NCBI RefSeq assembly: GCF_007846085.1
Contig: NZ_VOEJ01000004.1
Span: 310,001 to 374,000, forward strand
Origin: Mucilaginibacter pallidiroseus
GTDB lineage: Bacteria; Bacteroidota; Bacteroidia; Sphingobacteriales; Sphingobacteriaceae
DNA length: 64,000 nucleotides
Direction: 5' to 3'
Position numbers and translations under genes: made by a program. Shown in pieces: positions 1-64,000 of the stretch; the first letter of the stretch is position 1, and each line of letters starts with the position of its first letter. The notes below the pieces were generated by a model that saw only the letters and a list, made by a program, of their open reading frames with translations, did no database searches and had not been told where the DNA came from.

Positions 1-237
1 AAAGCTGCTCTACATGTGCTTACCGAATGCCTGGCTCAGGAGTTTGCCGAAAAGGGTATTAAAGTTAATTGCCTTGCCTTGGGTTCGGCACAAACAGAAA
101 TGCTTGAGAAAGCCTTCCCTGGCTATGAGTCGCCGGTTATGGCATTTGAAATGGGTAAATATATTGCCGATTTTGCACTTACCGGGCATCGCTTCTTTAA
201 TGGTAAAATTTTACCGGTTGCGGTAACTACGCCTTAG
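1..237 (+). CDS. SDR-family oxidoreductase, C-terminal part
   Basis: The reading frame is open from base 1, so this is the last 78 residues of a gene that begins before the window. The visible protein starts KAALHVLTECLAQEF, the helix after the catalytic Tyr-x3-Lys of classical short-chain dehydrogenases; the first Lys may be the one after that pair. It continues with the strand and loop KVNCLALGSAQTEM, the usual place where the substrate loop begins. Family members are NAD(P)-dependent oxidoreductases. The Rossmann glycine motif lies outside the window, so the substrate cannot be guessed. A GTG at 16 is internal and not a credible start. Confidence 0.8.
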   Translation, partial: KAALHVLTECLAQEFAEKGIKVNCLALGSAQTEMLEKAFPGYESPVMAFEMGKYIADFALTGHRFFNGKILPVAVTTP

Positions 238-258
238 TTTCTTAAATAGAATAGTGTT

Positions 259-278
259 CCGTCCCTTTCAAGGGACGG
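259..278. terminator. hairpin after the SDR gene
   Basis: Perfect 8-bp inverted repeat (CCGTCCCT / AGGGACGG) with a 4-base loop, 21 bases after the SDR stop. There is no T-run, so it is a weak terminator candidate or an mRNA 3' end stabiliser. Confidence 0.4.
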
Positions 279-329
279 CAATGAAGCATTTGAAAAGGAA
301 CGACGATAAATTGATTGTAAATTTCATTG

Positions 330-349
330 CCGTTAGCTTTAGCTAACGG
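330..349. terminator. hairpin after the antiporter gene
   Basis: Perfect inverted repeat CCGTTAGC / GCTAACGG with a short loop, a few bases beyond the antiporter stop codon on the minus strand. No clear T-tract follows on either strand. With the hairpin at 259-278 it fills the gap between two convergent genes. Confidence 0.4.
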
Positions 350-352
350 TTA

Positions 353-1546
353 CTATACATTCTCAAATTCTTGTCTGGACGATCGCTTGGTGCTGAATAA
401 CCCGAGACTCATGATAATACTTGTACCTAATATTACAACAAATAATAAGCCTGTACCCAGCATGTGGATCTTGATATCTGCAGGCACGCTGTAGTAAAGC
501 AATACACTGATAAGGCCTCGTGGCACAATTACCAGTTCGGGCATCATAACTCCCTTTAAAACACCCTTCAGGTACACAAAGCGCACAAAGTAAATAATAA
601 GCAATACCAGACCGCCATTAACCAATACGGCAATTTCCTGCAGTTGGTAAACATTCATAGTATAGCCAAATACAATAAAAAAGAAGGTGCGCATAATAAA
701 GGCACTCTCGGCCGATAGCTGGAACAGTTGTTTAATATCCTTGCTTAGAGATGGATAGATAAATATCTTTTTGAACCAGTTGCCCGGGATCTGTTCGGCA
801 TTATTGAGGAAGAGCCCCAAGGCCAGCACAATAATCAGCGACGACAAATGGAACGACTGGCCAATGCTGTAAACCAATATCAGTATGGATATAATAAGGA
901 ATGACTTTATATGATGGGTAAGCCGCCCAATAAGGTAGAGGAGAAGCAAGCAAGAGCCAATGGCTACAAGTAATATCAGCGCAAGCTCGGCACCAAGCTT
1001 AGCAAACGATGATATGTTAATTTGCTTGTTGCTAAGCATAAAATTGAACAGCACAACCGTAAGTATATCCGAAAAGGATGACTCATAAATAATAAATTCT
1101 TTCTTTTCCTTACTCAGGCTTGATGCTGAGGGTATGGCAATTGCCGAGCTTACCACGCAAAAAGGTATAGCGTTTATAAAACAGCGGTATACGCTTTCGC
1201 CGCTTATATAACAAAATGCGGCTGTAATAAGTGCAGCCGTTACAAGCAGTATGGTAAGTGCCGATAGGAACGACTTTTTTATGACCGTGTTTTTGTCACT
1301 GCTATATTTAAGCTCGAGGGCACCTTCAAAAACAATCAGGATAAGGCCAAGCGTGCCCAGCGCAGGCAAAATAGTCTGAAAGTTGATGTTACGCCAGCCA
1401 AAATAATCGCTGGTAAGGCGAATGCCGATGCCCAAAAAAAGCAGTAATATCACCGACGGTATTTTGGTTTTACCGGCAATCAAATCAAACAGGTAAGAAA
1501 ATATCACCAGTCCGCTTAATATTATTAACGATGCGTATGTAGTCAA
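353..1546 (-). CDS. cation:proton antiporter (NhaP/CPA-type membrane protein)
   Basis: A 397-residue, strongly hydrophobic protein with about 10-12 membrane segments and the layout of the sodium/hydrogen exchanger domain. It has an early helix pair, then the stretch LILIVFEGALEL corresponding to the conserved exchanger helix, and ESSFSDILTVV where these transporters carry their ion-binding acidic residue. It should exchange Na+ or K+ for H+ at the inner membrane; ion specificity cannot be read. The frame opens with TTG (the codons read TTG ACT ACA TAC), with no better ATG nearby. A TAnnTTTG core lies 21 bases upstream. A short charged tail (KRSSRQEFENV) follows the last helix, and there is no regulatory TrkA domain. 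Convergent with the SDR gene. Confidence 0.85.
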   Translation of the reverse strand: MTTYASLIILSGLVIFSYLFDLIAGKTKIPSVILLLFLGIGIRLTSDYFGWRNINFQTILPALGTLGLILIVFEGALELKYSSDKNTVIKKSFLSALTILLVTAALITAAFCYISGESVYRCFINAIPFCVVSSAIAIPSASSLSKEKKEFIIYESSFSDILTVVLFNFMLSNKQINISSFAKLGAELALILLVAIGSCLLLLYLIGRLTHHIKSFLIISILILVYSIGQSFHLSSLIIVLALGLFLNNAEQIPGNWFKKIFIYPSLSKDIKQLFQLSAESAFIMRTFFFIVFGYTMNVYQLQEIAVLVNGGLVLLIIYFVRFVYLKGVLKGVMMPELVIVPRGLISVLLYYSVPADIKIHMLGTGLLFVVILGTSIIMSLGLFSTKRSSRQEFENV

Positions 1547-1567
1547 ACTATCTGCTTAAGTAAATAG

Positions 1568-1575
1568 CAAAGTTA
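1568..1575 (-). promoter_or_regulatory. TAACTTTG promoter core, antiporter gene
   Basis: On the minus strand this reads TAACTTTG, an exact match to the Bacteroidota -7 core TAnnTTTG. It sits 21 bases before the TTG start of the antiporter. A matching -33 TTTG is not evident. Confidence 0.5.
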
Positions 1576-1726
1576 AAACTATTTTTAACGAAGCCATTGT
1601 AACAACAGTAGCTTGTAAGCCCGCCGATATTCATTTATAAGTAATTTAAACCTTGTTGCGGTTATTTTACCAAACCGTGTATTTACAATTGCTGTTAGTA
1701 TTGATATTTGTTAAAAGAACATTATT

Positions 1727-2800
1727 ATGTCTCAACTATTTTCACCTATAACCATAAAAAGTTTAACGTTTAAAAATCGGATAGTAGTTTCGCCTATGTG
1801 CCAGTACTCTGCTGCCGACGGGTTTGCCAACAACTGGCACCTGGTGCATTTGGGTAGCCTTGCTGTAGGCGGCGCGGCGCTTTTAATTACCGAAGCGGCC
1901 GCGGTATCAGAAGATGGCCGTATATCATTTGCAGATATCGGTATTTGGAAAGACGAACATATTGCCAAGTTAAAAGAGATCACCACCTTTATTGAGGAGC
2001 AAGGCGCCATAGCCGGTATACAGCTGGCACACGCAGGCCGTAAAGCCAGCCACACCGAACCTTGGAACGGCAGCAAACAAATATTGCCGGCAGACAAGCA
2101 CGGCTGGGAAACGGTGTCTGCCAGCGCTGTGCCTTTCAGCCCGGATGAATTGCCGCCGCACGAGTTAGATAAGGCCGGAATCACACGTATTATAAACGAC
2201 TTCAAGGCCGCGGCCCTACGTGCTGTTGCAGCGGGCTTTAAAGTGGCCGAGGTGCATGGTGCGCATGGTTACCTGGTATCGCAATTTTTATCGCCGCTAA
2301 GTAACCGCCGAACTGATGAATATGGGGGATCTTTTGAGAACCGCATCAGGTTTTTAATTGAAGTGGTTGATGCCGTTAAAGAGGTTTGGCCGCAGGAGTA
2401 TCCGCTGTTTGTGCGCATATCTGCCACAGAATGGACCGAGGGCGGCTGGACAATAGAAGATTCTGTTGCGCTTGCCAAAGTTTTAAAAGACGATGGCGTG
2501 GATCTGGTTGACTGCTCATCGGGTGGTAATGTTCCCGGCGTACGCATTCCGCTTAAACCAGGCTACCAGGTGGATTTTGCAGAGACGGTAAAAAAGGAAG
2601 CAGGGGTGTTAACAGGTGCGGTTGGCTTGATAACCACACCACAGCAGGCCAATGAAATTATTGAGTCGGGCCAGGCAGATATGGTATTATTTGCCCGCGA
2701 AATGCTGCGCGACCCACATTTCCCGTTGCGTGCCGCTCATGAGGTAGGCCATGAAATTAAATGGCCCGTACAGTATGAACGTGCAAAATGGCGCGACTAA
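1727..2800 (+). CDS. NADH:flavin oxidoreductase, Old Yellow Enzyme (YqjM-like)
   Basis: A 357-residue FMN TIM-barrel ene-reductase. The N-terminus LFSPITIKSLTFKNRIVVSP followed by MCQYSA is typical of the YqjM/thermophilic-like subgroup, including the Cys that tunes FMN. The pair HAGRK near residue 104 and the long signature around 175-205 (VHGAHGYLVSQFLSP, then SNRRTDEYGGSFENR) mark the substrate- and FMN-binding core. These enzymes reduce activated C=C bonds in enals, enones or nitro compounds with NADPH and act in the cytosol. The length fits the subgroup. It is monocistronic, transcribed divergently from the antiporter, with OsmC 140 bases downstream; a role in electrophile or oxidative stress is plausible but inferred. 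Confidence 0.93.
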   Translation: MSQLFSPITIKSLTFKNRIVVSPMCQYSAADGFANNWHLVHLGSLAVGGAALLITEAAAVSEDGRISFADIGIWKDEHIAKLKEITTFIEEQGAIAGIQLAHAGRKASHTEPWNGSKQILPADKHGWETVSASAVPFSPDELPPHELDKAGITRIINDFKAAALRAVAAGFKVAEVHGAHGYLVSQFLSPLSNRRTDEYGGSFENRIRFLIEVVDAVKEVWPQEYPLFVRISATEWTEGGWTIEDSVALAKVLKDDGVDLVDCSSGGNVPGVRIPLKPGYQVDFAETVKKEAGVLTGAVGLITTPQQANEIIESGQADMVLFAREMLRDPHFPLRAAHEVGHEIKWPVQYERAKWRD

Positions 2801-2941
2801 GTGATGAAAATCTATCGTAAGATATAAGTCTTCCCATGCAGTAAACGCAATCGGAATAAATTAATTTATTCCTTAACACGTATTATTTTATTACAACACA
2901 ACATATTATTACTTTCGTTATAAACTCAAAACAATAAACTT

Positions 2942-3361
2942 ATGAAACGTACAGCAAATGCACATTGGAATGGTACTTTACAAGACGGTAAAGGCGAAAT
3001 AACTACCCAAAGCACTATTCTTAACAACACACAATATTCATTTAAAACCCGCTTTGCCGATGGCATTGGCACCAATCCGGAAGAGCTTATTGCTGCTGCA
3101 CATGCAGGCTGCTTTACCATGGCCGTTGGAGCGGCTTTAACACAGGCCGGTTTTACCCCTGGTGATTTAACTACCGATGCTATCCTTGATTTGGATATGC
3201 AGGCGTTAGAGATTAAAGGTATTCACCTGGAGCTTAAAGCATCAGCTATTGATGGTGTTGATGAGGCTAAATTTAAAGAAGTGGCCGAAGGTGCAAAAGC
3301 AGGCTGCATTGTATCTAAAGCACTTAGCGTGCCTATTACCTTAAATGTTACTTATGCATAA
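2942..3361 (+). CDS. OsmC-family peroxiredoxin
   Basis: A 139-residue OsmC/Ohr-fold protein. The two redox cysteines are present in normal contexts: C57 in AAHAGCFTMAV and C122 in KAGCIVSKAL. N-terminal residues KRTANAHWNGTLQDGKGEI match the OsmC subgroup rather than Ohr. Such proteins reduce organic hydroperoxides in the cytosol using lipoylated or thiol reductants. The motif TACTTTCG at about 2909-2916, close to the TAnnTTTG core, could be its promoter. A strong terminator follows, so it is probably a single-gene transcript. Confidence 0.93.
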   Translation: MKRTANAHWNGTLQDGKGEITTQSTILNNTQYSFKTRFADGIGTNPEELIAAAHAGCFTMAVGAALTQAGFTPGDLTTDAILDLDMQALEIKGIHLELKASAIDGVDEAKFKEVAEGAKAGCIVSKALSVPITLNVTYA

Positions 3362-3383
3362 TAATATCGCTAAATAATTGTTT

Positions 3384-3423
3384 AACAAAGCGATGGCCCA
3401 AAACCATCGCTTTGTTGTTTTTA
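3384..3423 (+). terminator. intrinsic terminator after osmC-like gene
   Basis: A perfect 13-bp stem (AACAAAGCGATGG / CCATCGCTTTGTT) with a 7-base loop, followed by GTTGTTTTTAG-type T-rich sequence. It lies 23 bases after the OsmC stop codon. Confidence 0.85.
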
Positions 3424-3442
3424 GCTACCTGATTAAATAAAT

Positions 3443-4036
3443 ATGGGCAATCGCTTCCTTAATCGTATATCTGCCACACTTGTGGTTACCTTGGTAATTG
3501 CAGGTTTTTTGGTGTTCCTGTTCTTTTATATCAAGCATGAATTTACCACAACCCGCACTGAGGTCAATGATGATGTGATGATATCGCGCATTGTATCAAT
3601 GGGTAAGCTTGAGCTGGTAAAATACTCCATGAAGGATGTGGTAGAGAAGAAAGAATTGCACATGATCATTCCCGACTCGCGCGTTTTGTTTGTTGCCGTT
3701 GGCGAGGTTACAGCCTGTATCGACCTAACAAAGGTGCGCAAGGACGACATTGTGCAGCAGGGCAAAGACAGCGTTGTGGTTACCCTGCCCAAACCCGAGA
3801 TATGTTACGTAAAACTTGATCATGGTAAGTCAAAAGTGTATGACGTATCGGGCGTTTGGTTTGCCGATAAGTCCAAGCAAATGGTGGAAGACGTTTATAA
3901 AATTGCCGAACAGAAAATGCTTGCAGGCGCAAAAGAGCAGGATATTTTAGGCAAGGCGCAGCAAAATGCGGCACTTATATTTAAGCCATTTTTAGAAAAC
4001 GTATCAGGAAAAAAAGTAACCCTGCAGTATAAGTAA
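3443..4036 (+). CDS. DUF4230 domain-containing protein
   Basis: A 197-residue protein with one N-terminal membrane anchor (about residues 10-31, ATLVVTLVIAGFLVFLFFYI). The rest is a soluble domain with the DUF4230 pattern: a conserved VSMGKLELVKYSM strand, then a central FVAVGEVTACIDLTKV segment and the closing VTLPKPEICYVKLD strand. The domain is predicted to face the periplasm. Its function is unknown. It sits between an OsmC terminator and an M16 protease pair, with 64 bases before the first protease gene, so co-transcription with the proteases is possible. Confidence 0.8.
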   Translation: MGNRFLNRISATLVVTLVIAGFLVFLFFYIKHEFTTTRTEVNDDVMISRIVSMGKLELVKYSMKDVVEKKELHMIIPDSRVLFVAVGEVTACIDLTKVRKDDIVQQGKDSVVVTLPKPEICYVKLDHGKSKVYDVSGVWFADKSKQMVEDVYKIAEQKMLAGAKEQDILGKAQQNAALIFKPFLENVSGKKVTLQYK

Positions 4037-4100
4037 AGGGTTTTTGTTATTGTTTAATTATAGCGATATATTTATGCAGTTTATTACTTAAACCATAAAT

Positions 4101-5480
4101 ATGACCCCGAAACTTATTAAACTATTAACATTGGGTGCAGCCGGCGTTTTATGCTCCCTGAGTGCACTTGCCCAGCCAAGGTTACCGCAAGGTTATTTTT
4201 GGAAAAAACTTCCCAACGGGCTAGAGGTAGTTGTTATCGAGAACACCAAAGTTCCGCTTACTACCATTGAGGTTGCTGTTAAAAACGGTGCTTATACCGA
4301 AGGCCGCGAGTACAGTGGCCTATCGCACCTTTTCGAACACATGTTTTTCAAGGCTAATAAAGACTATCCCGACCAGGAAAAGTTTTTGAAACGCACGCAG
4401 GAACTTGGCGCGATCTGGAACGGCACCACCGGCAACGAGCGCGTAAACTATTATTTTACAGTTGGTAAGGATAGCCTTGATGCCGGGCTAAAATTGATGA
4501 ATGCTTCTATCCGCTTCCCGATATACAAAGAGGAAGATATGAAAAAGGAGCGCCCTGTGGTTGACGGTGAATTTCAGCGTAACGAAAGCAGCCCGGGTTT
4601 TCAATTGTATTACGAGGCCAGCAAAAGGCTTTGGGGTGATTTAATAACCCGCAAAATGCCAATCGGTATTCACGAAGTGATCAATACCGCCACACCCGAA
4701 AAAATGATGATCATCAAGGGTAAATATTATCACCCTAACAATAGCCTGCTTATTATTTGCGGCGATATAAAACATGAGGACGGCTTTAAAAAAGCGGAAA
4801 ACATTTTTGGCGACTGGCCAAACAGCGGTTTCGACCCGCATGTAAAATACCCTATACCTGATTTTGCACCACTCACCAAAAACGAAGTTTTTGTGAAGGA
4901 AATGAGCATTGCCAGGACACCGTTTATGATGTACGCCTGGCAAGGGCCTGCCTACACAAGAGATTCGGCCTCAACGGTGGCTGCCGATGTGTTTTCATAC
5001 ATCGTAAGTTTAAACTCTTCAAAATTTCAGCAGGCGCTGGTTGATAAAGGGTTGGCATCATCAGCAAGCCTTAGTTACACCACAAGCCACTACACGGGCG
5101 ACATCAGCATATTTGTAGTGCCTAATCCCAATAAGCTAAAGGAGTGCCACGAGGAAGTGCTTAACCAGATTAAGCAATGGGGTAACCCGGCTTACTTTAC
5201 CGATGAGCAACTTGCCGATGCGAAAGCTATATTACTGCGTGAGCATAGCCGCCAAATGGAAAAACCATCGTCGCTGCCATCGCAACTGAGTTTTCAATGG
5301 TGCAGTACATCGTTAGATTACTATACCGACCTTACCGACAACTACCAAAAAGTGACCCGCGCAGATATTGCTAAATATCTTAAAACCTACATTGTAGGTA
5401 AGCCAATGGTGGCAGGTATGATATTAACGCCCGAGATGAGTAAACAGGTAAATGCAGCATCATTTTTTGTGGTTAAATAA
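4101..5480 (+). CDS. M16 (insulinase/pitrilysin) zinc protease, catalytic subunit
   Basis: A 459-residue protein with an N-terminal signal peptide ending near ALAQ (residue 25). The inverted zinc motif HxxEH is seen as HLFEH at residues 76-80, and a likely third ligand is Glu157 in VVDGEFQRNE. An M16 C-terminal-type domain occupies about residues 200-400. It should be secreted to the periplasm and cut short peptides inside a clamshell formed with a partner. The next gene encodes an M16 protein without the zinc motif, starting 16 bases after this stop, which is the usual two-subunit arrangement. Substrate unknown. Confidence 0.9.
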   Translation: MTPKLIKLLTLGAAGVLCSLSALAQPRLPQGYFWKKLPNGLEVVVIENTKVPLTTIEVAVKNGAYTEGREYSGLSHLFEHMFFKANKDYPDQEKFLKRTQELGAIWNGTTGNERVNYYFTVGKDSLDAGLKLMNASIRFPIYKEEDMKKERPVVDGEFQRNESSPGFQLYYEASKRLWGDLITRKMPIGIHEVINTATPEKMMIIKGKYYHPNNSLLIICGDIKHEDGFKKAENIFGDWPNSGFDPHVKYPIPDFAPLTKNEVFVKEMSIARTPFMMYAWQGPAYTRDSASTVAADVFSYIVSLNSSKFQQALVDKGLASSASLSYTTSHYTGDISIFVVPNPNKLKECHEEVLNQIKQWGNPAYFTDEQLADAKAILLREHSRQMEKPSSLPSQLSFQWCSTSLDYYTDLTDNYQKVTRADIAKYLKTYIVGKPMVAGMILTPEMSKQVNAASFFVVK

Positions 5481-5496
5481 ATCAAGACAGAGCAAC

Positions 5497-6828
5497 ATGA
5501 AAAAATATATATATGTAATGTTTATGGCTGCTGCAACGGGTTTTATTAGCCCTGCATTTGCCCAACAAAAAGCCTATGAAACAACGGTTGATGGGGTTAA
5601 GGTAATTGTGCAACCAAGTGGTAACGATATTGTAGAGATACAAGCCGTTATAAAAGGAGGGGTTGCCAACTACCCTGCTACCAAAATGGGTATCGAATCT
5701 ATGGCCATGACCGCACTTACCGAATGCGGTACATTAAAGCACGATAAGAACGCCTTTAAAAATCAACTCGAAAAAATCAGCGCCTCTGTTTATGGGATTA
5801 CCAACAAAAACTATTCGGTTATTAAGCTAAATTGTATTAAAAGCGATTTTGATACCGCATGGCCTTTATATGTTGAAGCGGTAACCATCCCGGCGTTTGA
5901 TGCAAAGGAGTTTGAGCGCATTAAACAAGACGCTGTTACCAACTTAAAAGCCAGCGACTCGAACCCCGATGTAGCAATTGACAAATATGCCGACAAAATA
6001 GCTTTTGCAGGCCGCGATTATGCAAAGGATCCTGAAGGCACGCCGGAAATCATAGCAAAACTAACCGCTGCCGAAACCAAGGCTTACTACCAATCGGTAC
6101 TTACCCGCTCACGTATGCTGATTGTGGTAGTGGCTGATCTTGACAAAGAAACCATTGAAGCTAAAGTAAAGGGCTTGCTTGCTAATATTAAGCAAGGCAC
6201 GCCTTTCGAAATGAAGAAGTCGTTTTTCAGGGTGTACAAAAACACGTTCTCGTCCGAGAATCGTGAGTTGGCTACCAATTATGTAGAAGGCATAACTAGC
6301 GGTCCGGCTCCTGGTACGCCGGATTTTGATGCCTTTAACGTTGCTATGCGTATTTTTGCCGATAAGCACTTTCTTGACGTACGCACAAATAACGGCTTGT
6401 CGTATGCGCCGCAATCATGGTTCAGCGTAGGGTCTACATCTGCAGCAAGGTTTTCGGTTTCAACTACCGATCCTAATAAATACATTGCCGTGTTTGATAA
6501 ACTGGTTGATAGGATAAAAACGCAAGGCTTTAGCGCGGCAGATGTTGCCAATATGAAAGTTACTTACCTAACGGGGTTTTACTATAAAAACGAAACCAAT
6601 AGCGCACAGGCCTCATCAATAGTGTCAAACCAGGTGCTTCACAATAACTGGAAACGCTCATTAACCCTTGCCGAAGATGTTAAGAAATTGACACCCGAGC
6701 AGGTTAGCGATGCCTTCCGTAAATACATTGGCAATATTGTTTGGGTATACCAAGGCGATACCAAAAAGGTAAACCCGGTGCTATTTACAAACGGCCTCAA
6801 CAAAGGCGACTCACCGGTTAAGAATTAG
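5497..6828 (+). CDS. M16-family protein, non-catalytic partner
   Basis: A 443-residue protein when begun at the ATG at 5497, which opens a clean signal peptide (MKKYIYVMFMAAATGFIS ending PAFAQ). A longer frame from 5452 would overlap the upstream gene and hide the signal, so it is rejected. The fold is M16, but the segment equivalent to HxxEH reads MGIESMAMTALTE, so no zinc site is present. Family knowledge makes this the regulatory or chamber-completing half of a heterodimer with the preceding catalytic protein. The pair is closely spaced and certainly looks like an operon; a terminator follows at 6900. Confidence 0.88.
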   Translation: MKKYIYVMFMAAATGFISPAFAQQKAYETTVDGVKVIVQPSGNDIVEIQAVIKGGVANYPATKMGIESMAMTALTECGTLKHDKNAFKNQLEKISASVYGITNKNYSVIKLNCIKSDFDTAWPLYVEAVTIPAFDAKEFERIKQDAVTNLKASDSNPDVAIDKYADKIAFAGRDYAKDPEGTPEIIAKLTAAETKAYYQSVLTRSRMLIVVVADLDKETIEAKVKGLLANIKQGTPFEMKKSFFRVYKNTFSSENRELATNYVEGITSGPAPGTPDFDAFNVAMRIFADKHFLDVRTNNGLSYAPQSWFSVGSTSAARFSVSTTDPNKYIAVFDKLVDRIKTQGFSAADVANMKVTYLTGFYYKNETNSAQASSIVSNQVLHNNWKRSLTLAEDVKKLTPEQVSDAFRKYIGNIVWVYQGDTKKVNPVLFTNGLNKGDSPVKN

Positions 6829-6834
6829 TTTATA

Positions 6835-6897
6835 GTAGATAGATCATGGTCAATGGTTCATAGATCATAGAATAGAATATAGTCCATGGTCCCTAGA
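6835..6897. repeat. low-complexity spacer built from repeated short words
   Basis: The intergenic tract is made of reused words such as ATAGATCAT, ATGGTC and ATGGTTC in varying order, with no coding potential. Similar word-shuffled spacers occur at 15740-15775, 22812-22892 and 23512-23585. Confidence 0.5.
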
Positions 6898-6899
6898 TT

Positions 6900-6948
6900 A
6901 AAGCCGGATTCTGTTATGCTTTGCGTAGTGGGATCCGGCTTTTTTTTG
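6900..6948 (+). terminator. intrinsic terminator after M16 pair
   Basis: 10-bp arms AAAGCCGGAT / ATCCGGCTTT separated by 23 bases and followed by eight Ts. It ends the M16 operon; the minus-strand AI-2E gene stops 49 bases further on. Confidence 0.75.
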
Positions 6949-6996
6949 TGTCAAAATAAAACAAAGACTTATCGATGCAAAATCGGCCCCAATGAC

Positions 6997-8124
6997 CTAA
7001 TCAACCTTCTTCTGCTCATGCGTTGGCAGTACGGCTTTACGTTTGTTGCGGTTGCGCCACATTTCGCCCATATGGTGGGTGGGCACGTTGTCGCCAAGTA
7101 ATTTGCCCCAGGGCTTAAGGTCGTCTATGCGATCAAAAACGATTTTAATAACCGCCACAAATGGGATGGATAAAAACATGCCCGATACGCCCCAAAGCTG
7201 GTTGCCAAGCAGCACAACGATGATAGACATCAACGCGTTTATCTGCACTTTTGATGATACAATGCGCGGCACCAGGATATTGTTATCAATAAACTGGATG
7301 ACGATGTAGGCGATAACCACGCCTAACTGAGTGGAGTAACCATCTTTAGTAACGGTAGCCATAAGCACCGGCAACGCAATGGCAATAATACCGCCCAGGT
7401 AGGGTATAAGATTAAGTATGGCGCCAATACTACCTATTAGTATGGCGTATTTAACACCAAGTAATAAAAGCGCAATTGAATTCATGACGGCTACAATAAT
7501 CATTTCGATAAGCAGGCCTACAATGTAGCTTTGTATGGCACTCTTAGTTTCGCCCAGCACATCACTTACCTTTTTGGAGTTTTCTTCTGCAAATACCTCA
7601 AAAAGAAAGTTGAGGATAAGTGTTTTGTAGTACAGCATTAAAAAGATATAGACAGGCAGCAGAAAAACTACCGATAATGTACTTAAAACGCTGTTTACGG
7701 TACGGCCCACCATAGCCTGACTGTTGTCTAAAGCATCGTGCACCATTTGGTCCTGCTTTGTAATAGCTACCCCGAAGGTTTGCTGGATCCAGCCTTTAAG
7801 GTTTATGGTGATATCACCAAGCTTTTGCTTAAGCATAGGCAGCGAATCGCCGAATTGGATGATTTGAGTGGAAAGAAAATAAAATACGGTGGCTACAAAT
7901 AATATCATTATAGCCATAGCTATAATAATGGATAATATCTTAGGTACTTTGTGCTGCTGCAGGCGGTTGCAAAGCGGGTTAAGCAATACCGCCAAAAACG
8001 CCGCAAACGCCAATGGTACCATAATATCTGCGAGTGTTGCCAGTACATATACCAGCAATATCAACCCAAAAAGTACAACAGTGCTCTGCATGTAAAAAGG
8101 CTGATCTTTTATTTTAATACCCAT
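6997..8124 (-). CDS. AI-2E family (PerM/UPF0118) transporter
   Basis: A 375-residue membrane protein with the AI-2E/PerM layout: two hairpins near the N-terminus (LFGLILLVYVLATLADIMVP), a long amphipathic soluble stretch around residues 65-145, then five to six further helices. The last part contains the family hallmarks LNLIPYLGGIIAIALP and VSGMFLSIPFVAVIKIV. Members have been linked to export of autoinducer-2 or, for others, to Na+(Li+)/H+ exchange, so the substrate cannot be assigned. The basic tail ends GEMWRNRNKRKAVLP. Single gene, convergent with the M16 pair. Confidence 0.88.
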   Translation of the reverse strand: MGIKIKDQPFYMQSTVVLFGLILLVYVLATLADIMVPLAFAAFLAVLLNPLCNRLQQHKVPKILSIIIAMAIMILFVATVFYFLSTQIIQFGDSLPMLKQKLGDITINLKGWIQQTFGVAITKQDQMVHDALDNSQAMVGRTVNSVLSTLSVVFLLPVYIFLMLYYKTLILNFLFEVFAEENSKKVSDVLGETKSAIQSYIVGLLIEMIIVAVMNSIALLLLGVKYAILIGSIGAILNLIPYLGGIIAIALPVLMATVTKDGYSTQLGVVIAYIVIQFIDNNILVPRIVSSKVQINALMSIIVVLLGNQLWGVSGMFLSIPFVAVIKIVFDRIDDLKPWGKLLGDNVPTHHMGEMWRNRNKRKAVLPTHEQKKVD

Positions 8125-8198
8125 GTAGTTGTGTTTTCATATAAACACTAAGGTATTTAAGGCGGCAATTGTTTTAAGTATGGTTTACAAGATGCAAA

Positions 8199-8231
8199 TA
8201 AAAAAAGCGCCTGTAAATCAGGCGCTTTTGC
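8199..8231 (-). terminator. intrinsic terminator of glyS
   Basis: Stem AAAAGCGCCTG / CAGGCGCTTTT with a TAAAT loop. Read on the minus strand it ends in a run of Ts (7 As on the plus strand at about 8199-8206). It lies about 20 bases after the glyS stop. Confidence 0.85.
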
Positions 8232-8250
8232 AATGTTGCTTAACAATATT

Positions 8251-9729
8251 TTACAATACATTTTTCCAGCTAACCAGGTCGCCTATAATACGGTCAAGGT
8301 CGGCAGCGGCAACGCGTTCCTGGGCCATGCTGTCGCGATGGCGTATGGTGACTGTGTTGTCTTCAAGGGTCTGGTGATCAACCGTGATACAGAAAGGCGT
8401 GCCAATGGCATCTTGGCGGCGGTAGCGTTTACCAATAGCATCTTTCTCCTCGTATTGCAGGTTGAAGTTGAGTTTCAACTCATCCATAATCTCACGGGCT
8501 TTTTCAGGTAAACCATCTTTTTTGGTGAGCGGGAAAATAGCCGCTTTAACAGGGGCAAGGCATGGGTGTAGGCGTAGCACAGTACGGCTATCCTGTTTTT
8601 CTTGGGTGCTTAGGTCTTCTTCCTCGTACGCGTTAATCAGCGTAAGCAGGAACATCCTGTCCAGACCTATTGATGTTTCTATAACATATGGGATGTAGTT
8701 ACCGTAAGGCTTGCCTGTTTCAGGGTCAACCTCAGGGTCAAAATACTGCATTTTTTTACGAGAGAATTTCTCGTGTTGGCTCAAATCAAAATCAGTACGG
8801 CTGTGAATACCCTCTACTTCTTTAAAACCAAACGGGAAATTAAATTCGATATCATAAGCAGCATCGGCATAATGCGCGAGTTTGGTATGCTCATGATAGC
8901 GGTATTTTTCTTCGGCAGTGCCAAGGGCAAGGTGCCATTTAAGGCGGGTAGCTTTCCACTTGTCGAACCATTCGCGCTGTGTGCCGGGGCGAACGAAGAA
9001 CTGCATCTCCATTTGCTCAAACTCGCGCATGCGGATAATAAACTGGCGGGCAATAACCTCGTTACGGAAAGCCTTACCAATTTGCGCAATACCGAAAGGA
9101 ATTTTCATCCTGCCCGATTTTTGCACGTTCAAATAGTTTACAAATATACCCTGTGCAGTTTCGGGGCGCAGATAAATAGTTTCAGACTCATCAGCGATGG
9201 CGCCAACTTGCGTGCTGAACATCAGGTTAAACTGGCGCACATCGGTCCAGTTGGCGGTGCCGCTTATAGGGCATTTTATACTTTGTTCGATGATAAGCTC
9301 GCGCAGACGAGGTAAATCCTCCGCTTTAAGCGCGTTGTCCATTGCTAACTGCAATTCTTCAGCTTCGCTGGTTTTGCCTTCCTCGTCAAGTTTTGCAATA
9401 CGGTCTTCAAGCAACTGATCGGCACGGTAGCGTTTTTTGCTGTCCTTGTTGTCAATCATCGGGTCGCTAAAGCCATCAACGTGTCCGCTTGCTTTCCAGA
9501 TGGTTGGGTGCATAAATATGGCCGAATCGATACCGACAATGTTATCGTTCATCTGCACCATGGCTTTCCACCAGTAGGTTTTGATGTTGTTCTTCAACTC
9601 CGAGCCGTTTTGGCCGTAGTCGTACACGGCGCTAAGGCCGTCATATATCTCGCTGCTTTGAAATACAAAACCGTATTCCTTGGCGTGCGATATTACATTT
9701 TTAAATAAATCGTCGGTTTGAGTGCTCAT
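8251..9729 (-). CDS. glyS: glycine--tRNA ligase (class II, single-chain alpha2 type)
   Basis: A 492-residue class II synthetase that charges tRNA-Gly. It begins with the DLFKNVISHAKEYGFVFQSS helix and YDYGQNGSELKNNIK, standard for the eukaryote-like homodimeric GlyRS. Motif 2 is seen in GKAFRNEVIARQ and REFEQMEMQFF, and motif 3 in ETSIGLDRMFL. The anticodon-binding domain closes the protein (RIGDL-type end with CITVDHQTLEDNTVTIRHRD). Length matches the family. The ATG at 9727-9729 follows a perfect TATCTTTG promoter core by only 7 bases, suggesting a leaderless or nearly leaderless mRNA. Own terminator downstream; monocistronic. Confidence 0.97.
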   Translation of the reverse strand: MSTQTDDLFKNVISHAKEYGFVFQSSEIYDGLSAVYDYGQNGSELKNNIKTYWWKAMVQMNDNIVGIDSAIFMHPTIWKASGHVDGFSDPMIDNKDSKKRYRADQLLEDRIAKLDEEGKTSEAEELQLAMDNALKAEDLPRLRELIIEQSIKCPISGTANWTDVRQFNLMFSTQVGAIADESETIYLRPETAQGIFVNYLNVQKSGRMKIPFGIAQIGKAFRNEVIARQFIIRMREFEQMEMQFFVRPGTQREWFDKWKATRLKWHLALGTAEEKYRYHEHTKLAHYADAAYDIEFNFPFGFKEVEGIHSRTDFDLSQHEKFSRKKMQYFDPEVDPETGKPYGNYIPYVIETSIGLDRMFLLTLINAYEEEDLSTQEKQDSRTVLRLHPCLAPVKAAIFPLTKKDGLPEKAREIMDELKLNFNLQYEEKDAIGKRYRRQDAIGTPFCITVDHQTLEDNTVTIRHRDSMAQERVAAADLDRIIGDLVSWKNVL

Positions 9730-9736
9730 AATAGGG

Positions 9737-9744
9737 CAAAGATA
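9737..9744 (-). promoter_or_regulatory. TATCTTTG promoter core of glyS
   Basis: Minus strand reads TATCTTTG, matching TAnnTTTG, 7 bases before the glyS ATG. A TTTA that could serve as the -33 element lies about 20 bases further upstream. The pheT promoter has the same core and the same 7-base spacing. Confidence 0.6.
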
Positions 9745-9809
9745 TATTTTTAGCGCTTAAAGCTTAAAGCACAATGCAAAAAGGTTCTGAGATCAGTTTT
9801 AACATTTTT

Positions 9810-9895
9810 CATCCTGAGTCACGAAGGATCTCATAGCTGCTATGTTTGAGAAATGCATTGTTTATAACAGATTCTTCGCTGCGTTCAGAATGACA
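9810..9895. repeat. interspersed palindromic element, copy 1
   Basis: The left end reads CATCCTGAGTCACGAAGGAT and the right end AGATTCTTCGCTGCGTTCAG followed by AATGACA. The ends are imperfect inverted repeats enclosing about 37 bases of unique sequence. A second copy lies at 20365-20440, better conserved on its left end. Both are intergenic. It has REP/MITE-like properties; no transposase is present in the window. Confidence 0.7.
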
Positions 9896-9986
9896 AGATA
9901 TTATTGGTAGGCAAAGAGAGATCATTTTCATATGATCACATATCTCATTTCCTAAATCTCGCATTTAACCTATAACTTTACGCCTT

Positions 9987-10694
9987 ATGAGTATTAAGGT
10001 AGCGGCATTAACCAAGGTTTACGGGCAGCAAATAGCCGTTGATAACATCAGTTTTGAGGCAGGCAAGGGCGTGTTAGGTTTTTTGGGCCCAAACGGTGCC
10101 GGTAAAAGTACCACAATGAAAATGCTTACCTGCTTTATTCCGCCAACTGATGGCACCGCCACCGTTTGCGGTTTTGACATTGGCACACACCCGCTTGATG
10201 TAAAACGCAATATTGGTTACCTGCCCGAGAGCAACCCTTTATATACAGATATGTATGTAAAGGAGGCGCTTGCTTTTGTGGCCGGCATACACGGCCTGCA
10301 CCAGCCGGCCAAACGCATTGCCGAAGTTATTGAGCTTACCGGCCTTGGCCCCGAACAGCATAAGCAGATCAACGAACTATCTAAAGGATACCGACAGCGT
10401 CTAGGATTGGCGCAGGCAATACTGCACGATCCGCAGGTACTTATACTGGATGAGCCTACATCGGGCCTCGATCCGAATCAATTAATAGGTATAAGGCAGC
10501 TGATAACCGAACTTGGTAAAAAAAAGACAGTTGTGCTATCTACCCATATTATGCAGGAGGTTGAAGCCGTTTGCAACAACGTGGTGATCATCAACAAAGG
10601 CAATATTGTAGCTAATGACACGCTTGGCGCTCTCAAACAGCAGAATAATAACCAGTCTTTGGAAGAAATATTCATCAAGCTTACCAACCAATAA
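9987..10694 (+). CDS. gldA: gliding-motility ABC transporter ATP-binding protein GldA
   Basis: A 235-residue ABC ATPase. Walker A is GPNGAGKST (34-42), the Q-loop region reads GYLPESNPLY with Glu, as is characteristic of GldA, the signature is LSKGYRQR (131-138), Walker B is VLILDEP (151-157), and the switch His is in STHIMQE (His187). In gliding Bacteroidota, GldA forms an ABC transporter with GldF and GldG. The ending SLEEIFIKLTNQ resembles the normal GldA C-terminus, yet the protein is about 60 residues shorter than the usual length near 300, so the linker before that end seems shortened. The GldF-GldG gene lies 1.5 kb downstream, separated by two barrel genes. TAACTTTA lies 6 bases before the ATG. 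Confidence 0.85.
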   Translation: MSIKVAALTKVYGQQIAVDNISFEAGKGVLGFLGPNGAGKSTTMKMLTCFIPPTDGTATVCGFDIGTHPLDVKRNIGYLPESNPLYTDMYVKEALAFVAGIHGLHQPAKRIAEVIELTGLGPEQHKQINELSKGYRQRLGLAQAILHDPQVLILDEPTSGLDPNQLIGIRQLITELGKKKTVVLSTHIMQEVEAVCNNVVIINKGNIVANDTLGALKQQNNNQSLEEIFIKLTNQ

Positions 10695-10776
10695 TTAATA
10701 TTTTTTCAAAAACCTTTTTAATAGATGGTTGTCTGTAGATGCAGAAAATGCATTTGCTTATTTATTTATTAAAATC

Positions 10777-11280
10777 ATGAAAAAAGTATTACTTCTTTTA
10801 GCCGTTATCAGCGGCTTGTCGATCAGTTCTCACGCACAGTCTCGCAGAGCTTCAAAAGGAATTTGGAGCATTGGTGCAGAAGTTGGCCTTCCGGTTGGCG
10901 ACGCATCTGATTTTTACAGCACTGTGCTTGGTGCCTCATTAAAGTATGATATCCCTGTAGCGCAGTCTACATTCTTCAACGTTTCTGCAGGTTATAATGC
11001 CTTTATGTTGAAAGACCGTTTCAAAAACAGATTTACAAAATCATACGGTGCTATACCGTTGAAAGCAGGGTTAAAATACTATGCAGATCAGCGTTTCTTT
11101 ATTGAAGGCCAGTTGGGTGCTGCTTTTGGTACTAACGATGGTGCAGGTACATCATTCGTTTATGCACCTGGTGTTGGTTATACCTTTGCAGGTGGCATAG
11201 AAGCAGGCTTACGTTACGAGGCTTGGTCAAACAACGGCACGCTTGGTCAGTTGGGCCTGCGTGTTGCAGTCAATTTCTAA
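10777..11280 (+). CDS. outer-membrane beta-barrel protein, paralogue A
   Basis: A 167-residue protein from the ATG at 10777, chosen because it opens a standard signal peptide (MKKVLLLLAVISGLSISSHA, cleaved before QSRR). The upstream in-frame extension from 10729 lacks signal features. The mature part alternates short amphipathic strands (GLRYEAWSNNGTLGQLGLRV) and ends in the terminal Phe (VAVNF) used for barrel assembly. It is a small eight-strand-type barrel of unknown role. The next gene is a clear paralogue sharing KWNIG/IWSIG, ASLKYDIPVA and TSFVYAPGVGYTF. It has its own terminator. Confidence 0.75.
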   Translation: MKKVLLLLAVISGLSISSHAQSRRASKGIWSIGAEVGLPVGDASDFYSTVLGASLKYDIPVAQSTFFNVSAGYNAFMLKDRFKNRFTKSYGAIPLKAGLKYYADQRFFIEGQLGAAFGTNDGAGTSFVYAPGVGYTFAGGIEAGLRYEAWSNNGTLGQLGLRVAVNF

Positions 11281-11302
11281 GCATTATCTTATTGATATTA
11301 AG

Positions 11303-11332
11303 GCCCGGCAGTTACTGTCGGGCTTTTTTTTT
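11303..11332 (+). terminator. intrinsic terminator after barrel gene A
   Basis: Stem GCCCG / CGGGC, extended by a few imperfect pairs, followed by nine Ts, 22 bases after the stop codon. Confidence 0.8.
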
Positions 11333-11423
11333 GAAAAAAATGTAACGTTTTGTAACAATGCGAGTCTATTACAACAATTCGTCATACAACCGTGGCGAAA
11401 CACTTAAACTTATACAATTAAAA

Positions 11424-11945
11424 ATGAAAAGAGTACTACTTTTATTAACCGTAATATGCGGTTTCTCAATGGGTGCATTCGCACAATCTGGTTCACGTAC
11501 AGGCAAATGGAACATTGGTTTAGAACCAGCGTTACCTCTTGGTAATCTAAAGTCCGTTTATTCGTTTGCACTTGGTGCTTCGGTTAAATATGAACTACCC
11601 GTTGCTTCATCAACTTTTATAACCTTTAGTGCCGATTATCAACGCTTTTTTATTAAAAGTGATCTTAAAGATGCCCTCAATTCTGTAGGTATTGATAAAT
11701 CAGGTGTTGGTATAATACCGGTTAAGGTGGGTGTAAAAACTTATTTTGATCAAGGCTTTTTTGCAGAAGCTCAAGTTGGTGCAGGTTTTTCAACTGAAGA
11801 AGGAGGTAGTACCTCTTTTGTATACGCTCCTGGAATAGGTTATACTTTTACCAGTGGCTTTGAAGCAGGTTTAAAATACCAGGGCTATTCAAGTGACGGA
11901 GCAAACGATGGCGTTTTAGCTTTAAGACTTGCATACAGGTTTTAA
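11424..11945 (+). CDS. outer-membrane beta-barrel protein, paralogue B
   Basis: A 173-residue secreted barrel protein begun at the ATG at 11424, which opens the signal peptide MKRVLLLLTVICGFSMGAFA. The frame is open further upstream to 11358, but that part has no signal character. It matches paralogue A through the whole length (ALGASVKYELPVASSTF, FVYAPGIGYTFTSGFEAGLKY) and ends with a terminal aromatic residue (LAYRF). The two probably arose by tandem duplication between gldA and the GldFG gene. Each has its own terminator, so expression is likely separate. Function unknown. Confidence 0.75.
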   Translation: MKRVLLLLTVICGFSMGAFAQSGSRTGKWNIGLEPALPLGNLKSVYSFALGASVKYELPVASSTFITFSADYQRFFIKSDLKDALNSVGIDKSGVGIIPVKVGVKTYFDQGFFAEAQVGAGFSTEEGGSTSFVYAPGIGYTFTSGFEAGLKYQGYSSDGANDGVLALRLAYRF

Positions 11946-11965
11946 TTTGAACCGTTAATGTAATC

Positions 11966-11997
11966 AAAGGCCCCTGTTCAAGGGGCCTTTTTTGTTT
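11966..11997 (+). terminator. intrinsic terminator after barrel gene B
   Basis: A perfect 10-bp stem AAAGGCCCCT / AGGGGCCTTT with a GTTCA-type loop, then TTTGTTTT. It starts 21 bases after the stop codon. Confidence 0.85.
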
Positions 11998-12162
11998 TGA
12001 AAGGTCGGGTCCGCTTGATTAGCAGTACCCACTATGATTTATGACCTCGTCTTATTAACACACCGATATTTCTTAAAACTCCGCCGGTGCGCTTTTTAAA
12101 AGGGCATTATTTAAAAGCGCATAAGTTTGTAACTTTACTGCTTCCTAATAGCTGAATATACT

Positions 12163-14574
12163 GTGCTGTCTATCCTTAAAAAAGAAATAACAACCTATTT
12201 AAGCTCAATGGTGGCATATGTTACCATTGTTGTGTTTTTACTGGTACTTGGTTTGCTACTTTGGGTTTTCCCTGATACCAGTATCCTGGCATACGGTTAC
12301 GCCGGCCTGGAAAGTTTATTTAGCACTGCGCCTTATCTTTTTATGTTTTTGGTGCCTGCCATAACCATGCGCACTCTTGCCGAAGAACGCCGCGAGGGCA
12401 CTTTCGAGTTGTTGCTTACCCGCCCGCTCACCGCTTTTCAAATTGTGATGGGTAAATACCTGGCAGGGGTACTCATTGTGCTATTTGCGTTATTGCCTAC
12501 AATTATTTACTACATTTCTGTTTACCTGTTGGGCGCACCGCAGGGTAATATCGATACAGGTGCCGTAATTGGTTCATATATCGGCTTGTTTTTATTGGGC
12601 GCTGTATTTACGGCAATAGGACTATTTGCTTCATCGGTAACCAAGAACCAGGTAATATCATTTACCATAGCCGTATTTTTGTGCTTCTTCTTTTATAGTG
12701 GGTTCGGCTCATTAGGCGGTTTGCTATCCTTACAAAATATCGGACTGGGCAGCCTGGGCATTGTAGAGCACTACGAGTCGGTGAGCCGTGGTGTTTTAGA
12801 TACGCGCGACCTGATCTACTTCCTGATGCTGGCCGCATTATTTTTATGGCTTACGCTGTTATCGCTACATAAGCAAACCGGCCGAAAGTTTATTAATACC
12901 GTTTTTTTAAGCGTATTGGGTATCATTTTTTCGGTAAGTATTTTAACAGTATTCTCAAATAAATTCTTTACCCGCTTCGATTTTACCAAGGAGAAACGCT
13001 TTACCATATCACCCATCAGCCGTAAGTTATTAGATAGTGTTAGTGAACCGGTAAACGTGGTGATTTATTTGGAAGGTGATAATTTTCCGGGTGGGATGAA
13101 ACGCCTGCAGACATCTGTGCGTGATATGCTCAGCGATTTGCAAGCCTACAGCAACGGGCACATGAGCTACCAGTTTACAGATCCCTTGAAAGATATTTCG
13201 CAAGATGAGCAGAAAGCCGCCTATGAAAATCTTGCAGCAAAGGGTATTGAGGGGCAAAGCCTGAGCGTAAAAACGGATGATGGTGTATCACAAAAGGTGA
13301 TCTTCCCTTTTGCATTGGTAACCTACGGCGGCAGAAGCATACCGGTTAAATTATTGCAAACGCAAAGTTCAATGGGCCTCTCGCCCGATGAAGTACTCAA
13401 TAATTCTATTCAAAACCTGGAGTATGCCTTTACGTCAACCATAAAAAAATTGGTAAGCGGTGGCAAGCAGCGTATAGGCTTTACCGAAGGGCATGGCGAA
13501 CTTACAGATCTGCAGCTGAACGATGCAATGCAATCTTTAAGTGACGGCTTCCTGGTAGGCCGGGTTGATTTAAACACCATTGCGGCGGATAGCCTGCAAA
13601 AGGTAAGCCTGCTTATAATACCAAAGCCCGACAAGGCTTTTACAGAGGTACAAAAGTTTAAAATAGACCAATACCTGATGCGCGGCGGGCGCATACTTTG
13701 GGCCATTGACCAGGTAAACGCCGAAATGGACAGCCTGCGCGGCAAGGGCAACCAACAATTGGCTTTCCCCAAGCAGCTAAACCTGGACGACCAGTTGTTT
13801 AGCTACGGTATACGCATAAACTACGACCTGATTGCCGACCTTAATTGCGGTGAAATACCTGTTACCACTGGCGATGTAGGTGGGCAGCCGCAAATACAGT
13901 TGTTAAGGTGGCTGTTTTACCCTGTGTATCTGCCAACTTCAACGCACCCCGTGGTAAGAAACCTGGATGGTATCATAAGCCAGTTTGCCAATACAATTGA
14001 TGTGCTGGATACGCGAGGTGTAAATAAAACAGTATTACTGGCTTCGTCGCCTTTTAACAAGAGTTTAAAGGCACCGCACATGCTTTCGTTACAGGCGTTG
14101 CAGCAGGAGCCCGATCCTAAAGAGTTTCAAAGCACGCCCAAAATTACCGGTGTGTTGCTGGAAGGGCAGTTTACATCAGCATTCCGTAACAGGCCCGTGC
14201 CAGAAGGGATAGAACAAAACACCCAAACCATACAGCAAAGCAAGCCTGCCAAAATGATTGTGTTGAGCGATGGCGATATTTTGCGCAACCAGGTAGGTAC
14301 AGATAACTCGCCTTATCCTTTGGGATACGATAGATATAGTCGCCAAACCTACGGCAACAAGAACCTGCTGCTCAACATTGCCGATTACATGACCGACGAC
14401 TCGGGGCTAATTTCACTGCGATCAAAAGAGATAAAAATACGCCTGCTGGACCGTGCCCGTATACGCCAGGAAAAGCTGATGTGGCAGCTTATAAATACGG
14501 TTGTGCCAATTGCAATTGTGTTAATATTTGCTATTTTTCAACATTATATGCGCAGGCGAAAGTATGCCCGCTAA
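12163..14574 (+). CDS. GldF-GldG fusion, gliding-motility ABC permease/substrate-side protein
   Basis: One 803-residue frame contains two normally separate proteins. Residues 1-235 are a GldF-type ABC-2 permease: six helices, the cytoplasmic motif TMRTLAEERREGTFELLLTR and VMGKYLAG. From about 240 the protein is GldG-like: a membrane anchor (FINTVFLSVLGIIFSVSILT), a large periplasmic DUF4350/GldG domain with NVVIYLEGDNFPGG and IGFTEGHGEL, and a closing helix near 772-795 before the basic tail MRRRKYAR. The frame opens with GTG. With GldA it would form a complete exporter; its cargo in gliding species is not established. TAACTTTAC at about 12130 is a possible promoter. dnaN starts 37 bases downstream. 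Confidence 0.85.
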   Translation: MLSILKKEITTYLSSMVAYVTIVVFLLVLGLLLWVFPDTSILAYGYAGLESLFSTAPYLFMFLVPAITMRTLAEERREGTFELLLTRPLTAFQIVMGKYLAGVLIVLFALLPTIIYYISVYLLGAPQGNIDTGAVIGSYIGLFLLGAVFTAIGLFASSVTKNQVISFTIAVFLCFFFYSGFGSLGGLLSLQNIGLGSLGIVEHYESVSRGVLDTRDLIYFLMLAALFLWLTLLSLHKQTGRKFINTVFLSVLGIIFSVSILTVFSNKFFTRFDFTKEKRFTISPISRKLLDSVSEPVNVVIYLEGDNFPGGMKRLQTSVRDMLSDLQAYSNGHMSYQFTDPLKDISQDEQKAAYENLAAKGIEGQSLSVKTDDGVSQKVIFPFALVTYGGRSIPVKLLQTQSSMGLSPDEVLNNSIQNLEYAFTSTIKKLVSGGKQRIGFTEGHGELTDLQLNDAMQSLSDGFLVGRVDLNTIAADSLQKVSLLIIPKPDKAFTEVQKFKIDQYLMRGGRILWAIDQVNAEMDSLRGKGNQQLAFPKQLNLDDQLFSYGIRINYDLIADLNCGEIPVTTGDVGGQPQIQLLRWLFYPVYLPTSTHPVVRNLDGIISQFANTIDVLDTRGVNKTVLLASSPFNKSLKAPHMLSLQALQQEPDPKEFQSTPKITGVLLEGQFTSAFRNRPVPEGIEQNTQTIQQSKPAKMIVLSDGDILRNQVGTDNSPYPLGYDRYSRQTYGNKNLLLNIADYMTDDSGLISLRSKEIKIRLLDRARIRQEKLMWQLINTVVPIAIVLIFAIFQHYMRRRKYAR

Positions 14575-14580
14575 ATTTTA

Positions 14581-14588
14581 TACTTTTG
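14581..14588 (+). promoter_or_regulatory. TACTTTTG promoter core of dnaN
   Basis: Exact TAnnTTTG match, 23 bases before the dnaN ATG and just after the GldFG stop. No good TTTG is seen at -33, so support is moderate. Confidence 0.4.
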
Positions 14589-14611
14589 GTAGATAAACGT
14601 TAATTATTACT

Positions 14612-15736
14612 ATGAGATTTATAGTTTCCACATCAACATTGCTAAAGCAACTGCAATCTGTAAGCGGTGCGTTGAGCAACAGCACTGTTTTGCCCATACT
14701 GGAAAACTTTTTGTTCGAGATAAAAGAGGGGAACTTAACTATTTCTGCTACCGATTTGCAAACCAGCATGACCACATCGCTGGCGGTTGAAGCAAAAGAA
14801 AATGGCCGTATAGCTATCCCTTCGCGCATATTATTAGATACCTTAAAATCACTACCGGAGCAGCCTGTTGCTTTTTCGGTTGATGATAAAACCTTTGCCA
14901 TTGAAATAAGCGCCGGAGATGGTAAATATAAATTGAGCGGCGAAAACGGCGAGGACTTCCCCAAGATCCCGGTTGTGGAAAACGCGTCATCAGTAAACTT
15001 GCCTGCATCTGTATTGGGCGAGGCCATCACCAAAACTATATTTGCGGTAAGTAACGATGAGTTGCGCCCTGCCATGACAGGTGTTTATTGCCAGCTAAGC
15101 AGCCAGCACTTAACATTTGTAGCAACTGATGCGCACAAGTTGGTACGTTACCGTCGCCTGGATGCAAAGGCTGATAGCACCACGGCTTTCATCCTGCCTA
15201 AAAAGGCACTTACGTTGTTAAAGTCGGCCCTGCCGTCTGATGATGTAAACGTGTCTGTAGAATACAACAACACAAGCGCATTTTTTAAATTTGGCAACAT
15301 TAATCTTGTTTGCCGTTTAATTGACGAACGCTACCCTGATTACGAAGCGGTAATACCTAAAGAGAATCCTAACAAACTGGCTATTGATCGTTTATCGTTC
15401 CTTGGCTCGCTTAACCGTGTGGCTATTTATGCCAACAAAACCACTCACCAGGTAAGGTTGAAAATAAGCGGCAGCGAACTGAATATATCATCAGAGGATA
15501 TTGACTTTGCCAACGAGGCGCATGAGCGTTTAAGCTGCCAGTACGAAGGCGAGGACCTGGAAATTGGTTTCAATGCACGTTTCCTGATAGAAATGCTTAA
15601 AAACCTGAGTTGCGAAGAGGTATCGTTAGAAATGTCGACTCCTAACCGTGCAGGTTTATTACTGCCACAAGGCGGCGACGAAAACGAAGACGTATTGATG
15701 CTGGTAATGCCGGTTATGCTAAATAGTTATGCGTAG
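14612..15736 (+). CDS. dnaN: DNA polymerase III subunit beta (sliding clamp)
   Basis: A 374-residue DnaN protein, the dimeric ring that tethers replicative polymerase to DNA. It shows three successive clamp domains: residues 1-120 open with MRFIVSTSTLLKQLQSVSGA and NSTVLPILENFLFEI; the middle domain has LRPAMTGVYCQL and FVATDAHKLVRYR; the last includes DERYPDYEAVIP and ends LVMPVMLNSYA, as is typical. Length is normal. It is not beside dnaA or gyrB in this window; its neighbours are gld genes, so the classic origin-linked order is absent here. Confidence 0.97.
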   Translation: MRFIVSTSTLLKQLQSVSGALSNSTVLPILENFLFEIKEGNLTISATDLQTSMTTSLAVEAKENGRIAIPSRILLDTLKSLPEQPVAFSVDDKTFAIEISAGDGKYKLSGENGEDFPKIPVVENASSVNLPASVLGEAITKTIFAVSNDELRPAMTGVYCQLSSQHLTFVATDAHKLVRYRRLDAKADSTTAFILPKKALTLLKSALPSDDVNVSVEYNNTSAFFKFGNINLVCRLIDERYPDYEAVIPKENPNKLAIDRLSFLGSLNRVAIYANKTTHQVRLKISGSELNISSEDIDFANEAHERLSCQYEGEDLEIGFNARFLIEMLKNLSCEEVSLEMSTPNRAGLLLPQGGDENEDVLMLVMPVMLNSYA

Positions 15737-15739
15737 GTT

Positions 15740-15775
15740 AGAGATTAGTTATTGGTGAGTGGTTGAGCAGTGATT
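15740..15775. repeat. low-complexity spacer after dnaN
   Basis: Words such as GATTAGTTATTGGTGAG and GTGGTTGAGCAGTGATTG recur in a loose order. A partly complementary tract (ACTGATAACAACTAACTAA) follows at 15801. It resembles the spacer at 23512-23585. Confidence 0.4.
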
Positions 15776-15829
15776 GTTTTTGCCATTATTAAAACCATTA
15801 ACTGATAACAACTAACTAATGTCAACACA

Positions 15830-15863
15830 AAAAAAGTCCGGCACTTGCGCCGGACTTTTTTTG
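15830..15863. terminator. strong terminator after dnaN
   Basis: A 12-bp stem AAAAAGTCCGGC / GCCGGACTTTTT with an ACTTGC loop and T/A runs on both sides, so it could stop transcription in either direction. It follows dnaN by about 95 bases and precedes the DUF4397 genes. Confidence 0.85.
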
Positions 15864-15920
15864 TGCCCCCGGATAACAAATCTTATAATTGCACAGTTAT
15901 ATAGCATCTGCCCATAAAAT

Positions 15921-16604
15921 ATGTTAAACAGATCCACTTTGTTTCTTTCGTTGCTTGTAATAGCGGTGCTGGCCTCTTGCAAAAAAGATGGCGACGACTC
16001 GCTAGTTACCATTCCTACAGGGGCCAGGCTGAATGTTATTAACGCAACTAATGATACGCTGAATTATTATTTGAACGGAACAAGGATAAACAATACATCA
16101 AGCCTTTATCCATTGGGTACATCCGGCTATATTCTTTCTGCCGTAGGCGAAAACAATTATCAATTCAAAAAATTCCGTAATGCTGCTGCTTTATTCAGCC
16201 TGCCGCTTGCGCTTGATTCGGGCCGTGTGTACTCACTGTTCGTCACCGGGCAATCGGCAGAGAGTACCATTTTAACTGCCGATACGCTTGCCCCTGCAGT
16301 TCCAGACAACCTAAATCGTCCACGGGTACGTTTTGTAAATACCTCGCCGCAGGCGGGCAACCTTGATGTGCTGGTTGGCGACACGGTTAACTTTAAAGTG
16401 AGAGCCTTTAAATCTGTCTCGGTATTTTTACCTGTAAATCCGGGAAATAAACGTGTACGCATTTACAAGAGCGGAACGGGTGCATTGTTATCAGACGAAA
16501 TACGGGTTTTAAACAACAGCCGCGTTTATACTTTATTTAGCAAAGGCACACCGGGCAGTGCCGGTAATAATGCGTTTGCAACAGGCTTAGTAATTAACCA
16601 ATAA
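15921..16604 (+). CDS. DUF4397 lipoprotein, first of a tandem pair
   Basis: A 227-residue lipoprotein. The signal MLNRSTLFLSLLVIAVLASC has a lipobox ending at Cys20, followed by KKDGDD; after cleavage the acidic residues favour surface export in Bacteroidota. The mature part has DUF4397 features: an N-terminal strand ARLNVINATNDTLNYYLNGT, a central repeat PRVRFVNTSPQAGNLDVLVG and a C-terminal VRIYKSGTGALLSDEI, suggesting two beta-sandwich halves. Function is unknown; an extracellular adhesive or binding role is only a guess. Its TAA is directly followed by the ATG of the second DUF4397 gene. Confidence 0.85.
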   Translation: MLNRSTLFLSLLVIAVLASCKKDGDDSLVTIPTGARLNVINATNDTLNYYLNGTRINNTSSLYPLGTSGYILSAVGENNYQFKKFRNAAALFSLPLALDSGRVYSLFVTGQSAESTILTADTLAPAVPDNLNRPRVRFVNTSPQAGNLDVLVGDTVNFKVRAFKSVSVFLPVNPGNKRVRIYKSGTGALLSDEIRVLNNSRVYTLFSKGTPGSAGNNAFATGLVINQ

Positions 16605-17348
16605 ATGAACAGTAACAAGAGCAAAATTTTACTTTACCTGTTTTATTGTATAGCAGGCGGCATGCTTATACCTGCCATAAGCGCCTGTTCAAAAAATGGT
16701 GCAACGCTATCTACAGATAATGCCTACCTAAACATTATAAACCTAAGCCAGGGTATTGGTACGGTTAACTTGTACGCCAATACAAACAGGGTTAGCACTG
16801 CAACTTATAATTACCCCACAGCTTCGGGCTACTTTTTGCTGAATATTGCCGATACGCTTTTGCAAATACGCCCAATTGTGGCCGCAAACGTGCCGCAGGT
16901 AAACTACCTGGAATTGCAACGCAGGCTGCAAAAAAATGTCAGGTACACTTGGTTCTTAACAGGGTCGCGTACTGATGCCTCACTCGATTATGTAATCACG
17001 GTCGATTCATCGTCAGTACCCACCAGTGGGCGGGGTAAAATAAGGTTTGTGAACCTGTCGCAAAATGCACTCGCGCTTAATTTATACGCTAATGACACAT
17101 TGGCTTTTGCAAATGTGCCTTACAAAACGGTAACTAAGTATATCGAAGTTACAAACGGCAATTACACTATTGATATCAGCGCCACATCAGCACCAGCGTC
17201 GCCTGTCAAAACCCTTACAAACTTCAGCATACTCGATGGCCGCCTTTATACCATATATACATACGGGCTGCTGGGCCGCCCAAGTAATGATAGTGCTGCG
17301 TTTAACGCCAACTTTGTACTCAACACCATCCCCGACATTATAAGATAA
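16605..17348 (+). CDS. DUF4397 lipoprotein, second of a tandem pair
   Basis: A 247-residue lipoprotein beginning at the base after the upstream stop codon, so the two genes are surely translated from one mRNA. Signal peptide with lipobox PAISAC and then SKNGATLS. Two DUF4397-like halves are seen: AYLNIINLSQGIGTVNLYAN and IRFVNLSQNALALNLYAND, then GRLYTIYTYGLLG. It is similar in plan to the preceding protein but well diverged in sequence. Unknown function. It has no obvious terminator; the DedA gene follows after 55 bases. Confidence 0.85.
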   Translation: MNSNKSKILLYLFYCIAGGMLIPAISACSKNGATLSTDNAYLNIINLSQGIGTVNLYANTNRVSTATYNYPTASGYFLLNIADTLLQIRPIVAANVPQVNYLELQRRLQKNVRYTWFLTGSRTDASLDYVITVDSSSVPTSGRGKIRFVNLSQNALALNLYANDTLAFANVPYKTVTKYIEVTNGNYTIDISATSAPASPVKTLTNFSILDGRLYTIYTYGLLGRPSNDSAAFNANFVLNTIPDIIR

Positions 17349-17403
17349 CATAGCTGTTTTAGCTTTATGTTATTACCTTTACGCAAATAAAACACGCCAC
17401 GCT

Positions 17404-18063
17404 TTGGAAATTCTGCATAACCTTATCGACTTTATATTACACATTGATAAACACCTGGCCGATATTACCAGCCAGTACCAGGGTTGGACCTATCTTATCC
17501 TGTTTGTGATCATATTTGCCGAAACCGGTTTTGTGGTAACACCTTTCTTACCGGGCGATTCATTGTTATTTGCAGCCGGTGCCCTTATTGCCGGGGGCGC
17601 ATCCGGCCTTGACGTAAACTTGTTATGTATAATTCTTATTATATCGGCTTTTGCAGGCAATACCGTAAATTATTTATTGGGCAGCTATCTTGGCCCCAAA
17701 GTATTTAAAGAAGAAAATAAGATATTAAAGCTAAGCTACTATTTGCAAACCAAGGCTTTTTTCGATAAGCATGGCGGCAAGGCCGTAATATTTAGTCGTT
17801 TTGTACCTATCATTCGTACCATTGCTCCTTTTGTGGCAGGGGTAGGGCGTATGCCTTTTGCCCGTTACAGCTTATATAATATTGTAGGCGGATTGTTGTG
17901 GATAGTAATATTCCTTTACGGTGGTTACCTGTTTGGTAATGTGCCTTTCTTTAAAAAGAACTTTTCGTTGGTTGCCCTCATCATCGTGCTGATATCTGTA
18001 TTGCCGCCAATATTTGCTTTTATAAAAAGCCGTATGGGTAAAAAGGGGCCGGTAGAGGGTTAA
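17404..18063 (+). CDS. DedA-family membrane protein
   Basis: A 219-residue DedA/VTT-domain protein. It has the re-entrant loop pattern FAETGFVVTPFLPGDSLLF near residues 38-57 and the signature FSRFVPIIRTIAPFVAGVGRM near 133-153, including the conserved Arg residues and acidic Glu. DedA proteins flip or recycle lipids such as undecaprenyl phosphate, or keep the proton gradient. The likely start is TTG at 17404 (residues MEILHNLIDFIL); no ATG lies close by. TTACCTTTAC at about 17374-17383 may be its promoter. The stop overlaps the stop of the minus-strand gene by four bases. Confidence 0.9.
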   Translation: MEILHNLIDFILHIDKHLADITSQYQGWTYLILFVIIFAETGFVVTPFLPGDSLLFAAGALIAGGASGLDVNLLCIILIISAFAGNTVNYLLGSYLGPKVFKEENKILKLSYYLQTKAFFDKHGGKAVIFSRFVPIIRTIAPFVAGVGRMPFARYSLYNIVGGLLWIVIFLYGGYLFGNVPFFKKNFSLVALIIVLISVLPPIFAFIKSRMGKKGPVEG

Positions 18064-19031
18064 CGATTAGGTACCGGTTCAATATACACCCTACCCGAAC
18101 GATACAATTGCTCCTCATAGTTGAGTTTTGCAAGCTGCGCTTTTGTAAGCGGTGTGGCTATTAATTTATCAAGGCTTGGCTGCCCTGCATCTACCCATGC
18201 CGAGAACCAAAAGCTCCCTACGCTCAGGATTGACGAACGCATGCGCCTTTGTACCATGCCATTTAAAAGCTTGTGATATGCCCGACTGTATGCTACCGAG
18301 TAAACTTTAACCTTCCGGTTTCCGCGTTTTTCAATGGTGTATTTCTTTAATGGAGGGAAACTTTTATCCAATTGCCGTTCCAATCTTAAAACCGAATCGA
18401 CACTGGCGTATGATGACCTGCATATCCTGAACGCCTCGGCCAGCGGGTTGCTGATGTATCGCGCTTTGCCAATATCGTAATTGTAGCCGTTTGCAAAAAG
18501 CTCGGGCAGGCGGCTTTCCCAAAGGCCATGTATGCCTGTTTGGCCCGTTAGCTGTCCGTCATAGTTTTGTGTTAGGTGCAATGGTGTATAGGCGTCGGAT
18601 ATATAGTGTCCCAAATTGGCCGATGTAATAAGGATGCTTGTAGTATCATGCGCCTTAAATGCTTTTACCAGCCAGTAGTAGTGCGATGTTATTGCCCACG
18701 GAACGGTGCCATATTTGTTTAGCGTGTCGCTGCTGTATTTTGCAGCGGCGTCAATCCAATGCTTGGGCATTGCCTTAAAAGGCTGCTTGCCGTAGCGGTC
18801 GGCATCAAAAAAGTGGTGCGGTGCTTCGGTGCTGTCCACATAACGTTTTTTATCGGCACTAACAGCGTGTTCGGTAATAAATTGAATGTTAGCCCGATAA
18901 AAACCTGCCATCCCTTTGGGCAGCGTAAATACAGCCAACCTGTGTATGCGGTAATGGGCAAAGAAACCCCATGACAAGCCCGACGTAACAATTACAAACA
19001 GGGCAACAAAGGTTAAGGCAAGGCGTTTCAT
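18060..19031 (-). CDS. zinc-dependent phospholipase C / S1-P1 nuclease-like protein
   Basis: A 323-residue secreted protein. After a signal peptide (MKRLALTFVALFVIVTSGLS) the mature chain starts with Trp (WGFFAHYRIHRLAVF), as in enzymes of this superfamily, where the N-terminal Trp ligates zinc. Other likely metal ligands are in APHHFFDADRYG, ITSHYYWLVKA and HYISDAYTPLHLTQNYDG, and a final helix carries further His/Asp. Members cut phospholipids or single-stranded nucleic acids in the periplasm or outside; which one applies is not resolved. Single gene, tail to tail with the DedA gene. Confidence 0.78.
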   Translation of the reverse strand: MKRLALTFVALFVIVTSGLSWGFFAHYRIHRLAVFTLPKGMAGFYRANIQFITEHAVSADKKRYVDSTEAPHHFFDADRYGKQPFKAMPKHWIDAAAKYSSDTLNKYGTVPWAITSHYYWLVKAFKAHDTTSILITSANLGHYISDAYTPLHLTQNYDGQLTGQTGIHGLWESRLPELFANGYNYDIGKARYISNPLAEAFRICRSSYASVDSVLRLERQLDKSFPPLKKYTIEKRGNRKVKVYSVAYSRAYHKLLNGMVQRRMRSSILSVGSFWFSAWVDAGQPSLDKLIATPLTKAQLAKLNYEEQLYRSGRVYIEPVPNR

Positions 19032-19106
19032 GAGCAGGTTATTAACGGCTAAATATAATTATAAGGTTGTTGAAGGCTATGTTAATTTTATTAAAACAAA
19101 AAAGGG

Positions 19107-19138
19107 TTTGCATATTAAGTTTTATCGCCATATATTTG
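19107..19138 (+). promoter_or_regulatory. promoter of rpsT (TTTG ... TATATTTG)
   Basis: TTTG at 19107-19110 and TATATTTG at 19131-19138 are separated by 20 bases. Both elements and the spacing fit the Bacteroidota sigma-A promoter (TTTG, about 19-21 bases, TAnnTTTG). The mRNA leader would be roughly 30 bases. Confidence 0.75.
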
Positions 19139-19176
19139 CACCTCAAATAAAAGAAAAAGAATAACAGCTATAAACG

Positions 19177-19431
19177 ATGGCAAATCATAAATCATCAATC
19201 AAAAGAATCAGGGCAAACGCTGCGAAGCGTCTGCGTAACAGGTACCAGGCTAAAACCACCAGGAACGCTGTTAAAAAATTAAGAAGTGCAACTACTAAAG
19301 CTGATGCTACTCCTTTATTGTCTAAAGTGATCTCTATGTTGGATCGTTTGGCTAAAAAGAATGTTATTCACAAAAACAAAGCTTCAAACAATAAATCGAA
19401 GCTTACTAAATTTGTTAATGGCTTAAGCTAA
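19177..19431 (+). CDS. rpsT: 30S ribosomal protein S20
   Basis: An 84-residue, very basic protein that binds 16S rRNA in the 30S subunit. The start [20 protein letters not shown] and the three-helix pattern with [20 protein letters not shown] match S20 over its whole length. It is a single-gene unit with a clear promoter and terminator. In the transcript the upstream leader is short and AT-rich. Confidence 0.97.
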
Positions 19432-19448
19432 TCGCTTAATACGATATA

Positions 19449-19484
19449 TAAAAAGGGATGGTGCATTGCATTATCCCTTTTTTG
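19449..19484 (+). terminator. intrinsic terminator of rpsT
   Basis: Stem AAAAAGGGAT / ATCCCTTTTT with a loop of about 13 bases and a T-run, 18 bases after the rpsT stop. Confidence 0.8.
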
Positions 19485-19527
19485 TTGCTTATATTTTTTA
19501 ATTTAGGCTGATAAACCCACCATCATT

Positions 19528-20226
19528 TTGGAACCTTATCAAAACAAGATCAGCATAAAAGCATGGGCCGAAGAAGATCGCCCCCGCGAAAAGCTGAGCG
19601 GCCAGGGGCGCCGTGCTCTTACTGACGCCGAACTCATTGCCATATTGATAGGCAGCGGCAGCCGTACCGAAACCGCTGTTGAACTAAGCAAACGTATTCT
19701 TCACCATTACGATAACGACCTTAACAAACTTGGCAAGGCCGGCATAAGCGAATTGAGCCAGTTTAAAGGCATAGGAGAGGCCAAGGCTATATCTATTATA
19801 GCCGCATTGGAATTGGGCCGCCGCAGGGGTGATACAGAGATTAAAGTGCCCGACTCGATAAGCTGTAGCCGCGATGGCTATAACATTATGCGCAGGCATT
19901 TAATGGATTTAAACCACGAAGAATTTTGGTTGATGCTGATTGGCCGGGGATCGAGAGTTATAGCCAAAGAACTGGTTAGTAAAGGCGGATTAAGCGGTAC
20001 CGTTGCCGATCCGAAGATTATTTTCCACATGGCATTGCAACACCAGGCAAGCGCCATCATCATGGTGCATAACCACCCGTCGGGAAACCTAAAACCCAGC
20101 CGGGAAGATCTTGTGCTTACCAAGAAGATAGCCGATGCCGGCCGCTTGCTCGACATCAACGTGCTGGATCATCTCATCATTACCGATGGTGGATATTTTA
20201 GCTTTGGGGATGAAGGGCTGATGTAA
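19528..20226 (+). CDS. radC: DNA repair protein RadC homologue
   Basis: A 232-residue RadC/JAMM-domain protein. An N-terminal helix-hairpin-helix region (ELSQFKGIGEAKAISIIAAL, about residues 72-91) precedes the JAB/MPN domain. The metal motif is complete: Glu in the strand near LMLIGRG, and HNHPSGNLKPSREDL near residues 174-188. Despite its name, no repair activity is established; the fold is that of a zinc protease. The start is TTG at 19528 (MEPYQNKISIKAWAEEDRPR). Not linked to a mobile element here, so this is the chromosomal copy. Confidence 0.94.
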   Translation: MEPYQNKISIKAWAEEDRPREKLSGQGRRALTDAELIAILIGSGSRTETAVELSKRILHHYDNDLNKLGKAGISELSQFKGIGEAKAISIIAALELGRRRGDTEIKVPDSISCSRDGYNIMRRHLMDLNHEEFWLMLIGRGSRVIAKELVSKGGLSGTVADPKIIFHMALQHQASAIIMVHNHPSGNLKPSREDLVLTKKIADAGRLLDINVLDHLIITDGGYFSFGDEGLM

Positions 20227-20364
20227 GGTCTGAATCAGAATTTACAGGATTGAAGAATTTACAGAATAAATAGTGCTGGCAGGCTTTAAAAAGTTTTAAT
20301 AACCGCGTCATTGCAATGACGCACATTTAACTTTGTGTACTCGACTTTAACTTAACAGCCATTT

Positions 20365-20440
20365 GTCATTCTGAGGAACGAAGAATCTAATGATAGACTA
20401 TCAACCGGCAAATAGATGCTTCACTACTTTCAGCATGACA
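20365..20440. repeat. interspersed palindromic element, copy 2
   Basis: The left end reads GTCATTCTGAGGAACGAAGA then ATCT; the right end AGATGCTTCACTACTTTCAG then CATGACA. It is an imperfect inverted repeat around a short unique centre. It shares both ends with 9810-9895. Directly upstream (20228-20265) the phrase GAATTTACAG occurs twice, another small repeat. Confidence 0.7.
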
Positions 20441-20453
20441 ATGTGCAGAAAGT

Positions 20454-20990
20454 CTAATACTTCAACCCAATCTTTTCAGCTAAAAAGTGCAGTACCCATA
20501 TTGGCGTTATCAGTACCAATTCTTTATCGTCAGCAAATGAGCGGGGATTGTTCTCTATGCGCCCGCCTATATATTGCCCCAAAAAGGCAGCGGCTAAGAT
20601 GAACGTACCTGTCCAGATGAGGGGAAGACCACCTTTCAGTTCGATAACCGCCAGTTGCGATACGCCGTAGCTTAACGCGAACAATACCAGCAGCACCATG
20701 TACGATAAGTTTGACGATAGCTTAAGCGTGTAATAAACGCTGAAGGCTATCAGAAATGATGCCCAGTTAAAATAACCATTGTATGGGCCTAAAAACTTAA
20801 TGTAGGGGAATGGGATGGCCCAGGCTATGGTTAATATGCCAAACAACATCAACGGTACACAGATAAAATGGAGCAGCCTGTTTGTAGGGTGTTTGTGGCT
20901 GGCGTTTAATCTGTTAAAATAAACCTCAACCGGGCGAAGGTTTTGCTGCGGAGTAGCGGGCTTTATGTTTTTTGAATGCTGTTTTGCCAT
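20454..20990 (-). CDS. Mpo1-like (DUF962) membrane protein
   Basis: A 178-residue protein from the ATG at 20990 (a TTG two codons earlier lies in a terminator T-run and is less likely). It has four to five membrane helices and the Mpo1/YGL010w pattern: YFNRLNASHKHPTNRLLHFI with conserved His residues near the start, GYFNWASFLIAFSVYYTLKL and a final LVLITPIWVLHFLAEK. Yeast Mpo1 is an iron-dependent dioxygenase acting on 2-hydroxy fatty acids. The usual second His motif (GHxxxEkn) is altered here to GQYIGGRIENNPRSF, so catalytic status is uncertain. The gene follows rny through a terminator that abuts its start. Confidence 0.78.
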   Translation of the reverse strand: MAKQHSKNIKPATPQQNLRPVEVYFNRLNASHKHPTNRLLHFICVPLMLFGILTIAWAIPFPYIKFLGPYNGYFNWASFLIAFSVYYTLKLSSNLSYMVLLVLFALSYGVSQLAVIELKGGLPLIWTGTFILAAAFLGQYIGGRIENNPRSFADDKELVLITPIWVLHFLAEKIGLKY

Positions 20991-21026
20991 AAACAAAAAA
21001 GCCCCCTCGGTTTATGGAGAGGGCTT
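20991..21026 (-). terminator. terminator of rny abutting the next start codon
   Basis: On the minus strand AAGCCCTCTC / GAGGGGGCTT (one mismatch) is followed by TTTTTTGTTT and then directly by the ATG of the Mpo1-like gene. It begins about 16 bases after the rny stop. Confidence 0.7.
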
Positions 21027-21041
21027 GCGTAAAAGTATTAA

Positions 21042-22607
21042 TTATTTTGCAAATGCTACCGAGCGGGTTTCCCTGATAACGGTAACTTTTATCTGACCAG
21101 GGTAGGTCATCTCTGTTTGTATACGGTTTGATATATCAGCCGCAAGTATTTCACTTTGGGCATCGCTTATCTTTTCGCTTTCAACAACAACGCGTAATTC
21201 GCGGCCTGCCTGTATAGCAAATGTTTTCTCGACGCCTGGGTATGATAAAGCGAGCTCCTCAAGCTCTTTTAAGCGTTTGATGTAACTTTCTACCACTTCG
21301 CGGCGTGCACCCGGCCTTGCGCCCGAAATAGCGTCACACACCTGTATGATAGGGGATAACATCGAAGTCATTTCTATCTCATCGTGGTGGGCGCCAATCG
21401 CGTTGCAAACTTCGGGATGTTCCTTATATTTTTCGGCTAGTTGCATACCCAAAATAGCGTGAGGCAGTTCCGGATTATCATCAGGCACCTTGCCAATATC
21501 ATGCAGTAAACCGGCACGTTTTGCTAATTTGACATTCAAGCCCAATTCGGCAGCCATTGTAGCACAGAAATTTGCAACCTCGCGCGAGTGCTGCAACAAG
21601 TTTTGTCCGTATGATGAACGGTAGCGCATTCTTCCCACCATGCGGATCAGCTCCGGATGCAGGCCGTTTATACCTAAGTCGATAACGGTACGTTCGCCTA
21701 TTTCTACAATTTCTTCTTCTATCTGCTTTTTGGTTTTGGCCACAACCTCCTCAATACGGGCAGGGTGGATACGGCCATCTGTTACCAGGCGGTGCATTGC
21801 CAAACGGGCAATTTCGCGGCGTACCGGGTCAAAACCCGATAGGATAATTGCTTCCGGTGTGTCATCAACAATGATCTCGATACCGGTTGCTGCCTCAAGC
21901 GCACGTATGTTGCGGCCCTCACGACCAATAATACGGCCCTTAATTTCATCATTCTCAATGTTAAAGATAGATACCGTATTTTCGATAGCCGACTCTGTAG
22001 CCGTACGCTGTATAGTTTGGATAACAATCTTTTTAGCCTCCTTAGTAGCGGTAAGCTTAGCTTCATCAACAATATCCTTTATCTGGGCCATGGCCTTGCT
22101 GCGGGCTTCCTCGCGCAGGTTATCAACCAATTGGTTTTTTGCCTCTTCGGCGCTCAGGCCTGCAATGCTTTCCAACTGCTCAACATGCTGCTGCTTAAGT
22201 GCATCAACATCTTCCTGTTTCTTGATCAGTATCTCGGTTTGTGACTCTAACTTTTTGCGGGTACCGTCTAGCTCGTTCTCCTTACGGTTAAGGTTTTCGA
22301 GCTTTTGGTTGTATGATTGCTCTTTTTGCTTGATGCCGTTCTCCCGTTGGTTAAGGGTATTATTTTTTGCGTTTACTTCCTGTTCGTGCTCAGCTTTTAA
22401 CTGCAAAAATTTCTCTTTTGCTTCTAAAAGGCGGTTCTTCTTCAGGATCTCCGCATTGTTTTCGGCGTCCTTTAGGATTTTTTTAACTTTATTCTGCGCG
22501 TGTATTTCCTGGTCTTTAAACAATTTGCGCAACAGGTATCGGCCAATTAATATTCCTGTCGGGACACCTACGAGGATCCCGATTATCAGGTACAAAAATG
22601 TATTCAT
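21042..22607 (-). CDS. rny: ribonuclease Y
   Basis: A 521-residue endoribonuclease that starts decay of many mRNAs at the inner membrane. Domains in order: N-terminal membrane anchor ([20 protein letters not shown]), a long coiled coil about residues 30-200 rich in Lys, Glu and Gln, a KH RNA-binding domain with [15 protein letters not shown], and an HD domain with HSREVANF and AGLLHDIGK. The end SVAFAK is normal. It lies in a minus-strand block after pheT, the ZapB-like gene, zapA and the 6S-like RNA, an order I recall as common in Bacteroidota. A terminator follows. Confidence 0.97.
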
Positions 22608-22628
22608 TCTTCTTTTAGGTTATATAAT

Positions 22629-22800
22629 AAAAAAACCGCAACTAACTTTTAAGTGTCATGTATTGTTAAAACTTCTGGTCGGATTGCTCGGGATCACGGG
22701 TTACCGTCATATTCACGATCAACGCATGCCTCTTTGATCCGAAGATATTGAAGCGTTAAGTTTTTAATAGTGAAACTTAAAATTTAACTGCGGTTAAATC
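22629..22800 (-). ncRNA. ssrS: probable 6S RNA (ssrS)
   Basis: The minus-strand transcript folds into one long rod. The outer arms at 22775-22795 and 22634-22654 pair over about 21 positions, with one mismatch and two G-U pairs. Further in, TTAAAAACTT pairs with AAGTTTTAA, TTCGGAT with ATCCGA, and a small ACGG/CCGT hairpin caps it, with internal bubbles between. The 3' arm runs straight into seven Ts, so the closing stem also acts as terminator. Size (about 165-170 bases), fold and position beside zapA agree with 6S RNA, which binds RNA polymerase by mimicking an open promoter. No coding frame occupies this gap. The exact 5' end is not fixed. Confidence 0.75.
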
Positions 22801-22811
22801 TTAAAATGCTC

Positions 22812-22892
22812 GTATAGTAAGTCAAAAGTAAAAAGTGAAAAGTAAAAAGCTTTTGAAGCTTTCAACTTTCAGCTTTTCGCTTTCAGCTTTAT
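22812..22892. repeat. low-complexity spacer upstream of the 6S-like RNA
   Basis: AAAAGTAAAAAGTGAAAAG followed by TTCAACTTTCAGC-type words that repeat TTTCAGCTTT and AAGCTTTTGAAGCTTT. Half is purine-rich and half pyrimidine-rich, so it could fold on itself. No gene. Confidence 0.5.
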
Positions 22893-22902
22893 TTAAAGAA
22901 CG

Positions 22903-23196
22903 CTATTGTTTAGAAAAAAACTCGTTCAGCAAATGATCCAACTGGTAAACTTTGTCGGTTACTTCGGTGTCTTCCGTTGTGACCTTTTTATCTGCTTTTA
23001 ATGATGATGTTGCATAATGCAATACACACATCGATAACAGATCCTGTTTATCCCTAACCGCATAATTTTCCTGGTATTCTTTTATGCGATCGTTGATCAG
23101 CTTAGCTGCCCGCCTTATAATCTCTTCTTCTTCCATGTTTACCTTTAAGGGGTAAACTCTGTCAGCAATATTTATTTTTATTGAGATTTCTCCCAT
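22903..23196 (-). CDS. zapA: cell division protein ZapA
   Basis: A 97-residue ZapA. The N-terminal globular part (MGEISIKINIADRVYPLKV, then EEEEIIRRAAKLINDRI) is the typical ZapA head that contacts FtsZ, followed by a coiled-coil tail (VTDKVYQLDHLLNEFFSKQ). ZapA crosslinks FtsZ filaments at the division ring. The gene is 21 bases downstream of a small coiled-coil gene, probably its partner, and upstream of the 6S-like RNA. Confidence 0.92.
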   Translation of the reverse strand: MGEISIKINIADRVYPLKVNMEEEEIIRRAAKLINDRIKEYQENYAVRDKQDLLSMCVLHYATSSLKADKKVTTEDTEVTDKVYQLDHLLNEFFSKQ

Positions 23197-23217
23197 TTGA
23201 GCTTTTCACTTTTTGTA

Positions 23218-23505
23218 TTACTTTTTAAGCAACACAATACACTTATCTATTTCCTGCACAAAGTCGTTAATTTTTTGCTTAATGTCAACACTTTTTTCAT
23301 TTGTTTCTGAAAACGACTTTGCCAGTTTCAATACACGAAGCTTCTCTTCCAGGTCTTTTGTTTTGTTGGTGCTGGCTTTCAGCGCCACATTTAATGCTTC
23401 ACTTTCCAACTTAAGCAGGTCATTTTCTTCCTGCAAAGCAGCGCAAAGCTCAATAAGCCGCTCTGTTTTTTCTAATACTTTATCTAACTGGTCAGTTACT
23501 GACAT
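23218..23505 (-). CDS. small coiled-coil protein, ZapB-like
   Basis: A 95-residue protein that is nearly all heptad-repeat helix: DQLDKVLEKTERLIELCAAL then QEENDLLKLESEALNVALKA and DLEEKLRVLKLAKSF. It has no signal peptide or membrane segment. Position directly upstream of zapA and its ZapB-like size suggest a division-ring partner that binds ZapA; this is inferred from context and shape, not from a recognised domain. Conserved gene order pheT - this gene - zapA supports a real gene. Confidence 0.8.
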   Translation of the reverse strand: MSVTDQLDKVLEKTERLIELCAALQEENDLLKLESEALNVALKASTNKTKDLEEKLRVLKLAKSFSETNEKSVDIKQKINDFVQEIDKCIVLLKK

Positions 23506-23511
23506 TAACTT

Positions 23512-23585
23512 TGGTTATTGGTTGATTATGTCAATTAGTGATTAGTATTAAACGTAAAACTATTCACTAATCAACCACTCACTAT
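23512..23585. repeat. low-complexity spacer between pheT and the ZapB-like gene
   Basis: Words GGTTATTGGTTGATTATG, ATTAGTGATTAGTATT and CACTAATCAACCACTCACT form loose direct and inverted repeats. It has the same character as the spacer after dnaN. Confidence 0.4.
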
Positions 23586-23588
23586 CCA

Positions 23589-25988
23589 CTATTTCCTTAT
23601 TTCCGCTCCGGCTTCTTTGCCTAAGTTATAAATTAATTTCTGCATCGTAGCATCAATCGCCTTATCGGTAAGGGTTTTTTCGGTGTCTTGTAAAATGAAG
23701 CTTAACGCGTATGATTTTTTGCCTGCAGGTAATTTATCGCCCTGGTAAACATCAAACACGTTCACATCTTTCAATAATTTTTTATCTGTACGCTGCGCAA
23801 TTTGCTTTAGCTGGGCAAAAGTAACAGCCGTATCAACCAGCATGCTCAGATCGCGCCTCACCGTCGGGAATTTTGACACTTCCTGGTATACAATTGTGTT
23901 TTTACGCACCAGCTGCAATATCAGGTCGAAATTGAAATCAGCATAAAACACTTCCTTATCTACATCAGCCTTTTTAAGTGCTGCAGCAGTTACTGCGCCA
24001 TAGCTAACCAGCATTTTATTGCCGCGCAGATATTGCAAACCGTAAGCGAAATTATTAGTGCTGATATCTTCAGTAGTGTAATCGCTTATGTTAAGTTTTT
24101 TTAACAAACCATCAACAACGGCTTTTAGATTATAGAAAGATACACCCGCTTGCTTCTGGTTCCATTGTTCGCCCTGTTTGGCACCTGTCATGAAGATAGA
24201 AAAGCGCTGCGCTTCTACATATTTACCTTCAATATGGTTATATATCTTGCCAAACTCGTAAAGTTTAAGGTCGGCAGCTTTGCGGTTTTGATTGTAGGCA
24301 ATAGCTTCCAGACCCGAGAATAGCAATGTTTGGCGCATAGCGTCCAGGTCACTGCTTAGCGGGTTCACTATTTTTACAGCATGATCCGGATCATCCGAGT
24401 AGGCAAGCTTTGTTAGCGAGTTTGCAAGGATCTCGTTAAATCCGTTTGCGGTTAAAATATCAGATATATGATTTTGAACCGTGTCTTTTTCAGGCCTTAC
24501 CGAATTGTTTAACGATGCCCTTATCTGCGTAGGGATCTCGATATTGTTGTAACCATAAAGACGCAGTATTTCTTCAATTACGTCAACCTCACGGGTAACA
24601 TCTACGCGGTATGGCGGCACTTTAAGTGATAGACCTGCTTCGGTTTCGGCTACTATCTCGATATCTAAAGCCTTTAAGATGCTTTTTATAGTGCCGTTGC
24701 CGATGGCCTTGCCGATCAGCCTGTCGATATTGTGATAAGTAACCTCAACTTCAAAAGGCGCAACTGGGTTAGGGTAATGGTCGAATATCTCTGATGAGAT
24801 TACACCACCTGCAACTTCCTGTATCAACAGCGCAGCGCGTTTCAGCGCAAAAACTGTCATGTCCGGGTCTGTACCACGTTCAAAACGGAAAGACGAATCT
24901 GTTTTTAGCCCATGCCTTTTGGCTGTTTTACGTACCGATACCGAATTGAAGTAAGCGCTTTCCAAAAATATATCGGTAGTGCTATTGCTTACGCCCGATT
25001 TTGCACCGCCAAACACACCGGCAATACACATCGGTTCTTCAGCATTGCAAATCATCAGGTCATCTGCATTCAATTTGCGGTCGGCATCGTCAAGGGTTTT
25101 GAAAACAGTACCCTCGGCTACATTTTTAACAATAACCTTGTTGCCGGTAATCGTGGCCGCATCAAAGGCATGCAGGGGCTGGCCCAGGTCATGCAATACA
25201 TAGTTGGTAACGTCAACAACATTATTGATGCTGCGTACCCCAATAACGGCCAAGCGCTCCTTAAGCCATTTGGGTGATTCTTTTACTTCGATGCCCGATA
25301 TGCTCACGCCCGAGTAACGTGGAGCCGCAGCTTCGTTCTCAACCACAACTTGTATTGGGCTATTATTGTTATCGACTTTAAATGCACTTACGTCGGGTTT
25401 GGTAACGCCAATTTTTAAGTATGCAGCGATATCCCTGGCAGTTCCCAGGTGCGATGCGGCATCAGCACGGTTTGGCGTAAGGCCAATCTCGTACATGTAG
25501 TCGTCATTCAGTTTAAAGTATTCCTTGGCGGGTGTGCCTACAGGAGCGTCGGCCGGTAGCACCATGATGCCGGCGTGGTCTGCACCCAAGCCAATTTCAT
25601 CTTCGGCACATATCATACCTTCAGAAACCTCACCACGTATTTTCGATTTATTTATTTTAAACGGTTCACCGGCTGTAGGGTATACTGTTGTGCCCACAGT
25701 GGCCACTACCACTTTTTGCCCGGCAGCAACGTTGGCCGCCCCACAAACCACCTGCAGGTCGGCATCGCCGCCAACATCAAGCTTTGTGATATGCAGGTGA
25801 TCGCTGTTAGGGTGGTCAATACACTCCTTCACATAACCAATTACAAGGCCTTCTAACCCGCCCGGGATAGCCTGAACTTTTTCAAGACTCTCCACCTCCA
25901 AACCGGTGCCTGTTAGTATCTGCGAAACCTCCTCGGGGGTTTTATCTGTATCAATAAATTGCTTAAGCCAGTTGTATGATATTTTCAT
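23589..25988 (-). CDS. pheT: phenylalanine--tRNA ligase subunit beta
   Basis: A 799-residue PheRS beta chain that works with PheS (not in the window) to charge tRNA-Phe. Domains in order: start MKISYNWLKQFIDTDKTPEE, an EMAP/tRNA-binding domain about residues 40-150 (GYVKECIDHPNSDHLHITKL), the B3/B4 editing domain (FRFERGTDPD at about 365), B5, the catalytic-like core, and the C-terminal ferredoxin-fold anticodon domain (VSKFPTVRRDLSMLVD). Length is normal. Its ATG follows TATCTTTG by 7 bases, as in glyS, implying a leaderless or near-leaderless mRNA. First gene of the pheT-zapA-rny block. Confidence 0.97.
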   Translation of the reverse strand: MKISYNWLKQFIDTDKTPEEVSQILTGTGLEVESLEKVQAIPGGLEGLVIGYVKECIDHPNSDHLHITKLDVGGDADLQVVCGAANVAAGQKVVVATVGTTVYPTAGEPFKINKSKIRGEVSEGMICAEDEIGLGADHAGIMVLPADAPVGTPAKEYFKLNDDYMYEIGLTPNRADAASHLGTARDIAAYLKIGVTKPDVSAFKVDNNNSPIQVVVENEAAAPRYSGVSISGIEVKESPKWLKERLAVIGVRSINNVVDVTNYVLHDLGQPLHAFDAATITGNKVIVKNVAEGTVFKTLDDADRKLNADDLMICNAEEPMCIAGVFGGAKSGVSNSTTDIFLESAYFNSVSVRKTAKRHGLKTDSSFRFERGTDPDMTVFALKRAALLIQEVAGGVISSEIFDHYPNPVAPFEVEVTYHNIDRLIGKAIGNGTIKSILKALDIEIVAETEAGLSLKVPPYRVDVTREVDVIEEILRLYGYNNIEIPTQIRASLNNSVRPEKDTVQNHISDILTANGFNEILANSLTKLAYSDDPDHAVKIVNPLSSDLDAMRQTLLFSGLEAIAYNQNRKAADLKLYEFGKIYNHIEGKYVEAQRFSIFMTGAKQGEQWNQKQAGVSFYNLKAVVDGLLKKLNISDYTTEDISTNNFAYGLQYLRGNKMLVSYGAVTAAALKKADVDKEVFYADFNFDLILQLVRKNTIVYQEVSKFPTVRRDLSMLVDTAVTFAQLKQIAQRTDKKLLKDVNVFDVYQGDKLPAGKKSYALSFILQDTEKTLTDKAIDATMQKLIYNLGKEAGAEIRK

Positions 25989-25995
25989 TATCCGG

Positions 25996-26003
25996 CAAAG
26001 ATA
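25996..26003 (-). promoter_or_regulatory. TATCTTTG promoter core of pheT
   Basis: Minus strand TATCTTTG followed by CC, then five bases, then ATG: the same core and the same 7-base gap as glyS. A TTTC lies 19 bases upstream of it as a possible weak -33 element. Confidence 0.6.
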
Positions 26004-26100
26004 GGATTTGCGTGTTAAAGCTGAAAGGATGTAATTATTGGAGGCTAACTAAAGTCAGAAAAATAAAGCAGGTGATTGCGGCTCCCGTTTGCAGTTTAAA

Positions 26101-27147
26101 TCATGATTTTCTAATGTCAATCCTCTTAAGACGAAGAAACGGTCGTTCAACAAGCACAAAGCTTAAAAAAGCTAAAACGCAGGTAAGCAATAATGCTAAT
26201 GCCATGGCACCTGGAAATCCAAGCGATTTGACAAAATTTGTGAGTATAAGTTGCTGTACAGGAAAGGCGTAAATGTATAAGCCGTAAGATATATCGTATT
26301 TTACATTAAGCGTAAAGGTCGAGAAGCCTTTTACAACCAAAATGGCAATTAAGGCAGGAGCAGCAATATTGAATCCGCCGTTCCTGATAAGTAATAGCGA
26401 CAGCAATAATAAAAATGCCAAGCCCTTTATATCTAAAGCCAAACGGTCCTGAAATATATATAGCGCCATTCCACATAAATAAGATGTGTATAAAAGGCGG
26501 GCATTGGATAAAGTTAAAATTGCTGGCCCTATCTTGTGACTATCATCGTAAATATTAACTGCATAAACTACATATACAAAAACCAACAAGATTAAGAACG
26601 CAACCTTATTTTTATTGAATAAGCCAAATGAGCCTGCTATGCACGTCATTACATAGCACTGCATTTCCGGTTAAAGGCTCCAGAGGCTCCCGTTGATTGA
26701 CGCTTGGTAATAGCTTTTTGCGGTTGCATCGCTCACGCCCCACTGGCCAATTGATAGCAACGCATTATTTTTTACGAACGACAAAGAACCACCCGGCTGC
26801 AAAAAGTTAAAATTGGCAAAGGTTGCATTATTTAAATAATGCATAGCGGGTGCCAAAATAAATGCGGTAACCAACAAGCAAGCCCAAAAACCGGGCAATA
26901 TACGTAGTACACGGTTATACAAAAAGCGTAGCGGATTTGCTGTGCGTGTAAAACTGGCTGTAATTAAAAATCCGCTGAGCGCAAAAAAGGCTGCTACGCC
27001 AATGTTGCCTAAATTAACCTGCCCTTTTGAAAATACCTTAAGCGGTTCGGTGTCGTCGATACCGGCTAACAAATAGCCATGGGAAACAAACACAAAAAGG
27101 CAAAGTAAAATACGCAATGCATCGAACGCATTTTTATTGTAGGGCAT
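26101..27147 (-). pseudogene. acyltransferase 3 family gene broken by an in-frame TAA
   Basis: The frame reads as one 348-residue acyltransferase of the OafA/ExoH type, except that codon 159 (26671-26673) is TAA. The first part (MPYNKNAFDALRILLCLFVF, VSHGY, AFFALSGFLITASFTRT, NRVLRILPGFW) has the conserved His and Arg. The break falls in the family hallmark SINGSLWSL-stop-PEMQCYV, where relatives have an aromatic or hydrophobic residue. The second part keeps all later helices (about six) and the closing VERPFLRLKR. The frame after the stop is unshifted and uninterrupted, so the damage is one base change. Intact relatives O-acylate exported sugars. Truncated protein would be inactive. Confidence 0.85.
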
Positions 27148-27211
27148 TAGTAGGAATATTAAGCACCTAAAATAAATATTTTAACCGAGCTTCACCCTTT
27201 TCATTGCCTAT

Positions 27212-27254
27212 AATAAAACAAGCCCGTTGCATAAGCAGCGGGCTTGTTTTATTC
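27212..27254. terminator. very stable bidirectional terminator
   Basis: Arms AATAAAACAAGCCCGTTGC and GCAGCGGGCTTGTTTTATT pair over about 19 positions with one mismatch and a 4-base loop. A/T runs flank the GC core on both sides. It follows the small acidic gene on the minus strand. Confidence 0.9.
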
Positions 27255-27278
27255 TTAAATTTCAATGCCAGTAAACAC

Positions 27279-27512
27279 CTACTCTTTATTCGGGTCGGTA
27301 TCGTCGCCCAGGTTAAGGGTGTATGACGGCTCGGCCGCATCATAAGCCTGCTCGGCTTGCGGTGTTTCATCAGTTTCACCAATAGGTTCATTAGTTTCGT
27401 CGAACCCGTTTGAGTGAATATCCTGCTGGCTCATCTGCTCATCATTTTCGGTTTGCTCCAGTTGATCGTCCTGTTGCAGCATATCGTCTTGTTCCTCCGG
27501 TGTGGTTGCCAT
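27279..27512 (-). CDS. small acidic Gln/Asp-rich protein, unknown function
   Basis: A 77-residue protein with an extreme composition: about a third Asp or Glu, many Gln and Thr, and almost no Lys, Arg or hydrophobic runs. The start is MATTPEEQDDMLQQDDQLEQ; the end NLGDDTDPNKE. It has no signal peptide and is probably unfolded in the cell. Support for a real gene: it lies alone between olsF-like and a strong terminator placed correctly after its stop, and TATCTTGG (close to the promoter core) lies about 35 bases upstream. No family is recognised. Confidence 0.65.
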   Translation of the reverse strand: MATTPEEQDDMLQQDDQLEQTENDEQMSQQDIHSNGFDETNEPIGETDETPQAEQAYDAAEPSYTLNLGDDTDPNKE

Positions 27513-27578
27513 AATTTGTTAAGTTTAATTCAATTATTATTTAAACCAAGATAGCAGCCTGTTGTTTTCATTAGCAGC

Positions 27579-29333
27579 TTAAAGGTTCTTGCCCAACTTT
27601 TCCAACATATCCTGCGGCACCTTTTGCAAATCAAGCATTAGGAAGCCATCAAGGCAGTTGGCAAATTTAGGATCGATATTAAAGCTTATAATTTTTGCAT
27701 TAAGCGCAACATACTGGCGCAACAATACCGGTACCTTCATGCTGTTGGTTTCCACCTCCGATATAAGTGCATCCAACCCTTTAAAAGTATTCTCGCCTGC
27801 CAACAAGGCATCCGTGTCGATATTATCAAAATCAACTTTGAATTTTTTACGCGGCTTAACATACTGCGCCATTTCATGGTCAAAGTGATTGCGGTTGATG
27901 TAATCAACAATAAGGGATTTTGAAAACGTGCTGAACGAATTACTTATACTTACCGGGCCAATAAGGTAACGGTAACGCGGATTATCCATTAAATATTTTA
28001 GGATACCCTTCCACAACAAAAACAAAGGCAACGGTTTGGTTTGATATTCCTTCCGTATAAACGAGCGGCCCAACTCAAGGCTCTTTTTAAGCACCGGCGT
28101 AAATTGCTCTTTTATTTTAAACAACTCATTTATATAAAAACCTTTTTTGCCAACGCTGTAAAATATTTCGTCGCCCAAGCCAATGCGGTAGGCACCCACT
28201 ATCATCTTGGTTTCAACATCCCAAATAAACAGGTGATGATAGTAAATGTCGTATCCGTCAAGATCAATTTCCTTGTTGGTGCCTTCTCCAACCTCTCTGA
28301 AAGTGATTTCGCGCAGTCGACCGATTTCACGAATTACGTTGGGTATCAAATTACTTGGCGTAATAAAAACCTCGTAGTTTTTCTCTGTCCATATTTTATA
28401 GACCTCGCGTAAAGGCTCAATTTCTTTTTCAAGTTTTTCGGGACTAACGGCAGGTGTTATGGCTTCAGGTAGCTTTTTTACCTTAAATAAGTTGCGGGCG
28501 CTGAATATCTTCTTTTCATCCTCAAGGCCTGCGCCTAATGCATATGTTTTTGCACGCAGGTAATTAAGCACCTTTGCACTGTTATTGTTATCAGGTATGT
28601 CCGCAAATTTAATAGGCTTGCCAATACGCAGTTTTATAGTGTGGCCTTGCTTGTTAAATAACTCTGAGGGCAGTTTGGCAGTACGCAGGGTAGGGTGCAA
28701 CATGCTCAGCAAGTTAAACAACAACCCATTATTGCCGTGGAAGTATATTGGTACGACAGGGACTTTAGCTTTGGATATAATTTTACCCACTACCGGGTGC
28801 CAAAGGCGATCAGTAATTTCTTTCTTCTCTATTTTAAATGTTGATACTTCGCCGGCTGGAAATATTCCGATTGGCGTTCCGTTTGCTAAAAGCTCGAGCG
28901 TATTTTTTAAACCGCTTATGCTTGATGAATGCTCAACATTCTCAAATGGGTTTACAGCAATAAAATAGTCGGCCAGGTTTGGGATCTTTTTCAAGATAAA
29001 GTTGGCCATTAGCTTGGCATCGGCCCTTACCATGGTAAGCATTTTTAATAAAACCATGCCTTCAATACCACCGTACGGGTGGTTGGCAATTGCTATAAAG
29101 CTACCGTCCTTGGGTATGTTTTTTAATTCGCGTTCGTCAAATTCAATATCAATACCGCAGCCTTTTAAAATGGCATCAACAAACTCGGGGCCTTGCTTTG
29201 GCTGCGCCTGGGCAAACAAATCGTTTACCTGGTTTATTTTCATCAGCTCCATCAGCAACGCGGCCAAACCTGGCATCTTAAGCTTATCCAGTTTAGTTGC
29301 TTTTGCAAACTCTTCGGTGGTTATTATTTTCAT
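27579..29333 (-). CDS. olsF: OlsF-like bifunctional acyltransferase (PlsC-type plus GNAT)
   Basis: A 584-residue fusion of two acyltransferases. Residues about 60-265 form a PlsC-like domain: IANHPYGGIEG with catalytic-type Asn84-His85 (the usual NHx4D ends in Glu or Gly here), FPAGEVSTFK and VPVVPIYFHGNNG. Residues about 300-480 form an OlsB-like GNAT domain: RLREITFREVGEG, LFIWDVETKMIVGAYRIGLG and LELGRSFIRKEYQ. OlsF enzymes of Serratia and Flavobacterium make ornithine lipids with both steps in one protein: N-acylation by the C-terminal half, O-acylation by the N-terminal half. A glycine or other amino acid lipid is an alternative product. Divergent from the helix-hairpin-helix gene. Confidence 0.82.
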   Translation of the reverse strand: MKIITTEEFAKATKLDKLKMPGLAALLMELMKINQVNDLFAQAQPKQGPEFVDAILKGCGIDIEFDERELKNIPKDGSFIAIANHPYGGIEGMVLLKMLTMVRADAKLMANFILKKIPNLADYFIAVNPFENVEHSSSISGLKNTLELLANGTPIGIFPAGEVSTFKIEKKEITDRLWHPVVGKIISKAKVPVVPIYFHGNNGLLFNLLSMLHPTLRTAKLPSELFNKQGHTIKLRIGKPIKFADIPDNNNSAKVLNYLRAKTYALGAGLEDEKKIFSARNLFKVKKLPEAITPAVSPEKLEKEIEPLREVYKIWTEKNYEVFITPSNLIPNVIREIGRLREITFREVGEGTNKEIDLDGYDIYYHHLFIWDVETKMIVGAYRIGLGDEIFYSVGKKGFYINELFKIKEQFTPVLKKSLELGRSFIRKEYQTKPLPLFLLWKGILKYLMDNPRYRYLIGPVSISNSFSTFSKSLIVDYINRNHFDHEMAQYVKPRKKFKVDFDNIDTDALLAGENTFKGLDALISEVETNSMKVPVLLRQYVALNAKIISFNIDPKFANCLDGFLMLDLQKVPQDMLEKLGKNL

Positions 29334-29398
29334 GCTGGGTTAAAACGCAATAAAAGTGTCTAAAATTATTTACTTTACAGCTTGGAAAACCATCTTCA

Positions 29399-30232
29399 AT
29401 GAAGCAGTACGTCAAAAATTACCTATCGCTCACTAAAAAGGAGTGGAACGGCATGGTTGTAATGTTGCTGCTCATCGCAATGGTGCTTGCGGCACCCTAC
29501 GCTCTTCAATGGTTGCATAAAGATACTACAATAAATGCAGCGGAGTTTAACGCTGCCCTTGCGCAACTCAACAAAGCTAACTCGGGCTTGGCTACCGACG
29601 GAAAAAGCCGACCCAAAAAGCAACTGTTTAAGTTTAACCCCAATAGCTTGCCGGTAGTAAAATGGCTGCAACTTGGGCTAAGCGATAAGCAAATAGCTAT
29701 CATCAAAAATTACGAGGCTAAAGGCGGTCGGTTTTACAAGCCAACCGACCTCAAAAAAATATATGGCATAAGCCCGGCAGACTATAAGGCACTGCAACCT
29801 TTTGTCGATATACCCGATGCTCCCGTTGCAAAACCAATAATAGAGCTCAACAAAGCCGATTCGGCTGCGCTTACTGCCTTAGACGGTATTGGTGCCGCAT
29901 TTGCAAAACGCATTTTATATTACCGCGAGCGGCTGGGCGGTTTCATCAACAAGGAGCAGCTAAAAGAAGTTTACGGGTTAGACGATGTTAAGTATCGTGA
30001 AATAAGCGGACAGCTTAAAGTGAACCCGGCGCTGATCCGTAAGATTGATATTAATGCCATCAGTTTTGATAAGTTGCGGTTGATGCCATATTTAAATTAT
30101 AAGCAGGTAAACGCAATCATTGAATATCGTAACCAGCATGGTAAATACGCTTCCATTGATGATTTGGCCAATGTAGCCATACTTGATGCCAATATTTTGC
30201 GTAAAATTGGGCCTTATTTAGTTTTTAAATGA
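29399..30232 (+). CDS. helix-hairpin-helix (ComEA-like) protein
   Basis: A 277-residue protein with one N-terminal membrane anchor (GMVVMLLLIAMVLAAPYALQ) and three helix-hairpin-helix modules. They are seen as GLSDKQIAIIKNYEAKGGRF, ELNKADSAALTALDGIGAAF with AKRILYYRERLGGF, and DINAISFDKLRLMPYLNYKQ. The last two match the ComEA pattern (IELNKAD / IDINAIS). ComEA binds DNA during uptake; in Bacteroidota this long anchored form is common but its function is not shown. The stop overlaps the apt start (ATGA). Confidence 0.85.
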   Translation: MKQYVKNYLSLTKKEWNGMVVMLLLIAMVLAAPYALQWLHKDTTINAAEFNAALAQLNKANSGLATDGKSRPKKQLFKFNPNSLPVVKWLQLGLSDKQIAIIKNYEAKGGRFYKPTDLKKIYGISPADYKALQPFVDIPDAPVAKPIIELNKADSAALTALDGIGAAFAKRILYYRERLGGFINKEQLKEVYGLDDVKYREISGQLKVNPALIRKIDINAISFDKLRLMPYLNYKQVNAIIEYRNQHGKYASIDDLANVAILDANILRKIGPYLVFK

Positions 30233-30756
30233 TTGAGCAGCAAATAAAGTCAGCTATTCGTGATATACATGATTTCCCAAAGCCCGGAATAATATTTAAA
30301 GATATTACGCCCATACTTAAAGACCCTGTTTTGTGCGATGCCATAAGCACTGCTTTTCTGGATAAGATTAAGGATATGCAGATAGATGCCGTTGCAGGTA
30401 TCGAAAGCCGTGGTTTTTTATTTGGCCTTACGATGGCTACCAAGTTAGGGGTGCCTTTTATACCGGTGCGCAAAGCAGGTAAGCTACCTTATAGCGTAAA
30501 CCAAAAAATTTACGAGCTGGAATATGGTACTGCCACTATAGAAATACATACTGATGCCTTTGAGCCCGGCAACCGCATTCTTATACATGACGACCTTTTG
30601 GCAACCGGCGGCACTGTCACCGCAACCAGCGAATTAATTAAGGAAATGGGCGGGCACGTTGCGGGTTTTAGTTTTGTAGTAGGCCTGAGCTTCCTAAAGG
30701 GCCTCGAAAAAATATCAGCTATAAGCGATAACATTGTTGTTTTGGCAGATTATTAG
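30229..30756 (+). CDS. apt: adenine phosphoribosyltransferase
   Basis: A 175-residue purine salvage enzyme that makes AMP from adenine and PRPP. Features: start IEQQIKSAIRDIHDFPKPGI, then FKDITPILKD, GIESRGFLFG near residue 63, and the PRPP loop ILIHDDLLATGGT near 121-133. Length is typical. Its ATG overlaps the stop of the upstream gene in ATGA, so translation is coupled. A terminator follows at 30836. Confidence 0.96.
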   Translation: MIEQQIKSAIRDIHDFPKPGIIFKDITPILKDPVLCDAISTAFLDKIKDMQIDAVAGIESRGFLFGLTMATKLGVPFIPVRKAGKLPYSVNQKIYELEYGTATIEIHTDAFEPGNRILIHDDLLATGGTVTATSELIKEMGGHVAGFSFVVGLSFLKGLEKISAISDNIVVLADY

Positions 30757-30835
30757 CACCTGTGAACTAGCTTTACCAACACTTCAATTTGGCTTTGGCT
30801 ATTAATTTTTTACCATAATCTGATTGTAATACACT

Positions 30836-30868
30836 AAGCCTGCGTTTATTTTTAAAGCGCAGGCTTTT
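30836..30868 (+). terminator. intrinsic terminator after apt
   Basis: Perfect AGCCTGCG / CGCAGGCT stem with a loop of about 13 bases and TTTTCT after it. Confidence 0.75.
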
Positions 30869-31083
30869 CTATTAGCTTTTTCGCAATAATGCCGCTTCCA
30901 ATTAATTTGTGCCTAATTATCCTTAATATTACCATAGGTAATTAACCAATTATAAACCTATTTTTATTTACTGATATTTCTACCATATTGCCCTGGCAGA
31001 TGCTGTTGTTTGGTGGTAGGGAGAGTTTCTTGAATTAGTATTCACTTATTAGTCTGCTCGCTTTTGTAAATAATTTTATTTGT
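30869..31083. other. intergenic region before the DUF6377 regulator gene
   Basis: This is the second part of a 327-base gap. It is AT-rich, has no open frame on either strand with coding character, and no clear TAnnTTTG core. A promoter for the regulator gene is expected here but is not identified. Confidence 0.4.
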
Positions 31084-32697
31084 ATGCTTCGTCGATATTT
31101 AATGGTGTTTTTGCTTGTTTGCCCTGCTATTTGTGTAGCGGGAAATGATAGCTTGCTAAATGCTCTTAAAGCAGAAATCGGCAAAAAGGAAGTGTACAAT
31201 AACGCCAAAGAAGCCCGCATACGTCAATTAAAGCAGCGCAGAGCTGCTTTATCATCAGCCGATTATGGCGCCCAATACGATGTTTGTGTAAAACTGTACG
31301 ACGAGTATCGCTCGTACCAGTACGATTCGGCCTATGTTTATGTAAACAAGCTTAAAGACTTAAGCATTGCCATGAACGATATGTCCAGGGCTTACTACAG
31401 CCAGATAAAACTTGGCTTTATCCTGCTTTCGTCGGGCATGTTTAAGGAAACGTTTGATTGCATGAATAACGTAAATCCAAAACTGCTTAACGATTCCATG
31501 AAGGTTGAGTATTACTTTATCATGTATCGTTGCAATAGCGACCTTTCAAAATTTAATGCCGATAAATATTTTGCGCCCAAATACATGCAGGCATCTCGGG
31601 CATATATCGATTCGGCTATAGGTCTTACACAGCCTGGTTTGGTAAACCGCATATATTACACCGGCCTTAAATATATGCTGGCTAACGATCATGAAAAGGG
31701 ATCGGCCGAGCTGGCAAAACTGCTTGCGCCTAATATGCCTATATCAATGCATCTCCGGGCCATGATTGCCTGCTCCCTGGGCCAAATGTATTTAAGACAA
31801 GGCAAGCAGGAACAGGGGACAGCCATGTTGATGCAGTCGGCAGTAGCCGATTTGCGATCATCAACCAAAGAAAACATGGCGCTTTTTACCCTGTCAGAAC
31901 AATTGTATAAAACGGGAAATACAAAAGATGCTTACAGCTTTATACAACTGGCCAAAGCCGATGCCGATTTTTACGGAGCCAGGCAACGCAAATTGCAGAT
32001 AGGGGCTATACTACCATTGGTAGCAGCCGCCGAGATAAACCACACCGAAAGTGAAAAGCGTACCATCCTGAAATATTTGCTTGCTATAACCGCGCTGGCC
32101 TCATTAGTTGTTTGGTTCGCTGTAATGATATACAAGCAGTTGGGCAGGCTTAAGGTGAAGGAGCGTATAATTGAAGAAAAAAATACGCAGTTAAAAGGAG
32201 TAAACCATCGCCTGCTCGAAGATGCTCATATTAAAGAAGAATATATCGGGCAGTTTTTTAAAATCATTTCGGGCTATATACTCAAGCTCGAAAAATTAAA
32301 GATGTCTGTCGACACCAAGTTGTCCATCAAAAAGTATGATGATATCCGTACCATCATCAATAACATCAACATCAAAAATGAGCGGGCAATACTATACCAC
32401 AGTTTCGATCACATCTTTTTAAAAATCTTCCCTAATTTTATTCCGGTGTTTAATTCTTTGTTCGACGAAAAGGACCAGATATGGCCACAGGAAGACGAAG
32501 TGCTGAACACCGACCTCCGCATTTTCGCACTCATACGTCTTGGCATTGATGATAACGAAACCATTGCCAAAATCCTGGAATACTCTGTAAATACCATTTA
32601 CGTGTATAAAATGCGCGTTAAAGCAAAGGCGAAAAACCCTGAACAATTTGAGCAGTGCATAATGGGTATAAAGGCGGTTGCACCTGTAGATTTATGA
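31084..32697 (+). CDS. DUF6377 membrane-bound regulator
   Basis: A 537-residue protein. A signal peptide (MLRRYLMVFLLVCPAICVAG) leads a periplasmic helical, TPR-like region of about 300 residues. A membrane helix follows at about 331-352 (YLLAITALASLVVWFAVMIY), then a coiled coil (KERIIEEKNTQLKGVNHRLL) and a cytosolic part ending in a helix-turn-helix (ETIAKILEYSVNTIYVYKMR), which resembles LuxR-type recognition helices. DUF6377 proteins are candidate one-component sensors. Position directly upstream of SusC/SusD on the same strand suggests it senses the locus substrate in the periplasm and switches on the genes. This role is inferred. Confidence 0.82.
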   Translation: MLRRYLMVFLLVCPAICVAGNDSLLNALKAEIGKKEVYNNAKEARIRQLKQRRAALSSADYGAQYDVCVKLYDEYRSYQYDSAYVYVNKLKDLSIAMNDMSRAYYSQIKLGFILLSSGMFKETFDCMNNVNPKLLNDSMKVEYYFIMYRCNSDLSKFNADKYFAPKYMQASRAYIDSAIGLTQPGLVNRIYYTGLKYMLANDHEKGSAELAKLLAPNMPISMHLRAMIACSLGQMYLRQGKQEQGTAMLMQSAVADLRSSTKENMALFTLSEQLYKTGNTKDAYSFIQLAKADADFYGARQRKLQIGAILPLVAAAEINHTESEKRTILKYLLAITALASLVVWFAVMIYKQLGRLKVKERIIEEKNTQLKGVNHRLLEDAHIKEEYIGQFFKIISGYILKLEKLKMSVDTKLSIKKYDDIRTIINNINIKNERAILYHSFDHIFLKIFPNFIPVFNSLFDEKDQIWPQEDEVLNTDLRIFALIRLGIDDNETIAKILEYSVNTIYVYKMRVKAKAKNPEQFEQCIMGIKAVAPVDL

Positions 32698-33114
32698 TGC
32701 TATGGAGTCCTTAATTAGGCGATCTTAAAGGAATAATTCAATTGAAAAGCGGCCTAAATACCCTAAAAAAGTTTATATTTTTAGTCATTTTTTTAGGATT
32801 ATACTACTAATAATCAGCATTTTACTGTTTATAAAGCTTATAAAAATTTTTAAATGGGCGTACGTTGTAGTTAATAAAGAGGATTAGACACATATTTGTA
32901 ATAGATATCGTGTTTGAGTTATTGCCGACAGATATTAAAGCCAGTGAGAAGGCTAAAATTATAAACCAGTTACTGATAAATTTTTTCGTGTTCAGGGCCG
33001 TAATGCCGCTTTAAATAATTGTTTGCTCGACAGGGTTATTTACATACATGCCATTTTGCGCCCTTTGCTGTGATATAAAAAGCTTATAACCAATAATCAA
33101 TTAAACCACAAACT
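32698..33114. other. 417-base intergenic region before susC
   Basis: Very AT-rich. Near 32759-32800 a CCTAAAAAA ... TTTTTTTAGG repeat could end the regulator transcript. The remaining 300 bases hold no gene and no exact TAnnTTTG; the susC promoter and any binding site of the DUF6377 protein should be here. The motif CGCCCTTTGCTGTGATAT at about 33058 is the most promoter-like part. Confidence 0.4.
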
Positions 33115-36100
33115 ATGCAATTTAAACACTTACTCACCTTATGTTTTTTTGCTTTGAGCTGTCTGCTTGTGCAGCCTGCTTTTGCGCAGAACAAAACAAT
33201 TACAGGTAAAGTAACCGACAAGAAAGACGGGCAGCCGTTAATTGGGGTATCTGTAGGTACTGCCGGTGGTGCCGGTACGCTTACTGCTACCGATGGTACT
33301 TTCAGGCTTTCGGTGCCTGCAAACACAACCAGCCTGGTATTATCTTACATCGGTTACAATCGCTTAACAGTAAGCATCGATGGCCGTACATCAATTGATG
33401 TAAGCATGGAATCGGCCAGCACAAACCTTAACGAAGTAGTTGTAATAGGCTACGGTACGCAAAGGGTAAAAGATGCTACAGGTTCCGTATCATCACTGGG
33501 CCAAAAAGACTTTAACAAAGGTGTTATTGCTACGCCAGACCAGTTATTGCAGGGCCGCGTTGCGGGTGTGCAGGTAACGCCATCAAGCGGTGAGCCTGGT
33601 GCAGGTGCACAAATCAACATTCGTGGTGCAGGTTCAATCCGCTCAGGCGATGGCCCCCTATATGTAGTTGACGGTATTCCATTGGATAACGGCGGTACAA
33701 GCGGCGGCTATGGCGTTGGTGCAGGTAGCTCATCTGCCCGTAACCCATTGGCTTTCTTAAACCCGGCCGATATCGAAAACATTTCAATCCTTAAGGATGC
33801 ATCATCTGCCGCTATTTATGGTGCGCGTGGTGCAAACGGTGTAATTTTGATTACTACACGTAAAGGCCGTAAAGGTCAGGGTGTACAGTTTTCATCAAAC
33901 GTAAGCTTGGCTAACCCGGCAAGCCGCTATGATGTGCTTGGCCGCGACCAGTTCCTGGCTGCAGTTGCAGCAGTTGGCGCAAACGCAGGCCCGGTATCTG
34001 CAGGCGGTGTTGATTACGGCGGCGATACAGATTGGCAAAAACAAATTTACCGCACTGCAATCTCACAAAACTATAACGTAGGCTTTGGCGGCGCAGGTAA
34101 TACTGCCAGCTATCGCGCATCTATCGGTTATGATGATCAAAAAGGTATTATTAAAAATACCGGCTTAAAGCGTTTAAATGCACGTATCAACGCTTCAAAA
34201 TCATTTTTTAATGAGCGTTTAAAATTCGATTTGCAATCAACTTACTCAAACGTTAAAAACCAGTACGCGCTTATCACAAATAACGCGGGCTTTAACGGTA
34301 GCCTTGTGGGTGCAGCTATCCAGCTTAACCCAACTGCACCTGTGTTTGACGACCAGGGCCGCTATTTTAACTTAAACGGTTACAATGCGGATGGTTATCC
34401 AAACGGTAACGGTTTCCGTAACCCGGTTTCTTTATTGGATCATATTGATGACCGCGATAACATCAACCGCTACTTAAACAACTTAACCATGACCGTTAAG
34501 CTTCTTGAAGGCTTATCATACAAAGGCAACTTCGGTGCTGATATATCTCGTGGTTTAAGAAAAACTTTCTATGATCCTAAGATTGTGGGTTTCACTGATG
34601 CAATCGGTATCAGACAGGTAAACTACCCATCACCAACCGGTAATGGTACCGCTATTTACCAAAATAACAAACTAACCAACTATACTACTGAGCATACCTT
34701 AAACTATGATAAAAAGTGGAAAGATAACAGCTCATTAACAGTATTGGCAGGTTACTCTTACCAAACATTTAAAAACTTCAACGATAACCAGTTCGGCTTT
34801 AAAACATCACAGCCGGGTGTATTAGTTAAAGATTACAACGACTTCCAGCAACACCTGCCTGTACCGGTGGGCGATAGCTCGAGCTACAAACTGCAATCAT
34901 ATTTTGCACGTGTTAACTACTCAATCAAAGATCGATACATAATCACGGGTACAATTCGCCGTGATGGTTCAAGCCGTTTTGGTGCTAACCACAAGTATGG
35001 TAACTTCCCTGCTGCAGCTGTTAAATGGCGCATCAGCAATGAAGAGTTTATGCCAAAAGGTGGTTTCTTTGACGATTTAAGTTTGAGGATCAACTGGGGT
35101 AAAACAGGTAACCAAGAAATACCTGCTTATGCATCACTTCCGGTTCAGCAAATTATCAACAACTCGGGCGGTACTGCTTACTTGTATCAGCCAAACCCTG
35201 ATTTGAAATGGCAAACCAACACCACCTATGGTGCAGGTATCGACTTCTCGATCATCAAAGGCCGCTTAACAGGTACTGTTGATTACTTTAACAAATCTAT
35301 TCAAGACCTTCTATTCTTCCAGGATATTGCACAACCAACCCTTTCTTCAAGGATTTACAGAAATCTTGATGGTAACGTAATCAACAAAGGTTTAGAGGTA
35401 GGTTTAAACTTTGCAGCAGTACAGGGTAAAGATTTTTCATGGGATATTAACTACAACATGACCTTTATCAAAAATACCTTGTCGAACTTCAAAAACTACA
35501 TCATCACAGGTAACATCGATGGTCAGGGTCTTTCAGGTGCATTTTCACAGTTGATTACTAATGGTGTACCATTGTTTACATTTAACGTGCCTAACTATGC
35601 AGGTTTAGATGCAAACGGTTTTGGTATATATCCTAACGGTTTGGACGTGTCATCACTACAAGGCAGCCCTAACCCTAAATTCACCGCTGGTTTAACCAAC
35701 AACTTTACTTATAAAAACTGGAACTTAAGCTTCTTCCTGAACGCTGCAACCGGTTTCTATATCTATAACAACACCGCAAACGCCTTCTTCTTTAAAGGCA
35801 ACTTGCTAAGTGGCCGTAACGTAACTAAAGATGTTGCTACAAGCAACGAGAACCCGCTTAACTCTGGCGAGGTATCAACCCGTTTCCTTGAAAAAGGTGA
35901 CTTCCTGAGGTTGAGCAATGCTACATTGGGTTATACTTTCCCATTGAAAGAAAGCGTGTTTAAATCGTTACGTTTGTCAGTTACCGGCCAAAACTTGTTC
36001 CTGATTACAAACTACTCAGGTCTTGATCCGGAGATCAACACAGATAAACAAAGAGATCAGGTTGCTTCAAGGGGTATCGATTATACCGCTTATCCTAAAG

Positions 36101-36138
36101 CAAGAATATTTACATTGGGCTTAAATGCAAGTTTTTAA
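33115..36138 (+). CDS. SusC/RagA family TonB-linked outer-membrane transporter
   Basis: A 1007-residue importer. In order: signal peptide ending PAFAQ, a CarboxypepD-reg-like domain (ITGKVTDKKDGQPLIGVSVG) at about 27-100, a TonB-box-like stretch near LNEVVVIGYGTQ, the plug domain with DQLLQGRVAGVQVTPSSGEP and IRGAGSIRSGDGPLYVVDGI plus ILKDASSAAIYGARGANGVI, and a 22-strand barrel ending in Phe (FTLGLNASF). It takes up oligosaccharides or other large nutrients using TonB energy, with the SusD lipoprotein as lid. susD starts 5 bases after the stop. Substrate is not readable; nearby GH65 and GH37 genes hint at alpha-glucosides. Confidence 0.96.
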   Translation: MQFKHLLTLCFFALSCLLVQPAFAQNKTITGKVTDKKDGQPLIGVSVGTAGGAGTLTATDGTFRLSVPANTTSLVLSYIGYNRLTVSIDGRTSIDVSMESASTNLNEVVVIGYGTQRVKDATGSVSSLGQKDFNKGVIATPDQLLQGRVAGVQVTPSSGEPGAGAQINIRGAGSIRSGDGPLYVVDGIPLDNGGTSGGYGVGAGSSSARNPLAFLNPADIENISILKDASSAAIYGARGANGVILITTRKGRKGQGVQFSSNVSLANPASRYDVLGRDQFLAAVAAVGANAGPVSAGGVDYGGDTDWQKQIYRTAISQNYNVGFGGAGNTASYRASIGYDDQKGIIKNTGLKRLNARINASKSFFNERLKFDLQSTYSNVKNQYALITNNAGFNGSLVGAAIQLNPTAPVFDDQGRYFNLNGYNADGYPNGNGFRNPVSLLDHIDDRDNINRYLNNLTMTVKLLEGLSYKGNFGADISRGLRKTFYDPKIVGFTDAIGIRQVNYPSPTGNGTAIYQNNKLTNYTTEHTLNYDKKWKDNSSLTVLAGYSYQTFKNFNDNQFGFKTSQPGVLVKDYNDFQQHLPVPVGDSSSYKLQSYFARVNYSIKDRYIITGTIRRDGSSRFGANHKYGNFPAAAVKWRISNEEFMPKGGFFDDLSLRINWGKTGNQEIPAYASLPVQQIINNSGGTAYLYQPNPDLKWQTNTTYGAGIDFSIIKGRLTGTVDYFNKSIQDLLFFQDIAQPTLSSRIYRNLDGNVINKGLEVGLNFAAVQGKDFSWDINYNMTFIKNTLSNFKNYIITGNIDGQGLSGAFSQLITNGVPLFTFNVPNYAGLDANGFGIYPNGLDVSSLQGSPNPKFTAGLTNNFTYKNWNLSFFLNAATGFYIYNNTANAFFFKGNLLSGRNVTKDVATSNENPLNSGEVSTRFLEKGDFLRLSNATLGYTFPLKESVFKSLRLSVTGQNLFLITNYSGLDPEINTDKQRDQVASRGIDYTAYPKARIFTLGLNASF

Positions 36139-36142
36139 TAAT

Positions 36143-37687
36143 ATGAAAAAGAAAAATATAATCTCGAAGGCGGCCTTATTAAGCTTAGCTTGCATGGCAG
36201 CAATGGGTTGCGCCAAACTGGATGAGAAATTATACGGTTCAAAATCCCTATACGGCGACAACGCCGGCGCCGAGCAATTGGCGGGTGTTTACTCACAATT
36301 ATACGGACAAACCGATCAGGCAAATACGTACGCACTACAGGAGCACTCAACAGATGAAATGATGGGCCCTACACGTGGTACTGACTGGGGTGACTTTGGT
36401 ACCTGGCGCAAGCTGCATACCCACACCTGGACACCGCTGCATAACCAGATCAACGATACCTGGGATCAGCTTAACATTGGTGTGTTCCGTGCTACAAAGG
36501 TATTTGAAGATGCTACTGATGTAAACATCAAAGCGCAAGCAGCATTTTTACGTGCATACTTCATGTTCCAGGTGGTTGACCTTTTTGGCCAGCAGCCAAT
36601 ACGTGATCCTAAAGCACCTGCGTCATCAATACCTACAGTATTAACACGCAGCGAGGCTACAGATTACATCATTAAAGATTTAGAATATGCTGAAACAAAC
36701 CTGCCGGCAACCACAGCTAACATTGGTGTGGCTAATAAAGCTGCTGCACAGGCATTGTTAGCAAAAGTTTACCTAAACCGTGCTGTTTACACATCTGCAA
36801 CAGTGGGTGGTCCGTTCACATTTGCGCAGGCAGATATGAACAAGGTTATTGAGTATGCAAATAAGGTAACAGCTGCAGGTTACACTTTGGAGCCTGCCGG
36901 TAAATACTTCCAGGATTTTGCTTGGGACAACTCTGAGATGTCTAAAGGTAACATCTTTGGTTTTTATAACACCACTACCAGTGCACCGGCATCGGCCAAA
37001 AACCGTTGGAGAATGGAGTTACACTACAACCAGACACCAGATGGTTGGAACGGTTTCACCACACTTGCCGATTTCTACAACTCATTCGAGTCGACAGATG
37101 AGCGCCGTGGTGTTGCTTACCCAGGCTTAACAAACCTTATTGGTTTGAGAGCAGGCTTTGCTGTAGGTCAGCAGTTTGGTCCGGGTGGCAAAGCATTAAC
37201 CCAACGTAGCGGCCAGCCGTTGATCTTTACTCCAGAAGTAAACCTCAACTTTTCTACAGAGGCGCAAGGTATCCGCGTGTTCAAATACTTCCCGCAGCCG
37301 GCTGCTAACGGTACAGTCAACGATGATAACTCATCAAATGACTACGTAATACTACGTTATGCCGATGTTGTGCTTGAAAAAGCAGAAGCTATTTTCCGTG
37401 GCGGTGTTGATCCGCAAGGCCAAACAGCTTTAGCCTTGGTTAACTCGGTACGCACGCCTCGTGGTGTGGCTCCTTTCGGTTCAGTTACCGAAGCTAACCT
37501 GCTTGCAGAGCGTGGCCGTGAGTTGTACTGGGAAGGCTGGAGAAGGAATGACCAGATCCGTTTTGGTAAATTCAATGATCCGGTTGATCAGCGTCCAAAC
37601 GCATCAGACAAAACACGTACACTATACCCGATACCTCAGCGTGCGGTTGATACCAACCCTAACCTGAAACAAAACGCGGGTTACTAA
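36143..37687 (+). CDS. SusD/RagB family nutrient-binding lipoprotein
   Basis: A 514-residue lipoprotein from the ATG at 36143; an earlier in-frame ATG at 36125 would overlap susC and delay the signal. Signal MKKKNIISKAALLSLACMAA with lipobox AAMGC. SusD features: four TPR-like helices (FLRAYFMFQVVDLFGQQPI, AAAQALLAKVYLNRAVY), the C-terminal segment YVILRYADVVLEKAEAIFRG and the classic end RGRELYWEGWRRNDQIRFGK ... LYPIPQRAVDTNPNLKQNAG. It caps the SusC barrel and binds substrate at the cell surface. A hairpin terminator follows the stop. Confidence 0.96.
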   Translation: MKKKNIISKAALLSLACMAAMGCAKLDEKLYGSKSLYGDNAGAEQLAGVYSQLYGQTDQANTYALQEHSTDEMMGPTRGTDWGDFGTWRKLHTHTWTPLHNQINDTWDQLNIGVFRATKVFEDATDVNIKAQAAFLRAYFMFQVVDLFGQQPIRDPKAPASSIPTVLTRSEATDYIIKDLEYAETNLPATTANIGVANKAAAQALLAKVYLNRAVYTSATVGGPFTFAQADMNKVIEYANKVTAAGYTLEPAGKYFQDFAWDNSEMSKGNIFGFYNTTTSAPASAKNRWRMELHYNQTPDGWNGFTTLADFYNSFESTDERRGVAYPGLTNLIGLRAGFAVGQQFGPGGKALTQRSGQPLIFTPEVNLNFSTEAQGIRVFKYFPQPAANGTVNDDNSSNDYVILRYADVVLEKAEAIFRGGVDPQGQTALALVNSVRTPRGVAPFGSVTEANLLAERGRELYWEGWRRNDQIRFGKFNDPVDQRPNASDKTRTLYPIPQRAVDTNPNLKQNAGY

Positions 37688-37727
37688 CCAGGAAACCGGT
37701 TTTCAATTAGTTATATTTGATTTAAGG

Positions 37728-37759
37728 CGTAGCGAAGAAATTCGCTACGTTTGTTTTTT
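37728..37759 (+). terminator. intercistronic terminator after susD
   Basis: Perfect 9-bp stem CGTAGCGAA / TTCGCTACG with a GAAA tetraloop followed by TTTGTTTTTTC. It lies 41 bases after the susD stop and only 12 bases before the start of the next gene, so it should reduce downstream expression relative to susCD. Confidence 0.8.
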
Positions 37760-37771
37760 CTGCTCGGCCTA

Positions 37772-40700
37772 ATGTTTAAAAAATTATTTTTACCCCTACT
37801 AATTTTAACGGCTGCGTGTGCCTCTTGTAATAAAAAAGGCGCTAATGATATATTATTTTCGCTGCAGCAAAATGATACCCTGGGCATTAATTTCATTAAC
37901 CAGCTTAATGACCAGGACCGTACCAATGTATTCACCTTTCGCAACTATTACAACGGCGGCGGTGTAGCCATTGGTGATATCAATAACGATGGTTTAAACG
38001 ATGTGTACCTTACATCCAACCAGGGAGGTAACAAGCTATACCTTAACAAAGGCAACTGGAAGTTTGAGGATATTACTGACAAAGCCGGCGTAAAGGGCAC
38101 CAAGTACTGGAGCACGGGCGTAACCATGGTTGATATCAATGGCGACGGCTGGCTGGATATTTATGTTTGCCATAGCGGCAACATAATTGACCGTAAGGGC
38201 AACGAGCTTTTCATCAACCAGCACAACGGCACTTTTACCGAAGAAGCCGAAAAATATGGGTTGGTAGATAACGGCCTGTCCACACAGGCTATATTTTTTG
38301 ATTATGACAATGACAACGATCTTGATTGCTTCGTCCTGAATAATTCTTTTAAGCCGATTGGTGCTTTTGACTTCAGTAAAAATTTGCGTGCGGTTGTCGA
38401 TACCCTGGGCGGTGCCCGACTGTACCGTAACGATGGCGGGCATTTTACCAATGTGACCCAGCAGGCGGGCATTTTTTCCAGCGATATTGGTTTTGGTTTG
38501 GGCGTTTCTGTAGCCGACCTTAACAATGACGGGTATCCTGACATTTATGTAAGCAACGATTTCTTTGAACGCGACTACCTGTATATCAACCAAAAGAATG
38601 GCACGTTTAAGGAAGATGTCCAATACGAGATGGGCCACCTGAGCCTGGCATCAATGGGGTCGGACATTGCAGATATTAATAACGACGGGCACCCTGACAT
38701 CTTTACCACAGAGATGCTCCCGGAAGGCGATAAACGCCTGAAGCAAATGACATCATTCGAATCATTTGACGTAATTAAACTCAAACAAAACGATGGCTAC
38801 TTTAACCAGTACATGCAAAACTGCCTGCAGCTAAATAACGGCGATGGCAGCTTTTCTGAAATAGCCTTTAGTGCAGGCGTTGCAGCGACCGACTGGAGCT
38901 GGGGGGCCTTGTTTTTTGATATGGATAACGATGGCTGGAAAGACATATTTGTATCAAACGGTATTTATAAAGACCTTACCGATCAGGATTATATAGAGTT
39001 TTTGGGGAATAGGGAAAGCATGGATAAAATTGCTGAAAAACGGTCGTTCGATTACAAGGAGTTTTCTAATAAAATGATCTCGACTCCTACGGTTAACTAC
39101 GCTTTTTTCAATAACCGCAACCTTACATTCACCAATAAGGCTAAAGAGTTTGGGCTGGACAAGCCATCGTTCAGCAACGGTGCAGCCTACGGCGATCTGG
39201 ATGGCGATGGCGATAATGACCTGATTGTAAATAACGTAAACAGCCCGCTATTTATTTATAAAAACAACGCCAATAAATTGGGGAACAATTATATTCAGTT
39301 AAAGCTAACAGGCAGTTCCGCCAATACTTTTGGGGTGGGAACAACGGTAAAGGCTTTCTCAAAAGATAAATCGGTTGTTTATTACCATCAGCCAACACGG
39401 GGTTTTGAAAGTAGTACATCGCCCAATTTGCTCACTATCGGGTTGGGGAAGGTTAATGTTTTAGATTCGCTGCAGGTTATATGGCCGGGCGGCAAATATC
39501 AGGTAATAAAAAACGTAAAGGCTAATAAGGTTTACAGTTACAAAGCGGCAGATGCAACTGCGCAATACAATTACGATTTACCTTCGGCTTCAACGCTATT
39601 TACAGAAACTGCAAGCACTCTATTCGATAACGTGCCCATGCATGTTGAAGACCATTTTATTGATTTTGACAACGAGCGCCTGATGCTGCAAATGCTATCA
39701 ACCGAGAACCCTTATATGGCCAAAGGCGATATCAATGGTGATGGTTTAGATGATTTTTATTTTGGAGGATCAAAGGATACGCCCGCCGCCATATATATCC
39801 AGCAGCAAAACGGTCGCTTTAAGCGCTACATTCCGGAGGATTTTGAAAAGCAGGTTTACCTGGAAAATGCCGGTGCCGTTTTTGGCGACTTTGACGGCGA
39901 CGGCGACCAGGATTTAATTGTTGCGGTCGGCGGCAATGCCGATGAACCTGGCGACCCTATTTACCTGCCACGCTTTTTCGAAAATGATGGTAAGGGCAAC
40001 CTGCACCGCAACCCGCAAAAAAGTATTCGCCTCTCGGTAAACGCCTCAGTTATCGTTGCAGCCGATTATGATAAGGATGGGCACTTGGACTTGTTTTTAG
40101 GCGGTCGCAGTGTACCAAAAACCTATGGCGAGGCACCACAATCGTTTGTGTTACATAACGACGGCAAAGGCAACTTTACCGATGTATCTGCAAAGGTATT
40201 TGGAGCAGATAATAAATTAGGTATGGTGACTGCCGCCCAATGGGCCGATCTGGACAACAATGGCTACCCCGACCTTGTTGTGGCCGGCAACTGGATGGGC
40301 ATCAAGGTCTATAAAAATAACAAAGGCAGCTTTACCGAAGACAAACAGCTTGATAATTACAAAGGCTGGTGGAGCGCCCTGCAAGTTGCAGATATAAATG
40401 CCGACGGCAAACTGGATATAGTTGCGGGCAACATTGGGCAGAACATCAAGTTTAAAGCATCTGCAACACAGCCTATGAAGTTATATGTTAAGGACTTTGA
40501 TAACAATGGCACCAAAGAGTGCATTACATCAATGTATAAGAACGATAGCATAGCCTATGTTTTCCACATGAAGCCTGATTTGGTAGGGCAGATGCCTTTG
40601 CTGAAAAAGAAATACCTGAAATATGCTGACTACGCGGGTAAACCCTTCGACCAGGTTTTTGATGCCGATGCGCTTAAAGGTGCCGAAGTACATGAAATGA

Positions 40701-41071
40701 ATTACTTGTCGTCGGCAGTATTTATTGCGGGGGCGGGCGGCAAGTTTAACGTTAAGCCTTTGCCTTACAATGCGCAGCTATCAAATGTGGGTACCATCTT
40801 AATTGATGATATCGACAATAGCGGCAAACCATCCATAATTTTAGGAGGAAACTTTTACGGCTTTAAGCCCGAAGTAGGGCGTTTAGATGCCAGCTATGGC
40901 CAAATTTATAAATATACTGACAAAGGATTTACGTATCTTCCACCGTCAAAAACCGGTATTAAACTAACGGGGCAAATACGCTCGTCATTGATGATTAAAA
41001 ACCGTCAGCAACAAAAGTATTACCTTTTTGGCGTTAATGACGATAAGCTAAAAGCTTACAAGCTACGTTAA
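37772..41071 (+). CDS. VCBS/FG-GAP repeat lipoprotein with UnbV/ASPIC domain (CRTAC1-like), first
   Basis: A 1099-residue lipoprotein. The ATG at 37772 opens a signal with Cys-rich lipobox (LILTAACASC, then NKKG); a TTG at 37751 lies in the terminator T-run and is rejected. About ten FG-GAP/VCBS blades with Ca2+-type loops follow (DINNDGLNDVYL, DLNNDGYPDIYVSNDFFERD, DLDGDGDNDLIVNN, DYDKDGHLDLFLGG), which form beta-propellers. An UnbV/ASPIC segment lies near 515-595 (GVGTTVKAFSKDKSVVYYHQ ... VIWPGGKY), splitting two propellers. Such proteins are thought to bind glycans or proteins at the surface; catalytic activity is not known. The next gene is a full-length paralogue. Confidence 0.92.
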   Translation: MFKKLFLPLLILTAACASCNKKGANDILFSLQQNDTLGINFINQLNDQDRTNVFTFRNYYNGGGVAIGDINNDGLNDVYLTSNQGGNKLYLNKGNWKFEDITDKAGVKGTKYWSTGVTMVDINGDGWLDIYVCHSGNIIDRKGNELFINQHNGTFTEEAEKYGLVDNGLSTQAIFFDYDNDNDLDCFVLNNSFKPIGAFDFSKNLRAVVDTLGGARLYRNDGGHFTNVTQQAGIFSSDIGFGLGVSVADLNNDGYPDIYVSNDFFERDYLYINQKNGTFKEDVQYEMGHLSLASMGSDIADINNDGHPDIFTTEMLPEGDKRLKQMTSFESFDVIKLKQNDGYFNQYMQNCLQLNNGDGSFSEIAFSAGVAATDWSWGALFFDMDNDGWKDIFVSNGIYKDLTDQDYIEFLGNRESMDKIAEKRSFDYKEFSNKMISTPTVNYAFFNNRNLTFTNKAKEFGLDKPSFSNGAAYGDLDGDGDNDLIVNNVNSPLFIYKNNANKLGNNYIQLKLTGSSANTFGVGTTVKAFSKDKSVVYYHQPTRGFESSTSPNLLTIGLGKVNVLDSLQVIWPGGKYQVIKNVKANKVYSYKAADATAQYNYDLPSASTLFTETASTLFDNVPMHVEDHFIDFDNERLMLQMLSTENPYMAKGDINGDGLDDFYFGGSKDTPAAIYIQQQNGRFKRYIPEDFEKQVYLENAGAVFGDFDGDGDQDLIVAVGGNADEPGDPIYLPRFFENDGKGNLHRNPQKSIRLSVNASVIVAADYDKDGHLDLFLGGRSVPKTYGEAPQSFVLHNDGKGNFTDVSAKVFGADNKLGMVTAAQWADLDNNGYPDLVVAGNWMGIKVYKNNKGSFTEDKQLDNYKGWWSALQVADINADGKLDIVAGNIGQNIKFKASATQPMKLYVKDFDNNGTKECITSMYKNDSIAYVFHMKPDLVGQMPLLKKKYLKYADYAGKPFDQVFDADALKGAEVHEMNYLSSAVFIAGAGGKFNVKPLPYNAQLSNVGTILIDDIDNSGKPSIILGGNFYGFKPEVGRLDASYGQIYKYTDKGFTYLPPSKTGIKLTGQIRSSLMIKNRQQQKYYLFGVNDDKLKAYKLR

Positions 41072-41081
41072 GCTGTAACCA

Positions 41082-44000
41082 ATGTACAAACTTACTTCAC
41101 ACCCATATAAGCAACTTGTTGTTTGCATTGCCGCCTTGCTATGCATAACCGTTTCATGCAAAAGCAAAAAAACGGGCGAAGGCATATTTAAGATCCTTCC
41201 TGCGTCAGAAAGCAATGTTGATTTTGTGAACCGCAGCCTGCCAACAGACTCGGTTAACATACTCGATTACCTATATTTTTACAATGGTGGCGGCGTTGCT
41301 ACTGCCGATTTTAATAATGACGGCCTAGAGGATATCTATTTCGTATCTAACCAGGAGAGTAATAAGCTTTACATTAATAAAGGCAACTTAAAGTTTGAAG
41401 ATATCACGAAAAAGGCTGGCCTATCTGGGGCGGGAAACTGGAAAACGGGTGTTACCGTGGTAGACATTAACGGGGACGGCTTTAAGGATATTTACCTTTG
41501 TGTAGTATCAAACTATAAAGGTTTCAAGGGTAAAAATCAGCTTTATATTAATAACGGCGACCTTACGTTTACCGAATCGGCTGCGCAATACGGGTTGGAC
41601 TTTGCGGGTTTTTCTACCCAGGCATCATTTTTTGACTATGATAAGGATGGCGACCTGGATATGTTTTTGCTAACTTCATCCGTACACAGTAACGATACCT
41701 ACGGCGACTCCACGCTTCGTTTTAAAGAAAGCCACGATGCCGGCGACCATCTTTTCCGTAACGATAACGGCAAATTTACTGATGTTACCAAAGGGTCGGG
41801 TATTTATTCGGCACCAATTGGCTACGGCCTTGGCGTTAGCGTGGGCGACCTTAATAATGATGGCTGGGACGATATATACGTAAGTAACGATTTTTTTGAG
41901 CAGGATTATTACTACATCAATCAGCAAAATGGCACGTTTAAAGAAGAAATAAAAACGGCGTTTGGCCATACCAGCTTATTCTCGATGGGGAACACTCTTG
42001 CCGATGTTAATAAGGATGGCTATGTGGACGTAATAAGCACCGATATGCTTCCCGAGGATATGAAAGCGCTTAAATCTACCATTAACGATGAGCCGCTCGA
42101 CATATACAACCAGGAAGTAAGCGTAGGTTACTATTACCAATACTCAAAAAACAGCCTGCAGTTAAACGTTGGTAATGGGCGTAAGTTTGTTGATATCAGC
42201 CTGTATTCAGGCATGTCGGCAACAGACTGGACATGGTCGCCCCTTGTGCATGACTTTGATATGGACGGACGCAAGGACATGTTTTTTTCGAACGGTATAA
42301 AACGCAGGCTCAATGATATGGATTACCTGAAGTACCTGGGCGACCCTAACGTGGTGAAGGACTTTAAAACAAGCCGCTTTTTTGATAAAGAGAAAATAAA
42401 CCTGATGCCCGAAGGATCGGTGCATAATTATTTGTACCGTGGCGGCGACAAGCTGAAATTTGATGATGTATCTGCCGGAAATGACATGGTCGACAATTCG
42501 ATTTCTTCCGGAGCAGTAGCTGTCGACCTTGATAACGACGGCGACTTGGAGCTGGTTACCAACAACATGGATGCACCAGCTTTCATCTACCGCAACATGA
42601 CTATGGAGAATGCGGCAAAAGATAAAAAGCCATCTTTCCTTAAGTTTAAGGCGAAGTATACAAAGGCAAACCCCGATGGTATTGGCGCTAAGTTCTTTAT
42701 GCGCTCGGCACAACAGGTAGATCATCAGGAAATACAAACAAGCACCGCTTATGCAAGCACGCAGGGCACAACTTTAAACTTTACATTTTTACCCGGCGAT
42801 AAGCCTGTGGAATTGATGGTGCTATGGCCCGATAACAGTTATCAACTGATTAAGGATTTCAAGATAAACGGCTTAAATACCATTAAGTACGATGCTTCAC
42901 AGGCAAAAACGGCTGAAAATGTTACCAATTTAGTAAGCAACTATATCAAAGACGCACGTGAATTTAATTACTTGCCGGTAGACGCAAAAGTATTAGCTAC
43001 GCAGGCCGTTTTTGAAACGCCCGATTTCAACTTTTATAATCTTTTACCACATAGCTACCTGCCACATACACCTGCCATTGCGGTTGCCGACGTAAATAAG
43101 GACGGAATTGACGACATATATGTTGGAGGCATTGCAGGAGAGGAAAAATACATCTTAGCCGGTAGTGCTGATGGTAATTTTAAAAAAGTAGCTGTAAAAG
43201 GTTTTGATGCATATAAGGACTATGGTGATACCGAGGCCCAATGGGCCGATGTAAATGCCGACGGCATGCCCGATTTAATAGTGCTTACAGCCAACCATCC
43301 TTTTATTGATGCTAAGAAGCGCCAGCAACCAAGGTTGTACATTAACAAAGGCAATTTTGAATTTGAATATAGAGCTTTACCTGCGTTACCTATACAGGTG
43401 GCCAAAGTATTTGCCTATGATTTTGATGGCGACGGTAAGCAGGATTTTTTCATGAATGGTGCGCTTTCCTTCCAAGATTATACCGCAGCCCCGGCATCTG
43501 TTGTGCTGCTTAATAAAGGAAACGGAGATTTCGCCGCTGCAAATAGCAAACGCTTTAGCGCCCTTACCGATATCAAATTCATCAACAGCATATCAGCGCA
43601 GGATATCGACCGTGATGGCACCCCTGACCTGATCGTAGCCGCCGAGTGGCAGCCGTTACAGATATTATTAAACAAAAATAAAAACCTTACAAAGCTTTCA
43701 TCGGCGGTGTTAGACAAAGCCAGCGGCTGGTGGCAATGTGCAATAGTTACCGACGTTGACGGTGACGGCAAAGCCGACCTTGTAGCGGGTAACTGGGGGC
43801 TGAATAATAAATACAACGTAACCGCTACGCAACCGCTTTATGCATACAATAACGACGTTGATAAAGACGGTAAGAACGACCTGATATTATCATACTTTTA
43901 CAAAGAGAAGTATTACCCTTTCCGACCGAAGAATGATTTGGAACAGGAATTGCCTATTCTGAAAAAGGAATTTTTGAGCTTCCAGAAAATGGCTGATAAA

Positions 44001-44414
44001 ACTACGGAAGAGATATTTAAAGAGGGCATTACAAAAGATGGGCGCCTGGAAGCCAACGAGTTTAGCAGTGTTTATGTAAGCGATATCCTGAATGCCAAGG
44101 CTATTACCCCAATGCCTTATTTGTATCAGCAGGCACCTATCCGTAACATAGTACCGCTTAACAATGGTAGCCGTGAAATTTTATTGAGCGGTAACTTTTG
44201 GGGGGTAGTACCCTATGAGGGCAAGTATGATGCACTTGGCCTGGTAACCACACATTACGATCCCAAAACAAAGCAATTAGCAATGCCCGATTATTGGATA
44301 AATAGCATGCTGAACGCCCAGGAGCTTACGCATCTATACCCTTATAAAGGAGGAAGCAAACAAGGTTTTGCAGTTGTAACCTATGAAGGTAAACTGATGC
44401 TGGTTACCAAATAA
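41082..44414 (+). CDS. VCBS/FG-GAP repeat lipoprotein with UnbV/ASPIC domain (CRTAC1-like), second
   Basis: A 1110-residue paralogue of the preceding protein with the same order: lipobox CITVSC then KSKKTGEG, an N-terminal propeller (DFNNDGLEDIYFVSNQES, DINGDGFKDIYLC, DLNNDGWDDIYVSNDFFEQD), an UnbV/ASPIC part about 530-610 (GIGAKFFMRSAQQVDHQEIQ ... LWPDNSYQLIK), and a second propeller (DVNKDGIDDIYVGG, DIDRDGTPDLIVAAEWQPL). It starts 10 bases after the first paralogue stops, so both come from one mRNA. Sequence divergence is high, so the duplication is old. Its stop touches that of the convergent SRPBCC gene. Confidence 0.92.
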   Translation: MYKLTSHPYKQLVVCIAALLCITVSCKSKKTGEGIFKILPASESNVDFVNRSLPTDSVNILDYLYFYNGGGVATADFNNDGLEDIYFVSNQESNKLYINKGNLKFEDITKKAGLSGAGNWKTGVTVVDINGDGFKDIYLCVVSNYKGFKGKNQLYINNGDLTFTESAAQYGLDFAGFSTQASFFDYDKDGDLDMFLLTSSVHSNDTYGDSTLRFKESHDAGDHLFRNDNGKFTDVTKGSGIYSAPIGYGLGVSVGDLNNDGWDDIYVSNDFFEQDYYYINQQNGTFKEEIKTAFGHTSLFSMGNTLADVNKDGYVDVISTDMLPEDMKALKSTINDEPLDIYNQEVSVGYYYQYSKNSLQLNVGNGRKFVDISLYSGMSATDWTWSPLVHDFDMDGRKDMFFSNGIKRRLNDMDYLKYLGDPNVVKDFKTSRFFDKEKINLMPEGSVHNYLYRGGDKLKFDDVSAGNDMVDNSISSGAVAVDLDNDGDLELVTNNMDAPAFIYRNMTMENAAKDKKPSFLKFKAKYTKANPDGIGAKFFMRSAQQVDHQEIQTSTAYASTQGTTLNFTFLPGDKPVELMVLWPDNSYQLIKDFKINGLNTIKYDASQAKTAENVTNLVSNYIKDAREFNYLPVDAKVLATQAVFETPDFNFYNLLPHSYLPHTPAIAVADVNKDGIDDIYVGGIAGEEKYILAGSADGNFKKVAVKGFDAYKDYGDTEAQWADVNADGMPDLIVLTANHPFIDAKKRQQPRLYINKGNFEFEYRALPALPIQVAKVFAYDFDGDGKQDFFMNGALSFQDYTAAPASVVLLNKGNGDFAAANSKRFSALTDIKFINSISAQDIDRDGTPDLIVAAEWQPLQILLNKNKNLTKLSSAVLDKASGWWQCAIVTDVDGDGKADLVAGNWGLNNKYNVTATQPLYAYNNDVDKDGKNDLILSYFYKEKYYPFRPKNDLEQELPILKKEFLSFQKMADKTTEEIFKEGITKDGRLEANEFSSVYVSDILNAKAITPMPYLYQQAPIRNIVPLNNGSREILLSGNFWGVVPYEGKYDALGLVTTHYDPKTKQLAMPDYWINSMLNAQELTHLYPYKGGSKQGFAVVTYEGKLMLVTK

Positions 44415-45353
44415 TTAATAAATGGGTGAGCAAATTTTAGTTACCCATTTGCCGCTATCGGGCTGTGTGAGGCGGTTAGTTTGCAGCTCCTCATAAGGCA
44501 TTGCAGGCGATATAAGCCCGTGGTCTTTTTGATAGTTGCGCAACTGCCGGAAGGCATTGTAAATGGTCTTGGGGCCACCGTAAACGCTTGCGGTTAATAG
44601 GTTACCACCAAGCACCATTTTGTTGATCACCTGCCCGGCACCTGGTTTAATAACTTTATTAATAGGCAGCGCAACCATTACACGGTAGCTGTCGGGCCCG
44701 CTTTGGTCGGCATTGAGCAGGGGCTGCCCTGTAACTTTAGCACCTTGTGCAGTGGCTTGTTTTTGTAATTCATCAGCAAGCTTATATATAGCCTGCGCCG
44801 ATGGGTAACCCGTTGTTACGGTATTACCTGCAATCATTACTGAGATCTTGATTTTTTCTAAAGACACATCAATACCGTACACCTTATTGTTTTGGTGCAT
44901 GAACTTCTTGAAGCGCGCCAGTATTGTGTCAAGTTCGGGCTGACGGCTTTTTATTTCGGTAAACTCTTTGATGCGCTTAAATGGATTAATGCTGCTTTGG
45001 TGTTTTACTGCCCAAATCACTTCACTTTCGCCATCGCCGGTTGCAGCAATACTGATGTAGCTGTTTATGCGGGCAGTATCAAATAACAGGGCAAGCTCCA
45101 TGCCGCCAAAGGTGCCGTTTTGAAGCAGGTAATTATGGCCATTGTAAGTAAGTTGTTTTTGCTGCAGCTTTGGTTTATCGCCCGGCCACCACTCGGCCCA
45201 GCGGTTTTCATTGGTCATGAATTTGGCAACCCTTACGTCGGTGGCGTCTATCTTAACCTTGGCATTTATAGTGATGTATTGAGGGATGATAAAATATATA
45301 CCGATGAAGGCAAGCAATAGCAGGCCTATTACAAAAAGGGCAGGTTTTTTCAT
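44415..45353 (-). CDS. SRPBCC / GyrI-like effector-binding protein, membrane-anchored
   Basis: A 312-residue protein with an N-terminal anchor (ALFVIGLLLLAFIGIYFIIP). A START/SRPBCC-type ligand fold follows (ITINAKVKIDATDVRVAKFM, NRWAEWWPGD) at about 30-165. The second half resembles the GyrI-like/AraC effector-binding fold (GYPSAQAIYKLADELQKQAT, YRVMVALPINKVI, NYQKDHGLISPAMPYEELQT). It could bind a hydrophobic small molecule in the periplasm. It is the only minus-strand gene inside the SusCD-to-GH65 run, tail to tail with the second VCBS gene, so it is not co-transcribed with them. Confidence 0.75.
   Translation of the reverse strand: MKKPALFVIGLLLLAFIGIYFIIPQYITINAKVKIDATDVRVAKFMTNENRWAEWWPGDKPKLQQKQLTYNGHNYLLQNGTFGGMELALLFDTARINSYISIAATGDGESEVIWAVKHQSSINPFKRIKEFTEIKSRQPELDTILARFKKFMHQNNKVYGIDVSLEKIKISVMIAGNTVTTGYPSAQAIYKLADELQKQATAQGAKVTGQPLLNADQSGPDSYRVMVALPINKVIKPGAGQVINKMVLGGNLLTASVYGGPKTIYNAFRQLRNYQKDHGLISPAMPYEELQTNRLTQPDSGKWVTKICSPIY
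44420..44450. terminator. hairpin at the convergent VCBS/SRPBCC junction
   Basis: AAATGGGT / ACCCATTT arms with a 15-base loop, inside the last codons of the SRPBCC gene and just past the VCBS stop. No long T-run, so function as a terminator is uncertain. Confidence 0.4.
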
Positions 45354-45548
45354 AAAATCGTAGCACTAATCCAGGTTTGCAGGCAGCTGGCAGATGGCCG
45401 CCTCAACGCCTGCAAAATAACCATTAAATGTGGTCAAAGTCAAGCGCCAAAAACCTTTAAATAACGGGAAAAGCCTATATTAGCACTAATTTCCAATAAA
45501 ACCTGTTTAATTAAACCATTGCTAACTGGGTTGCCAGTTTATACTACT

Positions 45549-46877
45549 ATGAAGCGTTTGTTAACCCTGCTTACGTTTGTTGCTTTGTTTGCTATATCCT
45601 GCAAAAAGGCCGACTACCAAAAGTTTACCCACAACCCCGAATTATATCGCACTACGGTTAAAAAGCTTAATGATATTGTGCTTGAAAATAACTTTCCGCC
45701 GGTTATTGCTTCCCGTAACTATGCTTATGCCAACATTGCTGCGTACGAGGTTATCGCCGCCGGCGATCCTAAGCATTACCGCTCGCTCGCCGGGCAAATC
45801 AAACATTTACCTGCGGTACCAAGGCCGGTTAAGGATGCCGAGATCGATTTTCCATTTGCATCCATGTTGTCTTTTTGCCAGGTAGGTAATGCCGTAACTT
45901 TTCCTGAAGGCAGTATGGAGATTTACGTAGAGGAATTAAAGCAAAAGGTGAAAGATGCAGGGATGCCATCATCGGTCTTTGAAGCTTCCGTTACGTATGC
46001 CGATTCTGTTGCCAAACATATTTTAAAATGGAGCAAGGGCGATAACTACGCTCAAACACGGTCGGCCAGTAAGTATACGGTAACCCGCAAGGATGGCCGC
46101 TGGATACCTACACCGCCCATGTATGCCCAGGCGCTTGAACCGCACTGGGGCGAAATACGGCCGATGGTGCTCGATTCATCTTCACAAATACCTGCGCCCG
46201 AGCCGCCTGCTTACAACATGACCGATAAAAAAGGCACATTTTACAAGGCCGTAATTGAGGTGAAAAATATGGTTGATAGCCTTAACGAAGATCAGCGCCA
46301 CATGGCCGATTTTTGGGATGATAATGCCTTTAAATTAAACGTTATAGGCCATGCCTCATTTGCCACTAAGAAGTTTTCGCCCGGTGGCCACTGGATGAAC
46401 ATTGCCGGTGCGGGCGCCCAAATTAAAAAAGCCGACTTTGGTACAACGGTGGCGGCATACACACAGACATCTATAGCGCTTTATGATGCCTTTATTAACT
46501 GCTGGTATGTAAAGTATAGAGCAAACAGCGTGCGCCCCGAAACCGTAATAACCAAACTGATTGACCCTGATTGGCGGCCGTATATACAAACGCCCCCCTT
46601 CCCCGAATACATTAGCGGGCATGCCGTTATATCAGCCGCTGCGGCGGAAGTGCTTACACATAATTTTGGAGATAACGTAGCCTATACCGATTCGTCTGAA
46701 TCGGAATTTGGAATCGCGCCCCGAAAGTTTACCTCCTTTAGGCAGGCAGCAAACGAAGCCGCACTTTCCCGCGTGTATGGCGGCATCCATTACCGCAATG
46801 CTTGCGTAATAGGCAGTCAAACAGGCCGAGTTATTGGGCAAATGGTAAACGAAAAGTTGCAGTTGAAGATCAAATAA
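45549..46877 (+). CDS. vanadium-dependent haloperoxidase-type PAP2 lipoprotein
   Basis: A 442-residue lipoprotein from the ATG at 45549 (signal MKRLLTLLTFVALFAISC, then KKAD); the frame is open from 45519 but without signal character. The vanadate/phosphate site of the PAP2/haloperoxidase superfamily is complete: KYRANSVRP (K-x6-RP), PEYISGHA (SGH) and SRVYGGIHY (SR-x5-H). Relatives oxidise halides with H2O2 or act as acid phosphatases; both use the same residues, so the reaction is open. The lipobox places it at the outer membrane. The GH65 gene starts 15 bases downstream, indicating one mRNA. Confidence 0.88.
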   Translation: MKRLLTLLTFVALFAISCKKADYQKFTHNPELYRTTVKKLNDIVLENNFPPVIASRNYAYANIAAYEVIAAGDPKHYRSLAGQIKHLPAVPRPVKDAEIDFPFASMLSFCQVGNAVTFPEGSMEIYVEELKQKVKDAGMPSSVFEASVTYADSVAKHILKWSKGDNYAQTRSASKYTVTRKDGRWIPTPPMYAQALEPHWGEIRPMVLDSSSQIPAPEPPAYNMTDKKGTFYKAVIEVKNMVDSLNEDQRHMADFWDDNAFKLNVIGHASFATKKFSPGGHWMNIAGAGAQIKKADFGTTVAAYTQTSIALYDAFINCWYVKYRANSVRPETVITKLIDPDWRPYIQTPPFPEYISGHAVISAAAAEVLTHNFGDNVAYTDSSESEFGIAPRKFTSFRQAANEAALSRVYGGIHYRNACVIGSQTGRVIGQMVNEKLQLKIK

Positions 46878-46892
46878 ACCCTTATCCTTATT

Positions 46893-48932
46893 ATGAAAAA
46901 GAACATATTTACATGCGTTGCTATATGCTTTATGGCTGCGGGCAGTGTAATGGCGCAAAATGTAAGCCCCTGGACAATTAAGGCTGATAAGATTGACCCT
47001 GCAAACTACTACGGTATAACGGCCGCCAATGGGATGATAGGCATTGTGTCCTCGCCCGAGCCTTTCAAGGTAAAGAACGTGGTATTGGCTGGTGCTTATG
47101 ATCTGTACGGGCGTGGGCGGGTAAGTAATTTCCTCAACAGCTTTAACCTGCTTAACATGTATCTGGAGGTTGATGGTAAACGCATCGATGCCAAAATGGT
47201 AAGCAATTATAAGCAGGAGCTTGATATGCAGCATGCCGCCATGACAACATCTTTTGACTATGGTGATAAGGCATCTATAAAATATACCTACTACTCGTTA
47301 AGGCAATTGCCTTTTACGGTGCTGATGGATGTGGCGGTAACGGCCAAAAAGCCCATCAACATAACCGCTGCCAGCGTTATGGAAGCGCCTGACGCGTTGA
47401 AGCAGGTAGAGAACTATTACAACGAGATAGACCGCCCGCATGTAACCATCAGTTTGCTCACATCAACTGCAAAAAGCCCTACGGGTAAGTTGCAGCTTTG
47501 CGCATCAACCTCGTTTTTGTTTAACGAGGAGCATGGCAAGGAGCCTCGCGTTATTCATGAAATGTGGGACAACAACATGCACCTCATGAAATTTAGCCGG
47601 ACCATGGCTGCCGGGCAAACGTATAAGTACGGCGTTACAGGATCGTCCATTACATCGGCACACCACCCCGACCCGTTAAATGAAGCTGAGCGCCTAACTA
47701 TTTTTGCGAAGCTTGAGGGTAGGGACAGGTTAATACAATTTCACAACAAAGCCTGGGATGAGCTTTGGAAAAGCGATATCCAGATCGAGGGCGACCCGCA
47801 AGCCCAGCAGGATGTGCATAGCATGCTTTATCACTTATACTCGTTCTCGCGGGCGGGCTCTGCTTTGTCGCCATCGCCAATGGGTTTGTCTGGTTTAGGT
47901 TATAATGGCCACGTTTTTTGGGATACCGACCTTTGGATGTTCCCGGCCATGTTGGTGTTGCATCCCGAGATTGCAAAATCTATGGTTGAGTACCGCTACG
48001 AGCGACTGGATGCAGCGCGTAAAAACGCGTTTTCGCATGGCTACAAGGGTGCAATGTTCCCCTGGGAAAGCGCCGACAGCGGTGTGGAAGAAACACCGGT
48101 CTAGGCCTTGAGCGGCCCCTTTGAGCACCATATAAGTGCCGATGTTGCCAATGCTGCTTGGGCCTATTATTGTGTTACACAGGATAAGGACTGGCTGCGA
48201 GAAAAGGGCTGGCCGCTGCTTTCGGCTACGGCAGATTTTTGGGCAAGCCGCGTAGAACGTAATGGCCCGGGCCATTATGATATTAAAAATGTAGTAGCCG
48301 CCGACGAGTGGGCCGAGAATATTGACAACAATGCCTTTACCAATGCTGCCGCGAAGGCCAATTTAATGAATGCCACTGCGGCTGCTAAATTGCTAGGCTT
48401 AAAGGCCGATAGCGATTGGGTAAACGTAGCAAATAACATCCCCATCCTTAAAATGGCAAACGGCGTTACACAAGAGCATGCACAATACAAAGGCGAAGGT
48501 ATTAAGCAAGCCGACGTAAACCTTTTGGCTTATCCCCTTAAAGCCATCACCGACCCGGCACAGATCAAAAAAGACCTTGAGTATTACGAAACCCGTGTAC
48601 CAAACGAAGGTACCCCGGCTATGACCCAAGGTGTTTTTGCATTGCTTTACGCCCGTTTGGGTAACGGTGAAAAAGCCTATCATTGGTTTAGGGATGCTTA
48701 TGAACCCAACTTGAATCCACCGTTCCGGGTAATTGCCGAAACCAAAGGTGGCACCAACCCATACTTTGCCACAGGCGCAGGCGGCATTGTCCAGGCTATG
48801 CTTATGGGTTTCGGTGGACTGGATATTACACCAACCGGCATTGTTCAAATAAAAAGCGCCCTGCCGACAAAGTGGAAATCATTAAAGATTACCGGGGTAG
48901 GGGTTGAGAAAAAGACTTATACGGTGAAGTAG
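46893..48932 (+). pseudogene. GH65 glycoside hydrolase/phosphorylase gene broken by an amber codon
   Basis: One frame of 679 codons encodes a secreted family 65 enzyme (signal MKKNIFTCVAICFMAAGSVM then AQ), with TAG at codon 404 (48102-48104). Upstream are the N-terminal beta-sandwich and the start of the (alpha/alpha)6 barrel (GYNGHVFWDTDLWMFPAMLV, GAMFPWESADSGVEETPV). Downstream the barrel continues in the same frame: ALSGPFEHHISADVANAAW, the catalytic-acid segment VVAADEWAENIDNN (Glu472), and the C-terminal cap. The TAG replaces the usual Trp (TPVWAL), a single TGG-to-TAG change. The truncated product would lack the catalytic Glu. Intact relatives act on alpha-glucosides such as trehalose, kojibiose or nigerose. 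Confidence 0.88.
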
Positions 48933-49007
48933 ATGCTGGACAAAGCTTATATATTTTAAAATTTTTAGTGATATCAATTAATAACTAAACATCCTAAGTG
49001 CAGTAAA

Positions 49008-49643
49008 ATGATTGACTTCCAAAATCATAAATACGATCTTGTCGAGTTAGCCGCAATTTTCGCAAAAGATACCAGGAGGAGGGACTTTATCTTTTACTAT
49101 GATAACTGGGGAGAGGATAATAACGAGAACTTTTATACCAAATTTATCGACGAAAATATTTGTAAAGGCAAAACATCAAGACAAGATGATGCTATTGAAG
49201 TATCCATTCGAGCTGGGATTTTTAGAGGAAAATATTTTGACTGTGTAAAGGCGATACTACATTCTCGCAAAGGACATTGGATAAAGCTGACTTGTTTGGA
49301 TTGGTTGTATGAGTTTTCAAATAAGATTGATACTGCAAAGTACATTGAGCTTAATACTTGTTACATGCGGAGGCCTAATCTTTCGGAACTTAATAAAGTG
49401 CAAGCAACCTTAAACTTATTAAAAACGGGCACCTCAAGAGAATTGTCAGCCGAGCTTTATTCCCAATTGCTAAGTGCCGAAATACCGGGGACTTTTTACC
49501 GAGTTAAAATCTTATTAACTGATAGCAGTGTAAAATTTAACGAAACATCAAAGCCTGATATGGTAAAGGTATTTGTCGAAATTGCCACACACTCATCCTC
49601 ACTGTCTGAAAGTCAAAAGCGCGACATTGTGATATTTGATTAA
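49008..49643 (+). CDS. hypothetical protein, no recognised family
   Basis: A 211-residue soluble protein with no signal or membrane segment. It is rich in aromatic residues at the start (DFIFYYDNWGEDNNENFYTK) and ends with a Ser-rich helix (THSSSLSESQKRDIVIFD). The middle (GKYFDCVKAILHSRKGHWIK, YEFSNKIDTAKYIELNTCYM) looks like a helical repeat of the HEAT or immunity-protein type, but this is a guess. Codons are more AT-rich than those of its neighbours and it lies alone between the broken GH65 gene and the convergent trehalase, suggesting recent acquisition. Confidence 0.6.
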   Translation: MIDFQNHKYDLVELAAIFAKDTRRRDFIFYYDNWGEDNNENFYTKFIDENICKGKTSRQDDAIEVSIRAGIFRGKYFDCVKAILHSRKGHWIKLTCLDWLYEFSNKIDTAKYIELNTCYMRRPNLSELNKVQATLNLLKTGTSRELSAELYSQLLSAEIPGTFYRVKILLTDSSVKFNETSKPDMVKVFVEIATHSSSLSESQKRDIVIFD

Positions 49644-49713
49644 AAACACGTGTCACCAGATTTGCAGTTATCAATACCTAATTGCGAAAGCCTTATAGAT
49701 TTTTATCAGTTAA

Positions 49714-51288
49714 TTACTCCGCCTTTTTCTCCTCAAACTGATATCTGTTCATCAGCTTAAGTAATACACCATTTGTCCAGCCGAAGCCGTCTTGGAGGGG
49801 ATATTCGCCGCCGCCTGCGGTAAGGCTTGTATCAACTACATTATATTTTTCGAGCAGTTTGCCTGTTTGCTTAAATACGCGAATGTTAAGGGTAATCCAA
49901 CGGGTAGTAATGTCTTTGGCCAAGGCCTTTTTGCCATAGTTTTCCAATCCGTCAATCGCCATGTATTGCAGCGGAGCCCACCCGTTTGGCGCGTCCCATT
50001 GCTGGCCGCTAAAGTTAAGGGTAGTAACCAGTCCGCCGGGTTTTAAAAAGTTTTTCTGCAGGCCGGCTGCTATTTTATCTGCCTGCGCCGGGGTAGCCAA
50101 GTTAAATTCTAAAGGGAAAACTGCGGCCAGGGTAGGTATGTTCGATTGTTGTTGCGTTGTCCAGTTATAATCATTAAACCAGCCGGTTTCTTCATCCCAA
50201 AAGTATTTCTGGATTGCTTTTTTACGCTGTGCGGCTTTGGCGGTGTAAGCAGTGTACTGCGCCTGGTTGCCCTTTAGCTTATAGCTTTGCGCAATGGTTT
50301 GTTCAAGATTATACATTAGGCAATTCAAATCCACCGGTACAAGATTGGCTGTTTGTATGGTATTTAACTGGCCCGAACCATCAAACCAACGGCTACTAAA
50401 ATCCCATCCCGATGCTGCTGCGGCGCGTATGTTATGATAAAATACAGGCAGCGGTTGCTTTGTAGTTTTTGCTGCATCAACATCTTTAATGTACGATTCT
50501 TCTCGCGGCTCGTCACTTTCATCCCAATAGCGGTTAAACAGTGTGCCATCGGCCATACGAACTGCCCGATGGGTGGCTTTGTTGTTGGCTAATTGCGTGC
50601 CACCAAGCATCCAGTAATTATATTCTTTTACAAGTTGTGGCTGATATTTGATAAGTATGCGGTTGCCCTGGCTTTTAGCAAGCAGGCCAACCATCATCGA
50701 AAAGAAAGGTGGTTGCGAGCGGGTAAGGTAATAGGAGCGGTTGCCGTTCGGGATAAAGCCGTATTTATCTATCAGGAAGGCAAAATTGTCGAGCATGTTT
50801 TCAATCACATCAAACTTTTTGCTTTCCTGTAGGCCCAGCATGGTAAAATAGCTGTCCCAGTAATATACTTCCCTAAAACGGCCACCAGGCACAATGTATG
50901 GTTTTGGTAATGCGGCCAAGGATGAGTATTTAGTGGCTTCGTCCGGCTGGCGCTGCAACACCTGCCATAAAGTATCAATATGCTTGCGAATGCCCTCTTC
51001 CACATTGGTTTGAAACGCGTGGGTAACGCCGGATGGCACACTAAAATTGGTCATCACGAAATTACGCAAATCAAAACCTGTTTTACCCAATTGCTCATTA
51101 TAAGCCTTCATGATTTGTGCAGGCGGGTACTTTGGCGTACAATCAACAAAGGTTTTATTGTCAGGAAAAATATCTGAGGATTGCACGGCTTCAAAAAGGC
51201 CGGGAAATAGCTGGCTTGGCGTACTTTGCTGTGATGTTGCATGCAGGCTAAAAAGCAGGCATACAAATAAGGTTATATTTTTAATCAT
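49714..51288 (-). CDS. treA: GH37 alpha,alpha-trehalase, periplasmic
   Basis: A 524-residue trehalase that splits trehalose into two glucoses. Signal peptide MIKNITLFVCLLFSLHATSQ. The first family signature is seen at residues 134-149 (PGGRFREVYYWDSYFT), the second as QWDAPNGWAPLQ. The catalytic acid is probably the Asp of SGWDFSSRW, and the base the Glu of GKLLEKYNVVD, matching the E. coli enzyme. It has all the (alpha/alpha)6 barrel segments. Convergent with the 211-residue orphan and close to the broken GH65 gene, so trehalose or a trehalose-like sugar may be the locus substrate. Confidence 0.95.
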   Translation of the reverse strand: MIKNITLFVCLLFSLHATSQQSTPSQLFPGLFEAVQSSDIFPDNKTFVDCTPKYPPAQIMKAYNEQLGKTGFDLRNFVMTNFSVPSGVTHAFQTNVEEGIRKHIDTLWQVLQRQPDEATKYSSLAALPKPYIVPGGRFREVYYWDSYFTMLGLQESKKFDVIENMLDNFAFLIDKYGFIPNGNRSYYLTRSQPPFFSMMVGLLAKSQGNRILIKYQPQLVKEYNYWMLGGTQLANNKATHRAVRMADGTLFNRYWDESDEPREESYIKDVDAAKTTKQPLPVFYHNIRAAAASGWDFSSRWFDGSGQLNTIQTANLVPVDLNCLMYNLEQTIAQSYKLKGNQAQYTAYTAKAAQRKKAIQKYFWDEETGWFNDYNWTTQQQSNIPTLAAVFPLEFNLATPAQADKIAAGLQKNFLKPGGLVTTLNFSGQQWDAPNGWAPLQYMAIDGLENYGKKALAKDITTRWITLNIRVFKQTGKLLEKYNVVDTSLTAGGGEYPLQDGFGWTNGVLLKLMNRYQFEEKKAE

Positions 51289-51369
51289 GATATAGATTTA
51301 ACGACTGCCCAACCCCAAAAAGGTTTAAGCTGTTGATAAATTTAAATCATTAAAAAGCCAATAGCAAGT

Positions 51370-52053
51370 TTATGATTGGTTATCAGAGAGTTTGTCAAGC
51401 TTATCCAGCTTCAGGAAATAGCGGGTAAGCAAAAACACAATATAAACAACAAGCGGTGCGGCAAGTATATCAATGGTGTAATGGATATGCTGTATCATTA
51501 GCAGTATGGCTACCGCTATAATGGCTACAAAAGCAATGATCTTATCGTTACGTTTTTCCAGACACAAGAACACAAGTACAAGGGTAGCCGTATGGCCCGA
51601 GAAGAAAAGGTCGCGCGTTACCGAGGCATTTCCATAAAATACACCTGTAAGCGGGTCCACAAGGTTAACCAGGCCAACAGGTGGCTCAAGTGCCACACAT
51701 GTTATGGCCAGCATGCGTGCAAGGCTTACAAATACAAGTGTCCAAACGTAGTTAATGTAAATTTCGGGCTTGTACAGTGCTCGTACCAATATCAACAACC
51801 CCATGCCCCAGATAATCAGGAATATAGGAACAGAAACATCGTGGGACGGTAGCGAAGCCAGTACCCCGTCGTGCAGAATTATACCCTGCCTTTTTTGTAT
51901 GCTCTTGAAAAACAAAGGCATTAGCGAAAGTATAAAGGCTATACATATCGAACCCCATAAAATGCGCATCCTTTTAGGTTGCGATTGCAAGGCGTTTGTC
52001 CATGCTCGTTTTATAGAAGGGGTATCAACCGGCGTCACGTATATAACAGGCAA
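51370..52053 (-). CDS. PAP2-type sphingolipid/phospholipid synthase-like membrane protein
   Basis: A 227-residue membrane protein with about six helices and the PAP2_C motif pair of sphingomyelin and inositol-phosphorylceramide synthases: DLFFSGHTATLVLV and HIHYTIDILAAPL (His-x3-Asp). Such enzymes move a phospho-head group onto ceramide or diacylglycerol. Sphingobacteria make sphingolipids, so a ceramide head-group transferase is attractive, but a lipid phosphatase is also possible. The frame opens with TTG at 52051-52053 (MPVIYVTPV); an internal ATG (MRILWGSICI) is an alternative start. TAACTTTG lies 13 bases upstream of the TTG. Confidence 0.72.
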   Translation of the reverse strand: MPVIYVTPVDTPSIKRAWTNALQSQPKRMRILWGSICIAFILSLMPLFFKSIQKRQGIILHDGVLASLPSHDVSVPIFLIIWGMGLLILVRALYKPEIYINYVWTLVFVSLARMLAITCVALEPPVGLVNLVDPLTGVFYGNASVTRDLFFSGHTATLVLVFLCLEKRNDKIIAFVAIIAVAILLMIQHIHYTIDILAAPLVVYIVFLLTRYFLKLDKLDKLSDNQS

Positions 52054-52066
52054 TTATTAAGGAGCG

Positions 52067-52074
52067 CAAAGTTA
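52067..52074 (-). promoter_or_regulatory. TAACTTTG promoter core of the PAP2-type gene
   Basis: Minus strand TAACTTTG, an exact TAnnTTTG match, 13 bases before the TTG start, implying a leader of only a few bases or use of the internal ATG. Confidence 0.45.
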
Positions 52075-52288
52075 CTAAAAGAAGCAATATTAAATACAGG
52101 TTAGTGTAATATTAAAGCAAAGCTATGGTTTTGAATTACCTGCCTGAAAAATAAGCTGAATGGCTTTAATTATATTTATCCTTACCACTTTACAGAATAA
52201 TTTTGCCGTTTCGCTCCGTTTATGATTAACTTGGGATGTTTTAAAATACCTACATAGATTAATTACGTAGTTTAAATTAAAGCTTAGT

Positions 52289-53488
52289 ATGCAGAACCCC
52301 ATCCCTGATAATGAAATGCAACGGATCATTAGTTTAAGCGACTATGATCTTGATTATTCCAGCCTGCAGGAAAACTTTAAAGACCTTGCAAAACTTGCGG
52401 CAAAAGTTGCCGGTACCGAAGTTTCATTAGTTAATTTGATAGATACCTACACGCAATGGACCGTAAGCAGCCATGGTTTGGATATAGACCAAATGGCCCG
52501 CGAGGATTCGGTATGCCAATATACTATTGCTTCGAACGGCCAATTTGAAGTGCCTGACCTAACCGCCGACGAACGCTTTAAAAATAAATTTTACGTAGTA
52601 GATGACCCAAGCCTGCGCTACTATTTTGGCGTGCCGCTGACAACCAGCGACGGACAAAACCTTGGAGCCCTTTGTGTAATGGACAAAGCGCCAAAAGAAC
52701 TATCGCCGGAGAAGGAAGAACTGCTCAAAATAATTGCCGATGAGATCATAAACCGACTCAATGCACTCAAGGTAATTGCCGGTTTAAAAACGGAGCTAAA
52801 CGAAGCTCATCAAACTAAAAAGAAAGTAGCACACGATATTCGTGGCCCGTTGGGTGGCATTATTGGTTTGGCACAGGTTATTAGTGAGCAAGGGAAAGAT
52901 AACGAGATTGATGAGGTACTTGAGTTTATTAACCTGATACAGCGCAGCGGCCGATCTTTGCTTGAATTAGCCGACGAGATACTTACCATTGAAAAACCAC
53001 AGCGTGAAGCCAACGCAGACGAGTTTACGTTACTGATATTTAAGGACAAGCTTGAAAAACTGTATACGCCGCAGGCTATAAATAAAAACATTAAGTTTAC
53101 TGTCAATACCTCTGCAGATGCTGCAAACGTTCCTTTTTCTAAAAATAAGCTGTTGCAGATCACAGGGAACTTAATATCTAATGCTATGAAGTTTACCCCA
53201 CGCGATGGCAGCGTTACGGTTGACTTGAGCCTGAAGATAGAAAAAACGCAAAACACCCTTCAAATTAACGTTGCAGATACCGGCGTGGGCCTAACGGCAA
53301 ACGAGATATTTCATATACTAAGCGGTAACAAGGCATCAACTAACGGTACAGGCGGCGAGATAGGTTATGGCTTTGGCCTGGCTTTGGTAAAACACCTGGT
53401 TGATACCATTGGTGGCACCATGCATATTTACTCGCAGCCGGGGCAGGGTGCCAACTTCGAAATTTTGCTGCCGCAAAAGGAGAGGTAA
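52289..53488 (+). CDS. GAF-domain sensor histidine kinase
   Basis: A 399-residue cytosolic kinase with no membrane segment. An N-terminal GAF domain (about 20-160; SLVNLIDTYTQWTVSSHGLD, DDPSLRYYFGVPLTTSDGQN, GALCVMDKAPKEL) resembles the form found in Bacteroidota phytochrome-like and redox GAF kinases. The HisKA helix holds the phospho-acceptor (HDIRGPLGGIIG, near 181). The ATPase domain shows an N box NLISNAMKFTP, a G1 box ADTGVGL and a G2 box GYGFGLALVKH. No receiver or response regulator is beside it, so the partner is unknown. The GAF lacks an obvious chromophore Cys. Confidence 0.92.
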   Translation: MQNPIPDNEMQRIISLSDYDLDYSSLQENFKDLAKLAAKVAGTEVSLVNLIDTYTQWTVSSHGLDIDQMAREDSVCQYTIASNGQFEVPDLTADERFKNKFYVVDDPSLRYYFGVPLTTSDGQNLGALCVMDKAPKELSPEKEELLKIIADEIINRLNALKVIAGLKTELNEAHQTKKKVAHDIRGPLGGIIGLAQVISEQGKDNEIDEVLEFINLIQRSGRSLLELADEILTIEKPQREANADEFTLLIFKDKLEKLYTPQAINKNIKFTVNTSADAANVPFSKNKLLQITGNLISNAMKFTPRDGSVTVDLSLKIEKTQNTLQINVADTGVGLTANEIFHILSGNKASTNGTGGEIGYGFGLALVKHLVDTIGGTMHIYSQPGQGANFEILLPQKER

Positions 53489-53569
53489 CAATTATTGGTA
53501 ATGCTTTTATTACAGTGTTTTATCACACAGAATATTTAATAAATTAGCAGAAACCAATACAAACCTAAA

Positions 53570-54511
53570 ATGAAAAAAAACACACTTAGCAGGCGCCGCT
53601 TTATAGGTATAAGTGCCGTAGCAACGGCGTCTGCATTGTTTTTATCCAAAGCTTCATTTGCTGCCTCGGCCTTAATGGCTGCCCTTAAGCCCAACTCAAA
53701 AATCAACGGTGTGCAAATAGGTGTTATTACCTATTCGTTCCGGAGCATGCCGGGCACTGTTGAGGATTTGCTTAAATATTGCATTGAATGTGACATAAAC
53801 GCCATTGAACTAATGGGCGAGGCCGCGGAAGCTTATGCGGGTGCACCAAAAAGGGAGTCGGCAGAGTCTTGGGATGATTTCAGGCCCAAACTGGCGGCTT
53901 GGCGATCTTCCGCATCTATGGATAAGTTTAAGGAAATCCGTAAGATGTTTAATGATGCCGGTGTATCCATCTACGCCTGGAAACCAAATGCGCTTGGCGC
54001 AAAAAATACCGATGCCGAAATTGATTATGCCTTTAACGCAGGTAAAATGTTGGGCGTAACACACCTAACTGTAGAGTTGCCAAACGATGATGCCCTTACG
54101 CAACGCCTTGGCGATATGGCCGCCAAACATAAGCTGATGGTAGGCTACCACGCTCACACCCAGGCAACGCCCACACTGTGGGACAAAGCGCTAAGCCAAT
54201 CAAAATACAATGGTATTAACCTGGATATTGGCCACTACTCATCAGGCACCAGCAGCAGCCCGGTGCCGTTTATTGAGAAGTATCACGACCGTATTACCAG
54301 CATGCACATTAAGGATCGTAAGTTTAACAACGGGCCCAACGCACCATGGGGGCAGGGAGATACGCCAATAAAAGATGTAATGCAGTTGATGAAAACAAGC
54401 AAGTATAAGTTCCCGGCAACTATTGAGCTGGAGTATAACATACCGGCAGGGTCTGACGCGGTAAAGGAAGTGAAAATTTGCCGTGCTTACCTGGCTGACG
54501 CTTTAAAGTAA
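53570..54511 (+). CDS. sugar phosphate isomerase/epimerase-like TIM barrel, Tat-exported
   Basis: A 313-residue xylose-isomerase-like TIM barrel. The N-terminus NTLSRRRFIGISAVATAS has a twin-arginine motif and a hydrophobic core, so a folded, cofactor-loaded enzyme is likely sent to the periplasm. Metal-site pattern: IELMGEAAE near residue 80, VELPNDD, GYHAHTQ, LDIGHYSSG, SMHIKDRK and IELEYNI, giving the Glu/Asp/His/Glu set of the family. Relatives in Bacteroidota isomerise or epimerise sugars, often next to oxidoreductases; substrate unknown. A lipoprotein gene starts 20 bases downstream. Confidence 0.86.
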   Translation: MKKNTLSRRRFIGISAVATASALFLSKASFAASALMAALKPNSKINGVQIGVITYSFRSMPGTVEDLLKYCIECDINAIELMGEAAEAYAGAPKRESAESWDDFRPKLAAWRSSASMDKFKEIRKMFNDAGVSIYAWKPNALGAKNTDAEIDYAFNAGKMLGVTHLTVELPNDDALTQRLGDMAAKHKLMVGYHAHTQATPTLWDKALSQSKYNGINLDIGHYSSGTSSSPVPFIEKYHDRITSMHIKDRKFNNGPNAPWGQGDTPIKDVMQLMKTSKYKFPATIELEYNIPAGSDAVKEVKICRAYLADALK

Positions 54512-54530
54512 TATTTGCTATCTTAACAAC

Positions 54531-54926
54531 ATGAAGAAAACCTTATGCTTTGCGCTTGTCGCTCTTATATTGAGCAGTTGCAATTACACTACCTATAATA
54601 TGAACCGTGGCGAGCTCAAGATCGCTAAAAAGGACACATATAATGTTTACTACAGCACCATTACCCCTAATGGCGTAAAGGCCAAAGTAAGCTATGTTGA
54701 TAAAGATGGTAAAGATCACGAAGAAAAATTTGACGGCGGCCGGTGGGAAAAGCTGGTACAGTTGCCATCAAAGACTGCCGTTATATTTAAAGTAGACACA
54801 AAGTTGCCAAAAACTACACCTAACAGCCAATTGATCACCAATATTAAGGTTGATAATGCAGTGGTGTCCGAGCAGATACAGACTGGCAAAGATGTTAAAT
54901 ACAGGTTTGCATTTAAACTGCCCTGA
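54531..54926 (+). CDS. small lipoprotein of unknown function
   Basis: A 131-residue lipoprotein with signal MKKTLCFALVALILSSC (lipobox ILSSC) followed by NYTTYNMNRG. The mature part is beta-rich (TYNVYYSTITPNGVKAKVSY, DGKDHEEKFDGGRWEKLVQL) with no recognised domain; a small immunoglobulin-like or barrel fold is possible. It follows the isomerase-like gene by 20 bases and shares its terminator, so the two are probably co-transcribed. Confidence 0.75.
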   Translation: MKKTLCFALVALILSSCNYTTYNMNRGELKIAKKDTYNVYYSTITPNGVKAKVSYVDKDGKDHEEKFDGGRWEKLVQLPSKTAVIFKVDTKLPKTTPNSQLITNIKVDNAVVSEQIQTGKDVKYRFAFKLP

Positions 54927-54949
54927 TCAAGCCTTTATCGGTCATAAGA

Positions 54950-54986
54950 AATTAAAGCCCAAGCATTAGTTGCTTGGGCTTTAATT
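54950..54986. terminator. bidirectional terminator between convergent genes
   Basis: Arms AATTAAAGCCCAAGCA and TGCTTGGGCTTTAATT, 16 bp perfect with a 5-base loop and A/T ends on both sides. It serves the lipoprotein on the plus strand and the SDR on the minus strand. Confidence 0.9.
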
Positions 54987-55005
54987 TGTATAAGGGAAGT
55001 TCAAA

Positions 55006-55782
55006 TTAGCTTACTACTGGTAACGAACCTCCGTCGATGCTATATATTGCACCTGTCAAGTAAGCTGCCGACGGCGATACCAGGAAGCGAACCAGTGAAG
55101 CGACTTCTTCAGGCTCGGCCATGCGGCCCATTGGTATACCGCCTATTTGCGTTAGCAGGTGGTTTACACCTTCCTCAACCGATATACCTGCTGATGCGGC
55201 ATAGTCCTTTATAAAGTTTTCCATCATTTCGGTTTTTGTAGCACCGGGCGCTACAGTAAGCACGCGTACGCCTTTGCTTGCAAGCTCTGTTGCAAGCGCC
55301 TTGCTGTAGCTATTTAAGGCAGCTTTGGATACTGCATACGCCAGATTAAGATCCCACAATGGTAGCTTACCTGCAATTGATGATATATGTATAATCACAC
55401 CGCTACCTTGCTTAATCATTTGTGGCAACAGGGCTTTGTCCAGGCGTATGGCAGAGATAAGGTTCAACTGGAGTTCCTGCTCCCAATGCTCATCTGTAAG
55501 GGTACTGAAGCCGCCACCAGGCGTGGTGAGCCCGCCAACATTATTGATTAAGATATCAATGCCTCCGTAAGCTTCGCTGATGGTCTGTGTTAGGTTGGCT
55601 ACGTCCGTAGGGTTCGTTAGGTCTGCCGCAATGAAATGATACGGGCTTTCTGCCGGTTGAGTTCTCGCACTCACAATCACCTCAGCACCCGATTTGGCTA
55701 ACTGGTCTGCAATGGCTTTACCTATACCTTTTGTGCCACCTGTAACTAATGCTTTTTTTCCTTTTAAATCTAATACTTCCAT
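55006..55782 (-). CDS. SDR-family oxidoreductase under TetR control
   Basis: A 258-residue classical short-chain dehydrogenase. Cofactor motif VTGGTKGIGKAIA near residues 14-26; the structural NNVGG motif; catalytic Ser in HISSIAG; and YAVSKAAL for the Tyr-Lys pair; end MASLVRFLV-type with YLTGAIYSIDGGSLP. It is NAD(P)-dependent and cytosolic, substrate unknown. A perfect palindrome identical in its core to the TetR-gene operator sits 14 bases before its ATG, so repression by the upstream TetR protein is very likely. It follows that TetR gene on the same strand. Confidence 0.93.
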   Translation of the reverse strand: MEVLDLKGKKALVTGGTKGIGKAIADQLAKSGAEVIVSARTQPAESPYHFIAADLTNPTDVANLTQTISEAYGGIDILINNVGGLTTPGGGFSTLTDEHWEQELQLNLISAIRLDKALLPQMIKQGSGVIIHISSIAGKLPLWDLNLAYAVSKAALNSYSKALATELASKGVRVLTVAPGATKTEMMENFIKDYAASAGISVEEGVNHLLTQIGGIPMGRMAEPEEVASLVRFLVSPSAAYLTGAIYSIDGGSLPVVS

Positions 55783-55796
55783 GTTGCTGTTTTTTA

Positions 55797-55818
55797 TTCT
55801 GAAACAATTGTTTCAGAA
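55797..55818. promoter_or_regulatory. operator upstream of the SDR gene
   Basis: Perfect 22-bp palindrome TTCTGAAACAATTGTTTCAG plus AA, with half-site TCTGAAACA and a 2-base centre (AT). The same half-sites with the same 2-base spacing occur before the TetR gene at 56433-56452. Confidence 0.85.
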
Positions 55819-55832
55819 TTGTTTAAAAAAAT

Positions 55833-56411
55833 TTATTTTGATAATTGTTTAATGAAATATTGGGCCATGCGTTTGATTTTCACAGGGTCTTTATGCAGTA
55901 TATATGACTCGTGCCAGCCTGTCCAGGTACTATTAAAATAGTCTGCGAGTAACGCAGGATCTTCATCAGCGTCAATTTCTCCTTTAAGCATAGCGCTTTG
56001 AATAAGGTTGTATAAAAACTGATAAGATCTGTCGCTATCTTCTTTTAAAATGTCCTTAACCCGCTGGTCGTTGGTTGCCATTTCAAAAGCACATTTAATG
56101 GCCATGCAGCTATCTTGTCCATTGATAATAATGTCGACCGCATCATGGATGTAATCCACCAATACGGAAAAAGGTGAATCTTTGCTTGATAATCTTTTAT
56201 CCCAATCCTTTTTTCGGATGTCAGTATAGTGGTTAACACAGCGCACAAACAGCTCCTGTTTGTCGCCGATGGTGTTGTAAAGGCTGCTGCTGTTAATCTG
56301 CATGGCATCGGTCAAGTCGCGCATAGATGTAGCATTATAGCCCTGTTTCCAAAAAACTTCCATCGCTTTTTGGATTGCCAATGTTTCATCAAATTCAACG
56401 TTTCTTGCCAT
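55833..56411 (-). CDS. TetR/AcrR-family repressor
   Basis: A 192-residue regulator from the ATG at 56411; six upstream residues in frame from 56429 run into the operator and are excluded. The N-terminal helix-turn-helix is clear: FDETLAIQKAMEVFWKQGYN, ATSMRDLTDAMQINSSSLYN and TIGDKQELFVRCVNHY. The C-terminal domain fits the TetR_C type with a ligand pocket (CMAIKCAFEMATNDQRVKDI). Two matching palindromes, one before this gene and one before the SDR gene, show that it likely represses itself and the SDR. The inducer may be the SDR substrate; this is an inference. Confidence 0.93.
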   Translation of the reverse strand: MARNVEFDETLAIQKAMEVFWKQGYNATSMRDLTDAMQINSSSLYNTIGDKQELFVRCVNHYTDIRKKDWDKRLSSKDSPFSVLVDYIHDAVDIIINGQDSCMAIKCAFEMATNDQRVKDILKEDSDRSYQFLYNLIQSAMLKGEIDADEDPALLADYFNSTWTGWHESYILHKDPVKIKRMAQYFIKQLSK

Positions 56412-56426
56412 TGCTTTACAAAGGTA

Positions 56427-56458
56427 CAATAATCTGAAACACCTGTTTCAGATTATTG
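56427..56458. promoter_or_regulatory. operator upstream of the TetR gene
   Basis: Perfect inverted repeat with 15-base arms (CAATAATCTGAAACA / TGTTTCAGATTATTG) and a 2-base CC centre. The core TCTGAAACA-NN-TGTTTCAGA is the same as at 55798-55817. Confidence 0.88.
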
Positions 56459-56509
56459 TCATATATGGATGTTAAATTTGCTCATATTCCTATTAGCTGA
56501 TCGCTGGCC

Positions 56510-56962
56510 TCATCGGCTCAGATAATCGTAAATTTCATGCCCGGTCTTGGTTCCATCGGCTAATTTTTCAGTATAGTCATAGTAAAAAATAAGCTTATTT
56601 GCACCAGCGTCCTGAACTTCGCAAGTTACTGTTTGTTTCGGAGCTGGTGTACCGTCGGCAAAATAAGCATCAACCACAAAAGTTAGTTTTTTGCCGTCAA
56701 CCTTGTAATTGAAAGTTGTATAATTACCTATTCCAGTTCCATCGGTATTGAATTGAACATATTCTCCTCCAACAAAAATATATGTACTGTCTTTTGTTTG
56801 GCCGCCTGAGTATTGTTTCCGAAGGCTTGTTAAGTACCTCCACTTACCTGTTATTACCGGAGCCTGGGGTTCTTCAACTTTAGTTGACGACTCTTTTTTG
56901 CATGCTGTAAAGTAGACTGAGAAAAATAAAACCGTTGCTACCGTGGCGAATTTCTTAAACAT
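56510..56962 (-). CDS. lipocalin-like lipoprotein, unknown function
   Basis: A 150-residue lipoprotein with signal MFKKFATVATVLFFSVYFTA and lipobox FTAC followed by KKESS. The mature part begins ITGKWRYLTSLRKQ, a pattern found in small lipocalin-like (DUF) proteins of Bacteroidota, then beta strands GEYVQFNTDGTGIGNYTTFN and KLTFVVDAYFADGTPAP, ending HEIYDYLSR. A ligand-binding or sensor role is possible but not shown. TATCTTCG, one base off the promoter core, lies about 40 bases upstream. Confidence 0.75.
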   Translation of the reverse strand: MFKKFATVATVLFFSVYFTACKKESSTKVEEPQAPVITGKWRYLTSLRKQYSGGQTKDSTYIFVGGEYVQFNTDGTGIGNYTTFNYKVDGKKLTFVVDAYFADGTPAPKQTVTCEVQDAGANKLIFYYDYTEKLADGTKTGHEIYDYLSR

Positions 56963-57261
56963 AAGATGTGATTTGAGATTTGGATTTATAGCGAAGATAT
57001 GCCATCGTAACTAAATCTTCATTAACAGTGGGCCGTAATTATTTTGCGTCTATCTGCTGTATTAAAAATGCATCGTTTTGCTGGAGCACATATGCATATT
57101 GGCTCTTATTGTACAGAAACGTTTTGCACACTTTTAGTAAATGTTTACTCCTGAATGCTATTGCTCGAATTAGTTTTTATTAGATAACGTAGGCGGTTTC
57201 AAATTAGAAAAAAGGTTTGTGAGACTTTACCGACAGGTTTTGGTGTAGCAGTTATAGAGAA
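56963..57261. other. intergenic region without a gene
   Basis: About 300 AT-rich bases between the lipocalin-like gene and the palindrome near tRNA-Arg. No credible open frame, no repeat shared with other spacers, and no RNA fold stands out by eye. Confidence 0.4.
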
Positions 57262-57301
57262 ATACGGTACGATAAGTATTTAATATACTATCGTACCGTA
57301 T
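57262..57301. repeat. 13-bp perfect palindrome downstream of tRNA-Arg
   Basis: ATACGGTACGATA (57262-57274) is the exact reverse complement of TATCGTACCGTAT (57289-57301), with a 14-base AT-rich centre that can slip-pair. It lies 9 bases beyond the tRNA 3' end and is followed on the minus strand by TTCTCT, so it may act as the tRNA transcript terminator, though it could equally be a protein binding site. Confidence 0.6.
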
Positions 57302-57310
57302 AGCTTAATG

Positions 57311-57382
57311 TGTTCCCGACGAGATTCGAACTCATATCATTAGAACCGGAATCTAACATTCTATCCATTGAACTACGGGAAC
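57311..57382 (-). tRNA. tRNA-Arg (anticodon CCG)
   Basis: A complete cloverleaf on the minus strand. The 7-bp acceptor stem GTTCCCG / CGGGAAC closes it; the D arm contains GTTCAATGGATAGAA; the anticodon stem TTAGA / TCTAA encloses TTCCGGT, giving anticodon CCG (codon CGG); the T arm contains GAGTTCGAATCTC. The discriminator base is A, and the CCA end is not encoded. It stands alone between a lipoprotein gene and the efflux operon. Confidence 0.95.
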
Positions 57383-57447
57383 GGGAGGCCAAATATAAGT
57401 AAAGTATTTTACCTTATAAATGAAATCGGCCCCGTTGTAAAATAGAT

Positions 57448-58863
57448 TTACTGCCAGCCACCCCCTAATGAGCGGTAAAGTTCGGCAACGGCGCTAAGTT
57501 GGGCACGTTTAACCGAAGCCAGTTCCAGCTCGCTTTGCAAAACATTGCTTTGCGCGGTGATAACCTCAAGGTAATTGGCCAAACCATTGCGGAAAAGCAT
57601 GTTGGCGTTACCCGTCGCCTGTTGCAGCGTGCGCACCCTTTCGGCAGCTACAGTTTGCTCAGTTTTTAACTTTTCTATTTTGACAAGCGCATCAGAAACT
57701 TCGCCTACAGCATTTAAAACCGATTGGCGAAACTGCAGCACTGTTTTTTCGCGCTCAACCTTGGCAACCTCGTACTGGGTTTTTAAACGCTTGCGCTGGA
57801 ATATTGGCTGAGTAATACCACCCGCAACCGTTCCAAATAAGGATGCAGGTATATTGAACCAATTGCTTGCCCTGAAGGAATTTACACCACCCGTGGCTGT
57901 AATATTTAAGGCCGGATACATGCTGGCCTTTGCAATACCCACCTGGGCATTGGCTATGTTAAGTGCAAGTTCGGCGCTGCGTACATCAGGGCGGCGGCTT
58001 ACTATGGCCGATGGCAAGCCTGATGGCAGGTTATCGTTTAGTGGCAACTGATCTAGTTTAGTGCTGCGCTCAACGCGGCTTGGTAAGGCACCGGTAAGTA
58101 TGCTCAACGCATTTTCTTGTATGGTTATATTTTGCTCGAACTGCGGTACCAATTGTGCGGCTACCAGCCGCTGTGCTTCGGCTTGTTGCACTGCTAAAGA
58201 GGTAACCTGGCCGGCATCAAACTGCAGGTGTATAATACGCAGGGTACTGTCGTTAAGCGTTAAGTTCTTTTTGGCAACATCAAGTTGGGCATCAAGCATC
58301 AATAAGTTGTAATAACCTTGCGATACCGAGGCTACAATATTGGTTTGCACCGCTTTTTTCGCTTCGGTAGTTTGTAAGTAGGTGGCAAGCGCGGCTTTAT
58401 TCTGGTTGCGAATGCGGCCCCAGATATCAGCTTCCCATGAAAGGCCCAAGTTGGCCGAATAGTCTTCGATATGTTTGGTGCCTAAGAACTGGCCAAGGCT
58501 TATACCGTTCAGGCTATTGTCTGACGGGCGACTGGTAGTAGCCGTTACGTTTAAATTAAGCTGTGGCAAGTAATTCCATTTTACCTGTTTAAACAATAAG
58601 TCAGATGACTCGATGTTTTTTACCGCTATCAGCATGTCGTAGTTATGCGCAATGGCGCTATCTATCAGCTTTTGCAAGGTAGCATCGGTAAAAAAGTTTT
58701 TCCACTGTATGTTGGCTATGCTGGCGGTATCTGCAGTGGTTGTTTGTGCGTTGCGGAAAGCTACCGGCAATTCCGGTTTTGGCGCAGGCACATCTTTTGA
58801 AACTTTACAGGCGCTCAGTATTACCAAGGATATTAAAATCAGCCTGTTGATTATATTTTTCAT
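57448..58863 (-). CDS. RND efflux outer-membrane factor lipoprotein (NodT/OprM type)
   Basis: A 471-residue TolC-like channel from the ATG at 58863 (an earlier in-frame ATG at 58884 overlaps an intercistronic hairpin). Signal with lipobox LVILSAC then KVSKD. Two outer-membrane efflux repeats are seen: first half NIQWKNFFTDATLQKLIDSA through QGYYNLLMLDAQLDVAKKNL, second half RPDVRSAELALNIANAQVGI through ELASVKRAQLSAVAELYRSL. The end SLGGGW is typical. It forms the trimeric outer-membrane exit duct for the pump encoded just upstream; gene order is adaptor, permease, channel. Confidence 0.94.
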   Translation of the reverse strand: MKNIINRLILISLVILSACKVSKDVPAPKPELPVAFRNAQTTTADTASIANIQWKNFFTDATLQKLIDSAIAHNYDMLIAVKNIESSDLLFKQVKWNYLPQLNLNVTATTSRPSDNSLNGISLGQFLGTKHIEDYSANLGLSWEADIWGRIRNQNKAALATYLQTTEAKKAVQTNIVASVSQGYYNLLMLDAQLDVAKKNLTLNDSTLRIIHLQFDAGQVTSLAVQQAEAQRLVAAQLVPQFEQNITIQENALSILTGALPSRVERSTKLDQLPLNDNLPSGLPSAIVSRRPDVRSAELALNIANAQVGIAKASMYPALNITATGGVNSFRASNWFNIPASLFGTVAGGITQPIFQRKRLKTQYEVAKVEREKTVLQFRQSVLNAVGEVSDALVKIEKLKTEQTVAAERVRTLQQATGNANMLFRNGLANYLEVITAQSNVLQSELELASVKRAQLSAVAELYRSLGGGWQ

Positions 58864-58878
58864 TGTTTTATATGATAG

Positions 58879-58913
58879 ATGCAACCCGGCCGGTTTACCT
58901 AGCCGGGTTGCAT
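58879..58913. other. intercistronic hairpin between permease and channel genes
   Basis: 12-bp perfect arms ATGCAACCCGGC / GCCGGGTTGCAT with an 11-base loop in the gap between the permease stop and the channel start. There is no T-run, so it looks like an mRNA stabiliser or attenuator rather than a full terminator. Confidence 0.6.
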
Positions 58914-58919
58914 TGTTGT

Positions 58920-61900
58920 TTAAGATAATTGTGGTTGTAACTCTTCGGCCGGGTGTTCCTGGTCGTTTTTATCGAGGTTTTTTTCAATTGGTGCACCCGT
59001 AACACGTTCCTGCAAATGCTGGAATATTACAAACAACACGGGTATGATAAATAAACCTAATATTACACCAGACACCATACCGCCGGCTGCACCTATACTG
59101 ATGGAGTGGTTGCCCTGGGCAGACGGGCCTGTGGCAATACTCATTGGGAATAAACCGAACACGAATGCCATAGATGTCATGATAATTGGGCGGAGCCTTG
59201 ACCTTGATGCATCAATGGCCGACTCAACCAATCCGTAACCTGCCTTGCGGCGCTGTACGGCAAATTCCACAATTAAGATGGCGTTTTTAGCAAGCAAACC
59301 TATTAGCATAATAAGTGCTACCTGTACATAGATGTTGTTTTCGATACCTGTTAAGCCAAGCACCACAAACACACCAAAGATACCGGTAGGAATAGACAGG
59401 ATAACTGCAAGCGGGAGTATATAGCTTTCGTACTGTGCCGACAACAGAAAATATACAAACACTAAACACAGCATAAATACAATTGCAGACTGCCCGCCAG
59501 ATGAGATCTCCTCGCGTGTTTGGCCCGAAAACTCGTAGGCGAAACCTTGCGGAAGCTCTTCTTTAGCAGTTTCCTGAATAGCTCTGATGGCATCGCCCGA
59601 GCTAAAGCCCGGTTTTGGGATGGCATTGATCTGGATAGAATTGAATAGGTTATAACGTGACGCGGTTTCTGAACCGTAAACACGGGTTAGTTTAACCAGG
59701 GTATTGATGGGCACCATTTCGCCTGTTTTGTTTTTTACAAATACACGGTCGATCGATGAAGCATCGGTACGGTCGGCAATATCGGCCTGTACAATAACAC
59801 GGTAGTATTTACCAAAGCGGTTAAAGTCTGACGCCTGTGCGGTACCGAAATAAGCCTGCATGGTCTGCAAAATATCGCGCACGTTTACACCAAGCTGGTT
59901 GGCTTTTTCGTCGTTAACCTCCAATTGTAATTGCGGATAATCTGCCTTGAAGGAGGTAAATGCAAAGGCAATTTCTTTTTTCTGCATTAGTTTGCCAATG
60001 AAGTTATTGGCCACGCCGCTAAATTTATCTAACCGGCCACCGGTTTTATCCTGTAGCACCATGTCAAGGGCCTCTACGTTACTAAAGCCCGGTACAGTTG
60101 GGAAACTGAACACGAAGAAGTTACCACCAGTTATTGCACCTAACTGCCCGCGAATGATGTTTTGCAGTTCGTCGATATTTTTGACGTCGCCACGATCTTC
60201 ATTTGGCTTAAGCAATACAAATATTACTGCCGAAGATGGGCTGCTTGAATTAGTTAACAGGTTAAAACCTGATATGGCCGTTACAAACCTTGACGCGGGT
60301 AAAGCCCTTAATTTTTCTTCGGCCTGGTTTAAAACTTTCGTAGTACCATCTAATGATGTACCAGATGGTGTTGATACCGATATAGCTACGAAGCCCTGAT
60401 CCTCTGTAGGAATAAAGCCTGATTTTGTAGTACTTACCAGGTAAACTGTTACTGCTGTAATTACAGCCAGGCCGCCCATGCTAATCCATTTATTTTTAAT
60501 CAGGAATTTCAATCCGCCAACGTAACGGTTGGTAACCGCTTCAAAGCTGCTGTTAAAACCGTCGTAAAACTTTTGCGCAAAGCTGCGTTTTGGTTTCAGC
60601 GTACCATCCTCGCGCAAGGCGTGGTTATCTTTTAGGAACAAGGCTGCCAACGCAGGGCTAAGTGTTAGCGCATTTATCGCAGATATAACGATTGCGATCG
60701 ACATCGTAAACGCAAACTGGCGATAAAAGATCCCGGTTGAACCTGTCATGAAACCTACCGGAAGGAACACGGCAGCCATTACCAACGTAATAGAGATGAT
60801 GGCGCCTGTAATTTCGTGCATGGCTTCGGTAGTAGCGGCTTTAGGGGCCAAATGTTTGTGTTCCATTTTGGCGTGTACTGCCTCTACAACCACAATGGCA
60901 TCATCCACCACGATACCAATGGCCAGCACCAGGGCGAACAGCGTAAGCAAGTTGATTGAAAAACCAAACAGCTGCATAAAAAAGAACGTACCTAAAATAG
61001 CCACCGGTACTGCAATTGCCGGGATAAGTGTTGAGCGGAAATCCTGCAGGAAGATGAATACCACAATGAATACCAGGATAAAGGCTTCAATCAGGGTATG
61101 TTGCACCTGCGATATCGATTCATCCAAAGCGGTTTTGGTGCGATAGAACTGGTTCCATTCAACACCGGGAGGGAAATCTTTAGCGGCTTTCTCCATTACT
61201 TTGTCAACAGCAAGCTGTATTTCGTTTGCGTTTGATCCTGCTAGTTGTATCAAACCAAAAACTACACCTTCACGTCCGTTCAAGTGGGTTAAGCTATTGT
61301 ATGAGTAAGCACCCAATTCAACACGGGCTACATCTTTTAAATGCAGTACCGAACCATCTGCATTGGCACGGATAGCAATGTTTTCGTACTCTTCGGGTTT
61401 GGTTAATTTCCCCTTGTATTTAACAACATATTCAAAAACTTCGGTACTGCGCTCACCAAATTTACCCGGAGCTGCCTCTAAGTTTTTATCTTGTATGGCG
61501 GCCATAACCTCTGCAGGTGTAATTTTATAAGTGGCCATTTGCGTTGGATTTAACCAGATACGCATCGAATAATCTTTAACACCACCAAATATTGTGGCCG
61601 AGCCAATACCCGGGATACGTTTGATCTCCGGAATGATATTAATGGCGGCATAGTTGGCGATAAATGTGGGGTCGTATTTTTTAGGGTCGGTTGTATAAAT
61701 ACCCACCGCACCAATTAAGCTGTTTTGCTGTTTGGTGGTGGTAATACCCTGTTGTACAACCTCGGCAGGTAATTGTGCTGTAGCCTGGGCCACACGATTT
61801 TGCACGTTTACAGCTGCCTGGTCGGGGTTGGTGCCTTGTTTAAAGTAAACGGTAATGGCCAGCGATCCATCGTTACTGGCGATAGAGCTCATGTAGCTCA

Positions 61901-62123
61901 TGTTTTCCACACCATTGATAGATTCCTCAAGTGATGGTGCCACAGAGCGCAGCACGGTTTCGGCATTTGCGCCCGGGTATATTGCAGTTACCAATACTGC
62001 CGGCGGGGCAATATCCGGGAATTGCTGCAATGGCAATTTGGTAAGGCCCAGCACACCCACTATAACCAGCAGTATGGATATAACGGTTGATAGTACCGGC
62101 CTTTCTATGAATTTTCTAAACAT
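58920..62123 (-). CDS. RND efflux permease, HAE1 (AcrB/MexB) family
   Basis: A 1067-residue inner-membrane proton-driven pump from the ATG at 62123; ten upstream residues in frame are not part of the family start. It starts MFRKFIERPVLSTVISILLV, the classic HAE1 N-terminus. Two six-helix halves with large periplasmic loops follow. The proton-relay aspartates are in AIGIVVDDAIVVVEAV near residue 400, and the second half has GLLAKNAILIVEFA and SRLRPIIMTSMAFVFGLFPM. It should expel drugs, bile-like detergents or other hydrophobic compounds through the channel encoded next. Phe-rich pocket residues cannot be mapped confidently. Confidence 0.96.
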   Translation of the reverse strand: MFRKFIERPVLSTVISILLVIVGVLGLTKLPLQQFPDIAPPAVLVTAIYPGANAETVLRSVAPSLEESINGVENMSYMSSIASNDGSLAITVYFKQGTNPDQAAVNVQNRVAQATAQLPAEVVQQGITTTKQQNSLIGAVGIYTTDPKKYDPTFIANYAAINIIPEIKRIPGIGSATIFGGVKDYSMRIWLNPTQMATYKITPAEVMAAIQDKNLEAAPGKFGERSTEVFEYVVKYKGKLTKPEEYENIAIRANADGSVLHLKDVARVELGAYSYNSLTHLNGREGVVFGLIQLAGSNANEIQLAVDKVMEKAAKDFPPGVEWNQFYRTKTALDESISQVQHTLIEAFILVFIVVFIFLQDFRSTLIPAIAVPVAILGTFFFMQLFGFSINLLTLFALVLAIGIVVDDAIVVVEAVHAKMEHKHLAPKAATTEAMHEITGAIISITLVMAAVFLPVGFMTGSTGIFYRQFAFTMSIAIVISAINALTLSPALAALFLKDNHALREDGTLKPKRSFAQKFYDGFNSSFEAVTNRYVGGLKFLIKNKWISMGGLAVITAVTVYLVSTTKSGFIPTEDQGFVAISVSTPSGTSLDGTTKVLNQAEEKLRALPASRFVTAISGFNLLTNSSSPSSAVIFVLLKPNEDRGDVKNIDELQNIIRGQLGAITGGNFFVFSFPTVPGFSNVEALDMVLQDKTGGRLDKFSGVANNFIGKLMQKKEIAFAFTSFKADYPQLQLEVNDEKANQLGVNVRDILQTMQAYFGTAQASDFNRFGKYYRVIVQADIADRTDASSIDRVFVKNKTGEMVPINTLVKLTRVYGSETASRYNLFNSIQINAIPKPGFSSGDAIRAIQETAKEELPQGFAYEFSGQTREEISSGGQSAIVFMLCLVFVYFLLSAQYESYILPLAVILSIPTGIFGVFVVLGLTGIENNIYVQVALIMLIGLLAKNAILIVEFAVQRRKAGYGLVESAIDASRSRLRPIIMTSMAFVFGLFPMSIATGPSAQGNHSISIGAAGGMVSGVILGLFIIPVLFVIFQHLQERVTGAPIEKNLDKNDQEHPAEELQPQLS

Positions 62124-62264
62124 TGTCTTCGTTTTTGCAGAATCAAGACGCAAGGGCTACCCGGTAAGGCAGTTTTTACTACCTTTTAGTTAGTGGCGAC
62201 GAATGGCTCCCGACTCCTGATCCTTAAATTGTTATTTCTGTTGTCTTTGTGTGTTTTGCGTAGA

Positions 62265-63398
62265 TTAGCGTTTAGCTACGGCGGCTACTTTTTCGGCAGT
62301 TTTCTCAGGCTTAATAACCATCCCTTCCTGCAGGCGGTCAACGCCGCTTAGCACAATCTGGTCGCCGGCTTTAATGCCATCTTTAACCAGGTAGTTTGTG
62401 CCGCTTGTACCTTCAATGGTAATAGGTAACTTCTTAACCTTGTTGCTATCTGCAAGGGCAAATACAAACACTTTGTCCTGCATTTCAACGGTAGCTGATT
62501 GTGGTACTATTAAAGCATTGCTGTGTGCAAGGCTCAACCTTACTTTGCCTGTGTTACCGTTGCGCAATAAACCCTGCGGGTTAGGAAAACTTGCCCTTAC
62601 GCTTATAGCACCTGTAGTTTTATCAAACTGGCCGTCAATCATATCAATATGGCCGGGTTTAGTGTACTCGCTGTTATCAGCCAATACAAGGGTTACAGCA
62701 GGCAGGTGTTGTAGTTTTTCTTTCAAAGTAGCGCCTTCGTAGTGGTCTTTAAAGCTTACAAAGTCCTTTTCGCCAAGGGCAAAATAAACGTGTACGTCGT
62801 GCACGTCAGATAGTTGGGTTAAAGCCTCAACATCTTGCGGAGATACCAGGCTGCCTTGTTTTTTCAACAGGCGACCGATGTAACCGCTAACTGGTGCTTT
62901 AATAGTAGTATAACCTAAATTAATTTGTGCTGTAGATACATTGGCTTTAGCCTGGTCAATGTTAGCTTTGGCTACAGATTGAGCTGCCTTAGCAGATTTT
63001 AACTGAAAGTCAGACACGACTTTATTTTGCACAAGGGGTGTAAGTTTTTCAACCTCGAGTTGAGCGTTTGCATACGCAGCCTCGGCAGCGTGCAATGATG
63101 CAAGCGCATTATTTAAAGCAGCACGGAAAGGTTGTTGGTTGATCTGGAAGATTGGCTGACCCGCGCTAACATAAGCACCTTCGTCAACAAATACCTTGTC
63201 TAACGCGCCGCTTACCTGTGGGCGCACTTCAACGTTTGTTGTACCTTCAATAGACGCAGGGTAGTCTTGATAGGTAGTGCGCGAGCCCGCTGTAACGCTG
63301 GCCACAGGTAATGATGGCGGGGGCGGAGCCTGCTGCGTTTGCGGCTGGCTGCAGCTAAATAGTGATATAGCTATAATAGCAACTAAAATAATTTTCAT
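62265..63398 (-). CDS. RND efflux periplasmic adaptor (AcrA/MexA type), lipoprotein
   Basis: A 377-residue membrane-fusion protein from the ATG at 63398; the frame is open to 63491 without a signal there. Lipobox LFSC followed by SQPQTQQAPPPP. A lipoyl/hairpin region (YPASIEGTTNVEVRPQVSGA, then ANAQLEVEKLTPLVQNKVVS) and a second half lipoyl strand (TIKAPVSGYIGRLLKKQGSL) flank the coiled coil. Beta-barrel and membrane-proximal domains follow (GATLKEKLQHLPAVTLVLAD, DQIVLSGVDRLQEGMVIKP). It links the permease to the outer-membrane channel. First gene of the operon; 141 bases separate it from the permease gene. Confidence 0.95.
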   Translation of the reverse strand: MKIILVAIIAISLFSCSQPQTQQAPPPPSLPVASVTAGSRTTYQDYPASIEGTTNVEVRPQVSGALDKVFVDEGAYVSAGQPIFQINQQPFRAALNNALASLHAAEAAYANAQLEVEKLTPLVQNKVVSDFQLKSAKAAQSVAKANIDQAKANVSTAQINLGYTTIKAPVSGYIGRLLKKQGSLVSPQDVEALTQLSDVHDVHVYFALGEKDFVSFKDHYEGATLKEKLQHLPAVTLVLADNSEYTKPGHIDMIDGQFDKTTGAISVRASFPNPQGLLRNGNTGKVRLSLAHSNALIVPQSATVEMQDKVFVFALADSNKVKKLPITIEGTSGTNYLVKDGIKAGDQIVLSGVDRLQEGMVIKPEKTAEKVAAVAKR

Positions 63399-63596
63399 GA
63401 TAAGCAATTTAGTGGATGATGTTCGCGGGTTAAGCGCCGCCCGGAGGCTGCTTATATAAACCGTTTCTGTTGTTTTTGATGAGTAGTCCATTTTCTGTTG
63501 AGTCTTTGTTGTATGATAGGTGTTGTGTTTGTTGTCATTTTTTGTGTTAAAGCAAGATTTGCGCTAATGCTCAAACATCTCAATTAACGTCCGTAA

Positions 63597-63615
63597 ATTA
63601 TTTAACGGTGTTAAG
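63597..63615. promoter_or_regulatory. operator-like site 1 upstream of the efflux operon
   Basis: ATTATTTAACGGTGTTAAG: a short dyad (TTAAC / GTTAA) that recurs 96 bases away at 63693 with four changes. A candidate site for the adjacent TetR regulator. Confidence 0.5.
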
Positions 63616-63692
63616 TAATGTTTACAAAGTTTAATCAGCGTTTCCATATTAGTTAGTGTCGATATAAATAAGCTTTTAATTACTATTGTCAA

Positions 63693-63711
63693 ATCATTTA
63701 ACAGTGTTAGA
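63693..63711. promoter_or_regulatory. operator-like site 2 upstream of the efflux operon
   Basis: ATCATTTAACAGTGTTAGA, matching site 1 at 15 of 19 positions, 33 bases downstream of the TetR stop on the minus strand. Confidence 0.5.
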
Positions 63712-63743
63712 AATTTAACAACGTATGTTAAAATAAAAATTTT

Positions 63744-64000
63744 TTAAGGGGTGATAGATTTTACAATACCTGTAATAGCATCCCTAAGCACCTGCCTGTT
63801 TATTGTATCATTAAAGCCTCTATCCAAAAGATTGATAGAAACCAAGCCGTGTACTACCGACCAAAATGTATAATATTTGGTGCAAATCACTTCCGACTCC
63901 ATATCTTCGATATGCATCAGTTTGCCTATCGATTCGGTAATAATATCCCACGGGCACTCTGCCTCAGGCAGTTTATTTACCATCTCACAACTGCAGCTTG
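63744..64000 (-). CDS. TetR/AcrR-family regulator, C-terminal part
   Basis: The frame is open to the window edge, so about 85 C-terminal residues are visible and the DNA-binding domain is outside. The segment KYYTFWSVVHGLVSINLLDR matches the W-x-x-x-H-G-L motif of TetR C-terminal domains of the WHG type, and the end NRQVLRDAITGIVKSITP is a typical last helix. It lies directly upstream of the efflux operon on the same strand, with two similar dyads between, so it is probably the pump's local repressor. An ATG at 63983 is internal. Confidence 0.8.
   Translation of the reverse strand, partial: SCSCEMVNKLPEAECPWDIITESIGKLMHIEDMESEVICTKYYTFWSVVHGLVSINLLDRGFNDTINRQVLRDAITGIVKSITP

Follow-up and report, generated by a model that had tools for sequence, protein, structure and literature searches.

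An in-frame amber codon at a lineage-conserved tryptophan in a GH65 gene of Mucilaginibacter pallidiroseus, probably a very recent null allele

Single-stop pseudogenes occur in bacterial genomes, and a literature search for such pseudogenes among the glycoside hydrolases of Bacteroidetes returned nothing relevant. The closest relative of solved structure is, for the gene considered here, FjGH65A, the kojibiose hydrolase of Flavobacterium johnsoniae (PDB 7FE3/7FE4). The available text of its description names Glu472 as the acid and Glu616 as the base, the Gln mutant of each being inactive, and it provides the roles of Pro575/Ala576, Phe625 and Met330, which replace phosphate-site residues (PMC8626586). 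Within the genus Mucilaginibacter itself, the kojibiose hydrolase MmGH is known from M. mallensis (SDT07729.1), according to the part of its description at hand (PMC8537180).

The window, that is, the whole stretch of 64,000 nucleotides that was analysed, contains a GH65 frame running from an ATG at 46893 to a terminal stop at 48930-48932, which is also a TAG. Apart from codon 404, this frame is open over 679 residues; its single interruption, the TAG at 48102-48104, is in phase with both the ATG and the terminal stop (Table 1). The translation around it reads SGVEETPV, stop, ALSGPFEHH, and the second half resumes directly at 48105. A first-pass annotation had described two frames of the same phase split by an amber codon, which the translation bears out, the stop being codon 404. 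Its second frame, listed from 48108, is indeed in phase, but the true continuation begins at 48105; the TTG at 48108 is merely the first one past the stop, and its use as a start is an artefact of the ORF listing rule. Pfam places GH65 N-terminal and central domains 5' of the stop and a further part of the central domain 3' of it (PF03636 and PF03632 across both halves). Because there is a single stop in 679 codons, with GH65 matches on either side and intact full-length orthologues elsewhere, the two frames are one disrupted gene and not unrelated frames by chance. An unbroken frame through the catalytic barrel is present in the relatives and absent here.

Table 1. Features of the GH65 locus, in window coordinates
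Feature	Coordinates	Strand	Remarks
SusC-like and SusD-like outer-membrane pair	33115..37687	+	Open; upstream of GH65
Pair of long FG-GAP repeat genes, ASPIC/UnbV in the first	37751..44414	+	Open; near GH65 in many relatives
PAP2-superfamily gene	45519..46877	+	Open; directly upstream of GH65; order the same in closest relatives
GH65 N-terminal part, 403 codons	46893..48101	+	Signal-peptide-like start (by eye), N-domain, linker, first ~30% of the catalytic barrel; from Pfam and alignment to FjGH65A, domain boundaries as given in the available text of PMC8626586
In-frame amber codon (codon 404)	48102..48104	+	Trp there in 93/93 non-identical orthologues
Remainder of the GH65 frame	48105..48932	+	Rest of the barrel, which includes Glu472 and Glu616, and C-domain; untranslated if the stop is obeyed

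Direct codon reading covered the best 80 of 372 confirmed relatives from a contig scan and 30 loci of the genus, the own locus included. The equivalent of codon 404 is TGG in all 109 other loci, in collections that overlap and in which three further rows are the own genome. After rows identical in the core were dropped, 93 non-identical orthologues remained (about 77-92% protein identity), every one with a tryptophan at this position. In printed alignments, the residue is Asn in FjGH65A and Asp in human PGGHG. The earlier claim of a conserved tryptophan therefore holds within the lineage (93/93), but not across GH65. Trp404 is a feature of the lineage rather than of the family, and along the chain it stands near residues 391, 392 and 407 of the +1 subsite. 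Trp391 and Glu392 are present; at position 407, the own copy and 92 of the 93 orthologues carry Ser, and one orthologue carries Thr. As a side observation, the combination Trp404/Ser407 in Mucilaginibacter and related orthologues, near residues of the +1 subsite, might reflect a difference in substrate choice with respect to FjGH65A.

FjGH65A is also the best solved match of the read-through frame (PDB 7FE3; residues 23-678 aligned, 954 bits). Glu472 and Glu616 occur in the own frame and in all 93 orthologues, and here both lie 3' of the stop; the annotated location of the catalytic Glu472 was correctly numbered, and in the alignment this residue matches the FjGH65A general acid. The phosphate-site residues are likewise replaced (Pro575/Ala576, Phe625, Met330) in the own copy and in the 93 orthologues. 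Since both glutamates stand at the same numbers as in FjGH65A and the phosphate-site residues are replaced, the frame is predicted to encode a GH65 hydrolase of the kojibiose hydrolase (alpha-1,2-glucosidase) type. The genome contains one other GH65 gene, which looks phosphorylase-like by eye. Its identity to the broken gene is only 31% over 180 residues, too low for a close spare, and the broken gene is the sole close copy in this genome.

Among 149 genomes of the genus, the own genome included, 120 gave a match. Counted from the listing, 97 of the 149 have an orthologue, which is full or near-full in 96 and lies in two pieces on two contigs in one (G108); the remainder had weak matches only (23) or no match (29). 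An internal stop in the best GH65 copy was found in the own genome alone. Loss of the gene seems to be tolerated in the genus, because no orthologue was found in 52 of the 149 genomes searched, some of them incomplete. Second copies also exist: in one genome, of another species (G027, contig C1, 5666295-5668279), a second GH65 copy is broken near its 3' end by TGA and TAA while the first copy shows none, which may be a further loss under way, and no stop was seen in the second copy of another genome (G014). Outside the genus collection, the 24-mer at the stop site had no exact match in viral contigs. Of the 256 plasmid records matched with the first half as query, a Hymenobacter one reached 76.9% identity, the sole record in the 60-80% range, and the other 255 stayed below 60%. 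A DNA search of 11 relative genomes, including the own, gave a match in five, the best non-own one at 78% identity.

How old the stop may be was estimated from changes at invariant columns instead of dN/dS, which was unobtainable because the synonymous distance was often undefined (460 of 992 ordered pairs among 32 sequences). Across the 93 orthologues, 268 columns show no variation, and the own copy differs at one of them, by the stop at codon 404. The other 267 columns comprise 625.7 non-synonymous sites and show no change, which by the rule of three gives a 95% bound of about 0.0048 per site on the neutral divergence since the loss, i.e. below about 0.5%. Among the 385 columns with a conservation of 95% or more, too, the stop is the sole departure. 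In a leave-one-out control on the other 93 orthologues, unique changes at such columns numbered 0 or 1 in 83 cases and 2 to 5 in the remaining ones. The terminal protein branch of the own copy (0.052) is of ordinary length and ranks 44th of 94, the median being 0.058. Its protein difference from its neighbours is 0.066 before the stop and 0.082 after it, against 0.049 and 0.071 for ten neighbours among themselves; the own copy is slightly more divergent in both parts, with no particular rise 3' of the stop. The nearest orthologue among those read differs at 19.7% of bases, hence the comparison contains no sister strain. The initial argument that a gene free of decay must have been broken recently is supported by the 267 unchanged columns, and the stop is most likely very recent.

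Around the GH65 gene, a short unassigned gene and then a trehalase on the other strand lie downstream. The order FG-GAP, PAP2, GH65 is kept in the closest relatives, and elsewhere PAP2 follows GH65 or is unseen. More generally, FG-GAP, GH65 and PAP2 genes stay together in many Bacteroidota loci; at 33115-48932 of the window, they are grouped with SusC/SusD. A damage scan with 719 frames of relatives, of which 333 had hits, covered 42,360 of the 64,000 bases. In the 100 stop-bearing rows that were checked, the GH65 amber was met 29 times, and 138 stops belonged to shadow frames within another open frame of at least 150 aa. The other five stops, at 29341, 33094 and 41076, lie in the gaps separating listed genes or ahead of a start codon. 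One frame change on the same strand (29089-30229) joins the site at 29341 to the next gene and is interpreted as the frame of a relative that extends farther upstream. Within the covered bases, no stop was found inside any gene of the window other than GH65.

The bound on age is equally expected if the stop is absent from the organism. The main rival of a recent null allele is an error of base calling or assembly in a strain whose gene is intact. One base suffices for this, the call comes from the assembly, and the absence of other damage at the 267 invariant columns fits as well. On the other hand, the assembly looks good (4.25 Mb in 17 contigs, 99.46% complete, 0 contamination), the GH65 gene is alone in having an internal stop in the part of the window that was covered, and deep short-read assemblies, if this is one, seldom contain substitution errors. 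An error is thus rather improbable, though it deserves more weight than any other alternative. About half as much is given to a polymorphism within the strain or a mutation acquired in culture, with part of the population keeping the intact gene: extreme recency would fit a variant from the laboratory or the population and a mixed culture would look the same in the assembly, but no positive evidence points to it, and we regard it as unlikely. The least credible of all is a split gene, the halves of which would be produced independently and combine into an active enzyme. In its favour, both halves are undamaged, but the break falls inside the catalytic barrel (boundaries from the available text of PMC8626586), the second half has no export signal by eye, and no best copy among the relatives is interrupted in this way.

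The preserved downstream frame would also be expected if amber suppression or readthrough yielded some full-length enzyme. An Rfam search of the genome, in which scoring covered 150 of 282 first-look candidates, gave 44 tRNA matches. ARAGORN, run on 43 tRNA loci including 13 stretches for 14 matches that lacked a locus, made 63 calls, which by our own count correspond to 43 distinct tRNAs once repeats from overlapping loci are removed. A suppressor tRNA with anticodon CUA had been among the four options named at the outset, next to a newly dead gene, a polymorphic strain and a sequence error; no CTA anticodon occurs among these 43, in a list that is incomplete (without Ile-GAT and Ala-TGC), and this option is disfavoured. 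The 44th Rfam match, near the end of contig C11 (about 522094-522209), is weak (30 bits) and has no assigned anticodon, and ARAGORN made no call at this locus or in the surrounding 9.8 kb; by eye, two tandem tRNA-like units can be seen there. A pattern scan for a CTA anticodon loop with a T-loop gave 35 matches, below the 48 of the reversed control, and two of the 35, by their coordinates, coincide in part with tRNA-Val genes of the other strand. The genome also has release factor 1, above the cut-off and without a stop. Pyrrolysine was considered and rejected: the PylS model reached 22 bits against a cut-off of 178, and it also had matches in 13 of 14 control genomes, one of them above the cut-off. 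Furthermore, TAG terminates 8 of 43 frames of the window, the GH65 frame included (43 picked from 53 listed), all of which strong suppression would extend, and the stop at position 404 is not conserved, being absent from all relatives read. With a tRNA list that lacks some expected species, a suppressor is judged unlikely, and production of full-length enzyme in this way appears very unlikely as a whole. It could be imagined that low-level reading of the amber codon, by an unseen suppressor tRNA or leaky termination, gives a trickle of kojibiose hydrolase and keeps the downstream half under selection, but the chance of this is equally slight.

The explanation that we consider probable is that a nonsense mutation has very recently given a null allele for a sugar enzyme of the kojibiose hydrolase type, one that the cell can do without. 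A single recent nonsense change, probably present in the living strain, would have disabled the sole close GH65 copy of this type. The enzyme would normally be exported, to judge by eye from its signal-peptide-like start. The truncated product should be unfolded or inactive, because both catalytic glutamates (Glu472 and Glu616) would be missing from it, and the cell would then lose the hydrolysis of alpha-1,2-glucosides by this enzyme. This matters mainly for annotation: the broken gene should not be taken to give the genome a working kojibiose hydrolase, and the two halves should not be counted as two genes. The case appears to show a gene loss at its very start, and the gene concerned is missing from many genomes of the genus. 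Losses of this sort are commonplace, and this one changes no general view.

Compared with known systems, the GH65 case shares with single-stop bacterial pseudogenes one nonsense codon, intact relatives and no other decay, and nothing was found that sets it apart from them. With FjGH65A, as far as the published text at hand describes it, the locus shares Glu472, Glu616, Trp391/Glu392 and Pro575/Ala576 in place of phosphate-binding serines. FjGH65A, in contrast, has no stop at 404 and combines Asn404 with Thr407, whereas the orthologues considered here have Trp404 and, in 92 of 93, Ser407. MmGH belongs to the same genus and, likened through the part of its description that was available, would be expected to represent the same activity class as the enzyme that the M. 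pallidiroseus gene seems to have encoded until recently.
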